From Allomyces arbusculus (Eukaryota > Blastocladiomycota > Blastocladiomycetes > Blastocladiales > Blastocladiaceae): a DNA stretch of 64,000 nt. The notes below the pieces were generated by a model. That model was not told the origin of the DNA. It saw nothing but the letters and a program-made list of their open reading frames with translations, and ran no database searches. The position numbers were made by a program, and so were the translations under genes. The stretch spans positions 62,001 through 126,000 of the forward strand of contig JADHYV010000011.1 of the NCBI GenBank assembly GCA_027604705.1. The letters are read 5' to 3'. Below, piece by piece: positions 1 through 64,000 of the stretch (positions are counted from its first letter, which is position 1; every line of letters starts with the position of its first letter).

Positions 1-56
1 ATTGGCCAGGTCATTCGTCGTGAGGCGCACATCGAAGAGCACGATCACGACCGTAC

Positions 57-399
57 TGCCAACGACTGAGCGCCATGCTTGACCAAGTGTACGGAAATGG
101 CGGTGGCGCCCGCGTCGAGTGCGTTCCTATTCCCCCCATTATTCGGAAGCGGTCAGATCGCGTCGCGGAGGCTGATGCGAGAACCAAATATGGACGCACT
201 CGACGAGCTCCTTGACGGCCGACTCGACGCCCGTGATGACTTGGCCGGCGCCAAGGCGGCGGATGGTCGCGGCGGGCAGGTGCGAAACATGCGTCGCGGC
301 GCGCGCAGGGTGCAACGGCGTCGTACTCGATGTCGTTGTTTCTGCAGTAGGCGCCCTCGCAGGCTGACCGGGCGCTGGGGTGGAGTGGGTGTCGGCCAT
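57..399 (-). CDS. PMS1: PMS1-type MutL mismatch repair protein, N-terminal part (cut by window edge)
   Basis: N-terminus of a MutL-family ATPase that pairs with MLH1 in mismatch repair. Exons read: 399-200 and 126-57, with a further intron (donor GTACGG) running off the left edge. The ATG at 399 starts a protein whose first 40 residues are low-complexity, followed by LPAATIRRLGAGQVITGV, then AVKELVEN and ALDAGAT after splicing. This is motif I of the GHKL ATPase fold, with the catalytic Glu of KELVEN split by the intron. The LPAATxRxL wording is closer to human PMS1 (MutL-beta) than to PMS2 or MLH1 as I remember them. The start codon is supported by frame and by lying divergently 563 bp from AOS1. 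The rest of the ATPase domain and the C-terminal domain lie outside the window, so the PMS1/PMS2 distinction rests on about 50 residues. Confidence 0.72.
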
Positions 400-962
400 G
401 ATCCGCTGTGTCGGAAACTGGTGAAGGCGAAGAGAAAGGAGCGTGGTCGGGGTTTGTGCGGACTGTCGACGACGATGCGGTGGTGCTTGGCGAAGTAGTG
501 TCGGCCGTCGACTCACTCCCGCCGCCCCCACTGTCGCGCGGCACAAGCAAGTGAAACCATCACGCCGGCCATCATCTGCGGCTTGTTGGGACCTGGTTGG
601 CAGTCGGGGTCGCACGTCGTGTTTGTCGCGGCCGATGGTAGCGAGCTGTTGCACGCGTCCAACAGTGACAGTGTCAGCCCCACCGACGTGTCCGACCAGC
701 CCTGGTTGCCCGATCGGAGGACCTGCGCGCGTCCCCCCCGGTGGTCCTTCGTTCGTCCCCTCGCTTCGTGGGCCGCGCATCGAGTCACTGCACGCACTGC
801 AACCTGTCAGACCCGTCACCGGGCCACCGCTGGCTGGCCGCACTCCGCTGATCCAACGCAACCAACCCGACGAGAGTGCCCACGCCGACCGCTCACATTG
901 ACCAGATTCGACCACCACCGCCGTGATCCGTGATCGGCAACTGCACGCAACAAAACACCACC
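400..962. promoter_or_regulatory. Shared divergent promoter region of PMS1-type gene and AOS1
   Basis: 563 bp between the two divergent start codons. I see no convincing coding sequence; the open frames here are shadows. It must hold both 5' leaders and promoters. No clear TATA box. Confidence 0.5.
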
Positions 963-2490
963 ATGGCGCCCGTCTCCCCAGCAAGAGCCGCCTCGCCCGC
1001 CGCCAAGCGCGCGCTCTCGCCGGCCACGCCGCGCGCCACCTCCGCCGGCACTACCACGACCACATCCCCAACGCGCGGCGGTTCCACAACCGAGCGCGCA
1101 TCACCCACACCCAAGCGCCCGCGCGTCGCCGCCGCCGCCCCTACCACCGCACCCGCGGCCACCACCGCCACCGACGTGACGGGCGAGGCCGCGCAAATCT
1201 ACGACCGGCAAATCCGGCTGTGGGGCCATGCCGCGCAGGCGCGCATGCGGTCGGCGTGCGTCGCCGTGTTGGGTGGTGCTGCGCGCGGACTCGCGGCCGA
1301 GGCCGTCAAGGCCATGGCGCTTGCGGGGGTCGGCAAGCTCGTGATCGTCGACCACGCGAACGTGACGCCAACGGCGAGCGCAGCCAATTTCTTTATCGCC
1401 AAAGAAGGTGGGGAACGTGCAGCTGAAGTGGTGGCAGCAGGCGCGCGCGTGCTGAACCCGCTGGTCGATGTTGAAGCGAGGACGGACGTGGACGTGACGC
1501 GCGTCGTGACCGAGGATGACCGTGAGCGCGTGCGCGCGGTGCTGGCGAGCGTCGACGTGGCCGTGTTGTGTGATGTGCCGGTTCCCGTTGCAGTACGTTG
1601 CGCGTTCAGTTTGGTTTTTGCCGAGTTGGAGGAGGAGTTAAATTGACCAAACAGTTGGCCCTAGATCACGATCAACATCATGGCGCGTCAACTCGGCGTG
1701 AAAACGTTTTTCGCGGCGGTGTGGGGGTTCAACGCAGTCCTGATGGCCGACCTGCTCGAGCACACGTTCCTCCAGTGCGTGTTGGTCACCCGCGTTTCGC
1801 GTGCCGCGTTGCGTCGCGTCAAGTTTCACGGATCCACCGGGCTGAAGTGAGAGCCAGGCAGATGAACTCACCGCAACATCCGACGGCTATTTCCAGCGAA
1901 TCCTCCGAGTCGAGCGCCGACAAGGACGGCGACCCGATCGTCACGCGCCAGCGCATCACGCTCGCCTTCCCGACCTTGACCGAGGCACTGGCCTACTCGC
2001 TCGCGACCAAGATGCCGCCACGACAGCTGAAAAAGTCGGTCACGCCAACGTTTCTCACTTTTCTGGCCGTGATCGCGTATATGCGTGAGCACAACGGCCG
2101 GCACCCAGACCTGGCCCAGGAGGCTGACCGGGACGCGGTGCGTGCCGCCATGGCCGAGCAGGCCAAGCAGCATGGGGTCGCGGTGCCGGACGTCGACGTG
2201 ACAGCACTCGAGTACGTTTTTTGCCCTTTGCTTTGGTTCGCACGGTGCGACCTATTCCTCACCACCTGCCATACTGGATTAGACGTCTGCTCCACGGCTC
2301 GACGCTCGAACTCGCTCCCGTCTGCGCAGTCGCCGGCAACCTGCTCGCACAGGAAGTGCTTAAGACCGTGCAGGGCAAGCAGCGGCCGCTCAGCAACCTC
2401 ATGATCTACACGACCGCGGGTGGCGCCGGGAGCGTCTGGAACCTGGGTGTCGTCGACAAGGCAAGTGTCACGGTCGGTGACATGGCATGA
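963..2490 (+). CDS. AOS1: SUMO-activating enzyme subunit 1 (AOS1/SAE1)
   Basis: Non-catalytic half of the nuclear SUMO E1, which with UBA2 adenylates SUMO. Exons 963-1592, 1665-1774, 1897-2211 and 2283-2490 keep frame through phases 0, 2 and 2 and give about 420 residues (human SAE1 is about 346). The first 70 residues are a Ser/Thr/Ala-rich extension with a basic PKRPR patch, a possible nuclear signal. IYDRQIRLWG begins near residue 79, the hallmark of ThiF/UBA-type E1 subunits, followed by the nucleotide-binding fold. Exon 2 carries the VWGFNA segment and the C-terminus has ELAPVCAVAGNLLAQE, matching SAE1. There is no E1 catalytic cysteine motif, as expected of this subunit. The chosen ATG has a CACCATGG context. 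Donors are GTACGT, GTGCGT and GTACGT. The exon 3 acceptor at 1896 is the least certain junction. Confidence 0.92.
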
Positions 2491-3292
2491 CGGACGAACC
2501 GCCTCAAATGCGACCGATCCAGCTGTCAAAGGAGGATGGATTTGCGCACACTGTGCCAGCGGTAAGGGCACAGACCGAGGCGGGATCGACTGGTGGGTAG
2601 CTCGATATATATATTATGAAGGTTATGGTTGGGTGGCAATGCCCGTGCGCGCAAGACACGACGCGTGGGCTAGAGGATCAGGGGAGTAGGCAGGCAGAGC
2701 GGAGTCAGGGGCGTGGAAACAACTGCGAGCGCAACGGCAAATGGCACGGGTGTGCTCCGGCATACGACCGACACGTTCGGTCCAGCACGTGGAGCGGCAG
2801 GGCCGCCACCTGGCCAAGGGGAACGGCTGGGACAATGATGCGGATCGCATGAAGGAGGAGCGGCAAAAATATCGTGCGGCCAGCGGAATGAACGGGCGGG
2901 CGTCGAGTTGGCGAGCGAGCTTTTCTGGCGAAGGGAAAACACGAGCGACAGCAAAGCAAGCAAGAGAAGCATCAGTTTTGTTCTTCGAGCATGGATTGAA
3001 GAAGGGCACGCGCGCGAGCACCTCATCGCGATGACCGCTCAGCCCTGTGGCCATCGGGCCCACCGCGAGCCGCGGTGGCTTCCCAGTTGGGCTCCCCCCT
3101 CGATCGCTTGCCGAGTACGCTGAAGGTCCATCGCGGTCGGAAGGGACCGCGATCATCGCCCGCAGAGGCGGCTGCTGTTGCGCGCGCGGGCACGGGCGCG
3201 GCCTGAGGCCTTCAAGGTCGCGCTGATCATTCCCTCTCCCTCCCGCCGCCCATCGAGTATCTGCGCGGCCCAGCACCGTCGACCCGAAGCCA
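2491..3292. other. Intergenic: AOS1 3' end and leader of first CRZ1-like gene
   Basis: No supported gene. An AT stretch at 2603-2617 (ATATATATATTATG type) stands out in GC-rich DNA. It could be AOS1 3'-end signal or a TATA-like element for the next gene. The rest is probably 5' leader. Confidence 0.4.
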
Positions 3293-5711
3293 ATGGACCC
3301 GTTTGAGCCTCGTCCACCTCGGCCCTACCCGGCCCCGGCAGTGGTTCCGCCTGCCAGGTCGCGCGACCGCGCCAGTGCTCGTGTTGCTGATTTCGCCACG
3401 CGGCAAGCGTTCCCGCCACTGTCGATAGTAACCCCGGCTGCGCTTCATGACTTCGAGATGGCCGCCGCGACCGCGAACCCGCTTGGTATGCCCTTGTCGG
3501 CACGTATCCCCGCACTCGCCATGGCCAGCGACGGTCCACCAACGCCTGCGTCCTTTGCCTCGGGGTCGGCACCATCAACGACGATCCCGACCGCACTGCA
3601 TCCGCGCGCGACCATGGCTGACGTGCTCTCCACCATTGGCACGACCCCGTCCACCGTCGCGGCACTGGACAAGACAGCTGCAGCGCTGGTCGCGGCCGCG
3701 AGCTTGCACGCTTCGGCGACTTCCGCGGCGGGGGCGGTGCGCAGCGACGCGGCCACCCTCACGTTCACCGCACAACCTACCACGAGTAATCGCTATCCCC
3801 CACACGACGTTCCGATGGCAATGCCCCTGCTCATGCCCGCCAGCGGGGCCCCAACCGTGGACGTTGATCCGATCCTCTTGCATGCGACCGTCACGGCCGT
3901 CATAGTCGCTGCGGCGGCACTCAACGGCGGCGCAAGCACCTTGTCGTCGCCCGCAATCACGGGTTTGCTGAACGCGTCGCCCGACACGAGCAGCATGTAC
4001 GACGCGTCGCGGTATTCCTCGGCTGGATTCCGCTCAGCGGCAGCCGTCGCGTCGCCGTTCCCGCACGCCACGCTTGGTCCCGCAAACGTGGACGTGGCCA
4101 CAGTCGCGACCACGGCTGCGGCCATGCTTTCCGCGTCGGGTGTTTTTCCGTCCGAGAGTACCGTCGACACGGAACCTGGTCTGCTCGACTTGCAGTTGCC
4201 GCCCGCACCGCTGTCCATGAGAACGCCCAGCACGCTGTGGCCGAGTAGTGCCGCGACCGAGACGGTGCCCTTGACCAGCTCGACTTGTAGCACGCCGACC
4301 TGCAGCAACGGGTTCCGTGATGCAGGCTTCATTCCATTGTTGTGGCCCGTGTCCGGATCCGACGCGATGGTCGCGCCCGCGCCGACGCCTGCGTTCGCGA
4401 CGTTCACGCCGCCCGACACGCCACTTGTGCTTGGCCTGCATCACGGTACGACCGCGTCGGGCTGTTCGGGCGCGCCTGCACGCTCAGGTCTTGGGTCAAC
4501 GCGATACGGCACAGCAAGCAACTCGATGCGGCGCGCGGCGGCGTTAGGTTCTGGATCCGCGTTCTCTGCCGCTGCCGCTGCGTCACAGCCGACCACGAGC
4601 TTGTTCCCGTCCATGACCGCCGCCGCGGCACTCCCCAGCGCGTGGGCGCCACGCACCGACCCTGGTCCCGCCACGGCGCAATTTGGCCCTAGCGCAGCGG
4701 CTTTCTCCACCGCCACTTCAGCCGTGACCATTCACCCAGCGACGGCCATGGACGTGCTCTCGTGCGCACCCGTGCCGCCGCCCGTCTCCACGGTCATGCC
4801 GCGTGCGTTCGCGGCCGCCCCTGCCGCGTTCCGTGTGCCCGACCAGGCCGCCTCGATCTTTATGCCCCCACCGCCGCAGCAGCCGCCGGTCATGGCGGCG
4901 GGACCTGGATCGCGCGAGTCGTCGGTGCCGATGGGATCGGGATCGGCCGATGCGCGCGTGTCACCACCGGTGCCACTATCGTTCCCACACCCGAGCAACA
5001 TGCACACGGGTACAGCTCCACCGTCGCCGCCTTCCCCAGCGGCGGCCGGTAGTCGTGATAAGGGCCGTGCGCGTGTGCGAGGGCGCGGTGGAGTGCGGTC
5101 GACGCCGGCGACGCGGCGCAAGACGCAGAAGGACGTGTCGTCTTCGACTGCGGACGCGGCAGGGGTCACGTCGCCCGCAACCACCGCCGCAGACGACCGG
5201 CCCAAAGTCTTCCAGTGCCCCGTGTGCGAGAAGACGTTTACGCGCGCGTTCAACTTGAGTGCGTCGTGCCTCCACCTATTTCGTGCAACCAGTATTGTCA
5301 CTGACCTCGTCACCATGGATTTTAGAATCGCACGTGATGACGCACTCGAACAGCCGCCCTTACGTGTGCCGGTACTGCGACCGCACGTTTGCGCGCAAGC
5401 ACGACTGCGAGCGGCACCAACGGCTGCACACGGGCGACCGGCCGTACCGGTGTGGCGCCTGCGGGGTCGGGTTCCCGCGGCACGATGCGCTCGCGCGACA
5501 CTTGCGGTCGGACCTGAAGTGCGCACAAGAGTTCCAGATGACGCCGCGCCGGCCGAGTGCGTCGACGGTCGCCGTCGCGGTTCCACCAGCGGTGTCGGGG
5601 GTGGAGAAGGACGAGGAAGAGGATCTGGGCGACGAGCTGAGCCAGGCGGCGGTGCGGGAGCGAGGAGGTGAGCGATGTGGTGGACGAGGACGAGGAGGAC
5701 GACGAGGATGA
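3293..5711 (+). CDS. CRZ1-like C2H2 zinc-finger transcription factor, paralog 1
   Basis: Predicted nuclear DNA-binding regulator. Exon 1 is 3293-5258, exon 2 is 5326-5711, with a 67-nt intron in phase 1. About 650 residues of Ala/Pro/Ser/Thr-rich disordered sequence precede three contiguous fingers. Finger 1 is CPVCEKTFTRAFNLKSH after splicing. Finger 2 is CRYCDRTFARKHDCERH. Finger 3 is GACGVGFPRHDALARH and ends in Cys (H-x6-C) instead of His. The FTRAFNLKSH / FARKHDCERH / RHDALARH order matches calcineurin-responsive CRZ1/PRZ1 factors, so a calcium-stress role is inferred. First of three tandem same-strand paralogs starting MDPF or MDPPF. The frame as read ends in a Gly/Arg tail, whereas the +1 frame there encodes an acidic tail like the paralogs' (see findings). 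Calcineurin docking sites are not proven. Confidence 0.85.
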
Positions 5712-7100
5712 CGAGATGGTATGGGAGTAGATTGTCTGCAAGACATCTCTATTGCTAAGAGATCGTGACACCGGGAGGATACCCAGAGCGCGTTCTTGAT
5801 TATTTTTTTTTTGCTTCCTCGGCCAGGCTGGTCCGTGTCCAATAGTGTTCAGTCGCACCATTGTTGTCGTTGCTGATCATGATTTCGGCGTGATAATCTA
5901 TCGTTTTCCTTGACCTGTCTGAATCTCTTGTTGGCGCTCATCATCATCATCCATTTTTCGACCAGCTCCACCTCTCAGCGGTACGTGTTTGCTCATCAAT
6001 TTTACGCGAGTCTGCCCGGGACGCAATGTCTCTTTATTCACCTCATGCTCGGTTGGTCACCTGGGTTTTGGGTCCCAATAGCGGACGGCGGAGGACGGCA
6101 GAGGGTGACGATGCACAACACGACCACAACTCATGAGAACCCAACTGTTGTCACCGAGTGAAACGCTCCGTGAGCAGGGGAAAGTACATGAGGCGGAGCG
6201 TGAAGGCCAGGGACACGAGCAGCCTGCGTCGCGCTGTCTCCATGACCTGGTTTTTTGGCCCAGACGTTGTGGTCGGTGGGCTGGAATGAAAGGAGAACGC
6301 AAGTCAAAAACAAGGGAAAATGATGGAGAGCGCGCAGCGCGGCCCGATCTACACAAGAAAATAGAAAGTGGAAACTACCAGGTGGTGGAGAAGGGCCCTC
6401 AGCCAGGTTCTCCGTTCCAGGGACGTGGTCGCCGTGGAACAGCGCGCAGGGCGGCACCGTTCCCCGACCCGAGAGCGGAACGCAGGTGACCACCACCTCA
6501 CCCCTCGCGCTCACCGCTCGCCGCTCCGCCGCGGCGACAAGGCCTTCGTGATCGCCAAACGACGGGCAGTGGAGAGCGCCCAAGGAAGACAGGCACCTTG
6601 TCGCACGCAACCATGCCACCGCGCGCGGTCGCCGCGTGCCTGGCTCCGAGGAGAGAGAAGAGGACGGGCAGGCAGAGGAGCGCGCGCGAGCACGGCATCC
6701 TCGCTTCTTCTCCCGTCTCGCGCTCGGCCCAGAGAGCGCGCGCGCGTCGGTGACTGCTCTGCCGCGCCGATCCGTTGCGACCCTTCTGCGTCACGCCAGC
6801 CAAGTGCACCGACCCAGCCCCGCCGCGCCCGCCCGCTCGGGCCACGCCTTCAACTGCTTCGCGGCCACGCGCGCGCTTCTCCCCCCCCCACGGCTCGCAC
6901 GCACGACGTGTCACCATCATTCACCACCTGCCGGCCGGCCTGCTTCGCCCGCCGCGCGCACGACTCCGCCAACCACCCACGGCGGCCACGGCCACACGGC
7001 CTGCACAGCGACGGCCACCGCGACGAGGGCCACCGCGACGACTCCCACGAGCAGAAGGCGCGAAGACGCGCCGCCGGATTGATTTTGGTTGCTGGTGAGC
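5712..7100. other. Intergenic: 3' end of CRZ1-like 1 and long leader of CRZ1-like 2
   Basis: About 1.4 kb with no supported gene. Up to 5730 it holds the out-of-frame acidic tail of paralog 1. Beyond that it is AT-richer trailer, then GC-rich leader. Open frames here have no homology I can recognise. Confidence 0.4.
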
Positions 7101-9663
7101 ATGGACCCGTTTGGCTCGCCGCCGCCGCCTCCACTGCCGCCGCCGGCGCACCACGCTCCGCCAGCTGGTGCGCGCGCGGATGACCACATCGATCCGCTCG
7201 CTGCGTTGCTCGCGCCGCAACAGGTGGTCCTGCCGCACGGTCATACCGCAGGCGCACCTGTCCACCCGACAACAACGGTGCCGCTGCACTTGCAGGGCAT
7301 GCACGGCGATGCGCACCTTCCGGCATCGGACTCGTCGTTCCTCGGGCTCGTGCCGCACGCGCTCGGCGCGCTCCTGCCGCCGCCGCCGCCGCCGTCGAGT
7401 TTCCCGACGAGCGCGGCTCCGTCAACGACGACACCGTTTGATCCGCACAACGTCGCCGCGATGCCCGCACCGGGTTTGGTCGCGGCGGTCGCGGCGGCAG
7501 TGGCCGCAGCGGGCATGGATATCGGCATGGACACTGAGCTCATGCAGGCGACGTATGCGGCGACTGTTGCGGCAGCTGCAGCGATGCAGGACGCCGTCAG
7601 TACCATGTCGTCGCCCGCGGGGAGCGTCATGGACATGGCGTCCGGGTCTGGGTACGGTGGCAGCAACAGTGGCGCCGGGATCATGCCGGTCGCCTACTCG
7701 CCCTACGCCGAGTCGCCCGAGGCCGTTGCTGCGGCCATGAGCGCCATGATCGCGGCCGAGTCGTCGTCCACGACGACGGTGCCCGTGCACGAAGACGCCA
7801 TGTCGGTGGTGGGCGCGACGAGCGCGGTGCCTGTGACGATGCCGTTGCCGCTGGGCGTCACCGCGTCCATGTGGACGGTGCTCGACCAACACGCGCAACA
7901 ACACGCGCAACACGCGCAAAACGCGCAGCCTCCGCACGTTCCGGCACCCATGCACGAGCATCCTGATCTGTCGATGGGCGATGCGTTCTGGCCGTCCGCG
8001 GCCGGGTTCGACATGCCCGGTGGTGGCCACCACCACGCCATGGACCACGCCATGGACGTGGTCGCGACGGCCCCTCCCGACACGGCCCTCATGGCGGGCC
8101 CCTCCCTCGCCCCGGCCCCGTCACCATGGGCTCCACCGGGTTTCGGCGCTGCCGCACCTCCCGCACCGTGGTTCAGCCCACCCAGCACGCCGCTCGCGGC
8201 CGTGCACGGCGCTCCCGTCCCCGTTCCCGTCCACTTTGCAGCACCGCCTGGCCCGTTCGATAACCCTAGCGCGGTGGGGTCGCCCGCGATCGGCGCGGCG
8301 GCGGCGGGGGCACACCTCCACCACCACCACGTGTCTCTGCCGTGGCCGTACGCCACCACGGGCGCAGCGCCAGGTCAGTTCCCGCCGACCACATCACTGC
8401 CCACCGCCGACGCGCATTTCCCGGCCGGCGCTGAGCCCGCCGCGCAGCAGGGGATGCACTGGGCCTTCTCCACCTCGACGGGAGCAACGGACGCGGCTAA
8501 CGCTGCGGCTGCGGCGGCACACTGGCCAGCGACGGCGTTTGATATGCTCCTGAACCCACCGATGATGCCAGACCCGGCACCGCCCATGCCGCCGCCACCC
8601 GCGACACCCGCCGCGGCGGCCGTGTCACCCACGAACATGTTCATGCCTCCCCCTCCTCCTCCGCCGCCTCCGCTGGCACCGTCCGTCCCGCTCGCGTCCA
8701 CGGCAGCCGCATCGCGCGAATCGACGGCCCCACCAGCGAGCGGTGCCGGCTCGCGCGCGTCTCATCTTTCGCAGTCGCCAGCGGCCCCACCGCCGCCTCC
8801 GCCACGCGATCCCGCGATGGGCGGTAAAGGTCGAGGACGCGGGCGCGGGAGTCGTGGGCGCGACAGCGCCGCCGCACAGGCGGCCGGGTCGGCTGCCACA
8901 GGTCCCGTACGCCCGCGTCGACGTGCAGGCGCGCGATCGAGCGCGTCGGCCTCGTCCAGCAGCGACACGACCACAGCATCGGGAGGGAGTGCCGGGTCGG
9001 CCGCAGGCGAGTCATCGGTGACGCCGCCCGTGACGCCGACGCCCGGCAAAGGGTTCCAGTGTCACGAGTGCGGCAAGTCGTTTTCGCGCGCGTTCAACTT
9101 GAGTACGTTCCGTCATACTGTCCACCACTCTGCTCAAATTTGTGTTACTTGACCGATTGCAGGTCACTGATGCGCGACACCTCACTTCCGATCTAGAATC
9201 GCACGCCATGACGCACTCGAACGACCGCCCATACGCGTGCCAGTACTGCGTGCGCACGTTTGCCCGCAAGCACGACTGTGAGCGGCACCAACGACTGCAC
9301 ACGGGCGACCGGCCTTACCGGTGCGAGGCCTGCGGGATCGGGTTTGCGCGGCACGACGCGCTGTCGCGGCACTTGCGCGGTGACCTGGAGTGCGGCGCAA
9401 AGTTGGGGATCACGCCGTCGCGTCGGCTGGCGGCCGCGGGGCGAGTAGGGGGATCGTCGGTTGCAGGGTCGAAGGGAGCAGTTGGCGCGACTGAAGCGGG
9501 TGGAGACGCACCGACGGCGACCGAGGATAGCAGTCTGACGGACGAGGACGACGACGACGAAGAACGCGAAAACATAGACATTGACGACTTGGGCGAGAGC
9601 CAAGGCGACAGTCGTGATGATGACGATGACGATGACGACGGGGATGCTGCCATGAGCGAGTAG
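7101..9663 (+). CDS. CRZ1-like C2H2 zinc-finger transcription factor, paralog 2
   Basis: Second member of the tandem cluster. Exon 1 is 7101-9102, exon 2 is 9197-9663, with a 94-nt intron (GTACGT...CTAG) in phase 1 at the same codon of finger 1 as in paralogs 1 and 3. The protein is about 822 residues: MDPFGSPPPP start, long Pro/Ala/His-rich disordered region, polyproline near nt 8650, then three fingers (CHECGKSFSRAFNLKSH, CQYCVRTFARKHDCERH, CEACGIGFARHDALSRH) with finger 3 closing on Cys (DLEC). The C-terminus is strongly acidic (Asp runs near nt 9550-9650) and ends AAMSE, a plausible activation region. An earlier in-frame GTG-started reading adds four residues; the ATG at 7101 matches the paralogs' MDPF start. 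Function by family: calcineurin/calcium-responsive transcription, not shown by the sequence alone. Confidence 0.87.
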
Positions 9664-11150
9664 CATGACCAAGTATACAATATCCCGAGCATACGCGCCG
9701 TTTCGCGTGGGAGCCGTTTCTCCTCGCCTCGCTGTTCTGTTTCTGGGATGGTGTTCTGTTGCCAGACCACGTGCGCGCGATTCGTATGTGTTTCGTTTCT
9801 CTCCTCTTCTCTTTTGTTCTCGTGTTCGTGCTAGGTCTGCCTTGTTGTTTTGTGTTTTCCGGTGTGTAACGTCAAACCCCATCCATGGATTGTGATTCCC
9901 ACGCGTTTTTTTTTTGTACCAATACACTTCCACTGATGCGTGGCCGGTCTCTCGGGTCCTTACGATTGATTTGAACCCTGATGTTATTGGTTGGCTCCAA
10001 TGCTTTTGCATGATAGATCGAACGCGTTGTGGTCTTCCACGCCCGCGCCATGAGTTATAGATCCCACAAGCGTGTTGTGAGCAGCCAATTTGGCAGCGGC
10101 AGGCAGCGGCCGCACCGGCATCATAGACCGAATCAAGTACGTGTGCATGCGTGCTACGTGCGTGCGCGTCCGGGACGCAGCAATCCTGGGACGGGCCCAC
10201 CGCGCTCATGGCAGACTGGGGGATGCGCGCAGCGGATCGACGGCATCCTGCAAGCGCACCGGTGCAACATGGTGCAACGGTGGCCAAGCAGGGGGGCGAG
10301 CAGGGCAGTGAAACCGATCGTGCGACTGTGGAAGTAAATAACAGCGCCACATCACGGCACAAGGCCGGGCGTCGAGTTGGCTGGTGGGTCCTTGTCTCGG
10401 TTGCGTGCGAAGCGGTTGGTGTGGAAGCGCGTCGACGCGCCGGTGGAGAACGTGGAACAGCCCTTGGGCGGCTGTGGCGAGGGCTGATGGCGGCAACAAG
10501 GGCCCACCCACGATTCCAAGGCGGAAGGCCCGCCGACTCATGCGTGGCGCGGTCCGCATCAGCGATCGGCAAAGCAGCCTTGGGAGGGGACGCCGTTTGG
10601 TGCCTTGCAGGAAGGGGAAACGCGCGGTCCCTTGTCGCCTTGACGAGCAGGCCGGCGCGCAGCCTGCGGCCGGCCGTCGTTGTTCACCTATCTCACGCGC
10701 GCGCGCAAAGCACCGGAGCTGGTCTTGTGAGCGGCACGCCGTCGACCTCGCCCTCGCCGCCGCCGTCGCCCTCGCCGCTGGCCCGGGCCCCAACTGACCA
10801 TGGCCGCTCCTGATCGCGGCAGAATCACGGTGGTTGGCACCGGACACACGTGCCGCGACCGGACGCGGCCCTCCTACTTGAATGCAATGGGCCCGCAGCA
10901 GACCGCTCCCGCCGCTCTCCTTGTCGAGCCGATCCAGTCGACCATCCCGACGACCGACGTCCGGCCCGACCACCGACCGCCGACCACCGGCCCGACACCG
11001 ACGACGACGCGCTCAGCATCGCCCACGACGACGCGAGTGTGCTGCCGCCGCTTGTCTGTTTGCCTCGGCGATTCTGACCCCGCAGGCCCTGCCCTGCCCC
11101 GACCGACCCGCTGGTCCCCTTATTCGACCACACGCACCGTACCGGTCACG
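9664..11150. other. Intergenic: 3' end of CRZ1-like 2 and leader of CRZ1-like 3
   Basis: About 1.5 kb with no supported gene. A long minus-strand open frame crosses it from inside exon 2 of paralog 2, but it looks like a GC-bias shadow. AT-rich trailer sequence near 9780-10020 is consistent with 3'-end formation. Confidence 0.4.
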
Positions 11151-13557
11151 ATGGACCCGCCGTTTGGCCCGCCGCCGTCGTTCCGGCCTTCGACGCACCG
11201 ACAAAGCGCCGTCCACGCGCACCAGCACCAACACCAACACCACCAGCAGCACCACCAGCTTCACGAACACCACGTCGATCCGCTCGCTGCGTTGCTGCAA
11301 TCGCCCACGGCGACTCACTGCCAGCCGTCAGCACCCTCCAACCCGCTGCCACCGCAGATCGTGCCCAACGCGCCTCTGCACCAGTCGCATTTTGCGACCA
11401 CGACCACGGCCGCTGCACATGCCACGTCGGGAGGATGGCTTGCCGTGCCGAACACGCATGGTCCCGCCGCCGGCGCGCACACGTCGCCGACGAGACATCC
11501 CGATCGTAGCGTGCCCACGTCGCCATCGCCCCAGTTGCCAACCGCGGCCCTGACCGAAACGGCGACAGTCGATCCAACACTCGTGCGCGCTACGGTCGCT
11601 GCCGTCATGGCCGCCGCCGCGGCACTGCATGACGCGTCGACTGCAGGCACGACCCCAGTCGCGCTATCCCCTGCGGCACCCGGCTTTCTGCACCAGTCGC
11701 CATCGGCGCAAGCGGCCGACTTGTTCCCATGCGGTGCTGGTGGCAGCAGCAATGGCGCGCCTCTCGCCCCCACGTCCCCACACGCCTTTCAGGAAGTCGA
11801 TCCGAACTTGGTCACGGCCGTCGCGGCCATGGCTGATGCCGCGATTTCCGCGGCGGCAGCAGTCCTACCGCCAAACTACAACGCGCCGCCGCCAGACAGC
11901 ACCGTGTGCATGCAGACGGCGATCCAGGCCGCGAACAGCTTGGCCGCAGGCAACAGCGGCCCCGCTGCTCCGGCCGCCGGTTCCGCCGCGTTTGGCTCCA
12001 AACACCGGCGCGGCAAGTCCTGGGCCGCTGCTGCCGCGGGGGGAAATGCGGCTTCCACGCCCGCATGGTACACGCCGCCCGGCACGCCGCCGTCGCTGAG
12101 CTTCCACGATCCGCCTGCGTACGCGCCAACCGGGGCACACCTGCAGCTGCCGCTACAGCCGATTCAACCGAATCTGCAGCCGCAGGGCATGTTTGGCGGG
12201 ACGCTAACCAAGTCGCCGAGCCAGAACGGCACGCCGCTGTCGACGCAGTGGCCGTGCCCGCCTAGTGATGCGCCAGCACCAGTATCGTCGAACCGGCGCT
12301 TGTTGGACAACATCAGCGCGTCGCATCTGCCGGACCCGAACGCGAAGACCTCGGCGGCGGCCGCACCGTTCTGGCCGCCGCAGCAGCACCAGAACGCGCC
12401 GAGTGTGCCGAGCCTGCACCTGCCGCCGACCATGACCGCCGCTGCGGTGACCGCGGCCGCACCGCACCCGACGACCGCCATGGACGTGCTCCTGCACCCG
12501 CCGCTCGCTCCGCCGCGCCGTGCCTCGTCGGGTACCTCGCACGCCGCACCACATGCCGGTTCGCATGGCGGCAACACGTCGCCGCTCGTCATGTCACCCA
12601 TGGAGGCCGCCGTCAACCAAGCGCTCGCGCTCCTGCTCCCGCCGGCTGCAGTTCCCGTCACGCGCGAGTCCTCTGGCCACGCGAGTCTCAACGAATCGGT
12701 TGCAGCCGCGCTGTCGCCGCTGTTCACGCTCCCGCCGATTCAGGGAGAGAGCTCGCTGCTGTCGCCGTCCGCGTCAGCGCCGGGGACGCCGGGGACGGGT
12801 CGCCAGTGGCGCCGGAACAGTGTTGCCGCTTTCGCAGCTGGTGGGTTCACGGGGGATCGCGCGCTCGTGCACACCGTTCGTGTGCCGGGATCAGCGTCGC
12901 GGCCGCCGTCGCCCGAGGTCGGGAGTGCTGCCGGATCCTCCAACGCGGCCACGGAGCCCGCGCCGCCGACGCGCCGCAAGAAGGTGTTCCAGTGCGACGT
13001 ATGCCAAAAGACGTTTACGCGCGCCTTCAACTTGAGTACGTTTTGGTTTGCAACTGACGCCGAAATCGCTAGGTCGAGCACTTTCTCACGTTTGGTTGTC
13101 CATCCACTGTTTAGAATCGCACGCCAAGACGCACACCAACGACCGCCCGCACAAGTGCCAGTTCTGTGACCGCACGTTTGCGCGCAAGCACGACTGCGAG
13201 CGGCACGAGCGCATTCACTCGGGCGCCAAGCCCTACGAGTGCACTGTCTGCAAGCGCGGCTTTGCGCGGCACGACGCGCTCTCGCGGCACCTGCGCGTCG
13301 AAGTCGAGTGCGGGTCCAAGGTCGGCAAGATGCCGCGCCGGCCTGCGGGGCACGCATCGGCCGCAGCGCTTGCAGCGGCGGCACGGTCCGAGTCGCACGA
13401 CGACGCCGACGACACGACCACAGGCTTGTCGGGCGACGACATGACGAGCATGAACGGGGAAAATGAGGATGAGGACGACGACGAAGATCGCACGTCGATG
13501 GGCGATGCCAGCGACGAGGACGATGAGGACGACGATGGCAGCATCATGCACGAGTGA
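11151..13557 (+). CDS. CRZ1-like C2H2 zinc-finger transcription factor, paralog 3
   Basis: Third member of the cluster. Exon 1 is 11151-13035, exon 2 is 13115-13557, with a 79-nt intron (GTACGT...TTTAG) in phase 1 at the shared finger-1 position. The protein is about 775 residues. It starts MDPPFGPPPS, then has a His/Gln tract (nt 11221-11270), Ala/Pro-rich disordered sequence with two Ala-rich helices beginning VDPTLV and VDPNLV, and three fingers: CDVCQKTFTRAFNLKSH, CQFCDRTFARKHDCERH and CTVCKRGFARHDALSRH, the last closing on Cys (VEVEC). The tail is acidic and ends IMHE. The linker THTNDRPHKC is close to the CRZ1 linker. A PSLSFH segment near nt 12098 fits the loose PxIxIT calcineurin-docking pattern, the only such match I noticed among the three. 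Confidence 0.87.
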
Positions 13558-14380
13558 TGCGTGACTGCGCGAGATGCGCGCGCTGCTTTTTAGAAAATGG
13601 ACAGACCGGCGGCACGCAACGCAGCGTCGGCGACGTTGCCGCGGGCAAATACCGACAAGGATCAAGTTTGGATTGGTTTTGTGTTTCGCTTATCCTCGTT
13701 GCTGTTCTTTCGTGTGCCACCGCCGTGCGATTTTTTGGACCCACCATCACGATCCCATCATCCCGCCGAGAGTATTTGGATATGGGCCGTTTGATGCTTC
13801 TTCCTGTTGCTGCTCCTTTGCTTGCTCGTTGTTGGTCGATCTTCGTGATTCACATACCCTGTCCTTTGCGCGCGGGCGCGTCGATGTGCTCAAGGGGTAG
13901 CGGAGCCGGGCTCCAAAAAAATGAAAAATACATCATTGTTTGCTTGCGTTCGACCTTGTCCACCTGTCGCGTAGCGGCTTTGGCATCGACTTGTTGCTCA
14001 ATCGCGTGTGTTGCCGACTTGCTCAAGATTACAACCTTTTGACGCGCGCGCATCGCTTGACGCGTCTTCCTGCACCCCGGAATGCACTAAATCGGGGAGA
14101 ATCCGTTCCGACCGCGCGGCGAGCCACTTGCTATTTTGCGGGCCCGTGCCCCACGCAAGCACGCAAGCACGCGCATCGTCGTTTGACCTGATGGGACGGA
14201 GGCTGGCAGGCTAGCCTTCACTCACATTGAAGCTGCGCCCACCAATGGCTCCTACCTCACACGCTGGCTGTCAAGCTAATTACCGCTGGCTCAATCCGTC
14301 TGCGACGGCCTCGTCTTGACGATAGCGGCAAAATCGTCAACAAGATGACGAATGTCGATAAATATTTCCATGTTCAAGTG
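13558..14380. other. Convergent intergenic region
   Basis: About 0.8 kb between the 3' ends of CRZ1-like 3 and the minus-strand gene at 14381. I see no gene. Several T-rich stretches and an AAAAAAATGAAAAA run near 13915 fit 3' trailers. Confidence 0.4.
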
Positions 14381-15017
14381 TCACAAATCAGCAGCCTTCT
14401 CCTGATCTGCCGCGCCGCCGGCCGCCGCGGCCGCCTGCGCGTCCTTGAGTGCTTGCAGGCGCTATACAACCGATCTCGAATCGTCAGTCAACACATTTCA
14501 CCCACGAGGACTCTGATCCGGACGCGTACAGCGCGGTTGCGTTTTGGCAGGATGCGCAGCACGTTCTTGCGCTCAATCTCGGACATGTCGGCCCAGTTGT
14601 CGATGCGCGACATGGTGCCGTCAACGTGCACGACGATTGGACCTGGTTCAGTGGCCGTGTGAATGTCGATTCCAGTTGTTGCTGTAAGAACGAAGCAGCT
14701 ATACCCAAGTCGTCGAGCCGCGTTGCTGGGCCATTCACTTCGAGCTCGGTTGGCGCCGTGGTCGCGTCGGTTCCGTGCCACGGCAGCGCCGGGGTCTCGT
14801 TTGTGCTGCTGGTCGACGGGGCGTGGTCGGGCTTGGTCGTCATGGTGCGCCTCGAAAGACAGGAGGAAATGGATGATGTGCTGCTAGGTCCAAAGGTGGC
14901 AATTCTCGGCGGGCTAGTCAAAGCAGGTAACCTGCGAGCAAGGCTGGGTCGTGTTGCGACCAGTTGAAGGCACGTAAGAGCGCGAGAAAGAGCGGTGCGG
15001 GCTGTCGTGGTCGCCAT
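14381..15017 (-). CDS. Small probable mitochondrial protein of unknown function
   Basis: Three exons, 15017-14705, 14642-14530 and 14461-14381, join in phases 1 and 0 to give about 168 residues. The first 60 residues are rich in Arg, Ser, Thr and Ala with almost no acids (MATTTARTALSRAL start), a likely mitochondrial presequence. The conserved-looking core lies across exons 2 and 3: PIVVHVDGTMSRIDNWADM, then SEIERKNVLRILPKRN and RLQALKDAQ. It reads like a small conserved eukaryotic family ending in a basic helix, but I cannot name it. The first donor is GTATAG; an internal acceptor 23 nt downstream was rejected as too close, and the one used restores the core frame. The ATG at 15017 has an ACCATGG context. 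Confidence 0.62.
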
Positions 15018-15235
15018 GGTGCTGTGATGAGGGAGAAATGTGCAGACCGCAGTCTGCAGAACAGCAAGCAGCACGGAAGTGAGCGAAGGACAGCGCACGC
15101 GGGTGTGATGTGGCCAACAGAAATGAATTTTCCGTCCAAGTCCACCTTGCTCCACGCCAATCAGTCCCACTTTGATCATCATCCACGGCCGTTACCAACT
15201 GGCCTCGCGGTAGACTCGGTCCGGCAGGCGGGCCG

Positions 15236-18200
15236 CTATGCTCCGTGAGCCAGACCCGGCCCTTTGGCGCTCTCCTCATCCTCATCCGCGCGCCGGACCA
15301 CCTCAAACCCAAGCGCAGCCACGGGAATCCGGAGCGACAAGTACCGGACCGCCGTCACTGAATCCACTCCCCGGCGGAGCGTGCCGCCGAGCCGGTCCAC
15401 CAACTGCTCGATCCCCAAATACGTCAGCCCGGCCGTGTACGCGTCGTCGTGCCTTGCCTGCTGCGCCAGCACTTGCTCGAGATCGTGCAAGTCGAGCCAC
15501 TGGTCGACCGCCGTCAAGTGTTGTGTGAGCTCGAGCATCGGTTCCGTCGCCGCACACGCGGCCGTGCGTGACGACGCGTCTAACGGGTCTTCGAGCGGGG
15601 CTGACAGCGCCGTCGCGCGGCGACTGCGTCGGCGTTGCCGTGCACCATTAATGGGCACTCGCGTCTCGCCCGTGGGTGCTTGGCTCGTTTTTGGGGACGT
15701 GTTGGTTGCCGGCATCGGCACCGCAGGCGCCTGCGAATCAACCGACCGCGCGCGACCGCGCGGTGGAGCCGCCGCCATATCCGGCGACGCATCGGCACCT
15801 GCAGTCACGAGTGCGTACCGGATCGTCCACGTCGCGCCGCGGCGGGCGATCCGCGACCCGAGTGCGATGATCTTGGCAATGATAAGCCGCAGGACGGCCG
15901 AGTCCCCGCGCAGAACCAGGTCCGGCGGGTCAACCGTCGCGAGAACGCGCATACGTTTGGCCGCCGTGACGGGAGCGACGCGGTCGAGCTGGCCGCGCAA
16001 GATGCGTTGCACGGCGGCGGACCCGGCACCGACAGCGTACTCGGCCGGCAAGGGCGACCCAACGTAGAGCGCCAAGTCTTCCATGAACTCGACCATGTGC
16101 GCGACGGCGGGCGCAGTTGGTGGGAGGACGGGGTGCGGCGCGCCTTGTAAGGTAGGTCCCGGACGCCCGCGCGATTGCGGGGGCGGGTACGCGTACGCCG
16201 TACCCACACGCGTCCTTGCTGCCGGTGCCACGGCTCTTGAAGATGCAGTCGCCTGCTCGGTGGTCTCGGTGCGGCGCTGCAACCATCTAAGCGTCCGGCG
16301 AATCGTCATGACGCGCGGGAACAGCGAGCTCGTCAATATCTGCAGCATCGACAACTTGCTCGCGTGAGCGCGCTGCTTGTCGCGCTGCGCCTTGGCCACG
16401 GCCGTGCGCGTCTGCACTTCCTCGTCGGAAATCACATGCAGGAGAATGATTTGCGTGATTGCGTCGCGCTGCGAAACGTTGGGCAGCAGCGAGAAGCCCG
16501 CGTTCTCGACGTTGGGGAACAGCGTGCGCGCGTCGAGCGCCATGTGTGGGTCATCAGTCGCCGCGTGCACAAAGACAGTCACGGCAACGGTCGTGCGGTC
16601 GCGACGGAGTACGGTGCCGTCAAACTCGCCCACGGGGAGCGGGCGCGCGTCGGACGGTAAGAGTCGTGCGTATGGGTTCGGGGGGGCGGTCGTTGGCGGT
16701 GGGGGCGGCGGCAGCGCGATCAGTGGTTCAATATCTCTTCGCGACTGGGGCTCGGCCGGTACGGCCGACTCGTGCGACGTCGACTCGGTATCAATCTCGC
16801 TCTCAGTCGCCGGCGTCGGTGCGACAATGTCGGTGACGGGAATTTGCTCGAGCTCCGCGACCGAATACCCCGTCATCGTCAGCGCCGCGTCGTTAAGGGC
16901 CAAGATCCGGCCGTGCGCGTTCACAACCACGAGACCGTCGGGCATCGTGTCGACCACGGCCTTGGCGCTCGATGCGAGCGAATGGAGCAGCCGGTCCTGG
17001 CTGCGTAGACGTTCGTCAACGTACTTGGCGAACAATCTCTTGAAAATGATGCGGCGCGTCAGCTCAGCCGCGGCGAGCCCCATGATCACGGTGATCACGG
17101 CAATTACGATGGGCGCCGAGCTAAGGAACCCGCGCCGATAGCCGCGTGTTGCGAGACACGTTGCGCGCCATTGCTGGTCGAACACGGCAAACTGGTAATC
17201 GTGCATGGCCAAGATGCGCTTTTCGTCGGCGGGCGTCAGGGTCGAGTAGAGCCGCTCGCCCGTCGCGTGGAAGATGGTCATGTGCACGCCCTTGTGCCGC
17301 TGGTCCATGCCGAGCGTCGCGTTGAGCAGGTCGGCCGTGAAGAGCGTAATCCCGCCGATCCATTGGACAAAGGGTGTTTCGTCGGTGGTCTCAGTGCGGT
17401 TGGGTGCCTTGGTCCAGGCAACGAACCCGCTGGCGTTGTAGAGCAGCCAAATTGGGTTCGAGATGGCCATATTCTGTGTCGTCGACTCGAGTAAAGGGCG
17501 CAGCGTCGACCGGCGCACAGTTTCGCTCAGTTGGTCGAATCCTCGAATGGCCGGCGTCAGTGTTCGTGGGTACCTGAAGACGGGTCAAGATTGTGAGCGG
17601 TGAACTGGTTCAACGAACTGCACACGGTGGAGAAAGTGGGCCGCACATGAACAAAACTGGCGACGTCACCGGAACGCCGTTGACGCGCGTTTGGTTGCCC
17701 GGATTAGTGGCCGGTGACGGTTGGGGCGAAATCGAGCAGTTGGCTAGCCGTTCGTACTGCGCGACCTGGCTGAGCGCAAGCACCGGCGTCACCGACACGG
17801 CATAGACAATCGACGTGTCGAATGAGGACGCGCCGCAAAACTGGTCTAGGAGGTCTGTGGGTACGTGCGCGCGCGCCTACGTCGGTCAAGAGGGGGCGGG
17901 AGAAACGTTGTCGTCGGCCGCCGGAGCCAGCGTACCTTGGTTGATGGAGGGGACAGCGTAAAGGAACGCGCCGACGCGTTGAAGCTATGGAATTCTGACC
18001 AGTTACTTTTTTGCGCTGGCCATTTTTGGGGATCGACTTTCCGCTGGGGAGGAGGTCGGGACGTACCGTTCCCGCGATCCGACGGTTGAAGGCGACGTCG
18101 ATGAGCCGAATGCTCTGGCGGCACTCGCTGTCGAACGCGGCGTCGAAAGTGCCGAGCTGGTGCGAGTGCAGGACAAAGTAGAGCGCGAGGGCGCCGCCTG

Positions 18201-18537
18201 GAAGGTTGAGATGGGGTTGAAGGGCAACGATTAGCCCTCGATGGATGTGGGCGAGGCAGAGGTCCCAGATTCGCATGCCCGAGCTCGTCACGGCCGCGAC
18301 CATCATGACCACGCCGACACGGGGGCACAAACGCCAAGCACCAGACGAGAGACCAGTGCGGCAGCTGTTGCTGCGCGGGAAACAAGATTGACCGTGGCAC
18401 GCACCAATCCCAGCGGCCACGACGGCCATGGCGGCGCCCGCGGCCATGACGTGCCAGTTTCGGACCTTGGACGGTTCGGCGCCGAGTTCTATTGCCGCGG
18501 ACCGCGTGCGCTGACGCTGAGGCCGGGGGACATCCAT
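15236..18537 (-). CDS. Membrane PAS-domain sensor protein with degenerate histidine-kinase-like C-terminus
   Basis: Four exons (18537-18067, 17984-17936, 17845-17626, 17573-15236; phases 0, 1, 2) give about 1025 residues. A hydrophobic helix near residues 30-50 and a second near 396-416 (APIVIAVITVIMGLAAA) bracket roughly 350 residues, probably extracytoplasmic and sensory. After the second helix comes a PAS domain at about 440-500 (VVDTMPDGLVVVNAHGRILA, then NDAALTMTGYSVAEL). The remainder has a helical stretch with no HisKA His motif that I can see and a weak N-box-like segment (VLRLIIAKIIALGS) without the usual Asn or glycine boxes. I infer a sensor that has lost kinase chemistry or signals through a partner. 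The ligand is unknown. Exon 2 is only 49 nt and is the least certain. Confidence 0.6.
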
Positions 18538-18965
18538 AGTTGATTAGTTGCGAAGACCGGAGGAAACGGTCAAAGGTGTCGGTATTGCACAAAGCTGGTG
18601 GGGGCCGGGGCCGTGTGTGCGCGTGGTCCAAACAAATTTCGTCGGGCGCGGTTGTCGGAAATTGCGAGCTGCAGTGGCTGCTGGCCATTGGTGCGTGGTC
18701 GCTTCGAGCACGGTGGACGAGTTGCGTGGGATCCCGATCGGCAAAATTCGCAGGTGGTCGCAGCCGTCGATCGGTCTGAAGGTCGGCAGATCTTTCTTTC
18801 CTTCTCATGCGAAACACGTACCAACGATTTTGCTCCAGGATTGCAGAGCAAAGCAACCTCGGAGCAGCCTGCCCATTCACCAGCAGCCAGATGCAACCAG
18901 AGGGTATCAATTTATCTGGCGGTGCCACTGCGCACCCTGTCCACCGACCCAATTCCGCGTGCCAA
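18538..18965. other. Intergenic between two minus-strand genes
   Basis: 428 bp containing the promoter and leader of the PAS sensor gene and the 3' end of the next gene. Nothing else is recognised. Confidence 0.4.
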
Positions 18966-21900
18966 CTACGACGCTACTGCATCAGCACCCGCACCGTCCC
19001 CTGCTACCGGCACACCGCCATGCAATTCCGCCCCCTCCCCCGGCACCGTCGTGCCACCAGCGACCCCAGCACCGTTTCCCACCGGTCCCACGCCGTGTCC
19101 CTCCGCACTCGCCCCCACTCTCTCAGCCGCCGCAGACGGCGATTCGGGCAACCCTCGCGCGCGGTGCTGCGACAATTGGTCGTGGTACCCGCTTGGTGGT
19201 GGGACGGGCGGCGGCGGTGTCGCCGTTTTCTCCTTGACGTGGCCCCACAGGTCCTTGGCCTTGCCAACAACGGCGCTCATGCGCGGACCCGTCGCCAGCG
19301 ATCGCAACGCAGCGGCGGATGCGCCTGTGCTCGAGGCCCCAGCACCAGTGCCGTCACTTGGCTGCCGCGAGTGGGTAGGCGTCGTGCGCGGCGCCGATGC
19401 GCGGCGCGTCATGATCGCGGTGGGGGCACTTCCCGGGTGTAGAGGGAGGTCAGGTGGGTGCAACGATTGAGATTGCGGGAGCAGTGCAGGAGGAGAGTCA
19501 AAGACGAGCGGCCCTGGTGCGGCCGCGACGATGGTCGCATCGGATCCGGACCGTGTGCCCGCCGGCGCCGTCGTCGCACGCGCGTGGAGCTCCTGCGGCG
19601 GCGGCAGCGCCGTGACGGGTTCCGACGGCGGGGTGTTCGGCGATGGGAGCGAGGCCAGGACCGCATCAAGTCCAGCCACCAGATCCGGCAACGCGTCGTC
19701 GCTACCCGCTCGCGCCGGCGGACGCGACTCCGTCGTGACAACGGCCGGGACCGTCGTTGCCATCTGGGTCACATTCACGGCCGTCGGCGACCGCGGCGGA
19801 GCCGCAAACGTGACCGTCGTCTCGTCACCGCGTGCCCCGTGCTCGAGCGTCAACGGCGGCAGGGACTGTGCTGGAGGCAAGACGCGCGCGGGCGCGACCG
19901 GGTGTGGCGGCGGCACGAGTGGCGGCACGATCGCGTGTGTTGGGCTCGGGTTCGGCGAATCCGACACCCACGACTCGTCCGAGGTCGTTTCGGGCCCACC
20001 ATCATCCACTCCACTACTTGCGCTCGGCAGCGCCGCTGTGCCTGCCGCCGCCACCGTCGCAAGCGTGCCGAGCAAATCGCGTGGATTGCCGCTATTCGCA
20101 CGGCGTCGCGGGAACAGAAAACCTGTCGTTTTCTTGGCGAGCCGCAACGTGGATCCGGAGCCGGTCGAGGACGATGTCGACGAAGACGCCGAGTGCGTGG
20201 TCCCACCGGGGGGCGGTTCCAGGTCGAGTAGGGTCGACCCGGACGGTGATGCAGCGCCGATGGCGACACTGCCGAGTGATCCAGAGCCTATGAGTGGAGC
20301 CGGGTTGTCCTTGCTGCCACTGCCGCTGTGCGCATCGGCTACGGCTGCAAAAGGGTTCGAAAGGTCGGGCCCAGCCTCGACCGAGGCCGCGCGGCGGAAC
20401 AAATTAATGCGGCGCGTCGTTCCCTGCTTGTTGGGCGGCACAGGTGCGGGGGATGCTGGGCCCGACGAAGTTGTGGGTGCTACTCCCGGGGTGGTCGTGA
20501 CGAGCACGCCGAGCGCCGGTGTGGCAGTTGGTAACGTGCCGTTGGTCGTTGCAGCCGTCCCACTGCCACCACCCAGCGATGTCGTGCCGCTAATCGTCGG
20601 CCGGCGAAACGGGATCCCACGACGTTTTTTCTTTTCAGTCGAGTTAGGTGCGGGAACGAGAGGCATGTCGTTCGAATCGCCGCTGTGTTCCCCACCGGGC
20701 CCCACACCACCGGGCTCGATCCCTTCGTCATGCACGGCGCCATCAGGCCCGTCATTGCGCGCGCCGCCGCCATTTGGGTTCCCGCGACGGAAGAGACCGC
20801 CGGCCCACTGCTTGGCCCACCCGACGCGCTGCTTGATGTTGCGCTTGGCCATTTGCACGTTGATTTTGCGCGCATTCTTGAGGTAGTAGAGAATCAGGCA
20901 GTTGGAGAGGAGCAGGATGAGGAGAAATGCGTCGAATGAGCAGTAGCGGATCAGGAGCGAGTAGGACGTGAACATGGTCAGCAGTCGGCGACGGTTGCGC
21001 ACGAGTGCCGTCTCACGGAGAGCTACACAATGCATCCACGGCCTTCAGATAAAAACAGTGGAAGAAATGGCACTGGCATGAAATCGTACTGCTAAACGTG
21101 GCCTTGGTCACAGGCTTGCCCGGTGCACCACCGCCAGTCCCATTCATGGCCCGCACGAGCGCGAGTCCGCCAGGCGGGTACGTCAAGAGGCCGATGTACG
21201 TAGCCGGGCTGAGCCAGTTCAAGTTGGCGTCGTTCTTGGTGCTCCCGTCGGCGCTGGTACCGTCGCTCGCGCCGCCGTCACCGCCAAGTCTGGTGGGATC
21301 GCCTGAGACGAGCGACGGCAGATCGAAGTAGCCCCATAGTGACGCTAGTGCGAGCCCAGCGGCCCCGCTCGTGGCGGCACCACTGGAATCGCGCCCGCCA
21401 GCGGCTGACGCAGCCGATGCGTGCGCAGCGGACCCCGCAGCCGCTGCTCCTCCTGCTGGATCACCGTGCGGTGCCGCCCCAGGACCCGCAAGCGCGTCCG
21501 AACTGCTCGTATGGCTCGCGGGTCCAGGCATCCGCGCACCTCCGCTGTCGTCGTGGTCTCCCGCGGCCGGATCGGGTGCGTCGTCGTTATCGTCGGCGCT
21601 GAGGTCGCCGCCGAGCAGGAAAAACTCGCCGGCCTCGTCGCCGCCGTCGTCAAGGAAATCGAGCAGTTCGCCGGTATCGCTGTCGTCGGTATTCACGTGG
21701 TGAGCGGCGCGCATGCGGCCGCTCGGTCCAGATCCGGGCCCGTTGCCGTGCGCGCGGTGCGCAAAGAATTGGCGCAGGTTGGCACCGGCCGCGCCGAGTC
21801 GGCTGCTGGGCGCGCGTGCGTGCGGATCGGCAGGCGGAGCGCCGGCGGGCACGGGCGGGTCGGTCGAGGCTGTGGGCAGGTCCGACGACGAGACGGATCC

Positions 21901-21969
21901 GGGGACGGGTGCGGTGCTAGGGCCGCTGCCGCCCATGGTCCTGCGGCGCTGGACAAAGGCGAGTGGCAT
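18966..21969 (-). CDS. Large disordered protein with one strong membrane segment, unknown function
   Basis: Exons 21969-21090 and 21022-18966 (phase 1) give about 978 residues. The N-terminal 290 residues are Ala/Gly/Asp-rich and end with NWLSPATYIGLLTYPPGG. Just after the intron is a hydrophobic segment (SFDAFLLILLLSNCLILYY, near nt 20930-20870) followed at once by a basic amphipathic stretch (KNARKINVQMAKRN, then QRVGWAKQWAGGLFRR). This block, about 80 residues, looks like the only folded, conserved part. The remaining 600 residues are Ser/Thr/Pro-rich and probably disordered. I do not recognise the family. It could be an integral membrane adaptor of the ER or plasma membrane. It is divergent from the histone deacetylase gene, sharing about 590 bp upstream. 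Confidence 0.6.
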
Positions 21970-22557
21970 AATTGACTTGGCGCAGCGTTGTGGTGGTGGT
22001 TGGAGTCGGAATGGCGCGAGCGCGGCGGCGCGCGCGGTTAGGGGGCCGGACGGCCAGCGCGCGTCAAGTGCGGGGAGTGCTGGTGCAAATCAAGTGGCCG
22101 TCCGTCGCGGCATCTTTGGCGGCCGCAGGGACGGCGCGGGCCGACATGTCGAGTGTGAAGGGTGTTATCGCGTTGCGGTAGGGTGCGCGGGTGTGCAAGT
22201 GCGAAAGGAAGGGGGCGGTAGAGTTACGCTTGCGTGTGAGGACGCTTATGCCTTTCGCTCACTTCCGCCTGCAGAAATGATGAGCTCCGTAACTGAAACG
22301 ATTGCACGCATTGAGCAATGTGGACCATTTCGTCCATTCGTGCTATCCGCTCCATCCGCTCCGTCCACGTTCCCTTCTCATGTTCGACGCTCTGTCAACG
22401 TCGTTTGAATTTCGTCTGGTCATTCTCGGCTCTCTTGCAACCTCGCGTGAAGGGCACCTGCTGCAACCCAACCACCATATCGGCACCAACGCACTATTCC
22501 GGCCGGTCCAGCACTTTCTCGATATTGGCACCATCCAAGTCAATCAATCGCAACACC
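21970..22557. promoter_or_regulatory. Shared divergent promoter region (membrane protein / histone deacetylase)
   Basis: 588 bp between divergent start codons at 21969 and 22558. No coding potential recognised and no clear TATA box. Confidence 0.45.
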
Positions 22558-24642
22558 ATGGCAACCTACTCGGCGCGCGACTCGCAGCGCGGTCGCGCTC
22601 AAATTGTGCCCGCATCCTACCGTTACACGCCGCTCAAACCCGTCAACAAAGACCGGATTTCCTATTTTTACGATTGCGATGTCTCGGAAATCCATTACGG
22701 GGTAGGGTGCATCATGGTCTCACGATGGTCGGCTGTTCATTGTGAGCGAATGATAAAATTCCGGGCTCGCGATGGTTGAGCAGAGCTGACGTGGTGGCCC
22801 TCCTCTTCTCCGTCGCTCGCGATGGTGGTCGTCTACTCGCAACGGTCATGTAGAGCCAACACCCAATGAAGCCGCAGCGTATGGCGCTCACGCACGACCT
22901 CGTCATGTGCTACGGCCTTCACGAACGCTTGCAGATGTTTGAACCCCGACTCGCGACCGAAGAGGAGATGAAGCAGTTCCACATTTCCGACTACATTGAC
23001 TTTTTGCGCTAGTACGGTCGCATTTCTCGGTGGTCGTGCTGCTGCTCATGACGGACAGGAAGACTGATGCGCGGATTGCGGTCGCGGTGCGCACATTCAG
23101 CGTCACGCCGCACAACATGCACGCGTTCAAGGACCAGCTGCAAGAATACAATGTCGGCGACGACTGTCCGATTTTCGAGGGACTTTACAAGTTTTGCCGC
23201 ATCTCGTCGGGCGGGTCGATTGAGGCCGCGCGCAAGATCAACCGTGGCGAGTCGGATATCGCCATCAACTGGTCGGGCGGCCTGCATCACGCGAAAAAAG
23301 TCGAGGCGTCTGGGTTCTGCTACGTCAACGACATTGTACTGGCGATCATGGAGCTGCTGCGGTGCGTTTGCCGATTTTCGATGCTTGAATGGGTGAAGAA
23401 TGCGTGACCGAGCCCGTATTGACGTCTCTCGACGTTGGATCGTGATTCCAGGTACCACCAGCGCGTCGTCTACGTTGACATTGATGTGCACCACGGCGAC
23501 GGCGTACAAGACGCGTTCTACATGACCAACCGCGTTCTGACCGTGTCGTTCCATCGCTACGGACCGACAAGCGATGGCCACGACTTTTTCCCAGGTCTGT
23601 CCACTTTCATGTCGTCGTCTCCTTCCACTCCTATCAATCGACTGTGGTCCTTACCTCATCTCTCTTTGAAACAGGAACGGGCTCGCTTGAGCAGCACGGC
23701 GAGGACGAGGGTAAGTACCACGCGGTCAACGTCCCGCTCAAGGCCGGTATGGACGACACGGCCTACGTGGCCCTCTTCAAGCAAGTCATGGACCGTGTCA
23801 TGGAAGTCTACCGCCCGGGCGCGATTGTCATGCAATGCGGCGCCGACTCGCTCGGGTGCGACCGGCTCGGGTGCTTTTGCCTGTCGATCAAGGGCCACGG
23901 GCAGTGTGTGGCCCACATGAAGCGGCACAACGTGCCGATGGTGGTGCTCGGCGGCGGCGGGTATACGGTGCCCAACGTCGCGCGGTGCTGGGCCTACGAG
24001 ACGGGTCTGCTGGTCGACGCCGACTTGCCCAACAAGATCCCGCCGCACGCAAACGCCTCGTTCTACCGGCCCGACTTCACGCTGTTCCCGAAAATCCAGG
24101 ACCAGCTGCGCAACGAAAACTCGCAGGACGATATTGCTCGGATTCGCACCGCCGTGTTTGAGCAGCTGCAGCACCTCGAGCATGCGCCGTCGGTGCAAAT
24201 GCACGCGATCCCACCCGAAATTGACGGATTGACCGAGGACGGGTGGGCCGAGTACCGCGACAAGCTCGCTGACCAGCAGGCCGACCTCGATGCGCGCGTG
24301 CGGCTCGGTGTGATTGCCGCGGCACGGCCACAGACGCAGGCCGCTGCGCGGTACGCCGAGAACGAGTTGTATGCTGACGAGGCCGACCAGGACGGCGATT
24401 TTGATGGCATGGATGTGGAGGACGACGAGGACGATGGGAGAGCCATGGACGTGGATATGAACGGCTCGCCGGGTGGACAAGGAAGGGAACACGCGCGCGA
24501 GTCGTCGACGGCCAGCGACGCCGTCTTTGGGTGGGCGGATCTCGCGGGGTTGCAAGAGTCGGTCGCGAACGGCGGCTTGCAGTCTGCGCACCCGCACGCC
24601 CCGGCGGGTGGGGGCGCACACTTGGGCTTGTCCGGGCCGTGA
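22558..24642 (+). CDS. HOS2: Class I histone deacetylase, HDAC3/HOS2 type
   Basis: Zinc-dependent lysine deacetylase acting on histone tails in a co-repressor or SET3-type complex (role by family). Exons 22558-22701, 22854-23011, 23101-23361, 23452-23594 and 23675-24642 give about 557 residues. Visible signatures are [34 protein letters not shown] with the active-site His pair, [12 protein letters not shown] with zinc ligands, [14 protein letters not shown] and [24 protein letters not shown] and the DRLGCF context match HDAC3/HOS2 better than RPD3. A short insertion (PTSDGHD) lies before FFPG. After about residue 440 the tail is acidic and disordered. The intron 1 donor is GTAGGG and intron 4 GTCTGT, both unusual here, but they restore exact family spacing. 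The 3' end abuts a gene read from the other strand. Confidence 0.93.
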
Positions 24643-24699
24643 GCGACCTCTCGCCCGGCTTCCTGACGCGCACGGCTCGTGCCCGGACCACCTGGTGCA

Positions 24700-25113
24700 G
24701 GGCACGTCGATGGACCAGCTGGTAATGAGCTGGTCCGTGTAGATCTCATTTCCGTATTCGACACACCATTCATTTTCAGCCGCTGTTGGCATCCAAATCG
24801 GCCCCACGTTGGACTGTCGCGAGGTCAGCCTACGTCGAAAGCCCTCGAGTTCGTTGCGAACCTCGGGCGTAACGTCGTGGCGCATCTTGGTCAACCATGG
24901 CGTCAAATTCGACCCTTTCGAATTGAATTTGCGCGACGTCGAACCCGCCGCACGACGCGCACGACGCTTCTTCTCGCCTCCCTTGCGTGCGTGTCAAAGA
25001 GTCCTTCGACCATCATGGCGCGTGGTGCGAGCATGCACGCGCGACTTGTTGGCCTCGTTTCGCCACTTCTGGTTGTCGGCGACGTTGTCGCGGGCGTGCA
25101 ACCGGCCCCGCAT
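24700..25113 (-). CDS. Possible small basic protein gene facing the deacetylase 3' end
   Basis: A minus-strand reading starting at the ATG at 25113 has codon use like real genes here: MRGRLHARDNVADNQKWRN, then after a likely intron (donor GTGCAT near 25038) GGEKKRRARRAAGSTSRKF and SNLTPWLTKMRHDVTPEVRN, then ELEGFRRRLTSRQSNVGPIW. The product would be small and basic, possibly organellar or nucleolar. The 3' end is unresolved: the frame stays open into the deacetylase coding region, so either a terminal intron or antisense overlap is needed. The lower coordinate given is only approximate. I cannot assign a family. Confidence 0.35.
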
Positions 25114-25453
25114 CGCGCAAACTGCTCGGTGGCGACGCGCGAGTGAGCCTCTGCGCGCATTCTATCTCGTGAAAAATTCAAAACCACGAGGGCAGAAGAC
25201 AACGGCGAGGCGACGTTCGCGCTGGCAGGGTCCTGTCGGTCAAAAAAAATTGACCAAGAGAGTTGTGGCGTGCCTAAGTTTTGTCTGACCCTTTGCACTC
25301 CCGTCTCAATCGAATAAAGCTCGCCAGCGCCCCCGCCGTCCATTGCTCCTCTCACCCACCTACTTGCACATTGTCAATCCCACCCTGCTCGCGTCCCCAT
25401 ACGTCGAGCAGCTCGCCATCCAAGAACAACCCTCCAACTCGCTCCTCGCTCCG
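25114..25453. other. Intergenic, probable divergent promoter
   Basis: 340 bp between the possible start at 25113 (minus) and the PH-protein start at 25454 (plus). An open plus-strand frame begins with TTG at 25343 but has no ATG until 25454. Confidence 0.4.
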
Positions 25454-27937
25454 ATGACCGGCCCGCTCGACGTGATTCTGCCCTCGCTGCCGCCCAAGGA
25501 CAGCCCCGTGCTCGGCATGGCCGTGCCCGCGACCGAGGACGAGGCCGTCGTTGCTGACGCTGCTGCTGCCCCGGCGCCTGCCGCCGAGGCTGCTTCTGAG
25601 GAGAAGGCCGCCGCCAAGGAGCTCGCCAAGGACCCTGCCGAGACGCCCGCGGCCACCGAGGAGGCCGAGAAGCCCGCGGCCGACGCCGAGCCCGCGGCCA
25701 AGGAGGAGGAGACTGCTGCCGAGGAGACGCTCGCGGCGCCCGCAGCCGCTGAGGTGCCCAAGAAGAAGAAGAACCGGCTGAGCTTGAACGTGTTCCGCCG
25801 CGCGCCCAAGCCGGCGCCCGAGACGGCTGCTGCCGCTGCTGGTACGCTTTTAATTTCCGTGTAATTTGGGGTGGGGGTGACCGTTAGTGGTCGCTCGCAA
25901 CGACTTGTCGACCATGGCCGGTGGCGTGCGTGCTGTGGCCATGGCCAATTTGCGGCGCGCACGCCACGCTTCGTGCCCGCGCTCCACCACCACCACCACC
26001 ACCAGCAGCAGCACGCATCGCACCGCGTCGCGGGCCAGCAGTGGGTCGTGGTGGTTGGGGGTGGTGGTGGCCGTGAGTGCGCGTTCAAAGTGCGGACGCC
26101 ACGCCATGCAAGCGTCACGTCGCGAAAATGGCGCGTCTGCCTTCTTCGCGGTCGTTCGGGTGCGAAAAGGCAACTGTGCGACCGCATTGCGGGGGCCTCG
26201 AATGGCTTGACACGCCCAACCCTAACCTTGCCTCGCACCTTCTCTCACTCACCGTTTGATCCCTTCCTGATCACAGAGCCCGCTGCTGCTGCCGAGGAGC
26301 CCGCTTCCGCCGCCGCCGAGTCGTCGGAGCCCGCCGCCGAGGCCGACGCTGCCGAGGCCGCAACGCGCGAGGTTGCCGCCGCAGAGTCCGCCGAGACCAA
26401 GGTCAAGTCGCCGATTGCCTCAACCTTCTCGCGCCTGTTTGGCAAGGCCAACAAGAAGGCCGCGCCCGCCGAGGAGACCGTTGCCGCTGCGGTTGAGCCG
26501 GTTGAGGAGGCCAAGGAGGACGAGGCCAAGCCCGCCGCAGCCGAGGAGGAGGCCAAGCCTGCTGAGGAGATCAAGCCCGCTGAGGAGACCGAGACCGAGG
26601 CCAAGGCCGTCGAGGAGGCGCCCGCCGCTGCCGAGGAGGCCGCAGAGGCCGCGCCCAAGGCCGCCGACGAGCCGGTGACGCCCGAGGAGCACAAGAAGGA
26701 GAAGCTCGGGTTCCTCGACCGCTTGACGCACACGCTCCTGCGCGGCGGGCACAAGGCCGAGACCGAGCAGCAGCCCGCTGAGGCGTCGCGCGCCGTCGAG
26801 GCTGAGGTGGAGGCTCCCGCGGCCGCTGCCGAGGAGGAGGCCAAGCCCGAGGAGACGCCCGCGGCCAAGGAGGAAGAGGTCAAGGCCGAGGAGGAGGCCG
26901 TGGCCAAGCCCGCCGAGGAGGAGGCCGTCGCGACCAAGGACGTTGAGGTCGAGGAGCCCAAGGAAGAGACTGGGTTCCTTACCAAGCTCACGCAGACGCT
27001 GCGCCGCTCGTTCCACCCAGCCGCGCCCGCCGCGCCGGCTGCCGATGCGGAGGCCGAGGCCAAGCCAGCCGCCGAGGAGGCCGCGGAGCCCGCTCAGGAG
27101 GTGGTCGAGGGCGAGGTTGTGAGCGACGCTGAGCCCGCTGCCGCCGCCGCGACCCCCGCGCCCGCGCCGGCCCCCAAGGCCCTTGGTCTGCGCAAGCGCT
27201 TGACGCTGTTCCGCACGGGCAAGGCCGCCGACGAGTCGGCCGACGATGAGGCTGCGTCCCCCGCCTCCGAGACCACCGCCGCCGCGCCCGCGGAACCCGC
27301 CGAGACCCCCGTTGTCTCGGGCTACCTACTCAAGACGGCGTCGCTGACGCGGTCCGTCTCGCGCCGGCACTTTGCGCTCTACGCGTCATCGGCAACGATT
27401 GCCTTGCGCCACCACTCGGCTGACGCGGTGACCAAGACCTACCAGCTCGTTGCCGACTCGACGGTGAACGTGCCCGCTGAGACCCGGCTCGAGTTTGAGT
27501 TTGACGTGATGGTTGCCGGCCAGGCGCTCGGTAAGGCGCTCAAACCGCTGCGTCTCGTCGCGAGCTCGCCCGCCGAGCGGATCAAGTGGATCGAGGCCAT
27601 GCAGGCCGTCGTCACGCCGCTGCGCGAAAAGGCCGAGGCCGAGAAGAAGGCTGCCGAGGAAGCCAAGGCCGCCGAGGAGGCTGCTGCCGCCGCTGCGGCC
27701 ACGCGCGAAATCGAGGAGACGCAGGAGCCCGCACCCGCCGTCGAGCTGACAGTCGTCGACGCCGAGCTGCTCGACAAGGAGGTGCCGGAGATTGATGCGT
27801 CGGTCGAGGCTGAGATTGTCGTCGAAGACGCGCAGGAGGACGCGCCCGCCGCCGCCGCTGTTGAGGAGGCCGCGCCCAAGGCCGTCGAACCGGCATCCGA
27901 GGAGGCCGCGCCTGAGGCCGCGCCGGCAGCCGTCTAA
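25454..27937 (+). CDS. Ala/Glu/Lys-rich repeat protein with C-terminal PH domain
   Basis: Exons 25454-25841 and 26277-27937 (phase 1) give about 682 residues; the 435-nt intron is long for this window. Most of the protein is Ala/Glu/Lys/Pro-rich linker, probably disordered or helical. Set in it are five short basic-hydrophobic modules: KKKNRLSLNVFRRAPK, SPIASTFSRLFGKANKK, LGFLDRLTHTLLRGGHK, TGFLTKLTQTLRRSFHP and LGLRKRLTLFRTGKAA. Near nt 27315-27620 is a pleckstrin-homology domain (GYLLKTASLTRSVSRRHFAL start, then PAERIKWIEAMQAVV with the C-terminal helix Trp). An Ala/Glu-rich tail follows. Fission yeast Meu6 has a similar PH plus acidic-repeat layout as I recall, but that is uncertain. I infer a peripheral membrane or cortex protein binding lipid through the PH domain and the modules. 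Confidence 0.75.
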
Positions 27938-28620
27938 AAGCTGCTTGCCGTTTCCTTCGTTCGACGATAGATGCTCTGATCCGGTTTTTTGAATTTTGCT
28001 CACCCTCCGGAGTCGACAGTGCGGCACGGTTGCTGCCAATTTTTTATTTTTGATATTTTGAATGTCGCCGTTTCCAACTTGTGCCCCATTTGCTGTCCAT
28101 TTCCCCAAGCCGTACCACCATTGCGCGCAATTGCCGCCGTGCTGTTGTATCTCTTGCAACAATGCTTCTTCGTGAATTGTCACTTTGGTCGTGCGACGAC
28201 CGCGAGAGCGCGTGTGAGGAATGATCGAATCGTAGCTGACCGTGTCCTTGCTGTCTCATCTTCACTACCACCATTATTGTCGTGCACAAATATTCTGTGC
28301 ACGACCGGGGCGTGCCCATCTTCGTGTTGTCATCGCTCGAACTGAGCGCTTGCTCGCAGTCCGCAATTCGACAGGGGGATTTGTCAACACAGCGGACGAT
28401 TTATTCCCAAGTTCTGCTCAGTTAAACGATGATCACAACGGGATCAACACTGGGCCAGCAGAAGCGTTCAAGCAAGAAAAGCACACGATCAAGCGTGAGG
28501 AGCGCAAGCAAAAGAAGTGTCACTCAACAACAAAGCACCGCCCAAATATCATCTCTAGCAATAAAAAAATAAAGACAAAATTTCAAAGCAAAAGCGCGAA
28601 AATTCTCCCATTCGACGACA
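27938..28620. other. Convergent intergenic region
   Basis: About 680 bp between two 3' ends. AT-rich stretches near 28035-28060 and 28560-28600 (AATAAAAAAATAAAG type, also usable as a minus-strand trailer) fit polyadenylation regions. No gene seen. Confidence 0.45.
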
Positions 28621-30403
28621 TCAATGGTACGCATGCTGCCCATGCCCCGGCGCCGACGGCGGCGGCACCGGGTCCACCGGCATTGCGCGGCGTACCGTCG
28701 CGGGCGGCGACGGAAACGACGCTTCAGCCGTGACCATCCTGGGTTCGGGTGGCGAGCTAGCCGCGACCAACGCATTCAAGTGCGCGAGCCGCTGCGTCCA
28801 GGACCCTTCCCCCGCATCCCACGCGGGCGCCATGACACTGTGCAGTGCCATGGCCGCGGACCGCGCCGTGACTGCGGCCGCTGCAGCGGCAGCAGCCATA
28901 TCCGCAGGCATCGGCGGTAATGGCGGCAAGTCGACAGCGGAGGCCGGCGGTAAGTGCACGGCCGTGGCCACGGCAAAGTCAGCAGGGGACGTGAACGATT
29001 TGCGGCGCGGGTTGGCCGAGCCGATTGGGTGCAGTTGGTCCGGGATCGCGTAGGATGCGGAACGGGTCGTGAGTGACCGGTGTAGGAGCGACGAGCCAGT
29101 GGTGGTTGCGGTCGATGCGGCGGTGGTGGGGGCGGCAGCGGGTAGAATTGAGAGAACGGCAGGTGAACGCGCGGCCGCGAGTGTGACCGACGAGGTCGCG
29201 CCGGAACTCGGGCGTGGGGTGCCGAGGTACAGCGTCATGTCCTGCTCGGACGTGGCGTGGTGCGACATGACGCCGTTGTCCTCGTCGCCGTCGTGGTCGT
29301 GATGCCGTGCGCATTCCGTCGCGTGGCCGTGGTCGGCGGATGGGTGGATGGGCGGGAGCATGGGCGCGGGGACGGAACTGGGAAACGGTGGAGGTGTTGC
29401 CGGTGCTAGCGGCGGTGCCCTGGGTGTCGGCGCGCGCTCCGAAGACGGTCCAGCAGAAGATGCGGGAGCTGTCGGTCCCGCAATCGCGACCAGCGCCGAT
29501 GTGACGTGTTTGACGGCGGGCGTCCAGAGCATCGTGTCTTCGAGCGCGAGCGCGGCCGCACACGCGTCGGCAACAGCGTGCGCGTTACGGCGTTCTTCGG
29601 CGACAACGCGATCGAAGTGGTCGTTGCGCACAACCTCGAGCGTCGTGGCAGCGCGTGCCAGGTCGCGTAGAGTGCTTTGGTACGCGTCGACGTCGCGTGT
29701 CACGAGCTTGGCCGCGCGCCCCTTGGCCTTTTCGAGGTTTTGCAGGTGCTGAGCGTGGTGCCGGTGCGCCTTCTTGTATTCGTTGGCGGCGAGCTTGAGG
29801 TTCGACTTGTGGCTTACGAGATTGGCGCGCAGCGGCGCGTCGAATTGGGCGTCCATCAAGGTCGACTAGGGGGTGGAGAAGGTTAAGGACAGTGGTCAGA
29901 ACGAGAAATACTGGGTGAACATGGATGGGTGTGGAAGTAACGACGCACAATCGACTCGATTCCATCGGCCAGAATGCGCTCAAGCTCGGCGAGCTGGCGG
30001 ATGGCCGTCACTACCAACATTGGTCATGTTTCCCATCAGCACTCATCAGCACTCAGACCAACGTTGCATTTTTCGTGGAACAACCACCAGGCAACGTACA
30101 ATTGTGCTGCCCATCAGCCCCGACCGCCGTCTGGACCGCCGCATCAAACTCGAGCAATGCCTCGGAAAAGGCGCGTGCCGGTTTGACAACCGCGCGCAGA
30201 GCCAGGCGGAGTACGCTCGACGTTTTCAAAATGGCCTTGTACGCGTCCTTGGCCGCGCGCAATTCGGCCACTGCAATTGTTGCAATGACATGGCGGCCCG
30301 AGTGCGCGGCCGATGAGGTGCTGGCATGCGACGCATCCACAACGTGCGGGGCGGCAGCGGCTGCACCTGCCGCTCCTGGTGGGCGAGCACAGGTGACGAC
30401 CAT
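28621..30403 (-). CDS. I-BAR/IMD-like membrane-curvature protein (tentative)
   Basis: Exons 30403-30100, 30010-29949 and 29865-28621 (phases 1 and 0) give about 536 residues. The first 230 residues are helical and charged: AELRAAKDAYKAILKTSSV, FSEALLEFDAAVQ, RQLAELERILADGIESI, then LRANLVSHKSNLKLAANEYK, AHRHHAQHLQNLEKAKGR and a final helix RNDHFDRVVAEERRNAH. This layout, with a DYKK-like NEYKKAHR segment and a late EERR helix, resembles the IMD/BAR fold of MTSS/IRSp53 and related fungal proteins, which bend the plasma membrane. The C-terminal half is Pro/Ser/Ala-rich and disordered, with no SH3 or WH2 domain recognised. The 62-nt middle exon is supported by phase and by continuing the helix. 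A generic BAR or other coiled-coil protein remains possible. Confidence 0.55.
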
Positions 30404-32294
30404 GGCACAGTCGGCGTCCTGGGCTGGTCAGAGTCGGTGTCGAGGGTCGTGGAGCAGTGATGCTATTTGAAAAGCTGAAAGTGGCCGTTCTTGCTCGCAG
30501 CAGAGCGGCGCGAGAGTTGCCTGGTTGGGATGGTTGGAATGCGCGCGCTTGCTGCAGGAAAAGGCGGCCCGGTCGGTCGCGTGTACGGAGAAGCTGCGTC
30601 CGTGGAGAGGGGTCGGTTGGGCTCGTGCCAGGTGACGCTGACCAAACGCAGAGGCGCGCAAGCAAGGGTCGAGGGTCGCAGCTGGCGCGAAGGTTGCGTC
30701 GCGGGAAGGGCAGGCGAACGACGGAGCAGCTGGCAGGGAACTGCAGTTGGCTGATCACAGCTGCAAAAAGTCAAGGCGCGACCCGCTGCTGCAGCCGCAC
30801 GTGAGTGGCACGGCGCTTCGCTGGGATGCCGAACGGATGGCGAGAGTGGCGAGCAGGAGGACGGCTTGCAAGATATCTTGACCTTGGCCCTGGGATACTG
30901 ATTGGATGCGATGGAGTTGGCCACGAAGCCGCCGCGCGCCGCGCACCCGCGATGAGCACGCGCCGGGCAACGGACGCGCGCGCGCATGTTGGAGCAAAAA
31001 TATAGTGCGTCGCGTGTCGCCGCAGGATGCTGTCGCCGCGACGGCGGAGCGGGTGTCTCGGCACGTCGTTCAGCTGGTCCAGCCAGCTATGCTTTCTTGG
31101 CCTGACTGGGTTCGAATGAGGACAAGCGCAGGTCGGCGACCGCCAAACAGGGCCCTGGGTTGGGAGAGGTAACCGGGAGCGCGGAACCGTACGTGAGCAC
31201 GGCGCAGTTTGCCAACCAAAAAAGCGCGAGCGTGAAGTTCTGTGCTCCACTCATGGCCGCTGTGAGATCCGGGGCACAGCGTGCGCGGGAGCGCGGCGTA
31301 CGTTGCGGGAACCAGAGAGCCGGCCCGCGGGGGAGTTCATGGAGGGTTCGCGGTGGATGCTGGTTGGTGTGCAACGGTTGGGCAAGCAGCGGCAGGCCAC
31401 GGGCCCAGCAAGCAGGCTGCAGGCAGGAAGCGGCATTTGGCGGAGAGGTGGCAACATCCGAAAGCCGGGAGCGGCGACCTGGCGAGGTGCGTAGATGTGT
31501 ATTCTCGGGCTGTTTTATGCTTGCTTGCGCCTGGGCGACTTGTCCTCGTCGCTCCGCTGGTCGTCGCCTCCCCTCTCCTGTCGGCATCGCGCAACCTGCT
31601 GCACAGCGACCCAACAACCGACGCTGTGTGCTCGCTGGCCCGCCCCGGGCGCCCGCTCTCTCCAGCTCCCGCCAACCCACGCTCAAGTGCCCCAGTCCGC
31701 GCCCGCGAAACCGTCCCGACCAGACGCTTCAGACCTCATTCTCCTCGCTTGGACCACCGAACTCAAGTATCAGGAGACTGTCACCAACCGCTCCACGCTC
31801 GTTCTCAGCCAACAACGACGGCAGCAGCGACCTGGAAACGACTCGGCAGCGACTCGACCAGTCTCTTATCGGTCAGCAACGGCCCGGTTCGGCAACCGAA
31901 CACTACGCGGCATCGACGACGCAGATCCTCGCCTCTCGATACCCTCGAAGCGCTTGGCTGCATCTCTTGGACCGGCTCGATACGGCTCGCCACGGCGCTG
32001 GTCGATGGCGGACCGATTTCCAGGAATAACCCTGATTGGACGCACACTCTCCACACCCTTCGACCTCGATTAAACCTCACGTACGTCTCCCTATGCTCTG
32101 TCGATATCCGCGAAGCGAGGTGGCAAATACGGTCGTCTTGGCGTGTTCGAAAGAGCCAGTCTGGCGTTCTGAGGGCTCCTGGTCGGACTGGTGGCCAGAG
32201 CCCGCTTATTCTGTTTGCGCTGTGTCTCGTGCTTGTCTGCAAGGCATTCTCGCTGACCATGCGACTTCGTGGTCGGTTACTGCAGCACGCAACC
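30404..32294. promoter_or_regulatory. Long divergent region upstream of I-BAR-like and MADS-box genes
   Basis: About 1.9 kb between divergent starts. It probably holds both promoters and a long MADS-gene leader. Open frames on both strands look like GC shadows, except for a possible 55-residue gene at 31087-31254 listed separately. Confidence 0.4.
31087..31254 (-). CDS. Possible 55-residue single-pass membrane protein
   Basis: From the ATG at 31254 (context GGCCATGAG) a 55-residue reading gives an N-terminal hydrophobic helix (FTLALFWLANCAVLTYGSAL) and a hydrophilic tail ending SFEPSQAKKA. An alternative is an intron at the GTACGG after the hydrophobic segment. Many small organelle or ER membrane subunits look like this, but I cannot match a family. 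It sits in an otherwise empty 1.9-kb region. Confidence 0.3.
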   Translation of the reverse strand: MSGAQNFTLALFWLANCAVLTYGSALPVTSPNPGPCLAVADLRLSSFEPSQAKKA

Positions 32295-34421
32295 ATGGGC
32301 CGACGCAAGATCAAAATTGAGCTCATTCCGGGCGAACGGACGCGCCAAGCGACGTTTATCAAGCGGCGCATGGGCATCATGAAAAAGGCCTACGAGCTGG
32401 CCGAGCTGTGCGGGTGCCAAATCGGCATGCTCATCTTTTCCTCGTCGGGCAAGGTACTCTCTTGCATGCATGGCTCTCTTTTGGTTGCTTGGTCACTGGT
32501 TCCCAGTCCCTGATCGCGTCTCTCGTTCCGTTCCTGCAGCTCTTTGAATTCTCGTCGACTGGCGACCTCGACTCGATCTTGTTGCGGTACGCCGAATACA
32601 CGCAGCCGCACGAGATTCGCACCAGTCGTCATGTGCGTGCTCTTCTTGCCGTTTTTGCATGGTCGGTGCGCGCGTTGCTGACGTTTTGGTCGTCGTCGCT
32701 AGTACAAGGAACCCGGATTCCAAGATACGCACGTCGGCGCGACCACCGCGCACGCCGACGCGGATTCCGACGACGACGACGATATGGAGCAGGACGTGCC
32801 ATTATCGGCCACGGATCCGGCTCCGCCGCGTGCCCTACCGACCCCAGCAGCCGCCCCTGCGTCGCAACCCGCACAGAACGGCGCGTCTGCTCAGCAGCAG
32901 GAGCAGCAGCAGCAGCAGCAGCAGTCGCAACAACTGCAACAGCAATCGCAGCTACCTGTCGGCATTGCTCCACCGCCAGCAACAGCACCCTGTCCCGTGC
33001 CCGGACATGGTCCCGATGCTCACCACCGAGTACCAGGCCATGGCGCGCAGTACGCAAACGGTACCGCGCCTCCGACGCACCGGCACGCGCCCTCGGGCCA
33101 TTCGGGCTATTACCAGGACTCGCGGCCAACGGCTACTCCGCAGCATCTGCATCCGCACGCGCAGCACCCGGCTCCTCTGCTGCATCCATTGGCTGGGCCG
33201 TTTGCGCCCGCACCCGCGCCTGCGCCGCCGTCGCATGCTCATGGGCCGCCGGCGCACGTTCATGGCCCACCGCACGCTGGTGAGGGGCCGCAAAACTATC
33301 ATCATCCCCACTACTACCCGCATCCGCCGCCGCCAGTGGAGACTGCGCCTCCGTATTCTCATCCTCCTCCACCGGGGTACTACCCTCATCCCCACACTCA
33401 CGTGGCGCCGTATCCCGCTCACGGCCCGATCACGGGTGCTCCGCATCATGCCCCTTATGCTCCACCACCACCACCTCATTGTCGGCCGTACGACGCCTAC
33501 CACGACGCGCCGCGGTCGGCCCCGCCAGGTCCCGCACCGCGCCCACAGAGTTGGCCGTATGCGCCGACCGATGTGCCGTCGCGGTTCATTGACCCGCACC
33601 CGCACATGACGCCTGGCAGTCCGCTTTCGACCATGGCCGCACAAATGGACCCGTCGCGCACCGTCCACTCGCCCGTCCTGAAACGGTCCGCGTCAGACAT
33701 GTTGGACGCTGCCGAGGCCGCAGCGCTCGCGCGCGGCGGTGCGCCCACGACCAACGAGCCGCGGTCGGCAAGCAAGCGCAAACCGCCGCCGTTCGCGTCC
33801 AAGCAGCCATTCTCGCTGCGGCTGCAGATTCCGACCCCGACGTCGGCCGGGCCCACATCGGCGCGTGCCGATGTCCCGGCGAGTGCCGGGAGCACTTATT
33901 CGCCGCACCATATTGGCGCATCGACGACCCCGGTGCACCCGCCGCACGACCATGCCCCGATCGCCGCCGCGTCGCCGACCGTGATCCCGGCCTCGCCGCA
34001 TGCCCAACTTCCGCCGCCGCAGCCGCCGCTCCCGCACCCGCACCCGGCCGCCGCGTCCTCGTCGTCGGCGGCGCCGCGCGGGTCGCCGCAGACACGGCTT
34101 GCACCGCTACTGCACGTGAGTTCGCCGACCTGGCGGCATCTCGGATCGTCGCCGATGCTTCCGTCCCCCGCGTCGGCCGCCGCGCCCGCTGACCGGCCGT
34201 TGCCGCCGCCCGCGAGTACCGTCCCGTTCCCTTCGCCGGGGAGGTCGTTGCACGCGCACCATGTGCCGCCGTTGTCGGCGCATTCGCCACTCGCGCAGGG
34301 CGCGCCGTATGCAAGATTGCGCGGGTCACCGCCGTCGGGGCTCGTGGGGACGAGGCCGCCGTCGGTCCCCGGCGAGACGACCGTAGCGCCGGGCGATTTG
34401 GGGCGCCATGATCTCCGGTAG
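32295..34421 (+). CDS. MADS-box transcription factor, MEF2/RLM1 type
   Basis: DNA-binding regulator, in yeasts a target of the cell-wall-integrity MAP kinase (role by family). Exons 32295-32453, 32540-32632 and 32703-34421, both introns in phase 0, give about 656 residues. Residues 1-58 are the MADS domain: MGRRKIKIELIPGERTRQ, then ATFIKRRMGIMKKAYELAEL and IGMLIFSSSGKLFEF. MGRRKI and the following YAEYTQPHEIRTSRH segment mark the MEF2-type (type II) class, not SRF. The rest is disordered: an acidic patch at nt 32760-32780, a polyglutamine tract at nt 32895-32945, then His/Pro-rich sequence. No separate activation domain is identifiable. The ATG at 32295 opens the canonical domain, so the start is firm; the upstream in-frame extension is leader. 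Confidence 0.92.
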
Positions 34422-34628
34422 TATGGGTTGTTTGTCGCTGTGTGTGTGGGATTTGTTGTTTTTGGAATCCTAGTCTCTCCTGTGTGGTTTTTCGACAGAC
34501 CAAAATTCTCAGCGCCCACTCCCTGTTTTTTCCATTTTGTTCTCCAGACGCGCAGGACATTATTTTCATAGACTCCCATGAATTTCGTTTTGACCGGCTC
34601 AATGCCGAACGCGCTCGTGGTCGAGGTG

Positions 34629-37136
34629 TTAGCCGCGGCGCTGCTTCTTGACTGGCGGCTCTTGGATGCTTGGGCCGGCAGAGACACTAGATCGTCGCGG
34701 GGACGCATCAATATTTAAGCAACAGCAACAGCGAACCGAGAAAGAATCGTACGGTCGATTGCCCACGGTCAAGAGAATGCCTGGCGCGCCAACGAGTTTT
34801 TGCCGCTCGAGCATAGCCGACGCCAAGCTCGCCGACGCATCGCCCGACGTCATTTGCATCATGCGCCGGCGCTCGTCTTCCTTGCGCTGCACCTTTTCTT
34901 GCTTGTTCTTGCCCGACGTGCGCCCGTGGAACTTGTGCGACAGCTCCTTGTAGGCCTGGAAAGTGGGAGGGGAAGGGGGGGGGGGGGGAGGTGAGCACGG
35001 GATTACGAGAGTGAAAAGTCGAGTGCACACGCGTACCTCCTTGGTCGACAGCTGACGGCCCTGCGCGTCGTAATACTCCAAGTTGACGTTGGGCTTGTAG
35101 TCCTTGAGCCGCTCGGCCATGGTCTCGGTGCGCTTGCGCAGCGCCGCCTTGGACTTGTCCTTGGTCGTGAAGTTTTCGAGCTCCCACTTTCTCTGTGCCT
35201 CAGACTCGCGCTCACGGATCTTTTGCTCCTCGGATGCGTCCTCGAGTGCGCCTAAAATCGAAGAATGCCGAGAAATCAGGTGCTGGCGACGGCGGAGTTG
35301 GGCAAACACGAACGCACCTCGTTTCCGGAACAGCTCCATGGCCGCACCAAGCCCCTTGTTGAGCGCCGGCTCGTCCTCAATCGGGTTCCGCCACTCGTCC
35401 TCGTCCTCGTCGGCCGGCTCGTCTTTGACGCTCACGTCGCCATCGGCCTCCCCACTGACCTGCACATCCCGCATCATCACATCCCCGTCCTCGCCATCGC
35501 GCGCAACGCGCGGCGAGACCGGTTCCTGCTTGACTTCAATCTCGTCCAGCAACCCTGTCGTATTGAGCCCGCGCACAAACTCGGACGTTTCGTCGAAAAC
35601 GAGCGCGGCCGCGTCGTCGCCGCTGTCGGCGCCGGGCGGTGGCGGGGTAGCGTGCGACGCCAGATCCTCAGCAATCTCGTCCATGGTCGGGAGCGCCTTG
35701 GCCGTCTTTTGCTTACGTAGTCGCGCGGCTGCGAGTACAGACTGCAGGTCCTCGTCGTCGACAAAGTTGAGGTCGGCCGCCGGCGCGCGGTCGCGCACGG
35801 TCACAAGCGACTCGCCCATTTGCGTGTCGCCGTCGTCGTCGCGCGTGCCGGTCTTGGACCGGATCTTGGCCTTCTTCTTGCGCTTGGATTTCTTGATCAC
35901 AACTTCGCTCGCCGACTGAAAATCGTCCATTTCGTTCATCTCTGGAAAGCATAACGAGCGCTCAGTATCAGCCCTCCAGCAAGTGTTGATGCTGTAAAAC
36001 CGAGAATGCGTACTGTTGTAGTCGAGCGTCAACCGTGCCTGCTCGCGCAAGAGCTCCTCGGGCGACTTGTCCTCGGCCAAGGTGGGCGCGAGTCCCGACT
36101 CGGTCAGCGTGTACCGCGCCGACTTCTTGCCCTCAATCACCTCGTCGTACTGCGCGAGAATCGTTTTGCGGCCCTGCGTGAACTCGTCGTCGTCGTAGCC
36201 GGAGTAAGCCTGTTTCTTACCGCGCAGCTCGACGGCCTCCTGGGCCTTTTCAACGTCGCGTAACGTCGCATTCTCGAGCTCGTCCTCGTCGTCTTCTAGT
36301 GAACAGGCGTGGGCGCGTGAGCTCCTTGTGCTCGCAAATCGATAAATGAGGGCGACAAGAACGAACCGTCGAGGACTCCCTTGTCTTTGAGCGTCAGCAC
36401 CATCTCGTCGCCTTCGTTCAGGTCGTCGAGTTTGTGCGTGACTTTGAGACCGGCCAGATCCTTGCTCGTGTACTCGGATTTTGGCGCAGCCACGGCAGCA
36501 GACTCGAGCCCATCGAATTCCTGCTGCTTGCGCGCTGCCAACTTCTTTTGCCGCTGGATCCACGCCGCTGCATCGTCAATCGAGTCGTCGGCCGTGCCGA
36601 GCGTTGCGCCCTTGAGCTTTTCCTGCAGCTTGCGGCGGTTCTGCGACCTGTAATGGTGGACACAGGCGGAGCGGTCAGAATAATCAATTCGGTTCCGTTC
36701 TCGCAAGAATTGAACACACTTTTCGAGACGACGGCGCACATCGGCAATCTCCTGCTGCTTCTTCTTCTCGGCTGCCGCGGCGGAAAAGTTGGAATACGCC
36801 TTCTTGTCGTGGTCGCTGCCCTCGAGACGCAGCGGCTTCAATCCCAACTTGGCGCGCAGGGCACTAGCAAAAGTTCGTGCCGCACTTGGTCAGACGGACG
36901 GTTCCTTGTGCGCGCAGCAGAGGTGATAGTGTTTAACCACGGCACGAATGGATCATGGATGACAATGAGAGTATAACGTACTTGGTCTCCTCGACGGAAA
37001 GTGAGATTTCAACTTGGGCCTCGGCCCCGTCTATACAGCGCGCGTTGGGGACAGTCAGCGACGGGGACGGTCGAGCGTGCGTGGTCGTGGGGAGCTGAAG
37101 GCATTGCGGCCAGTTACCGTTCTCGAGGTGGTCCAT
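34629..37136 (-). CDS. SNU66: U4/U6.U5 tri-snRNP factor SNU66/SART1
   Basis: Spliceosome component needed to recruit the tri-snRNP. Exons 37136-36982, 36863-36720, 36647-36367, 36295-36014, 35941-35318, 35251-35037, 34955-34753 and 34686-34629 give about 653 residues (human SART1 about 800). Landmarks in order are ISLSVEETNALRAKLGLKPL near the N-terminus, AAAWIQRQKKLAARKQQEF, GDEMVLTLKDKGVLD, DEPALNKGLGAAMELFRKRG, KDYKPNVNLEYYDAQGRQL and AYKELSHKFHGRTSGKNKQ. All align with SART1. The C-terminus is rich in Lys and Arg. The region between nt 35380 and 35900 is acidic and disordered. Intron 3 uses GTTCGT and intron 6 carries a pure C14 run. The last intron (34752-34687) has no stop in frame, so read-through would also be open; the spliced form avoids an odd Cys-rich stretch. 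Confidence 0.93.
34975..34988. repeat. G14 homopolymer (C14 on coding strand) in a SNU66 intron
   Basis: Fourteen consecutive G on the plus strand inside SNU66 intron 34956-35036, about 20 nt upstream of the acceptor. On the coding strand it acts as part of the pyrimidine tract. Confidence 0.9.
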
Positions 37137-37715
37137 GGTTGTGTCGTTGCTGTTGGCGTCAACGAGGACGAGTTGGCAGTGGAGACACGGCCGATGTGGA
37201 AACGTCCGAGTCAGTGAAAAGGACCACCTCATACCCGACATGGAAATGAGTCTTGTCTGACTTGGCTGGCCGAACCATCAACACAAGAGCCCAGGCTGCA
37301 CGCGAACGACCCCTACTCTCATAAAATTGCGCCCTAACTTGATCCAGCACGCTGCAATCAACTGAAAAATCAGCGATATATTTGTGAAGCGGTCTTTTAC
37401 AAACCGAGGCGATGCAAGGCCGTGGCATTGATGGTGACAACTCGAACGTCTTCAACACCCACTCCCAGTCAGTACCTCAAGACCAATTCTTCACGTCGAT
37501 TCCAGAATGAACGCCACTACCTTCTCGGCTTCTCACCGTCATTTGTGTCGTTATCAAGGCCATGGCGACCAGGAACGGCCGCTACAACCACATCAAGGGC
37601 AATATATCCGCGCTATGTGCCGCCAGTCCAAACTGTCGAAGAGGCCGGGTGGGGATTGTTTGCTGCAGGGAGCTCGACAACGTCGCCGTCCCCGACTGCC
37701 TTCAACACCAATCGC
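37137..37715. promoter_or_regulatory. Divergent promoter region of SNU66 and the NYN-like gene
   Basis: 579 bp between the start of SNU66 and the chosen start at 37716. A plus-strand frame is open from 37422 and has an ATG at 37431, so the downstream gene could begin here. Confidence 0.35.
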
Positions 37716-39461
37716 ATGGCCGAAAGGAACACTGCTGGGCCGCGGGCTGCAACGCGTCCTCTGCCAACAAGAGCTGCAAGCGCGCTTCCTGTGCCGCGGC
37801 CTGTTGTGGATCTGACCTATGACACGGACGACGACGACGACGACGACAACGACTACGATGCCATGGGCGACGACGACATCATGATTGTGGACTCGTCACC
37901 CCACCCGGCGACTTTTTCCGTGCCCGTTGCGCCTCCAGCTCCTGCTCCAAGCAGTGGACCTGTCACCATGGACCTGATCCATGTCGCGCTCGTGATCCGC
38001 AACCCGTCGTATGCCGTTCAGCTGCCTCGCCCGACCGCGCAGGATATGAAAGAAGCGTACCAGGCGCTGCAATCACAGCTATCGGCGGTGCCGAGCGGGT
38101 GCATGCTCGCGGCGATGCCAAATCCCACAGCAGAAGTGATGCGCGACGCGTTGGTCATTTTGATCATGAGCAACTTGTCCGACAACGCGCTACCGAGCGT
38201 CATGGAGCAGGAATTCCAAGTGTATTACCGTACGGATCCCAGCGCGAGCCTATATTCAATTCTATCGAGCTGATCTTGAACAATCCTTGACGTTTGTAGT
38301 ATCCGATCCAGCCGCCGAGGCCATGGCACGCGTCGTCAGCCAGTTCTATGCGACCGAGTTTCTTCCACGCCCGTCCCAGCAATCGCAGGCCCACGACTCG
38401 GCCCTCCTCGTCCAGCTGCGACGCACCTACCAAGAAGTTCTCTCGCAACGGCCGCGCGGCGCTCAAGCCGCCTACCTCGCGACGCTCGCGTCGTTCTCAG
38501 CGTCCATTGCGCGGTACAACGTCACCGCGACCGGGACGGGGATGCAACGCACGTCCACTGGCCGCATTGTCGCGCTCGACTATCGACATCTCGCGCAGAT
38601 CCAACTCGTGGCGCGCCTTTTCCCGCCCAATCAACGTCCTGGCTCATTGGTCCCCCGATTCGATCTGAGCAGGGCGAGCCGGTACGCTCCGCACAACGAT
38701 GTCGATACACAGCTGGTGCGTGTGCTGCGCGAGCACTTTGCGGAACCGATGCCGTTTGTGCAGGCGTTGCGTGCCAAGGGGATCGGGGCCCTGGGTCATC
38801 GACTTCTGCGCGGCATGGTCCAGCTCTTGGCATGGGCACGTCGCAAGCGGGAGAGAAGTGCAGGGCTCAGCTCCATGGTCGTCGTCTGGGACGGCGACAA
38901 CATTTCGATGACGACCGAGCTCGCGCGACTGATGCGCGGTCCGTGGTTCGACTTGCATGTGCACACGCTGCCGTTCACCATGGATGGCGTCCGTTACCCC
39001 CGCTTCTGACCATTTCCGGTGGAGATACTTGTACTCACCTCAAGTCCTCGTAGTGGCAAGCCGCAACCCGCTCGATGCCATACGTCACGCTGCACCGCGT
39101 GGACCGCACGTTCAAGGAAGCGACCGACTACGAGGCCCTTCACCACCTGCTCTTCAACCTGCGCCGCGTCGCACCGCATCGCCCGATCTTGCTCGTCTCG
39201 CGTGACCGGTCGTTCCGGATCATGGAGTCGCTCGCGAACAGGTGGGCGTCGGGCGCTGCCGCGTGGATTTACTGCGCGACGGATCCGGCTGAAATTGAAG
39301 TACTCGCGCACTGGACGACGCTGTGCCTGACGTCGTTGCTGCCTAACCCGACAATCGCGCAGTGGAAGGGCGTGAAGGAGGTACAAGGGCCGCCGTTTGC
39401 CCACCATTTGGCGGGTGCGGAGGGCGCGTCGGCGTCGACCTTCCACGAATGCAAACGGTAG
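37716..39461 (+). CDS. Divergent NYN/PIN-like domain protein with SUMO-interacting-like motifs
   Basis: Exons 37716-38229, 38300-38988 and 39054-39461 (phases 1 and 0) give about 536 residues. Residues 25-65 contain VVDLTYDTDDDDDDDN and DIMIVDSSP, both of the hydrophobic-core-plus-acid form of SUMO-interacting motifs. A middle helical region follows. From about residue 360 comes VVVWDGDNISM, then after the second intron RTFKEATDYEALHHLLFNL and RPILLVSRDRSFRIMESLAN. A leading Asp strand, a conserved D-x-x-L helix and a strand ending in S-x-D is the pattern of NYN/PIN-like RNases, here with Arg in the SxD triad. RNase activity is therefore only possible. The start is uncertain: an in-frame ATG lies at 37431. 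The second donor is GTCCGT. Confidence 0.5.
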
Positions 39462-39694
39462 TTGTGATTGGAAGGGGTGTCCGCAATCGTCGGCCTATCG
39501 TCGTCACATCTGAAGTCCTTATTTCTTCTTTGATTTCTCTTGCGTCCTTTCTGAAGTCCTTCAACAACTTTGGAGGCTTCACGCTCTGTGCTAATCTGGC
39601 TCTGTTGACGCCTTTGATCCACGAGCTGCCATCTTGTCGAGCAAAGAGCACCAAAACATCGATCTGCGACGTCGGCGTCCCGACTTGCCGCAAT

Positions 39695-41562
39695 ATGTCG
39701 GAATTGCCCTGGAAAGCATCAAATTTATCGGCCGTGGCCCCTCAAGCACCAAGATACCGTTTGGCCGGCTCAACTACAGCGACACCCGAAAGTGAAATCA
39801 TCAGCTCATTCGGCTCGACCATGTTGAACCCATCCACGGCGGCAATACCCTGCGATACCCCGACACCGCCATGTCCCATCCATTGTTCGCCGTGTGAATG
39901 CCTCTCTGCCGTCGACGACGCCTGGACCGCCCAGCGAATCGACTTGCATCGTGCCATTGGCACGGAACTCGTCCAGTCGACGCGCGTACGTTCTCCCGGA
40001 GTCGCGCAGTCCAGAAATGCATATGCGTTGGGCTGACGGCAATCTTGGGGCGCAGAGTTTGTGGGACGAGAGCATCGCGTTGCACGAGGTCGTCGAGCAG
40101 CTCGTGGATGCCGATGATGATGGCGAGGCGACCGCTCTGGCACGGCCGTGGTCATCGATGTCATCGGGCCGCGCATCTCCGTGGCCGCCATGGTCCATGT
40201 CGACAAGCTCGACGTCCCGCGCGGCATTGGGTCAGCTGTCCGACTTTCAGCGCGCGCAATGGGACCAAACGCTTGCCCGGGTTCGTAACGTTTTGACCGC
40301 GAACCCGCCGGGCTCGGTCGATGTGTTGCTGCGTGTCGGTCATCTTGCACCGTCCATTGGTGAGCAGCGTTTTCGTGGCTCTTCCTGTCGTTCATGGTCT
40401 CGACAGTTGAACTGATCTCACGCGTTTTTGCTCCCATGTAGCTCTCATCGCTCTCGCTGCACCACGAAGCCCAGCGCGGTCGGTCGACGACGCGGCGCAA
40501 GCCGGAGCTCGCGCCTACTGCCCTTGGCTATGCTTTGCCGCGTCATTCCTGGGCGCCGCGGAACCGCAGCAGGACCAAAGCAAGCTACCACGGCCGGGAA
40601 CAGCGCATCGCGCGTCGATTACCGCGCTCCGCGACACGTTACGCGTGGAAAAGGAACGGCTGCAGCGGCTCGTCAACCTGCTCCGCGATCTGCTCGAGCG
40701 ACACGCCGATACACCGCGAAGCGGTGCCATGAGTCGCGGATCCGCGACACCAGAGGCCTTGGCGGTCGCTGTGGAACTCATGCACGCACTGCAAGCCGGC
40801 CACCGAGCCGAGCAAGACGATGAGCAACAAGGTGTGCACCATCGTGTTTGTGACGCTTTACGACGGCAATCCGGCACTCATCCTTCTCCATTCGGTCCAG
40901 CGCCACGACAAATCGCGGACTCGGCGCCAGATGCGACCCCAGCACCGACTTCATCGACCCCAGTTCCACCACGCCCCGCCAGCACGCGCCCACCCGCGAC
41001 TGAATCCGTGTACGACGCTGACATTGATCTACTCGAATTGATCCTACTCCTCGACGTGACCGACCCACCCGCACCTTCTCCGCTTGGCCCCACATCTGGT
41101 CCTGCACGACAGCCGTCACCTTCTTCACCTGCGCGACAGCCCACTTGTACTCCACCCGCACACGCACCTGTTCCACCCGCTCCCGCAGCCGCAACCGCTC
41201 CATCCCAACCACCGGTCCCACTCGTCCCAACCCCCTCCCCACCACCCGCTCCACGCCCACCCACGCGCCGTCCCGCGGCCTGCGCACCATGTCGATCCAC
41301 CGACATTCTCGCCGTCGTCGAAGCGCCCGTGTTGCGTCCCGTCCGTGCACCGGTTGCGCGGGGCGCACCACCACCACCACCAGCGGTTCGCGGGATCCGC
41401 CGAGTACGATCACTGGTCCCAGCACCTGGAGGAGGCTCGCACGCTCGCGACGATGTGCGCGGGGCTCGGTCCGCGCCAAGCGCGCCGTTACCGCCGCCGA
41501 CTCCACCGCCAGGTGCCGCGCCCGAGGCGGGGGCGGCGAGGCGGCGGTCGGTGCAGGTGTGA
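39695..41562 (+). CDS. Unrecognised protein with coiled coil and Pro-rich tail
   Basis: Exons 39695-39950, 40015-40359 and 40442-41562 (phases 1 and 1) give about 573 residues. Exon 1 encodes a short N-terminus (MSELPWKASNLSAVAPQ) and the helix DDAWTAQRIDLHQ. Exon 2 continues MHMRWADGNLGAQSLWDESI, then a Ser-rich insert and the helix QRAQWDQTLARVRNVL. Exon 3 has a strong amphipathic helix (LRDTLRVEKERLQRLVNLL, then RDLLERH) and about 230 residues of Pro/Ala/Arg-rich disorder. Small helical subunits of complexes such as Mediator look like this, but I have no specific match. The first intron donor (GTGCCA) is weak. The nearer GTACGT would leave an intron of only 29 nt, so I rejected it. Confidence 0.45.
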
Positions 41563-41964
41563 GCGAACTGGACGAAATCACTGCGCGACGAGGACGAGGA
41601 GGGCGACTGAAGAAAGAAAACGGGTTTTTGGAGTGATAGGCGACATGGTTGGTTTTGGCACAGCAGGGGCAAGCGCAGGGCAGGCGGCTCGGATATGATT
41701 ACACAAAAAGGAGAACGAGAGGGCACTGAACCGGACAAGCAAAAAACCACACGACGAGGCAGAGTCGATACACGGAAACGGAAGTGGAAACAGAAACGGT
41801 TCTCGAACGGTTCCGACGAGAGAGGGAGTGATGGAGAGAAAGGGCAGGGAGGGGTAATGAAAGCACGAAAATGCCCGGATCGCATCACGGATCCCAGCAC
41901 AGTCCAATACAAACGCTAAATACAAATCGCAGCGACTAATCACAAATCACGAAATACCCAACGG
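41563..41964. other. Convergent intergenic region
   Basis: 402 bp between two 3' ends. A/G-rich sequence at 41695-41860 and AT-rich sequence at 41900-41960 fit trailers. No gene seen. Confidence 0.45.
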
Positions 41965-44612
41965 CTAACCTGACGTCCACGACTTGACCTTGACGACCGG
42001 CGCTGTTGAGGCACTAAAACTCGCGACCCTCGGCCGACCCGCAGTGACGGGGGGCGACGTCCCCGCCGACCCTCGCCCACCCATCACTGAGACACGCGGC
42101 GCCGAGACACTGATCTGGATTCCGTCCGACGACGACGCTGACGATGACGCGGGCGTGCGCTTGATCCTCACCCCACCGGGCCGACCGGCCCACGACCGCG
42201 ACGACGCGCCCGAGACGACCGAACTCCCACTAACGGCCGACGACGAGACAAACGAGTCCTGATCCGAGTACATGGCGCTCGAACTGACACTCGCGCTCGC
42301 GCGCGGGAGCGGCATGACCGTCGCGCGCGGGGTCGGTGTCGGGGGCGGCGTACTGCGCGCGTGCAGCGACGAGAGCAGCCGGTCCGGCGGGAGTTGCCGT
42401 GCGAGGAACGCCAAGTTAGTTCCTAAACTCCCGAGCGGATCCGCACGGCGCGCAGCACGGGACCCCGTCGACGACTCGGACGAAGTGCTCGACAAGCTCG
42501 ACAGCGTCGAGTATCCCTCCGACTCGACGTCCAGTTCCGATGCAACGTCCGACTCGGCGCGGTGGTGCGATTTGAGGAAGTTGACGGGCGCGCCGTTTGC
42601 CACGGGTCCAGGGGTGGTGGGCCGTGGCGCGGGAATCCCGAGATCGGACACAGCACTAGCGTGCGCGCCCAGATCAATACCGACGCGCCGCCCGAGGGTC
42701 GCAAGGACCTGGTGGCACTGGGTCAGGAGTGCGTGCGCCTCCTCGTGCCGCCTGGACTCGACGTCTTCCTCGTGCAGGTCGAGCACGAGGGCGAGTCCAG
42801 GGCGCTCGGTGGATTTGGATGCGGAACCAGGGACGCGGAGACTGCCACGCGAGGACGTTGGGCGGCCGGCTCGCAGGCCGACGGGTGGGGAATGACGACT
42901 GGGGTCGATTACCACGGTATCGTGGTCGACCATGCGCTTTGGTGGGGAAATGGATCGGTCGCGTCCGGTTCCCAGCGCGGGAGTGGACGCAACGTACTGC
43001 TCGAGCAGGTGCACGTGGTGCGAAAGCGTTTCGAGGAGCGGGATCAGGAACCGCGCCGAAACTTTGCGCGCATCGCCCGCCGGGCCGTCCGCCAATGCGT
43101 CACCCGTCCAGTCGGTGGCCCATGATGTGCGGACCGACGTGGTGCTCGACAGTGCCGGTGAAGGTCGCGGCGTCGCACCGAGCGAAGCGCCAGCATGTGC
43201 TGCTGTCAACGCTGTTGGGGCCACATCAGCGGGAGCGACAGTTCGGATCGCCGTGAGTGGTCGCGGCGGGAAAGCCGGCACAAAGTCGTCAAGCAAGACC
43301 TCCTCCTCCTCAACCTCGCTCACGGCAACCGCCTCCATGAGCGCTTTCTGCCCCTCGTAAAGCATGCGCTGCGTCTTATCGCACATGCGCAGCAAGAGCA
43401 TATGATGGTCCTGGATCTTATCCTCTGAAACGGGCTCGTAATACGCCTTGGGCAAGAACGGCGACGCGGCATCGACCATATCCTCGGCGTGCTCGAGATC
43501 GGCAACACGTAGCGCGTGCGTCGCGCGCGTCGGTCCCCGGGCCGTTTTTTTCGGGGCCGATGCGTGGCCGTCGACGAGATCGTCGTCGTCGTGTGCGGTC
43601 GGCACACCCGCAGCACGCATGCGTCGCTCGAGCCGGGCCACGTGCGTCTGCAACTGCGCGATGAAGTCGGACTGCTGCTTGACATTGGCTGTCAGGTCCT
43701 GGTTGAGCGCAGCCAGCGTCTGGTTGGTAATGAGCAGGTCCTCGACCTCGCGCGCGGTTTTCACGGCGGGTGGCGGTGTGCGTGCGGGAAAACGCGGTAG
43801 TGGCACGTCTGGAGATGCGACAGGCGGGACGACCGGTAGCGGTACGGGCGCTGGTGGTGGTGGAGGGGCCGGGAGCGTCACGGGCGGGTTCGCTGGCGGC
43901 GGCACGGGCTCGGGAGTTCCCGTTGGAGGTGGACGGACGATGCGTCGCCCTGACGCGGTCGTAATCGATCCCGATGATGCGCTCGCACTCGATGCCGGGC
44001 CAGTCGAGGACGAGGAAGCAGCCGATCGCAGGGACCCAGCACGCGGGCGCGTCGCGGTCGTGGCGGCAGCCGGAAGCGGAACGCGTGGCGAGGCCGGGAG
44101 CGCGTCGCTGGCACGGCTCACGACAGTCGGCCTCCTTGCTTGCACCGATACTGGTGGGGAGCTGGCAGCGGCTGATACTGATGATGGATCAGGGCTGCGT
44201 TGCGAACTGGTGGAGGGCGTGGCCGCAGCCAGCGGCGATGGGCGCGACACGGCGTTGGGACGAGATCCTGGCGCGCTCAGGACATTGCTGCTCGATGGTC
44301 GACGCGGCTGGTGATCGGATGGAGAAGGAACAGATGTGGTCAGCATTGGTACCCGTCCCCCATCACCAGCAGTCAGCCCCATACCTTGACAGCTGCTCCC
44401 GACCCTGACGCACTGGCGCGGCGCGCCGTTGGCACATCGCTGGTCGCAACACGCGGCGGTTCAGGAGCGTCGTTGGCATCGGCAAGGGCCGGCGTAACGC
44501 CGCGCACGAAGGGGGCGCGGCGCGCGGCAGTCATGGCGTCTTCTGCACGGCGCGGTACGGAGGCGGGAAGAGGCGGCTGCTGCGTCGTGGTCCGTACGGG
44601 TGGGCTGGCCAT
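41965..44612 (-). CDS. Large disordered protein with central coiled coil, unknown function
   Basis: Exons 44612-44385 and 44307-41965 (phase 0; intron GTATGG...CACCAG, 77 nt) give about 856 residues. Without the intron the second exon could start at the ATG at 44382, but the GTATGG donor after AVK and the phase match favour splicing. The N-terminal 280 residues are Ser/Ala/Pro-rich with a proline run near nt 43850. Then comes a coiled coil (AREVEDLLITNQTLAALNQ, then QSDFIAQLQTHVARLERRMR). After it is HMLLLRMCDKTQRMLYEGQK, which looks folded and helical. The remainder is Ser-rich, with VSARFLIPLLETLSHHVHL as another helical patch. I do not recognise the family; a scaffold or trafficking adaptor is possible. 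Confidence 0.55.
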
Positions 44613-45671
44613 GGCCCATTGGCGAGTCGTAGATAGTACGGACGGATCGAGCAGCTCGCTGCAGCTGGCGGCGCCTCAACGACGGGCAAGCGCCGCGCTT
44701 GAAGGGCGAGCACGGGCGGCGTGCACGCACGCGAAGGCGGCAGTATGGCCCGGTCAATCGAGGGCCGGAGCGGGGGAGGATGGAACCGTGCTCGTGCAGC
44801 TGCAGGTCGCGCGCAACGGGGCCGTTGACCGCTGGTGGTGCGGTATGGGCGCGATGGTTGGCGGCCAAGTCGACGTTCGACCGTCAGCCACGCTGTTGGC
44901 TGCTCGCGCTGCACGTCGCCGCACCAGACGCACCCCCTGCGCCCGCCCCAAAGTCGAGGACGCGGGTCGCCACCGCGAACAGCAACAGCAGAGGCACAAG
45001 CGCGCGTTGCACCGTGTGCACCAGCGATGCAGTTGCGCGACAGCGTCCTGTGCGAGGACTTGAAGCAGCGTCGAGGTTGCGGCACGGGGACCGGCCCGAC
45101 AACAATCGCAGACGCGTCGCCGGCGTGTGCGGCGTACGACTTGCAGCAGGAGTTGGCCGCGCCAATCTGCAGCGTGCCCGCGGCCGGTGCTCGCGGTCGT
45201 GTTGATCCAAGTGGACGGTCGACGTTGGCGATGGTGGCCGAGCTGGACGATGGAGGTGCGGTTGGCGACTTGCCCGCTGGACTCGACGTGTGCACAGGGA
45301 CTTGCCGAAAGCCGGGACGGGTCCACTTGGGTCATGTGCGTCCGTCCAACGGAATGCACCGCACACCGTGGCTTGCCCCTTGTCCATGTCAAAACTCTCA
45401 CGCAGTCCCCAGCAACCACGCACCTGATGGAGCATGACCTGATCAACGCTTCCCACTCTTGCGCGCTGCACCACCCTCCACACCGACACACCGAGGAAAA
45501 TTCTCCACAAGCGCAAAATCACATTTTGCCCTTCGTCAGCCCGCCAGTGCCGAGTCTTCTCCAGACCTCACCAGCGCGCGAGAGTTTCGATTCCGGCCCG
45601 ACCCAGTTCGACCGCCCCCTTCCCTCCCCGTTCTCCTCCCACCCTCCGCCCTCCACCCCCGCGCTCCCACC
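44613..45671. promoter_or_regulatory. Divergent region upstream of the coiled-coil gene and CBF5
   Basis: About 1.06 kb. Minus-strand frames in 44530-45520 include Cys-containing and hydrophobic stretches, but I could not assemble a consistent gene. A pyrimidine-rich leader precedes CBF5 at 45520-45670. Confidence 0.4.
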
Positions 45672-47223
45672 ATGTCGCAGGACCACATCATCAAGCCCGA
45701 GGGCAAGACGCCCGCGCTCGACACCTCCGAGTGGCCGCTGCTGCTCAAGAACTTTGACAAGCTGCACGTGCGCACCGGCCACTACACGCCGATCCCGTCC
45801 GGCTCGACCCCTTTGGCCCGCCCGCTCGCCGAGTACATTCGCTATGGTGTCATCAACCTCGACAAGCCCTCGAACCCCTCGTCGCACGAGGTCGTTGCCT
45901 GGATCAAGCGCATTCTGCGCTGCGAAAAGACGGGTCACTCGGGCACGCTCGACCCCAAGGTCACGGGTTGCCTGATTGTCTGCATTGACCGCGCGACGCG
46001 TCTCGTCAAGTCGCAGCAGTCGGCCGGTAAGGAGTACGTCTCGGTCCTGCGCCTGCACGATGCCGTCGACTCGGAGCGCAAGGTCGCCGCCGTACGTATT
46101 CACTTTTCTCTCATTCTTGTCAAGCGCGTTCTTGCGAATTCCGACTGACCCCTCATCCCTCCTATTCCCAATCCAGGCCATCGAGACGCTCACGGGCTCG
46201 CTCTTCCAGCGTCCGCCGCTGATTTCGGCCGTCAAGCGCCAGCTGCGCGTGCGCACCATCTACCAGTCGAAGCTGATCGAGTTTGACCAGGACCGCAACC
46301 TCGCCGTCTTCTGGGTCTCGTGCGAGGCCGGTACCTACGTCCGTACGCTCTGCGTGCACCTCGGACTCCTGCTCGGCGTCGGCGGCCACATGCAGGAACT
46401 GCGCCGTGTCCGTTCGGGTGCCATGTCGGAGAACGACAACCTCATGACGATGCACGACGTCATGGACGCGCAGTGGCTCTACGACAACACCAAGGACGAG
46501 TCGTACCTGCGTAAAGTGGTCATGCCGCTCGAAAAGCTGCTTGTCGGGTTCAAGCGCATTGTCCTGAAGGATTCGGCCGTCAACGCCATCTGCTACGGCG
46601 CCAAGATGATGATCCCCGGTCTGCTCCGGTTTGAGTCGGGCATCGAGGTCGGTGACGAAGTCGTGCTCATGACGACCAAGGGCGAGGCGATTGCGCTCGC
46701 GATTGCCCAGATGACGACGGCCGTCATGGCCACGGTCGACCACGGTGTGGTTGCCAAGATCAAGCGCGTCATCATGGAGCGCGACACCTACCCGCGCCGC
46801 TGGGGTCTTGGCCCCAAGGCGCAAGAGAAGAAGAAGCTCATCAAGGAGGGCAAGCTCGACAAGTTTGGTCGCCCGACCGAGGAGACGCCCAAGAACTGGA
46901 CCTCGGGCTACGTTGACTACAACCGCACCGACGTGCCCAACGCGGCCAAGGCCGACGACGACGCGGACGCCATGGAGGTCGAGGCGGAGACCCCCGTCCC
47001 GGCGCCGACCGCCGTCAAGCGCAAGGCCGCCGAGCTGTCGGACTCGGAGTCGGAGCCGTCGACGCCCGTTAAGGCCACGGCCGCGGCGCCCGCCGAGGCC
47101 GACGAGAAGAAGGAGAAGAAGAAGGACAAGAAGGAGAAGAAGGAGAAGAAGAAGGCCAAGACCGACGACGACGGCGAGAAGAAGGAAAAGAAGGAGAAGA
47201 AGGACAAGAAGAAGAAGGACTAA
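45672..47223 (+). CDS. CBF5: H/ACA snoRNP pseudouridine synthase CBF5/dyskerin
   Basis: Catalytic subunit of nucleolar H/ACA RNPs that converts uridine to pseudouridine in rRNA and snRNA. Exons 45672-46091 and 46177-47223 (phase 0) give 488 residues, the usual family size. Visible features are the N-terminal dyskerin-like segment ([20 protein letters not shown]), the TruB core with [14 protein letters not shown] carrying the catalytic Asp, [36 protein letters not shown], then a PUA domain ([19 protein letters not shown] to about residue 340). [13 protein letters not shown] follows, and the protein ends in a long Lys/Glu KKE/KKD tail for nucleolar targeting. The ATG is in a CCACCATGTC context after a pyrimidine-rich leader. 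The intron donor is GTACGT. Confidence 0.97.
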
Positions 47224-47758
47224 GCGTGTCTTTCGGTCTTCACGAGGGTCCCCGGCACCTCGTTTTCGTTCTCTCATTCGTTTGTGGTGTGGCCTTTTTT
47301 GTTTCCTCCCTTCGCCCGGTCGGGCCTGCGCGCGCGCAGTCGGCCTGCTTTCTCTGCTCCCGCACGGTGTGGTGTTATTGGGGTCGGCGCCTTAGTTTTG
47401 ACGGTTTCGGGTTCTTATTTTTATTGATATATCGATCTTCACACGAGTCGACTGGGTCGTTGCTTCTGCCACCGCGGTATTGCGGCTCCCTAAACTGTTG
47501 CTGCCTCGGCTCCGCTCTTCGAACACTCACTGACTCACACATTCTTGCCACGTCTGTCTCAGCGACAGCCAGCCATCACACTGCGGTCGCGCCGCTGACA
47601 ACCGGCCATTCATTCGACACTGCAACAGCACTGCGACAACCCGCTGCAACGTTCCTGCCAGTCTGTCTGAAAGCGCAATCCGCTCGCATTCAGCCTCGTC
47701 CGAGCGCGATTCACAGTCTCCAACGCCATTGTCAGCGAGCCAGCACCAGCAGCCGATA
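47224..47758. other. Intergenic between CBF5 and SLX1
   Basis: 535 bp. AT-rich sequence near 47400-47440 fits the CBF5 3' end, followed by the SLX1 leader. No gene seen. Confidence 0.45.
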
Positions 47759-49585
47759 ATGGAAATTCCCGACCAGCACTTCTACTGCTGCTACCTGCTG
47801 CATTCGAAACACCCGCGGTGCAAGAACCACGCCTATGTTGGGTCGACGCCCGACCCGATACGTCGGCTCCGGCAGCATAATGGCGAGATTGTGGGTGGGG
47901 CCAAGCGGACGACCAAGAAGAGGCCGTGGTAAGTCGCGTCAGGGTGGACAACGTTGCGGACAGGTGAATTAATCGGCGGCATTGTCGTGTTTTGATCAGG
48001 GAAATGGTGCTGTTCGTGCATGGGTTCCCGACTAAGCTGGCTGCGCTGCAGGTCCGTCTACATAAGCCGTGATTCGGCACCCCGTGAATAGAGATGGCTT
48101 TTTTTCGCTCACCGAGTACTATGCTTTCTATGGCGACGCTAGTTTGAATGGGCATGGCAAAGTACGTGCGCCGCTTTGCCATCATCCGGACGCGATGGAT
48201 GGCCCCCACGACACGACGACTGACTCGCAATTCTCCTCCCGGCACTCGTCTCTGTTGACCACAGACCCGTCCGTGCGCTCTCCACCTGCGCAGTTTGCAC
48301 CCGAATCTACTTCTGACCATCCACCTGCCCTAGTCTCTCCTCGCGGCACATGAAGCACAACACTGCGCCTCTCCCGAAAAACGCGCACCGCATGGTGCGC
48401 GTGCACCCGTGCCTGACCTCCCTTGCATCGCTCCTAACCGCGCCCCTCTTCTCGCGCTGGCCTCTCCATATCCACGTCGTCTCCCCCACGTGGCTCGCGA
48501 CCGTGACCACCACTCTCAACCTCGCACCGCACCGGCGGCTCACGTCCGGACCGCTCACCGCGACCAAGAGTTTACCGCCCATTCCGATCGTCGGCGCATG
48601 CCGCCTATGCCGAACGCACATCGGCGACGGGGATATGGGCGTCGAGTGTCCGTGGTGCGCGGCAGTCGCGCACTTGATGTGTTGGGCGAATGCGTGGCGC
48701 AAGGGAAGTGGGATGCTGGTGCCGGTGACGGGACCGTGTATTCGGTGCGAGACGGAGATTGAGTGGGGGGCGCTCGTGCGGGAGGCGAAAGTGCGGACCG
48801 GGGTCGGGGGTGGGACCGAAGGGGTGTGGGAGAGGGTGGAGAGCGAGGAGGAGGGAGAGGAGGAGGGTGAAGGTGGGGATGAGGAGGTGGAGGACGAGTA
48901 CCTCGATGTTGATGTGTTCCTCGGTCCAGCCGAGACGCGTGCCGCGCACGCCCCAGCGACGAGTCGTGCTACCGTCCCGGCAGCACCTGCTCGACGCGAC
49001 CTGTTTGCACACTACGGGGACGACGATGCCAATGGCTTGCCGTCGCTCTACGTGCGTGCTGCAGCCCCCGTCGCTCCCTCGCGCCGCGACCCGTGTTCGC
49101 ATGACAATGACGACGAAGGGGACGACGGGCTCCCGTCGCTCTATTCGCGCTTCCACCGCACACGCACTGCACCCCCGCCGTCCGCAGCTCGCCCGACCAC
49201 TGCTATCGAACTCGACGACGACAGCGACGACGACCCGATGATCACGGACCCCGTCGCACCACAGCCACCACCACCCGCTACCGCCACCCCCATTTCCCTC
49301 TCGATCGACGACGAAGACGACGCGCGCGCGAGCGACGGAGATGAGCCGGACCTATTCGAGCGTCTGCGGCGCATGCGCACGGCAACCGCAGTGCCCGCGG
49401 CAGCGCCCGCGACCCCGCGGAACCAAGTGGTGGAAATCACAGACGAGGAGGAGGCGGCCTTGTCGCGCAGTATTCAGCAAATGCGGATCACGCGCGACCG
49501 ACCGGTGCCGGCGCCACCGACGGCACGGCGGTTGTTTGGGGCGGCGCCGACGACGTTTTCGTCGCCGTTGGCACGGCGCGGGTGA
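47759..49585 (+). CDS. SLX1: Structure-specific endonuclease subunit SLX1
   Basis: GIY-YIG nuclease that with SLX4 cuts branched DNA such as flaps and Holliday junctions. Exons 47759-47928, 48000-48051, 48143-48165 and 48334-49585 (phases 2, 0, 2) give about 498 residues. The nuclease domain reads [49 protein letters not shown], and FEWAWQ in a 23-nt micro-exon, then SSRHMKHN in exon 4. The SLX1 RING-like zinc domain follows: [29 protein letters not shown] and [16 protein letters not shown]. The last 250 residues are acidic and disordered, with [10 protein letters not shown] and VVEITDEEE, both SUMO-interacting-like. The micro-exon was set by the exact FEWAWQ-x4-SR spacing of the family. Donors are GTAAGT (the only one in the window), GTCCGT and GTGCGC. 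Confidence 0.92.
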
Positions 49586-49863
49586 CGAATAGTTGTAATC
49601 AGTGGAGTGGTTGGAATGTCCATCCTCTGCAAATTAGTTGAGTACCTCTCTGGTAATGCTCAGACCCGCGCGCATCAAGCGGCTCAATTCAGCACGTATC
49701 CAGCAGAAACGATTTCATTCTGTCTTTCTCTCCAGGTGAGTCGAGGCTCAAGCGAACACTCCAATAAATATGGCCGCGGGGCGAAGCGCGGCCGAAACTG
49801 AACAGACAAAAGGCCAACTGGGCCCCAGGAATCACAACAAAAATGGCAAAAAATGACAAACAA

Positions 49864-51592
49864 TCAGTACGGAGGCGGCGTCGACGACGACGAGCGGGTC
49901 AAGTCGATGAACAGGGGCGAGACGGGCCGGTCCGGCGCCTCCGGCTCGAGGAGCGGCGACGACGCGGTCAGGTCGATGAATTGCCGTAGAGAGGTCGGCG
50001 ACGATGGCGGCGGCGACAACGGTGCTTGTCCGGCCTTTACTGCAGCCAATGCTAAGGAGGTGGGGACAGGTCAGCATCAGGTCCACAAAAGCATGAAACG
50101 GTGGGTCTCAAACACAGCGTACCAACAACGGCGGACCGGTTCTTGACGACCGGGAACATGAGCTTCGGCTGGCCGCGTTCGCGCTCGGCCTTGCGTGCCG
50201 CTGCGGCAGCGCGCTTGGCACGACGCTGTGCAGCAAGGGCATCAAGTCGCGCAAACTCGTGGTTCCAGCCCTCCACGACCGTATCGGCGTCGGCGGTAAT
50301 GACCGTATCAAAGACGCCCTCCCACTCCTTGGCCGCCAAGGTCGTGCGATTGACCAAAATGACATGGCCATTGCGGGTCGTCGGCTCGAAATCGTTGTCA
50401 ACGACATGTGTCGGCGTACCACCACGGCGCACCTTTCGCCTCCGACCCGTGCCGGTCGTGGTATCGGTGTTGGTTACATCCACAAACACGTCGCTCTCCT
50501 CGCTCGCCTCCCGGCGCGCGCGCTTCCCCCTCCTCGGCGCATCCTCACGCACGGCCGCGGCGATATCGCGCACCAAGTGCTTGATCCCGGGCACTGCGAG
50601 CGACGTGCCCATGACAATCAGCACATCCGGGCGCCGATTCGCGTCCGCCGCGACACGTTCAGCAATCTCGTCCCCCGCAGGATGTGTTTCGTTGTAGAGC
50701 ACCACGTCAGGCCTTACGATCCCCACCGCGCGCACCCGTTTCCCCGCCTTTTTCCGCGCCTCGGCCTCGGTCTCGCACGCGGCACAGGACGGCGCATTAC
50801 CCTGCTGGAATTCAGTCGCGACCTCGTCCGAGTGCGCCGCCGTTCGGTGACACACGACACACCGCACGCGCGACAGCGTGCCATGCACTTGCACGAGCGA
50901 GTCGGCCGCGAGTCCCGCGCGCGGTTCGAGGTCGTCAATATTTTGTGAGTAGCACCGCAATAGGGACCCGCGCGATTCGAGTGACGCAAGCCATTCGTGC
51001 GTCGGGGTCGGGGAAGCGGCGAGGGCCGCAGCGCGCATGGAGCCCATGAGCGAATAGAAGAGCCGCGTCGTCGCCTCGGTGCGGAAGACGGCCGCGTCGA
51101 ACCAGTCTTGCCCGCGCGGTAAGCGCGTGCCGCCGGGACGGTGCTTGGCGAGGGCGTACATGCCGTCGGGCGAGCGGAAATCCTGGAGGCCGAGGGATGG
51201 GGGGTCAGCGTTGTGAATTGAGTGAGGGGGTTGGGGTTAAGAAGGCGTACGGGAATTCCCGCTGAGACGGAAATGCCGGCGCCGGCGACGACAACGATAC
51301 GCTTGGCGCGGTGCAGGACGGGGGCCACGGCGAGAACCCGGTCGGCCACGTCCCGTGGGAGCGCGGCGAGCGGGTGTGCCGGTCGGCCCCACCACGGGTC
51401 CGCGGGGCTTGCGGTACTGCTCGCCGGCTCGGAGGTCTTGGGGGTGGACTTGGTCGACGTGGTCGCTGCGGTCGTTTTAGTAGCGTTTGTGGCCTTATTC
51501 GGGTTTGGGTCCGGCGCAGGATGGAGCTGGCCGGCAGCGGTCGCAGCAGCGGCAGCGGCGGCGACGGCCCGGCGACGAGTCTGTGGTGCCAT
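49864..51592 (-). CDS. Sirtuin (SIR2 family, HST3/HST4-like)
   Basis: NAD-dependent protein deacetylase, probably acting on chromatin. Exons 51592-51251, 51182-50123 and 50051-49864 (phases 0 and 1) give about 529 residues. Signatures are VVVAGAGISVSAGIP joined to DFRSPDGMY across intron 1, CYSQNIDDLEPRAGL, the catalytic His in LVQVHGTLSRVRC, zinc pairs CVVC and CAAC, GIVRPDVVLYNE and VLIVMGTSLAVPGIKHLV. The insertion after that, with KRARREASEESD and RRRKVRRG basic patches, and NIDDLE in place of the usual TQNIDGLE, suit fungal HST3/HST4-like sirtuins. The short last exon carries two FIDLT motifs, candidate SUMO-interacting motifs. The start is uncertain: the in-frame ATG at 51787 would add 65 residues of presequence-like composition. 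Divergent from the glycine decarboxylase gene. Confidence 0.9.
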
Positions 51593-52630
51593 AGTGGCGG
51601 GCGGGCAGGCGCTGGGCAGGCCGCGGTGTCGTCTTTTGGCAAGCGTCGGCAAGTCGTGCGCTTGGGTTAGCTGCGGCGAGAGCGTCGTGCAGCGTCGTTG
51701 TTGACCGGCACGAGCGGCGGCAGTCTCGACGGCGAGCAGCATCGAGGTGGAAGCAAATTGTCTCGCGGCCTGTCTCGCGCCCAGCATGCAATCGCGAAAG
51801 AGCTGACATGTTCTTCCAGCTCGCTTTCAGACGCAATCCCGCCGTTCCGCGCGCTTTCTTACGTCGGCCTGTTCTGAAACAAGCACGTGGTGGCGAACGG
51901 TTTGGCAAGCTTGCAACGTTTGCGCCCTGCTTTGCGTTACGTTGCGGCGGATCAGCCGGCGTGCAAACACCCGCCGCTGCTGCCCGCGACGCGACCCACG
52001 TGCTCCCTGCAGAGTTGCCGCCGTGGCCGGCGGTGGGCGACACGCGCCCGACTCGCTCCGACGCCGCCCACGCTGGCCAATTAATCACCAATTTATTAAA
52101 CCGTGAGCACAGCACAGCAGCGCGCTTGCGGCCTTGTGGGGTGGCCCTTCTTGCAGCCCTTCTTGCAGTTGTTCCTGCCCGCGATCGTGCTGGCCGGCAG
52201 CAGCTGACCGTTTTTGCTCACACTCCTCGGCCTTTCCGCTGCCCCAATCCTCCTCCTTTTCGACCGACCGGTTTGCGCCTTGTTCTCCGAGCTCCCGCCG
52301 CTCTCGTCTCTTCTCTCGCGGCTGAGCACCCAACGTTCCTACTGGTCCCGACGAGCGGACTTGTATTTTGGTCGCCGACGCCCTCGACTCTCCCGTCACC
52401 TGTTCCTGTTCGCTCGAGGAGCGCCTGCTGCATCGATTGCTGCTGCCCACTTCCACTCGACTACGCAACGGTTCTCGATCCTGGTCGTGCCCATCGCTCC
52501 TCTCTGTCTGAACCCGTCTGTTTGTACGTCGAGGTTGGCGCTCGCGTTGTTGGTCCACGATCAGAGCGGGAGCTAACGGTCCTGCCGCACACGATCACGC
52601 AGTCAACACCCCACCGTTTCGGCCTCCACC
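51593..52630. promoter_or_regulatory. Divergent region upstream of the sirtuin and glycine decarboxylase genes
   Basis: About 1.04 kb. 51593-51787 is open in frame with the sirtuin. The rest is GC-rich leader and promoter. No independent gene supported. Confidence 0.4.
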
Positions 52631-53032
52631 ATGTTTGCGACGACCACTGCCGTCCGCCGCGCCACGGCCGCCGCCATGCGTGCCGGCATGCGTCGCGCGA
52701 CCCCTGTCCGGCACACGACCCTCCGCGCGTCGCTGGCCACGTTCCAGCCGCTCGACACGTTTGCGCGCCGCCACAACGGTCCGCGCGAATCGCAGCTCGC
52801 GGGCATGCTCGAGCAAGTCGGGTGCAAGACGCTCGACGACCTGATTGCGCGCGCCGTGCCCGCGAGTATCCGCCGCGACGCGCCGCTTGCACTCGGCGAG
52901 CCGCGTGCCGAGGCCGAGCTGCTGCGCGACCTCAAGCAGATTGCCAGCAAGAACAAGCTCATGAAGAACTACATTGGCCAAGGCTATTATGGTACCACGG
53001 TCCCGGCCGTGATCTTGCGCAACGTGCTCGAA

Positions 53033-53068
<36 letters not shown>

Positions 53069-54466
53069 CCGGAAATCTCGCAGGGTCGACTCGAGTCGCT
53101 GCTCAATTACCAGACCATGGTCACGGACTTGACGGGTTTGCCGGTCGCGAATGCGTCGTTGCTCGACGAGGGCACGGCTGCGGCCGAGGCCATGCTCATG
53201 TGCTGGTCGGCCGCGAAGCGCGCCAAGAACACGTTCTTTGTCGACGCCAATGTCTTCCCGCAGACGCTCGCGGTCCTGCAGACGCGTGCTGAAGGGTTTG
53301 GCATTAAGGTCGTTGTGGGCGACTACCAGACGTTTGACGTTGACGCGATCAAGGACGATTTGATGGGCGCGCTCGTGCAGTACCCCGCCGCCGACGGGTC
53401 GATTCACGACCTCAAGGCCTTCACGGCTAAGCTGCACGCGCACAAGGCGCAAGTCTGCTGCGCGACCGATCTGCTGGCACTGACGCTCCTGACGCCGCCC
53501 GGCGAGTGGGGTGCTGACATTGCCTTTGGCTCGGCACAGCGGTTTGGTGTCCCGCTCGGGTACGGTGGTCCGCACGCCGCGTTTTTCGCGTGCGGCGACG
53601 CGCACAAGCGCCGGATGCCCGGCCGTCTCGTCGGCGTCACGCGCGATGCGCAGGGCCGCAAGGCCTACCGTCTCGCGCTGCAGACGCGCGAGCAGCACAT
53701 TCGTCGCGAAAAGGCCACGTCCAACATTTGCACGGCGCAGGCCCTGCTCGCGAACATGGCCGCCATGTACGCCGTCTACCACGGGCCTGAGGGGCTCAAG
53801 GCGATTGCCAAGCAGGTGCATGCCATGACCGTCGCGCTCGCCCGCGCTTTGACGGCGCAGGGGCACCAGGTCGACTCGAAGCATTTCTTTGATACGATCA
53901 CGGTCACGGTTCCGTCGGGCATCAAACCGCTGGTCGCGCTCGCCGAGGAGAACGGGATCAACCTGTGCGTGCGGTCGGCGACGCAGGTGGGCGTGTCGCT
54001 CGACGAGACGACGACGCACGAGGACTTGGTCCAGTTGATTGACGTGTTTGCGCAGACCACGCCGCAGGCGCAGTACCTCGCGTCGACGACGGGCGCATCG
54101 GGCGCCGGCCGCGCCGAGCTCACGACGGCCGCTGCTGAGGCCGCGACGCTCTCGGCCCTCCCCGCTGGTCTCGTGCGCACGTCGGCGATCCTCACGCACC
54201 CGGTCTTCAACACGTACCACTCGGAGACGGAAATGCTGCGGTACATTCGCCACCTCGAGTCCAAGGACCTGTCGCTGTGCAACGCCATGATCCCGCTCGG
54301 GTCGTGCACGATGAAGCTCAATGCGACTGTCGAAATGATCCCCGTTACCTGGCCCGAGTTTGGCAACGTGCATCCTTTTGCGCCAGCGCACCAGGCGCAG
54401 GGATACGCGACGCTGATTCAGGAACTCGAGTACGCGCTCGCCGAGTGCACGGGCTTCGCGCGCGTC

Positions 54467-54501
<35 letters not shown>

Positions 54502-55657
54502 TGCGGGTCTGCGTGTGATTCGCGCGCACCATGCGGCCAACGGCGAGGCGCACCGCGACGTGTGCCTGATCCCGGTTTCCGCACACGGGACCAACCCGGC
54601 ATCGGCGGCCATGGCGGGCATGCGTGTCGTGGCCGTCGCCTGTGACGCCAAGGGCAACCTCGACCTGGCCGATCTCAAGGCCAAGGCCGAGAAGCACGCC
54701 AAGGAACTCGCCTGTATCATGGTTACGTACCCGTCGACGTTTGGTGTCTTTGAGGACGGCATCAAGCAAGTGTGCGAGATTGTGCACGCGAACGGCGGCC
54801 AGGTCTACCTCGACGGCGCCAATTTGAACGCGCAGATCGGCGTTTGCCGTCCGGGCGATTACGGTGCCGACGTGTGCCACTTGAACCTGCACAAGACGTT
54901 CTGTATCCCGCACGGCGGTGGCGGTCCTGGTGTTGGGCCGATCGGTGTCGCCGCGCACCTCGCGCCATACCTGCCCGGTCACCCGCTGCGTCCTGACATT
55001 TCGACGACGCAGGCCATGGGTCCCGTGGCCGCGGCCCCCTACGGTTCGGCCAGTATTCTGCCCATCTCGTGGGCGTACATCAAGCTGATGGGCGCTTCGG
55101 GTCTGCGCAGTGCGACGGCCATGGCGATTTTGAACGCCAACTACCTGAAGGCGCGGCTCGAGGGCGCCTACAAGGTGCTCTACGCGAACGAGGCTGGCAT
55201 GTGCGCGCACGAATTTATCGTTGACGCGCGCCCCTTCTCGGCCGTCGGGATCGAGGCCGTCGACATCGCCAAGCGCCTGCACGACTACGGGTTCCACTCG
55301 CCGACCATGTCGTGGCCCGTCGCCAACACGCTCATGATTGAGCCGACCGAGTCCGAGTCGCTGGCTGAACTCGACCGGTTCGCCGACGCGATGCTCGCGA
55401 TCCGCGAGGAGATTCGCAAGATTGAGAGTGGTGCCTGGCCCAAGGAGAACAACCCGCTTGTGAACGCACCGCACCCGGCGTCGGTCGTCCTCGCCGACAA
55501 GTGGGACCGCCCGTACACGCGGACCGAGGCGGCGTTCCCGGTTGCTGGGTTGCGCGAGCGCAAGTTCTGGCCGACGGTTGCGCGCGTCGACGACGCGTTT
55601 GGTGACAAGCATCTCGTGTGCACGTGCCCGTCGGTCGAGGAGATGGCTGAGGCATAA
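52631..55657 (+). CDS. GCV2: Glycine dehydrogenase (decarboxylating), P-protein, mitochondrial
   Basis: PLP-dependent P-protein of the mitochondrial glycine cleavage system; it decarboxylates glycine and passes the aminomethyl group to lipoylated H-protein. A single exon of 1008 residues, full family length. The first 35 residues are Arg/Ala/Thr-rich without acids ([20 protein letters not shown]), a presequence. Signatures include [65 protein letters not shown] and, in the second half, [24 protein letters not shown] and [20 protein letters not shown]. In that last motif Lys755 is the expected PLP lysine. The ATG context is CCACCATGTT. It is one of only a few intronless genes here, in line with high expression. 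Confidence 0.98.
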
Positions 55658-56040
55658 GTTGGTGTCATAGGACGAGAGAAAATGGGGCCCGTAGAGGGAC
55701 CAGACGGGATGGATTTGAGTTGGGTTTGTGCTTTTGTTGTCCTTGGTTTGCTGTGTTGCGCGCCGGTTGAGCGCCTTTGCGTTGGTTTATACGTACCTCT
55801 ATACATTACACTAGTGTCTGCTCCGATGGTGATCCGTTCGTTTGCCTGAGGGCGAAGCGAGTGGGGAGAGATTTGTGTCGGACCGGCACTTGGTCGCAAA
55901 CCGACACGATTCAGACTTGCGATCGCTGGATCCTCCTACAACCAAAAGCCAACATACAAAAAACGTTTGAACATTCCATCCAAATCCAAAACGATATGTA
56001 CATAATGATCTCGCAGCACACAACGTCCGATGAGGACTAC
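55658..56040. other. Convergent intergenic region
   Basis: 383 bp between glycine decarboxylase and the epimerase fusion 3' ends. AT-rich patches near 55785-55815 and 55940-56010 fit polyadenylation regions. Confidence 0.45.
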
Positions 56041-59000
56041 CTACTCTGCTGTAAACTGGCCAACCGTCCCCAAGCACTCACGGTCTTCGACAGGGTACGC
56101 GGGCTCGGCCAAGACGCTGTGCCCACTGATCAAGCTCGCCGGCACCCCCATACACTTACTCTCGCGCATCTGCAGGTCATCCTCCTCGCCAGCGCTCGCA
56201 GGACACACTTCACGCATGAACCAAACCTTGAGCCCAATCATGGTTCGCTTTTTGATCTCCTGCCCGGCCATGCAGATCGGATGCAGGAAGAGCACATTCG
56301 GTGCGCACATGTCAACCGAGTCGCGCGGGCAGAAATCCTGCCGCCCGAAAATTGACGAGTAGTCGCGCACTGCCAATTTCCCTTGCTGCTGCAGATCCGC
56401 ACACGCCTCGCGCGACTGGCAAAGCCCGCCGTGCGCGGCAAGCGCCGTCCCAAACGCGCTCTGGTCCGGGATCGTCGGGTCCCGGTCGCCAATTGCCAAG
56501 TACTCGCGGAAAAAGTCGAACGTCGTGCGTGTTGGCCGCGCCACAAAATTGCCCGTGTTCACGGGCCACGGCGGCTCATACTTGATGGCGAGATCGGCAC
56601 CGACCGCGTCAAGCCACGGCAGGTAGGTCGCCCAGACGTTGCGTACGTAGGCGACGTCCGTATCCGAAAAGTGCACCGTGTACCCGAGCTTCAGGAGCGC
56701 GTGGACGACGCGCGGCTTGACCCAGGAAATGAGCGCCCACCCGTCGCCTTCTCCGGCATGCACTTCGACATTGGTGAACGACGACGGCGAGTAGGCGGTC
56801 GCGTTGAAGCACGGCAAATTCTTGGCGAGACAGCTGTTGAGCGACACGTCGTTGATGGCCGCGACAATGAAGTTCCGCGATTGTCCAAACTTGACGAGCG
56901 AGTAGATCAAGTTCTCGAGCAGCGGGCGGTATGCGATATGGTACGGGATGACCGTGATCTGCTTGTCGCGCGCCTGCATCTCGGCGAGCACCGCGAGATC
57001 GTTGACGAGTGGCGCGTACTTGGGCCGCAGCAGACCCGGCGGGAGCAGCCACGGATGTGCCGCGTGCGCCTCGATCAAGCGCTGCACGTCCGGCCGGGCG
57101 AGATGCGCGGCCGGATCGGCCGCGTCTTCGATCAGCGCCGTCATTTCGCGCGTAAATTCGTAGTCGGCGTGAAATCCAAGCGTTTTCTTAGCCTTGCACG
57201 TATCGGCGAGTGTGCCGACCAGATCGTTATTGCGCTCAGCGACGTGCACCTGGTCGAGCGAGACCAAGTCGGCCACTTCCTTCACCGAATGCCCGACCCC
57301 GGTCCCGGCATTCACGACCATGCCGTGGTGCGGCGACTGTTGCGCGAGAATCAGCGCCTTGGCAATATCGCGCGCGTGAATGAAGTCGCGGAAGTGCGAC
57401 CCGTCGCCCTCGATCGGCAGCGGCTCGTTGTCGATCCACTTCTTGAGAAATACACCCGTGACAATTGCGTAGGCGCCCGTCGTGGGCTGCCGCGGGCCAT
57501 AGACCATAAAGAACCGCACGGAAATGGTCGGCAGGTTGAAAATGCGGTCGTAGAGATCCATTTGAATCTCACCCTCGTATTTCGTCGCCGCGTACGGCGT
57601 CAGCAAGTTGGGCGCGTCAGCTTCATTCATGGGCACTTTGCCGTTGCCGTAGTAGGTAGACGACGCGGCGTAGACCACCTTCTTGACGCCGGCGATGCGC
57701 GACGCGTTAAGCACGTGCACGGTCCCGTCGACATTTGTGTCGAGGCAAAACTTGGCCATGGCCGGATCCTTCATGCTCGGCGCGACCTTGGACATGGCGG
57801 CCAGATGGTAGACGTAGTCGACACCCTTGACTGCGGTCAACACCGTCTCCTGGTCCATGATGTCGCCGTAGATGAACTCGACGGCCGGGTGCGTGATCAG
57901 GTGCGCAATATTGTGCACAAAACCCGTGGCCAAGTTGTCGAGAATGCGCACACGGTACCCGAGCGAGAGGAGCCGCTCAACGAGGTGCGACCCGATGAAC
58001 CCTGCCCCGCCCGTGACGAGCGCCGTCGTGTTGGCGCTTGGCTGCGGGTCCTTGCGGGTGAACGGTGTGTCGGCGCACGGGTCCAGCCCACGAACTCCGT
58101 GAAACAGCGGGCCAGAGACCTGGTGCTGCCGCGCGTCGGTAATGGCGTACGTGAAATGATCAGCGCGCAACCCGTCGTGCCGCGTGAGCGCTGAAACCGT
58201 GACGAGGACCAGACCGGCAAAGAAGAAGACAAGTGACGCGATCATGATGCCCGGTGCACGCGCGGTCTCCTTCTTGGGCTCCTTGGTTGCAACAAGCACG
58301 TCGCCCACGCCGACTGGTGGCACCGCGTGGTACTCGGCCGCGACGGCAGCAGCGCGCGCCGACCGAATCGCCGCGGTTATGGCCGCGGCCAGGACGAGCA
58401 CCGAGCCGGCAAGGAGACCAATCAGTGCCTCATTTGGCCATTCGCCAGCGCTTGCTGTTGCTGCCGTAACGGAAACATTAGCAATGCCGAGCGCCAGAAT
58501 GACGGCGCCGCGGACGGTCCCGCCCGTCGCATAGAGTGTTCCGGTGGAGAGCGTAGCAAAAAAGGCAGCGCATACGAGTAGAAGCAAATGGGCGCCGTCA
58601 GGCACGTGCGTCGGAAGACCAACGACCAGAGCCACGAAGAACGTCGGGACGACCGAGAACACGACCGGGTGCTGGATGGTCGCCGCGCGGGGCGAGACTG
58701 AGTCGAAGTGCAGGTCGGACAGGTCACGGCCGTGCACGATCGTGGAGGCCTTGGTGCTGATCCAGAGCCCCGCGACACTGATGACGATAAGGACCGTTGT
58801 CGCGAGAACCGGATTGGTGATGGGCCACGCAACGGCTAGAAAGCTGCGGGATCCAGGGAAACGTGGTGTCAGCGGAAGTTGATCGCGTGGGAGTGGTGCT
58901 GGGTCCAAATGGTACGCACACGATCACAGCCAAAAACAGAGCCACTCGAGTCCACCAACGAAACCACATCGTGCTGTGAGCAGTGGAAACGTGCCGTGCT

Positions 59001-59613
59001 GCATCCGAGTCACCGTCTCGGAAATGCGCGATGAACAACTGGACGCCGCCATGTCAGCACAGGATGCAACCACCGCATCCAAAAGAGCAATGTACGTACC
59101 AGCAGTGTGAGGACAATGTTTTGCGGAACAACTGCCGTGGCGACCACACACGCGACCGCGAAAACGGTCATACCCACGCCGAGTCCGAGAACCTGCGTCC
59201 AAGGCATCCATGAGCGTCGCCATGCCGGCGTCGCGGCACGGCAGATGGCCATGACGCTAGCTGGGACTGCGACATCGATGAGCGCAATCAGGGCCGCTGC
59301 GCGCGCCCAATCTGGTGGAGAATGATCTCCTTGCACGGTTGCGCCCGAAATAACCGAAGAAGCCAAGCTAGTATGGGCATAGGGAAGAAGCGTGAGGAGA
59401 GGCGCGCATCATTACCGTGCTCGTTGTCAAGAGAGTCGCCACGAACAATATGTGGGCAAACGTGGCCAAGACCAGCGCCGAAGCCGATAGACCGGCGGCC
59501 ACGCGTGCCGCTCGTATCGGTGGTTGCCGCGCCGGAGATGAGGGTGGGGAGGCCAAATCGGCACGGGTGCTAGGGCCGTCAAGTGTAATTGCGGTATCGT
59601 CGGCGTCATGCAT
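56041..59613 (-). CDS. Multi-pass membrane protein fused to sugar-nucleotide epimerase and glycosyltransferase
   Basis: Exons 59613-59462, 59367-59100, 59038-58920 and 58843-56041 give about 1113 residues. The N-terminal 400 residues hold about eight hydrophobic helices (for example AAALIALIDVAVPASVMAIC, VVPQNIVLTLL, ALFLAVIVFLAVAW). Next is an NAD-dependent epimerase/dehydratase domain: VTGGAGFIGSHL near nt 58010, DYVYHLAAMSKV, YxxxK in PYAATKYEGE near nt 57594, and RDFIHARDIAKALILA. A linker leads to a glycosyltransferase of the Nucleotid_trans (GT77-like) type, with ISWVKPRVVHALLKLGYTV and the DxD motif HFSDTDVAYVRN near nt 56664. I infer a Golgi or plasma-membrane enzyme that makes a UDP-sugar epimer and transfers it. 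The exon 1-2 junction is the weakest (donor GTTTGC; GTAATG would break frame). I see no break in the long final exon. Confidence 0.8.
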
Positions 59614-60719
59614 CGTGGAGCGGGACGGAGTCAATCAAATGTTTGGCTCGTCGTGGAGTACAATTTTGGTCACTCGAGAGAGAGAGAACGCGCAAGAGCA
59701 AGCGAGCGAGCGAGCGCAAGTGGGCGGGCGTGGCCGTCGCGCCTTGGTGCGGCGTGGTGCTGCCCGCATGCTGGCCGCGCCGTCGTGCAATGGTGCGCGT
59801 TTGGGAGTTTGAGGTCGGTCATGGAGAAGCTGGATGCCAGTTGCGAAGAGGTATGAGGGAGTCTGACGGTTGGAGTCAATCGATCATTGCAAATGTCGTC
59901 TGCGGCAGGCAGCGTTCGCGAGAGCGCGTGGGAGCAAATCTGTCGCGCGCGAAACAGCGAGACAGCGTGTCAGTCACAAGTGACACGTGAGCTGACTCAC
60001 ACCCCGTCGCGCTCCGTTCATTGCTGCTGTTCATCTCAGCTCATCGAAACTGACTACCCACACAACGCTGCCGCGCGGGCGGTTTGGCGGCCGGCAGGGC
60101 CGCGTGGGCTGTTCCTGGTGGCAGTCGGGAGGCTGTGTGGGTGGTTCTTGGGCATCGACTCGCCGCCGTCATCGTAAGCAAGGCCAGGGTTTCACCCTGC
60201 AAGCGCAGGCGACCGGAGGCACGGTGGGAGGATCCTGCTCCAGTCGGCGTTTTTTGGATCCGAGCAAGCAGCCCAGCACGGTCACGCTCATCTCATGTGC
60301 ACCACGCTGAAATGCGCCACAAGCTGCGGCGCATGTCTCCCTGGCTTGACACACGTGATCGCGCCATGATATTTGCGAAATAAACATTTGCAGCGCGTTG
60401 CACCGCGTTGCACCTCGCTCTCGCCCCCGTTTGCAAACTTGATCACGAAGGCCACGCCGCACCACAACCCCACTCCTCGCGCAAGCGCCGACACTCGCTG
60501 CATTGGCACCCCAAACGACACCCTCGATTTGTTCCGCGAGGGGACCGCACCACCGGCAATTTCTGGCACCTGCTGCCTGCCTACCGCCCCGCAACCCGTC
60601 CGCGCTACTGGACCCGATCGATTCCTGACCGGCCCGGACCGCGTTTCGCAACCACCGCTTTCCACCGACACGACGCTCGCGCCCGACCACAGCCATTGCA
60701 CCGCGGCGTTCTCCCCCCA

Positions 60720-60750
<31 letters not shown>

Positions 60751-60917
60751 CGCGCCCCGTTGGCCAGACACCTGCGCGCATAATCCTTGATAGACCGACG
60801 CGTCGGGCTGCTCTGCGCTCTCATTCCGCCCTCGTGTGCCCGCGCACCGTACCCGTTTGACCTGGCCCCTGCGGGCAACGCGACGCGACCGCACGGCGGC
60901 CGCCAACGACTGCCACC
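59614..60917. promoter_or_regulatory. Divergent region upstream of the epimerase fusion and YANK-type kinase
   Basis: About 1.3 kb. It holds a GA tract (59675-59687), a GAGC repeat (59700-59717) and a CGT microsatellite (60721-60749). No gene supported. Confidence 0.45.
60721..60749. repeat. CGT trinucleotide microsatellite
   Basis: Nine CGT units plus CG, about 170 bp upstream of the kinase start, probably in its 5' leader or promoter. Confidence 0.9.
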
Positions 60918-62887
60918 ATGGGCGGCGTGTGCTGCAAGGAGGAGGAGATTGATTTTGACGGCGAAGGTATTGGCGACCCCGTCGCCTGGCGACGTGTTTC
61001 TTGAACGAGCTAAGACTCACGCAGTCGCTGTGCTCGCTAGTCGATTTGAATCACTTTGAGCTGCTTCGATCGGTCGGTAAGGGCGCGTTTGGCAAAGTAC
61101 GTTCAACCTCTCCCTCTCGCGCGCGACTCACCCCACCCATCTCTCACCCGCCCGCTCACCTTTATCTCCCCGCTAGGTGCGCGTCGTGCAGCACAAAAAG
61201 GACCAGAAAATATACGCGCTCAAGTACATCAACAAGGAAAAATGCATCAAGATGCGCGCTGTCGAGAACATCATCCAGGAGCGGCGGTTGCTCGAGGAAA
61301 TCGACTTCCCGCTCGTCTGCAACTTGCGGTTCGCGTTCCAGGACGACGAAAATATGTTTATGATTATCGACTTGATGCTCGGCGGCGACTTGCGGTTCCA
61401 CCTCGACCGGCAAGGGTGTCTCAAGGAGGACATGGTCCAGTTTTACGTGGCCGAGGTCGCGCTCGGACTGCATTACTTGCACTCGCGCAAGATTGTGCAT
61501 CGGTACGTGGGGATCAGCCACGCGCGAGAGTTCGGTGCCGGTCTGCGGGAACTGATACGTTCGTGGACGCGGATGTAGGGACCTGAAACCCGACAACGTG
61601 CTGTTGTGTGAGAGTATGCTTCCCCTCGTGTTTGTCGCGTTCCGTGTCGACGCCGGTCCTGACATGTCGTTCCGCGCTAACTGTAGAGGGCCACGCACAC
61701 TTGACCGACTTCAACATTGCCGTGCACTACAACGAGAAGAAGCCGCTGACGGCCGTGGCCGGGTCCATGGCGTATATGGGTACGCGTCGAGCGAGCTCGA
61801 TCATCCCACACGCGTGCACATCGCTCACGATCCCTCTCCCCCACCCCCACCCCCCAATAGCCCCAGAGGTCCTTAGCAAGAAGGGCTACTTTGAGTCGGT
61901 CGACTGGTGGAGTCTCGGCGTCATGGCCTTTGAGCTCTTGTTTGGCAAGGTACCAAACGCCTCCTCCTCCCTACGACTCACGCGGGCATTGCTAACAGCG
62001 ATAGTGCCTCTCCATCACTAGCGCCCGTACCGCGGCAAGACCAACGAGGCGTTGACACAAGCCATCTTGTACGACGACTTGGTGTTCCCGGAGAACGCGT
62101 CGAGCCACGTGTCGAAGGCGTGCATGGAGTGCCTGCGTGGGGTACGCGTGTTTGATTTCTTGGTTGGGACTGCCCTCCCCCACCGTTGCCTGATGCCGTG
62201 CGTCTTTGGGGGTTTAGTTCTTGACGCGCGACGTGACCAAGCGACTCGGGTGCGGGCCGACGGGCCTGCAGGACCTTAAGGACCACGCGTGGCTCAAGCA
62301 CCTCGACTGGGACCACATGGAGACCAAGGAGGCGATTGCGCCGTTCATTCCCGACGTACGCGACACCCACCGCTCACTCATCACCACCGCACTTACGCGA
62401 CACCCACCGCTCACTCACCACCCCCGCACTCACGCTGACCCCACCTCCCACCCAACAGAGCAAGCGCCCCAACTTTGACGCGACGCACGAGCTCGAGGAA
62501 CTCCTTCTCGAAGAGAACCCGCTCAAGCACAAGAAGCGCGCGGCGCCGAAACCGGGCGCGCCACCGCAATCCAAGGAAGAGCGGCTGATGGACGAAAAGT
62601 TCCTCGTCTACGACTACTCGAAACCCAAGCCCAACAAGCGGAGTCTCGGCGAACACTCATTTATTGACTTGCAGGCAATTGTGCGCGACGACGGGTCGGG
62701 CATGCCGGGCGCGTCGTCTACCTGCTCAGACTCGACGGCGCCGGGACATGGCGTGCCGCGTGGATCGGTCTCGGCCACGGGCGTGATCCCACCGCCGCCG
62801 CCGCCGATTGCGGAAGAGGCGATGGGTGGGATGGCCGGGTTGGCCGCGAACGTTGCGCTGCCGGCGTCGCGTGGCGCGACGGATTAA
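60918..62887 (+). CDS. YANK/STK32-type serine/threonine kinase, probably myristoylated
   Basis: Nine exons: 60918-60966, 61041-61096, 61177-61502, 61579-61613, 61687-61779, 61861-61949, 62022-62141, 62218-62355 and 62459-62887. They give 444 residues. MGGVCC at the N-terminus is an N-myristoylation plus palmitoylation signal, predicting membrane anchoring. Kinase motifs: LLRSVGKGAFGKVRVVQ, YALKYINKEKC with the ATP-binding Lys, a C-helix Glu in IIQERRLLEEI, HRDLKPDNVLLCEKGH, DFN in place of DFG (HLTDFNIAVH), SMAYMAPEVL and SVDWWSLGVMAFELLFG. DFN and the GEVDLNHFELL lead-in match the YANK/STK32 branch of AGC kinases. The tail has a hydrophobic-motif-like LVYDYSKP, then disorder. The exon 4 end was fixed by a GTATGC donor, because the nearer GTGAGA would create a stop. 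Exon 4 is 35 nt. Confidence 0.93.
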
Positions 62888-63229
62888 GGGGGTGGAGTGG
62901 GTACTGGGTTGAATGGAGGGGGCGGACTTGGCCGGGGCGGATTGGTGGATGACGGGGCGTTTAGAGTCGATGGAGGGTCCGGGAGCGAGGGAGAAAGGAG
63001 GGAAGGGGAAGGGGACGGGACTCGTTGCTCTTGTAACAAGCGATACAGCGAATATGGATTTCCATAGGTTTAAGAACGCAAGCGGTCGCATCGGCGCTCC
63101 GCTGGGTGGAGAGGATTGCGACATTCACGTTCATAAAGACGGAGCAAAATTGTATAAATAAATACAGGGTGACGAACAGGTCGCAAGAAAATCAAGCAAA
63201 AACTGACGGCATCACCGAGAACGACGCGA
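62888..63229. other. Convergent intergenic region
   Basis: 342 bp between the kinase and the small membrane protein 3' ends. An AT-rich segment near 63145-63175 (AAATTGTATAAATAAATAC type) looks like a 3'-end signal. Confidence 0.5.
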
Positions 63230-63786
63230 TCATGGCAAGATGCTCTTCGAGAACGTGCGATGGCACCAGAACGCGTAGCCGACAAACAGGATCTGTTCAA
63301 GTCGTGAAAACCTTCAGTCTCGTCGTTTTGGGGCACACAACAGCGCCCCCACCCAATGGAAACGCACCTCGAGCACCAATCCAATTGTGCCAAACATCTT
63401 GATGGTGCCGAGCGTAATCACAGCGAGAATGACCACGGCGATGACCATGATCGTAAGCATGCCGAGGAAATTCCGGAACAGGCTCCAGTTGCGCTGGTAG
63501 AATGCGTAGAGGATCGTGATCACGCAGAGCATCTTGAAAATGATGAGAATCAACGAGATGATCGCTCCGGTCACGACTAATCGGGCAGAATGTGTCGTGA
63601 GCCCATGGATATGCGCGTGCGCGAGAGTAGATCTGGTATTTGACTCCCCGTACTGCTCGAGAACGAGTAGTTCGTAATGGCAAGCCCGTCGAGAATGAGC
63701 TGCGCGACGCCGAGGGCCGCGAGCAGGATAAAGGACATGCGGTAGTCGCCCGAGGCGAACGCGGAAAAGGGTCCACAGCCGGCCAT
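63230..63786 (-). CDS. Small four-helix membrane protein of unknown function
   Basis: Exons 63786-63654, 63576-63368 and 63292-63230 (phases 1 and 0) give 134 residues. Hydrophobic segments are MSFILLAALGVAQLILDGLA, TGAIISLILIIFKMLCVITI, LTIMVIAVVILAVITLG and, joined across intron 2, IGLVLEILFVGYAFW. The protein ends HRTFSKSILP. The last exon is 63 nt and is supported by extending the final hydrophobic helix and by a GTGCGT...ACAG intron; without it the frame would end in a basic tail. The N-terminus MAGCGPFSAFASGDYR is short and probably cytoplasmic. I cannot name the family; small tetraspan vesicle or ER proteins are similar in size. Upstream, 63797-63812 is a GGTT repeat in the probable leader. 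Confidence 0.68.
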
Positions 63787-64000
63787 GATAGTTGCTGGTT
63801 GGTTGGTTGGTTGATGTTGGATGAGTTGGTTGGTGGTGGGACCGACGACGAAAACGACGGTTGCTGGAACTTGAGCGGGTTCGATGCCGTGGGCGGGAAG
63901 GCAGCAGCTTTGTAGCAACTTGCACCAAGGAGGATTGGTGCAAAATTGGCGTTTAGTCTGGCTTGACGTGGGTGGTGGGAGAAGGGAGCATCGCAGCCTG

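Follow-up and report, generated by a model that had tools for sequence, protein, structure and literature searches.

A polytopic membrane protein of Allomyces arbusculus joins a sugar-nucleotide epimerase to a GT77-type glycosyltransferase and recurs in its genome

Examining a 64,000-nucleotide stretch of the Allomyces arbusculus genome (assembly GCA_027604705.1, contig JADHYV010000011.1, positions 62,001 to 126,000; hereafter the window), we identified a real, repeated and membrane-bound fusion of a sugar-nucleotide epimerase with a glycosyltransferase, which is partly in print as a list of domains. Its membrane part, its four-copy family, the conversion pattern within this family and the decay of the transferase look new, and were not met in the literature searched.

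Results

Gene model and paralog family

The fusion gene lies on the minus strand (59613..56041) and comprises 4 exons encoding 1118 aa, with splice sites placed by comparison with its paralogs:

59447..59613, minus strand: exon 1, N-terminal tail and span 1, from the ATG at 59613 to a phase 2 end with donor GTTCGT at 59446 (frame and splice sites)
59100..59367, minus strand: exon 2, spans 2-3 and beginning of span 4 (frame), followed by a phase-0 intron with donor GTACGT at 59099
58920..59038, minus strand: exon 3, rest of span 4, a loop and the beginning of span 5, with donor GTGCGT at 58919 and acceptor CAG ending at 58844
56041..58843, minus strand: exon 4, 2803 bp in a single open frame, with spans 5-11, epimerase, linker, glycosyltransferase and stop

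A single stop-free frame of 960 aa (58923..56041, minus strand) contains both enzyme domains; 500 randomised versions of the stretch, drawn from a first-order Markov model, had no stop-free run above 472 codons. All residue numbers given below for motifs and domains follow this ORF, not the 1118-aa protein.

Searching the window's own genome (25.9 Mb, 197 contigs) with the 960-residue protein revealed, besides the window gene (contig C11), six half-genes, each at most 5 bases from a contig end:

C112 start, C148 start and C148 end: N-terminal halves, breaking off at residues 340-389 (genome search)
C105 start, C78 start and C112 end: C-terminal halves, beginning at residues 568-582 (genome search)

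The orientations of these half-genes all fit three further whole genes, and they are best read as three more copies of the fusion architecture, which would bring the family to about four paralogs. No sequence for the epimerase middle of the split copies (about residues 390-567) turned up in the assembly.

A 2-0-2 pattern of intron phases suits each of the four N-terminal halves. The phase-2 intron at the end of exon 1 can be placed at an equivalent point in each of the three other N-terminal halves, with GC instead of GT at one donor, in the copy at the end of C148; the phase-0 intron after exon 2 and the phase-2 intron after exon 3 have equivalent positions in 4/4. As splice sites were chosen partly for this phase agreement, the result is a consistent model and not an independent proof. 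A phase-0 donor, GTAATG at 59415, was rejected, being out of frame with the acceptor at 59368; the paralogs permit a phase-2 site there. An earlier note, made from the sequence by eye, had set one limit of its interval at 59613, exactly the position of the ATG, and proposed a 2.8-kb final exon, which corresponds to the 2803 bp found here. The domain order that it described, in a single chain and a single last exon, is borne out, with corresponding halves recurring in the paralogs.

Several other long frames surround the gene. Two antisense open frames, one of 612 aa opposite the fusion gene (56356-58194, plus strand) and one of 1063 aa opposite a likely real gene (52595-55786, minus strand), are such as high G+C codon use would give. 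Read by eye, a neighbouring long frame (52577-55657, plus strand) resembles a glycine decarboxylase P-protein, and positions 61177-61578 (plus strand) the start of an AGC-type protein kinase. Elsewhere in the genome, C112:38239-40479 and C148:3398-5939 each contain two DUF707 (PF05212) matches in an alike minus/plus arrangement, about 1.6-7 kb from a half-gene, the plus-strand members being 69% alike in DNA. On C112 the pair is downstream of its half-gene, on C148 upstream, and the arrangement therefore does not demonstrate a simple block duplication. The DUF707 family is expanded in this genome, with 15 rows of matches, part of which are fragments of a single gene.

Membrane part and topology

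58033..58843, minus strand: exon-4 share of the membrane part, without Pfam family (hydropathy, loop charges)

The first 294 ORF residues matched no Pfam family, their sole hit (E 0.078) falling far under its cut-off, and the four N-terminal parts searched against Pfam gave a best E-value of 0.011 and likewise no family match. The polytopic N-terminus announced by the earlier note is apparent, as about 11 hydrophobic spans by hand reading and 10 by plain hydropathy count in the window copy (10, 11, 10 and 13 segments across the family of four, window copy included). Under the 11-span assignment, with hand-set boundaries and short outside loops, Lys and Arg are distributed between inside and outside loops as 20/4, 17/5, 10/4 and 23/5 in the four copies. 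This balance is moderate evidence for a lumenal C-terminus, one span more or less being enough to flip the side. The conserved cysteines of the transferase domain and its sequon NAT, kept in 3/4 copies, agree with the lumenal side.

A membrane-profile search of the PDB returned only a SecE chain (E 0.11). None of the four N-terminal parts matched a Pfam DMT family at an E-value of 10 or below, in searches where HMMER filters drop most hits above 0.1, and hhalign of the membrane part against two TPT-type proteins of the same genome, from alignments of only 4 and 2 sequences, gave 0.2%. It is a speculative and quite improbable reading that the first ten spans form an undescribed, DMT-sized UDP-sugar transporter, in which case one polypeptide would import, epimerise and transfer the sugar in the lumen, the central module being held uniform by gene conversion as the outer modules specialise.

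Epimerase domain

57136..58032, minus strand: extended-SDR sugar-nucleotide epimerase domain, ORF residues 298-596 (PF01370, PDB match, AF2/Foldseek)
57991..58011, minus strand: NAD-binding motif GGAGFIG, residues 305-311
57505..57507, minus strand: Met473, where aligned relatives have Asn

PF01370 (Epimerase) matches residues 301-540 over model positions 1-240 of 240 (E 1.2e-50), above its curated Pfam cut-off, and PF16363 (GDP_Man_Dehyd) matches the domain as well (E 1.1e-48). Two of the motifs read by eye in the earlier note are located here, GGAGFIG and the catalytic YxxxK, the latter as Y444-A-A-T-K448. By its NAD motif, YxxxK, full-length profile and predicted fold, the domain belongs to the extended SDR / NAD-dependent epimerases. 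The AF2 model reached a pLDDT mostly above 90 in the epimerase (273 residues at or above 90 in the 666-residue fused model), and Foldseek ranked WbpP (1sb8) best, together with the M. ruminantium UDP-GlcNAc 4-epimerase and PelX at the top. The closest solved relative by sequence is PelX (6wjb, E 3.1e-47), followed by other UDP-GlcNAc 4-epimerases. S421 and Y444 align with Ser121 and Tyr146 of PelX, the residues changed in entry 6wj9, and K448 aligns with its Lys. From this Ser/Tyr/Lys set and its closest relatives, the domain is predicted to be of the UDP-hexose(NAc) 4-epimerase type. UDP-glucose 4-epimerases score nearly as high as UDP-GlcNAc 4-epimerases, both by sequence and in Foldseek, which leaves the substrate unsettled between the two types. 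The best 25 of 52 NCBIfam families all scored below their cut-offs (TviC 146 of 760 bits, GalE 140.5 of 262.3).

Comparison was extended to 160 kept relatives (80 of at least 580 confirmed prokaryotic and 80 of at least 576 confirmed viral-contig stretches), whose epimerases are 32-44% identical to that of the window. The conserved Asn of the R-F/Y-F-N (RFFN) motif, present at the aligned position in 160/160 of them, is replaced by Met473 in the window protein, and H510 and N566 are likewise off the consensus of these relatives; such departures suggest that the activity or the substrate of the epimerase may be altered. The stop-to-stop epimerase frame of 159/160 relatives does not exceed 420 aa and could not accommodate an epimerase plus a glycosyltransferase; the one longer frame, 535 aa in L038, extends by eye into its upstream neighbour. 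This check considered the epimerase frame alone, at loci some of which are incomplete, and a fusion elsewhere is possible.

The same genome contains a separate GalE-like gene (L003, by-eye reading), a frame resembling GDP-mannose 4,6-dehydratase (L001, PF16363 451.5 bits), and two others that by eye resemble an RmlB-like dehydratase and a GDP-fucose synthase (L006, L008). From frames of the L001, L006 and L008 types, the organism probably makes GDP-fucose.

Glycosyltransferase domain

56044..56958, minus strand: GT77-type glycosyltransferase domain with 10 Cys, PF03407 matching ORF residues 683-893
56656..56664, minus strand: DxD motif DTD, residues 754-756

The PF03407 (Nucleotid_trans) match over residues 683-893 (E 2e-18) lies above the curated Pfam cut-off, as does that of the epimerase, so that the epimerase and transferase placed in one frame by the earlier note both pass; its DxD is the DTD of residues 754-756. 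Scores reach 67.6-71.4 bits in the window copy and 77.8-79.5 bits in C105 (cut-off 22), with DTD in both, and the GT77-type assignment of these two copies is a solid prediction. Nine of the 10 Cys of the window domain are invariant in the four copies, the tenth being present in 3/4. AF2 gave the GT part a pLDDT of 35 from a single sequence, and its blocks in the fused model 23-57; the predicted GT fold rests on the Pfam match. The GT domains of the window copy and C105 are 67% identical, with dN 0.20 and dS 0.84, and look to be under purifying selection.

The transferase of C78 scores 15 bits and has lost the DxD, and that at the end of C112 scores 13.6 bits despite a DAD, both below the cut-off of 22. 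These two of the four copies have probably lost transferase activity, and the enzyme pairing thus does not extend to the whole family. Within the genome, PF03407 hits were limited to the window copy and C105, a lower bound in that the best candidates were scored frame by frame. A weak GT-like stretch with an internal stop occurs on C4 of the same genome (E 0.01). A search with a few peptide patterns found no viral relatives, either for the complete ORF or for its GT part.

Patchwork divergence within the gene

Divergence among the copies differs strongly along the gene. Pairs of the three split copies, compared over the first 40 codons of the epimerase (89 codons in one case), share 95-100% protein identity with dS 0.06-0.27; differing four-fold sites number 1/24, 4/21 and 3/21, from small totals. 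Over the alignable codons of the membrane part, identity in these pairs falls to 29-42%, dS is about 1.1-1.2 and four-fold differences amount to 72/113, 75/133 and 49/79. The C-terminal halves show a weaker contrast in the same direction, pairs with dS 0.39-0.49 across the C-terminal end of the epimerase plus linker reaching 0.90-1.12 over the GT domain. The copy in the window stands further apart, with dS 0.56-1.0 over the first epimerase stretch. Such a synonymous contrast inside one gene points to gene conversion homogenising the epimerase module, which would also explain the assembly breaks there. The epimerase module would thereby be kept alike while the membrane and transferase modules diverge.

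Discussion

Proposed mechanism and alternatives

Taken as a whole, we consider it somewhat probable that the gene encodes a secretory-pathway membrane enzyme with lumenal epimerase and GT77 domains, one of about four paralogs whose epimerase is homogenised by conversion. The product would be a polytopic protein of the Golgi type, anchored by about eleven spans with a cytosolic N-terminus and a lumenal C-terminus. A tightly NAD-bound lumenal 4-epimerase, of the UDP-GlcNAc/UDP-Glc 4-epimerase type, would convert a UDP-sugar imported into the lumen, and its GT77 neighbour would pass the product to a glycoprotein or wall glycan, two of the paralogs probably being devoid of transferase activity. 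The lumenal side, the substrate and the coupling of the two steps are predictions; coupling would be the natural reading, and the substrate channelling proposed in the earlier note is a reasonable, though putative, form of it.

The same fusion could instead expose both catalytic domains to the cytosol, the epimerase drawing on the cytosolic UDP-sugar pool and the transferase modifying an acceptor in the cytosol or the membrane. As a rule, sugar-nucleotide epimerases reside in the cytosol, the Skp1 galactosyltransferase of Dictyostelium, a member of the transferase's family, provides a precedent for cytosolic action, only 2 Cys occur in the 357 residues of epimerase and linker, and the span count is uncertain by one. 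Set against the conserved Cys set and sequon of the GT domain and the loop charge balance of all four copies, this arrangement appears unlikely, while deserving appreciable weight. We regard as less likely still a non-catalytic epimerase domain, serving the transferase as a scaffold or sugar-nucleotide sensor and kept uniform for structural reasons. The departures at Met473, H510 and N566 would suit such a role, as would the decoupling of modules seen in the two paralogs whose GT degenerated and whose epimerase parts are conserved; the NAD motif is intact in the window copy, however, as are the Ser, Tyr and Lys that align with catalytic residues, and dN is low in the epimerase part. That the fusion is an artefact of assembly or gene prediction, uniting two adjacent genes or a chimeric join, is extremely improbable. 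The epimerase is indeed a repeated sequence and the site of assembly breaks in the other copies, but the window copy runs unbroken in one frame inside a 516-kb contig, has no stop codon between the epimerase and transferase domains, and possesses a linker that aligns with all three C-terminal halves, each of which also passes from the epimerase end into the GT.

Comparison with known systems

RGXT2 of plants is a GT77, PF03407-type transferase. To our knowledge, GT77 enzymes such as RGXT2 have neither an epimerase nor a polytopic membrane part, and the plant sugar-nucleotide enzymes MUR4 and UXS2 are not fused to a transferase. WbpP (1sb8), PelX (6wjb) and the M. ruminantium epimerase (6dnt) share the fold of the window epimerase (TMt 0.83-0.92) at 31-34% identity and are, unlike the window fusion, prokaryotic and single-domain by length; PelX and 6dnt carry Asn or an Asn-aligned residue at the position of Met473. 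In the retrieved text of PMC3283625, the catalytic C-termini of RGXT2, UXS2 and MUR4 are shown in the Golgi lumen, as proposed here for the window GT and epimerase, and the number of spans of MUR4 and UXS2 is variably predicted. A lumenal epimerase would therefore not be unprecedented.

GT77 proteins of early-diverging fungi are given three architectures in the retrieved text of PMC8778642 (PF03407 by itself, joined to PF16363, or joined to PF02485) and are described as probably associated with protein modification. The proteins combining PF16363 and PF03407 resemble that of the window, in which both families score above cut-off in one chain; the likeness is one of domain content alone, as that text, unlike the window gene, comes without stated domain order, taxon, membrane part or paralogy. 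This list pre-empts a bare claim of a new fusion. The earlier note knew of no described enzyme with this order; the combination of PF03407 and PF16363 had already been listed, whereas the order and the membrane part are not given in the retrieved text. Within open-licence PMC, no other paper than PMC8778642 was found to pair PF03407 with these epimerase models. The retrieved main text of a survey of sugar-nucleotide enzymes in 491 fungi (PMC8092308) does not contain the words fusion, fused or bifunctional.

Two microbial-rhodopsin matches also occur in this genome (L026 on C7, L027 on C15), and in L026 one ORF runs from the rhodopsin into a guanylyl-cyclase domain, whose closest entries are 6sir and 6ao9; 6ao9 bears the name of a rhodopsin/guanylyl cyclase fusion. 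A fusion of rhodopsin and guanylyl cyclase is reported in Blastocladiomycota, Chytridiomycota and Sanchytriomycota in the retrieved text of PMC9616733. The L026 ORF thus most likely marks the genome as that of a zoosporic fungus, and its G+C content, with the source organisms of 6sir and 6ao9, tentatively suggests Blastocladiomycota; a 5.8S rRNA search yielded no match.

Implications

The coupling of sugar-nucleotide synthesis and transfer is a question raised in plants, as the retrieved text of PMC6019018 indicates, and is hard to test with separate proteins. If both enzymes are lumenal on one chain, the Allomyces fusion would offer a ready-made test of such coupling in the secretory pathway. 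A UDP-GlcNAc-type epimerase would moreover bear on the statement, in the retrieved text of PMC8092308, that UDP-GalNAc is predicted to be lacking in Blastocladiomycota and Chytridiomycota. Finally, with a near-identical epimerase start and transferases that are either intact or broken, the paralogs constitute a natural experiment.
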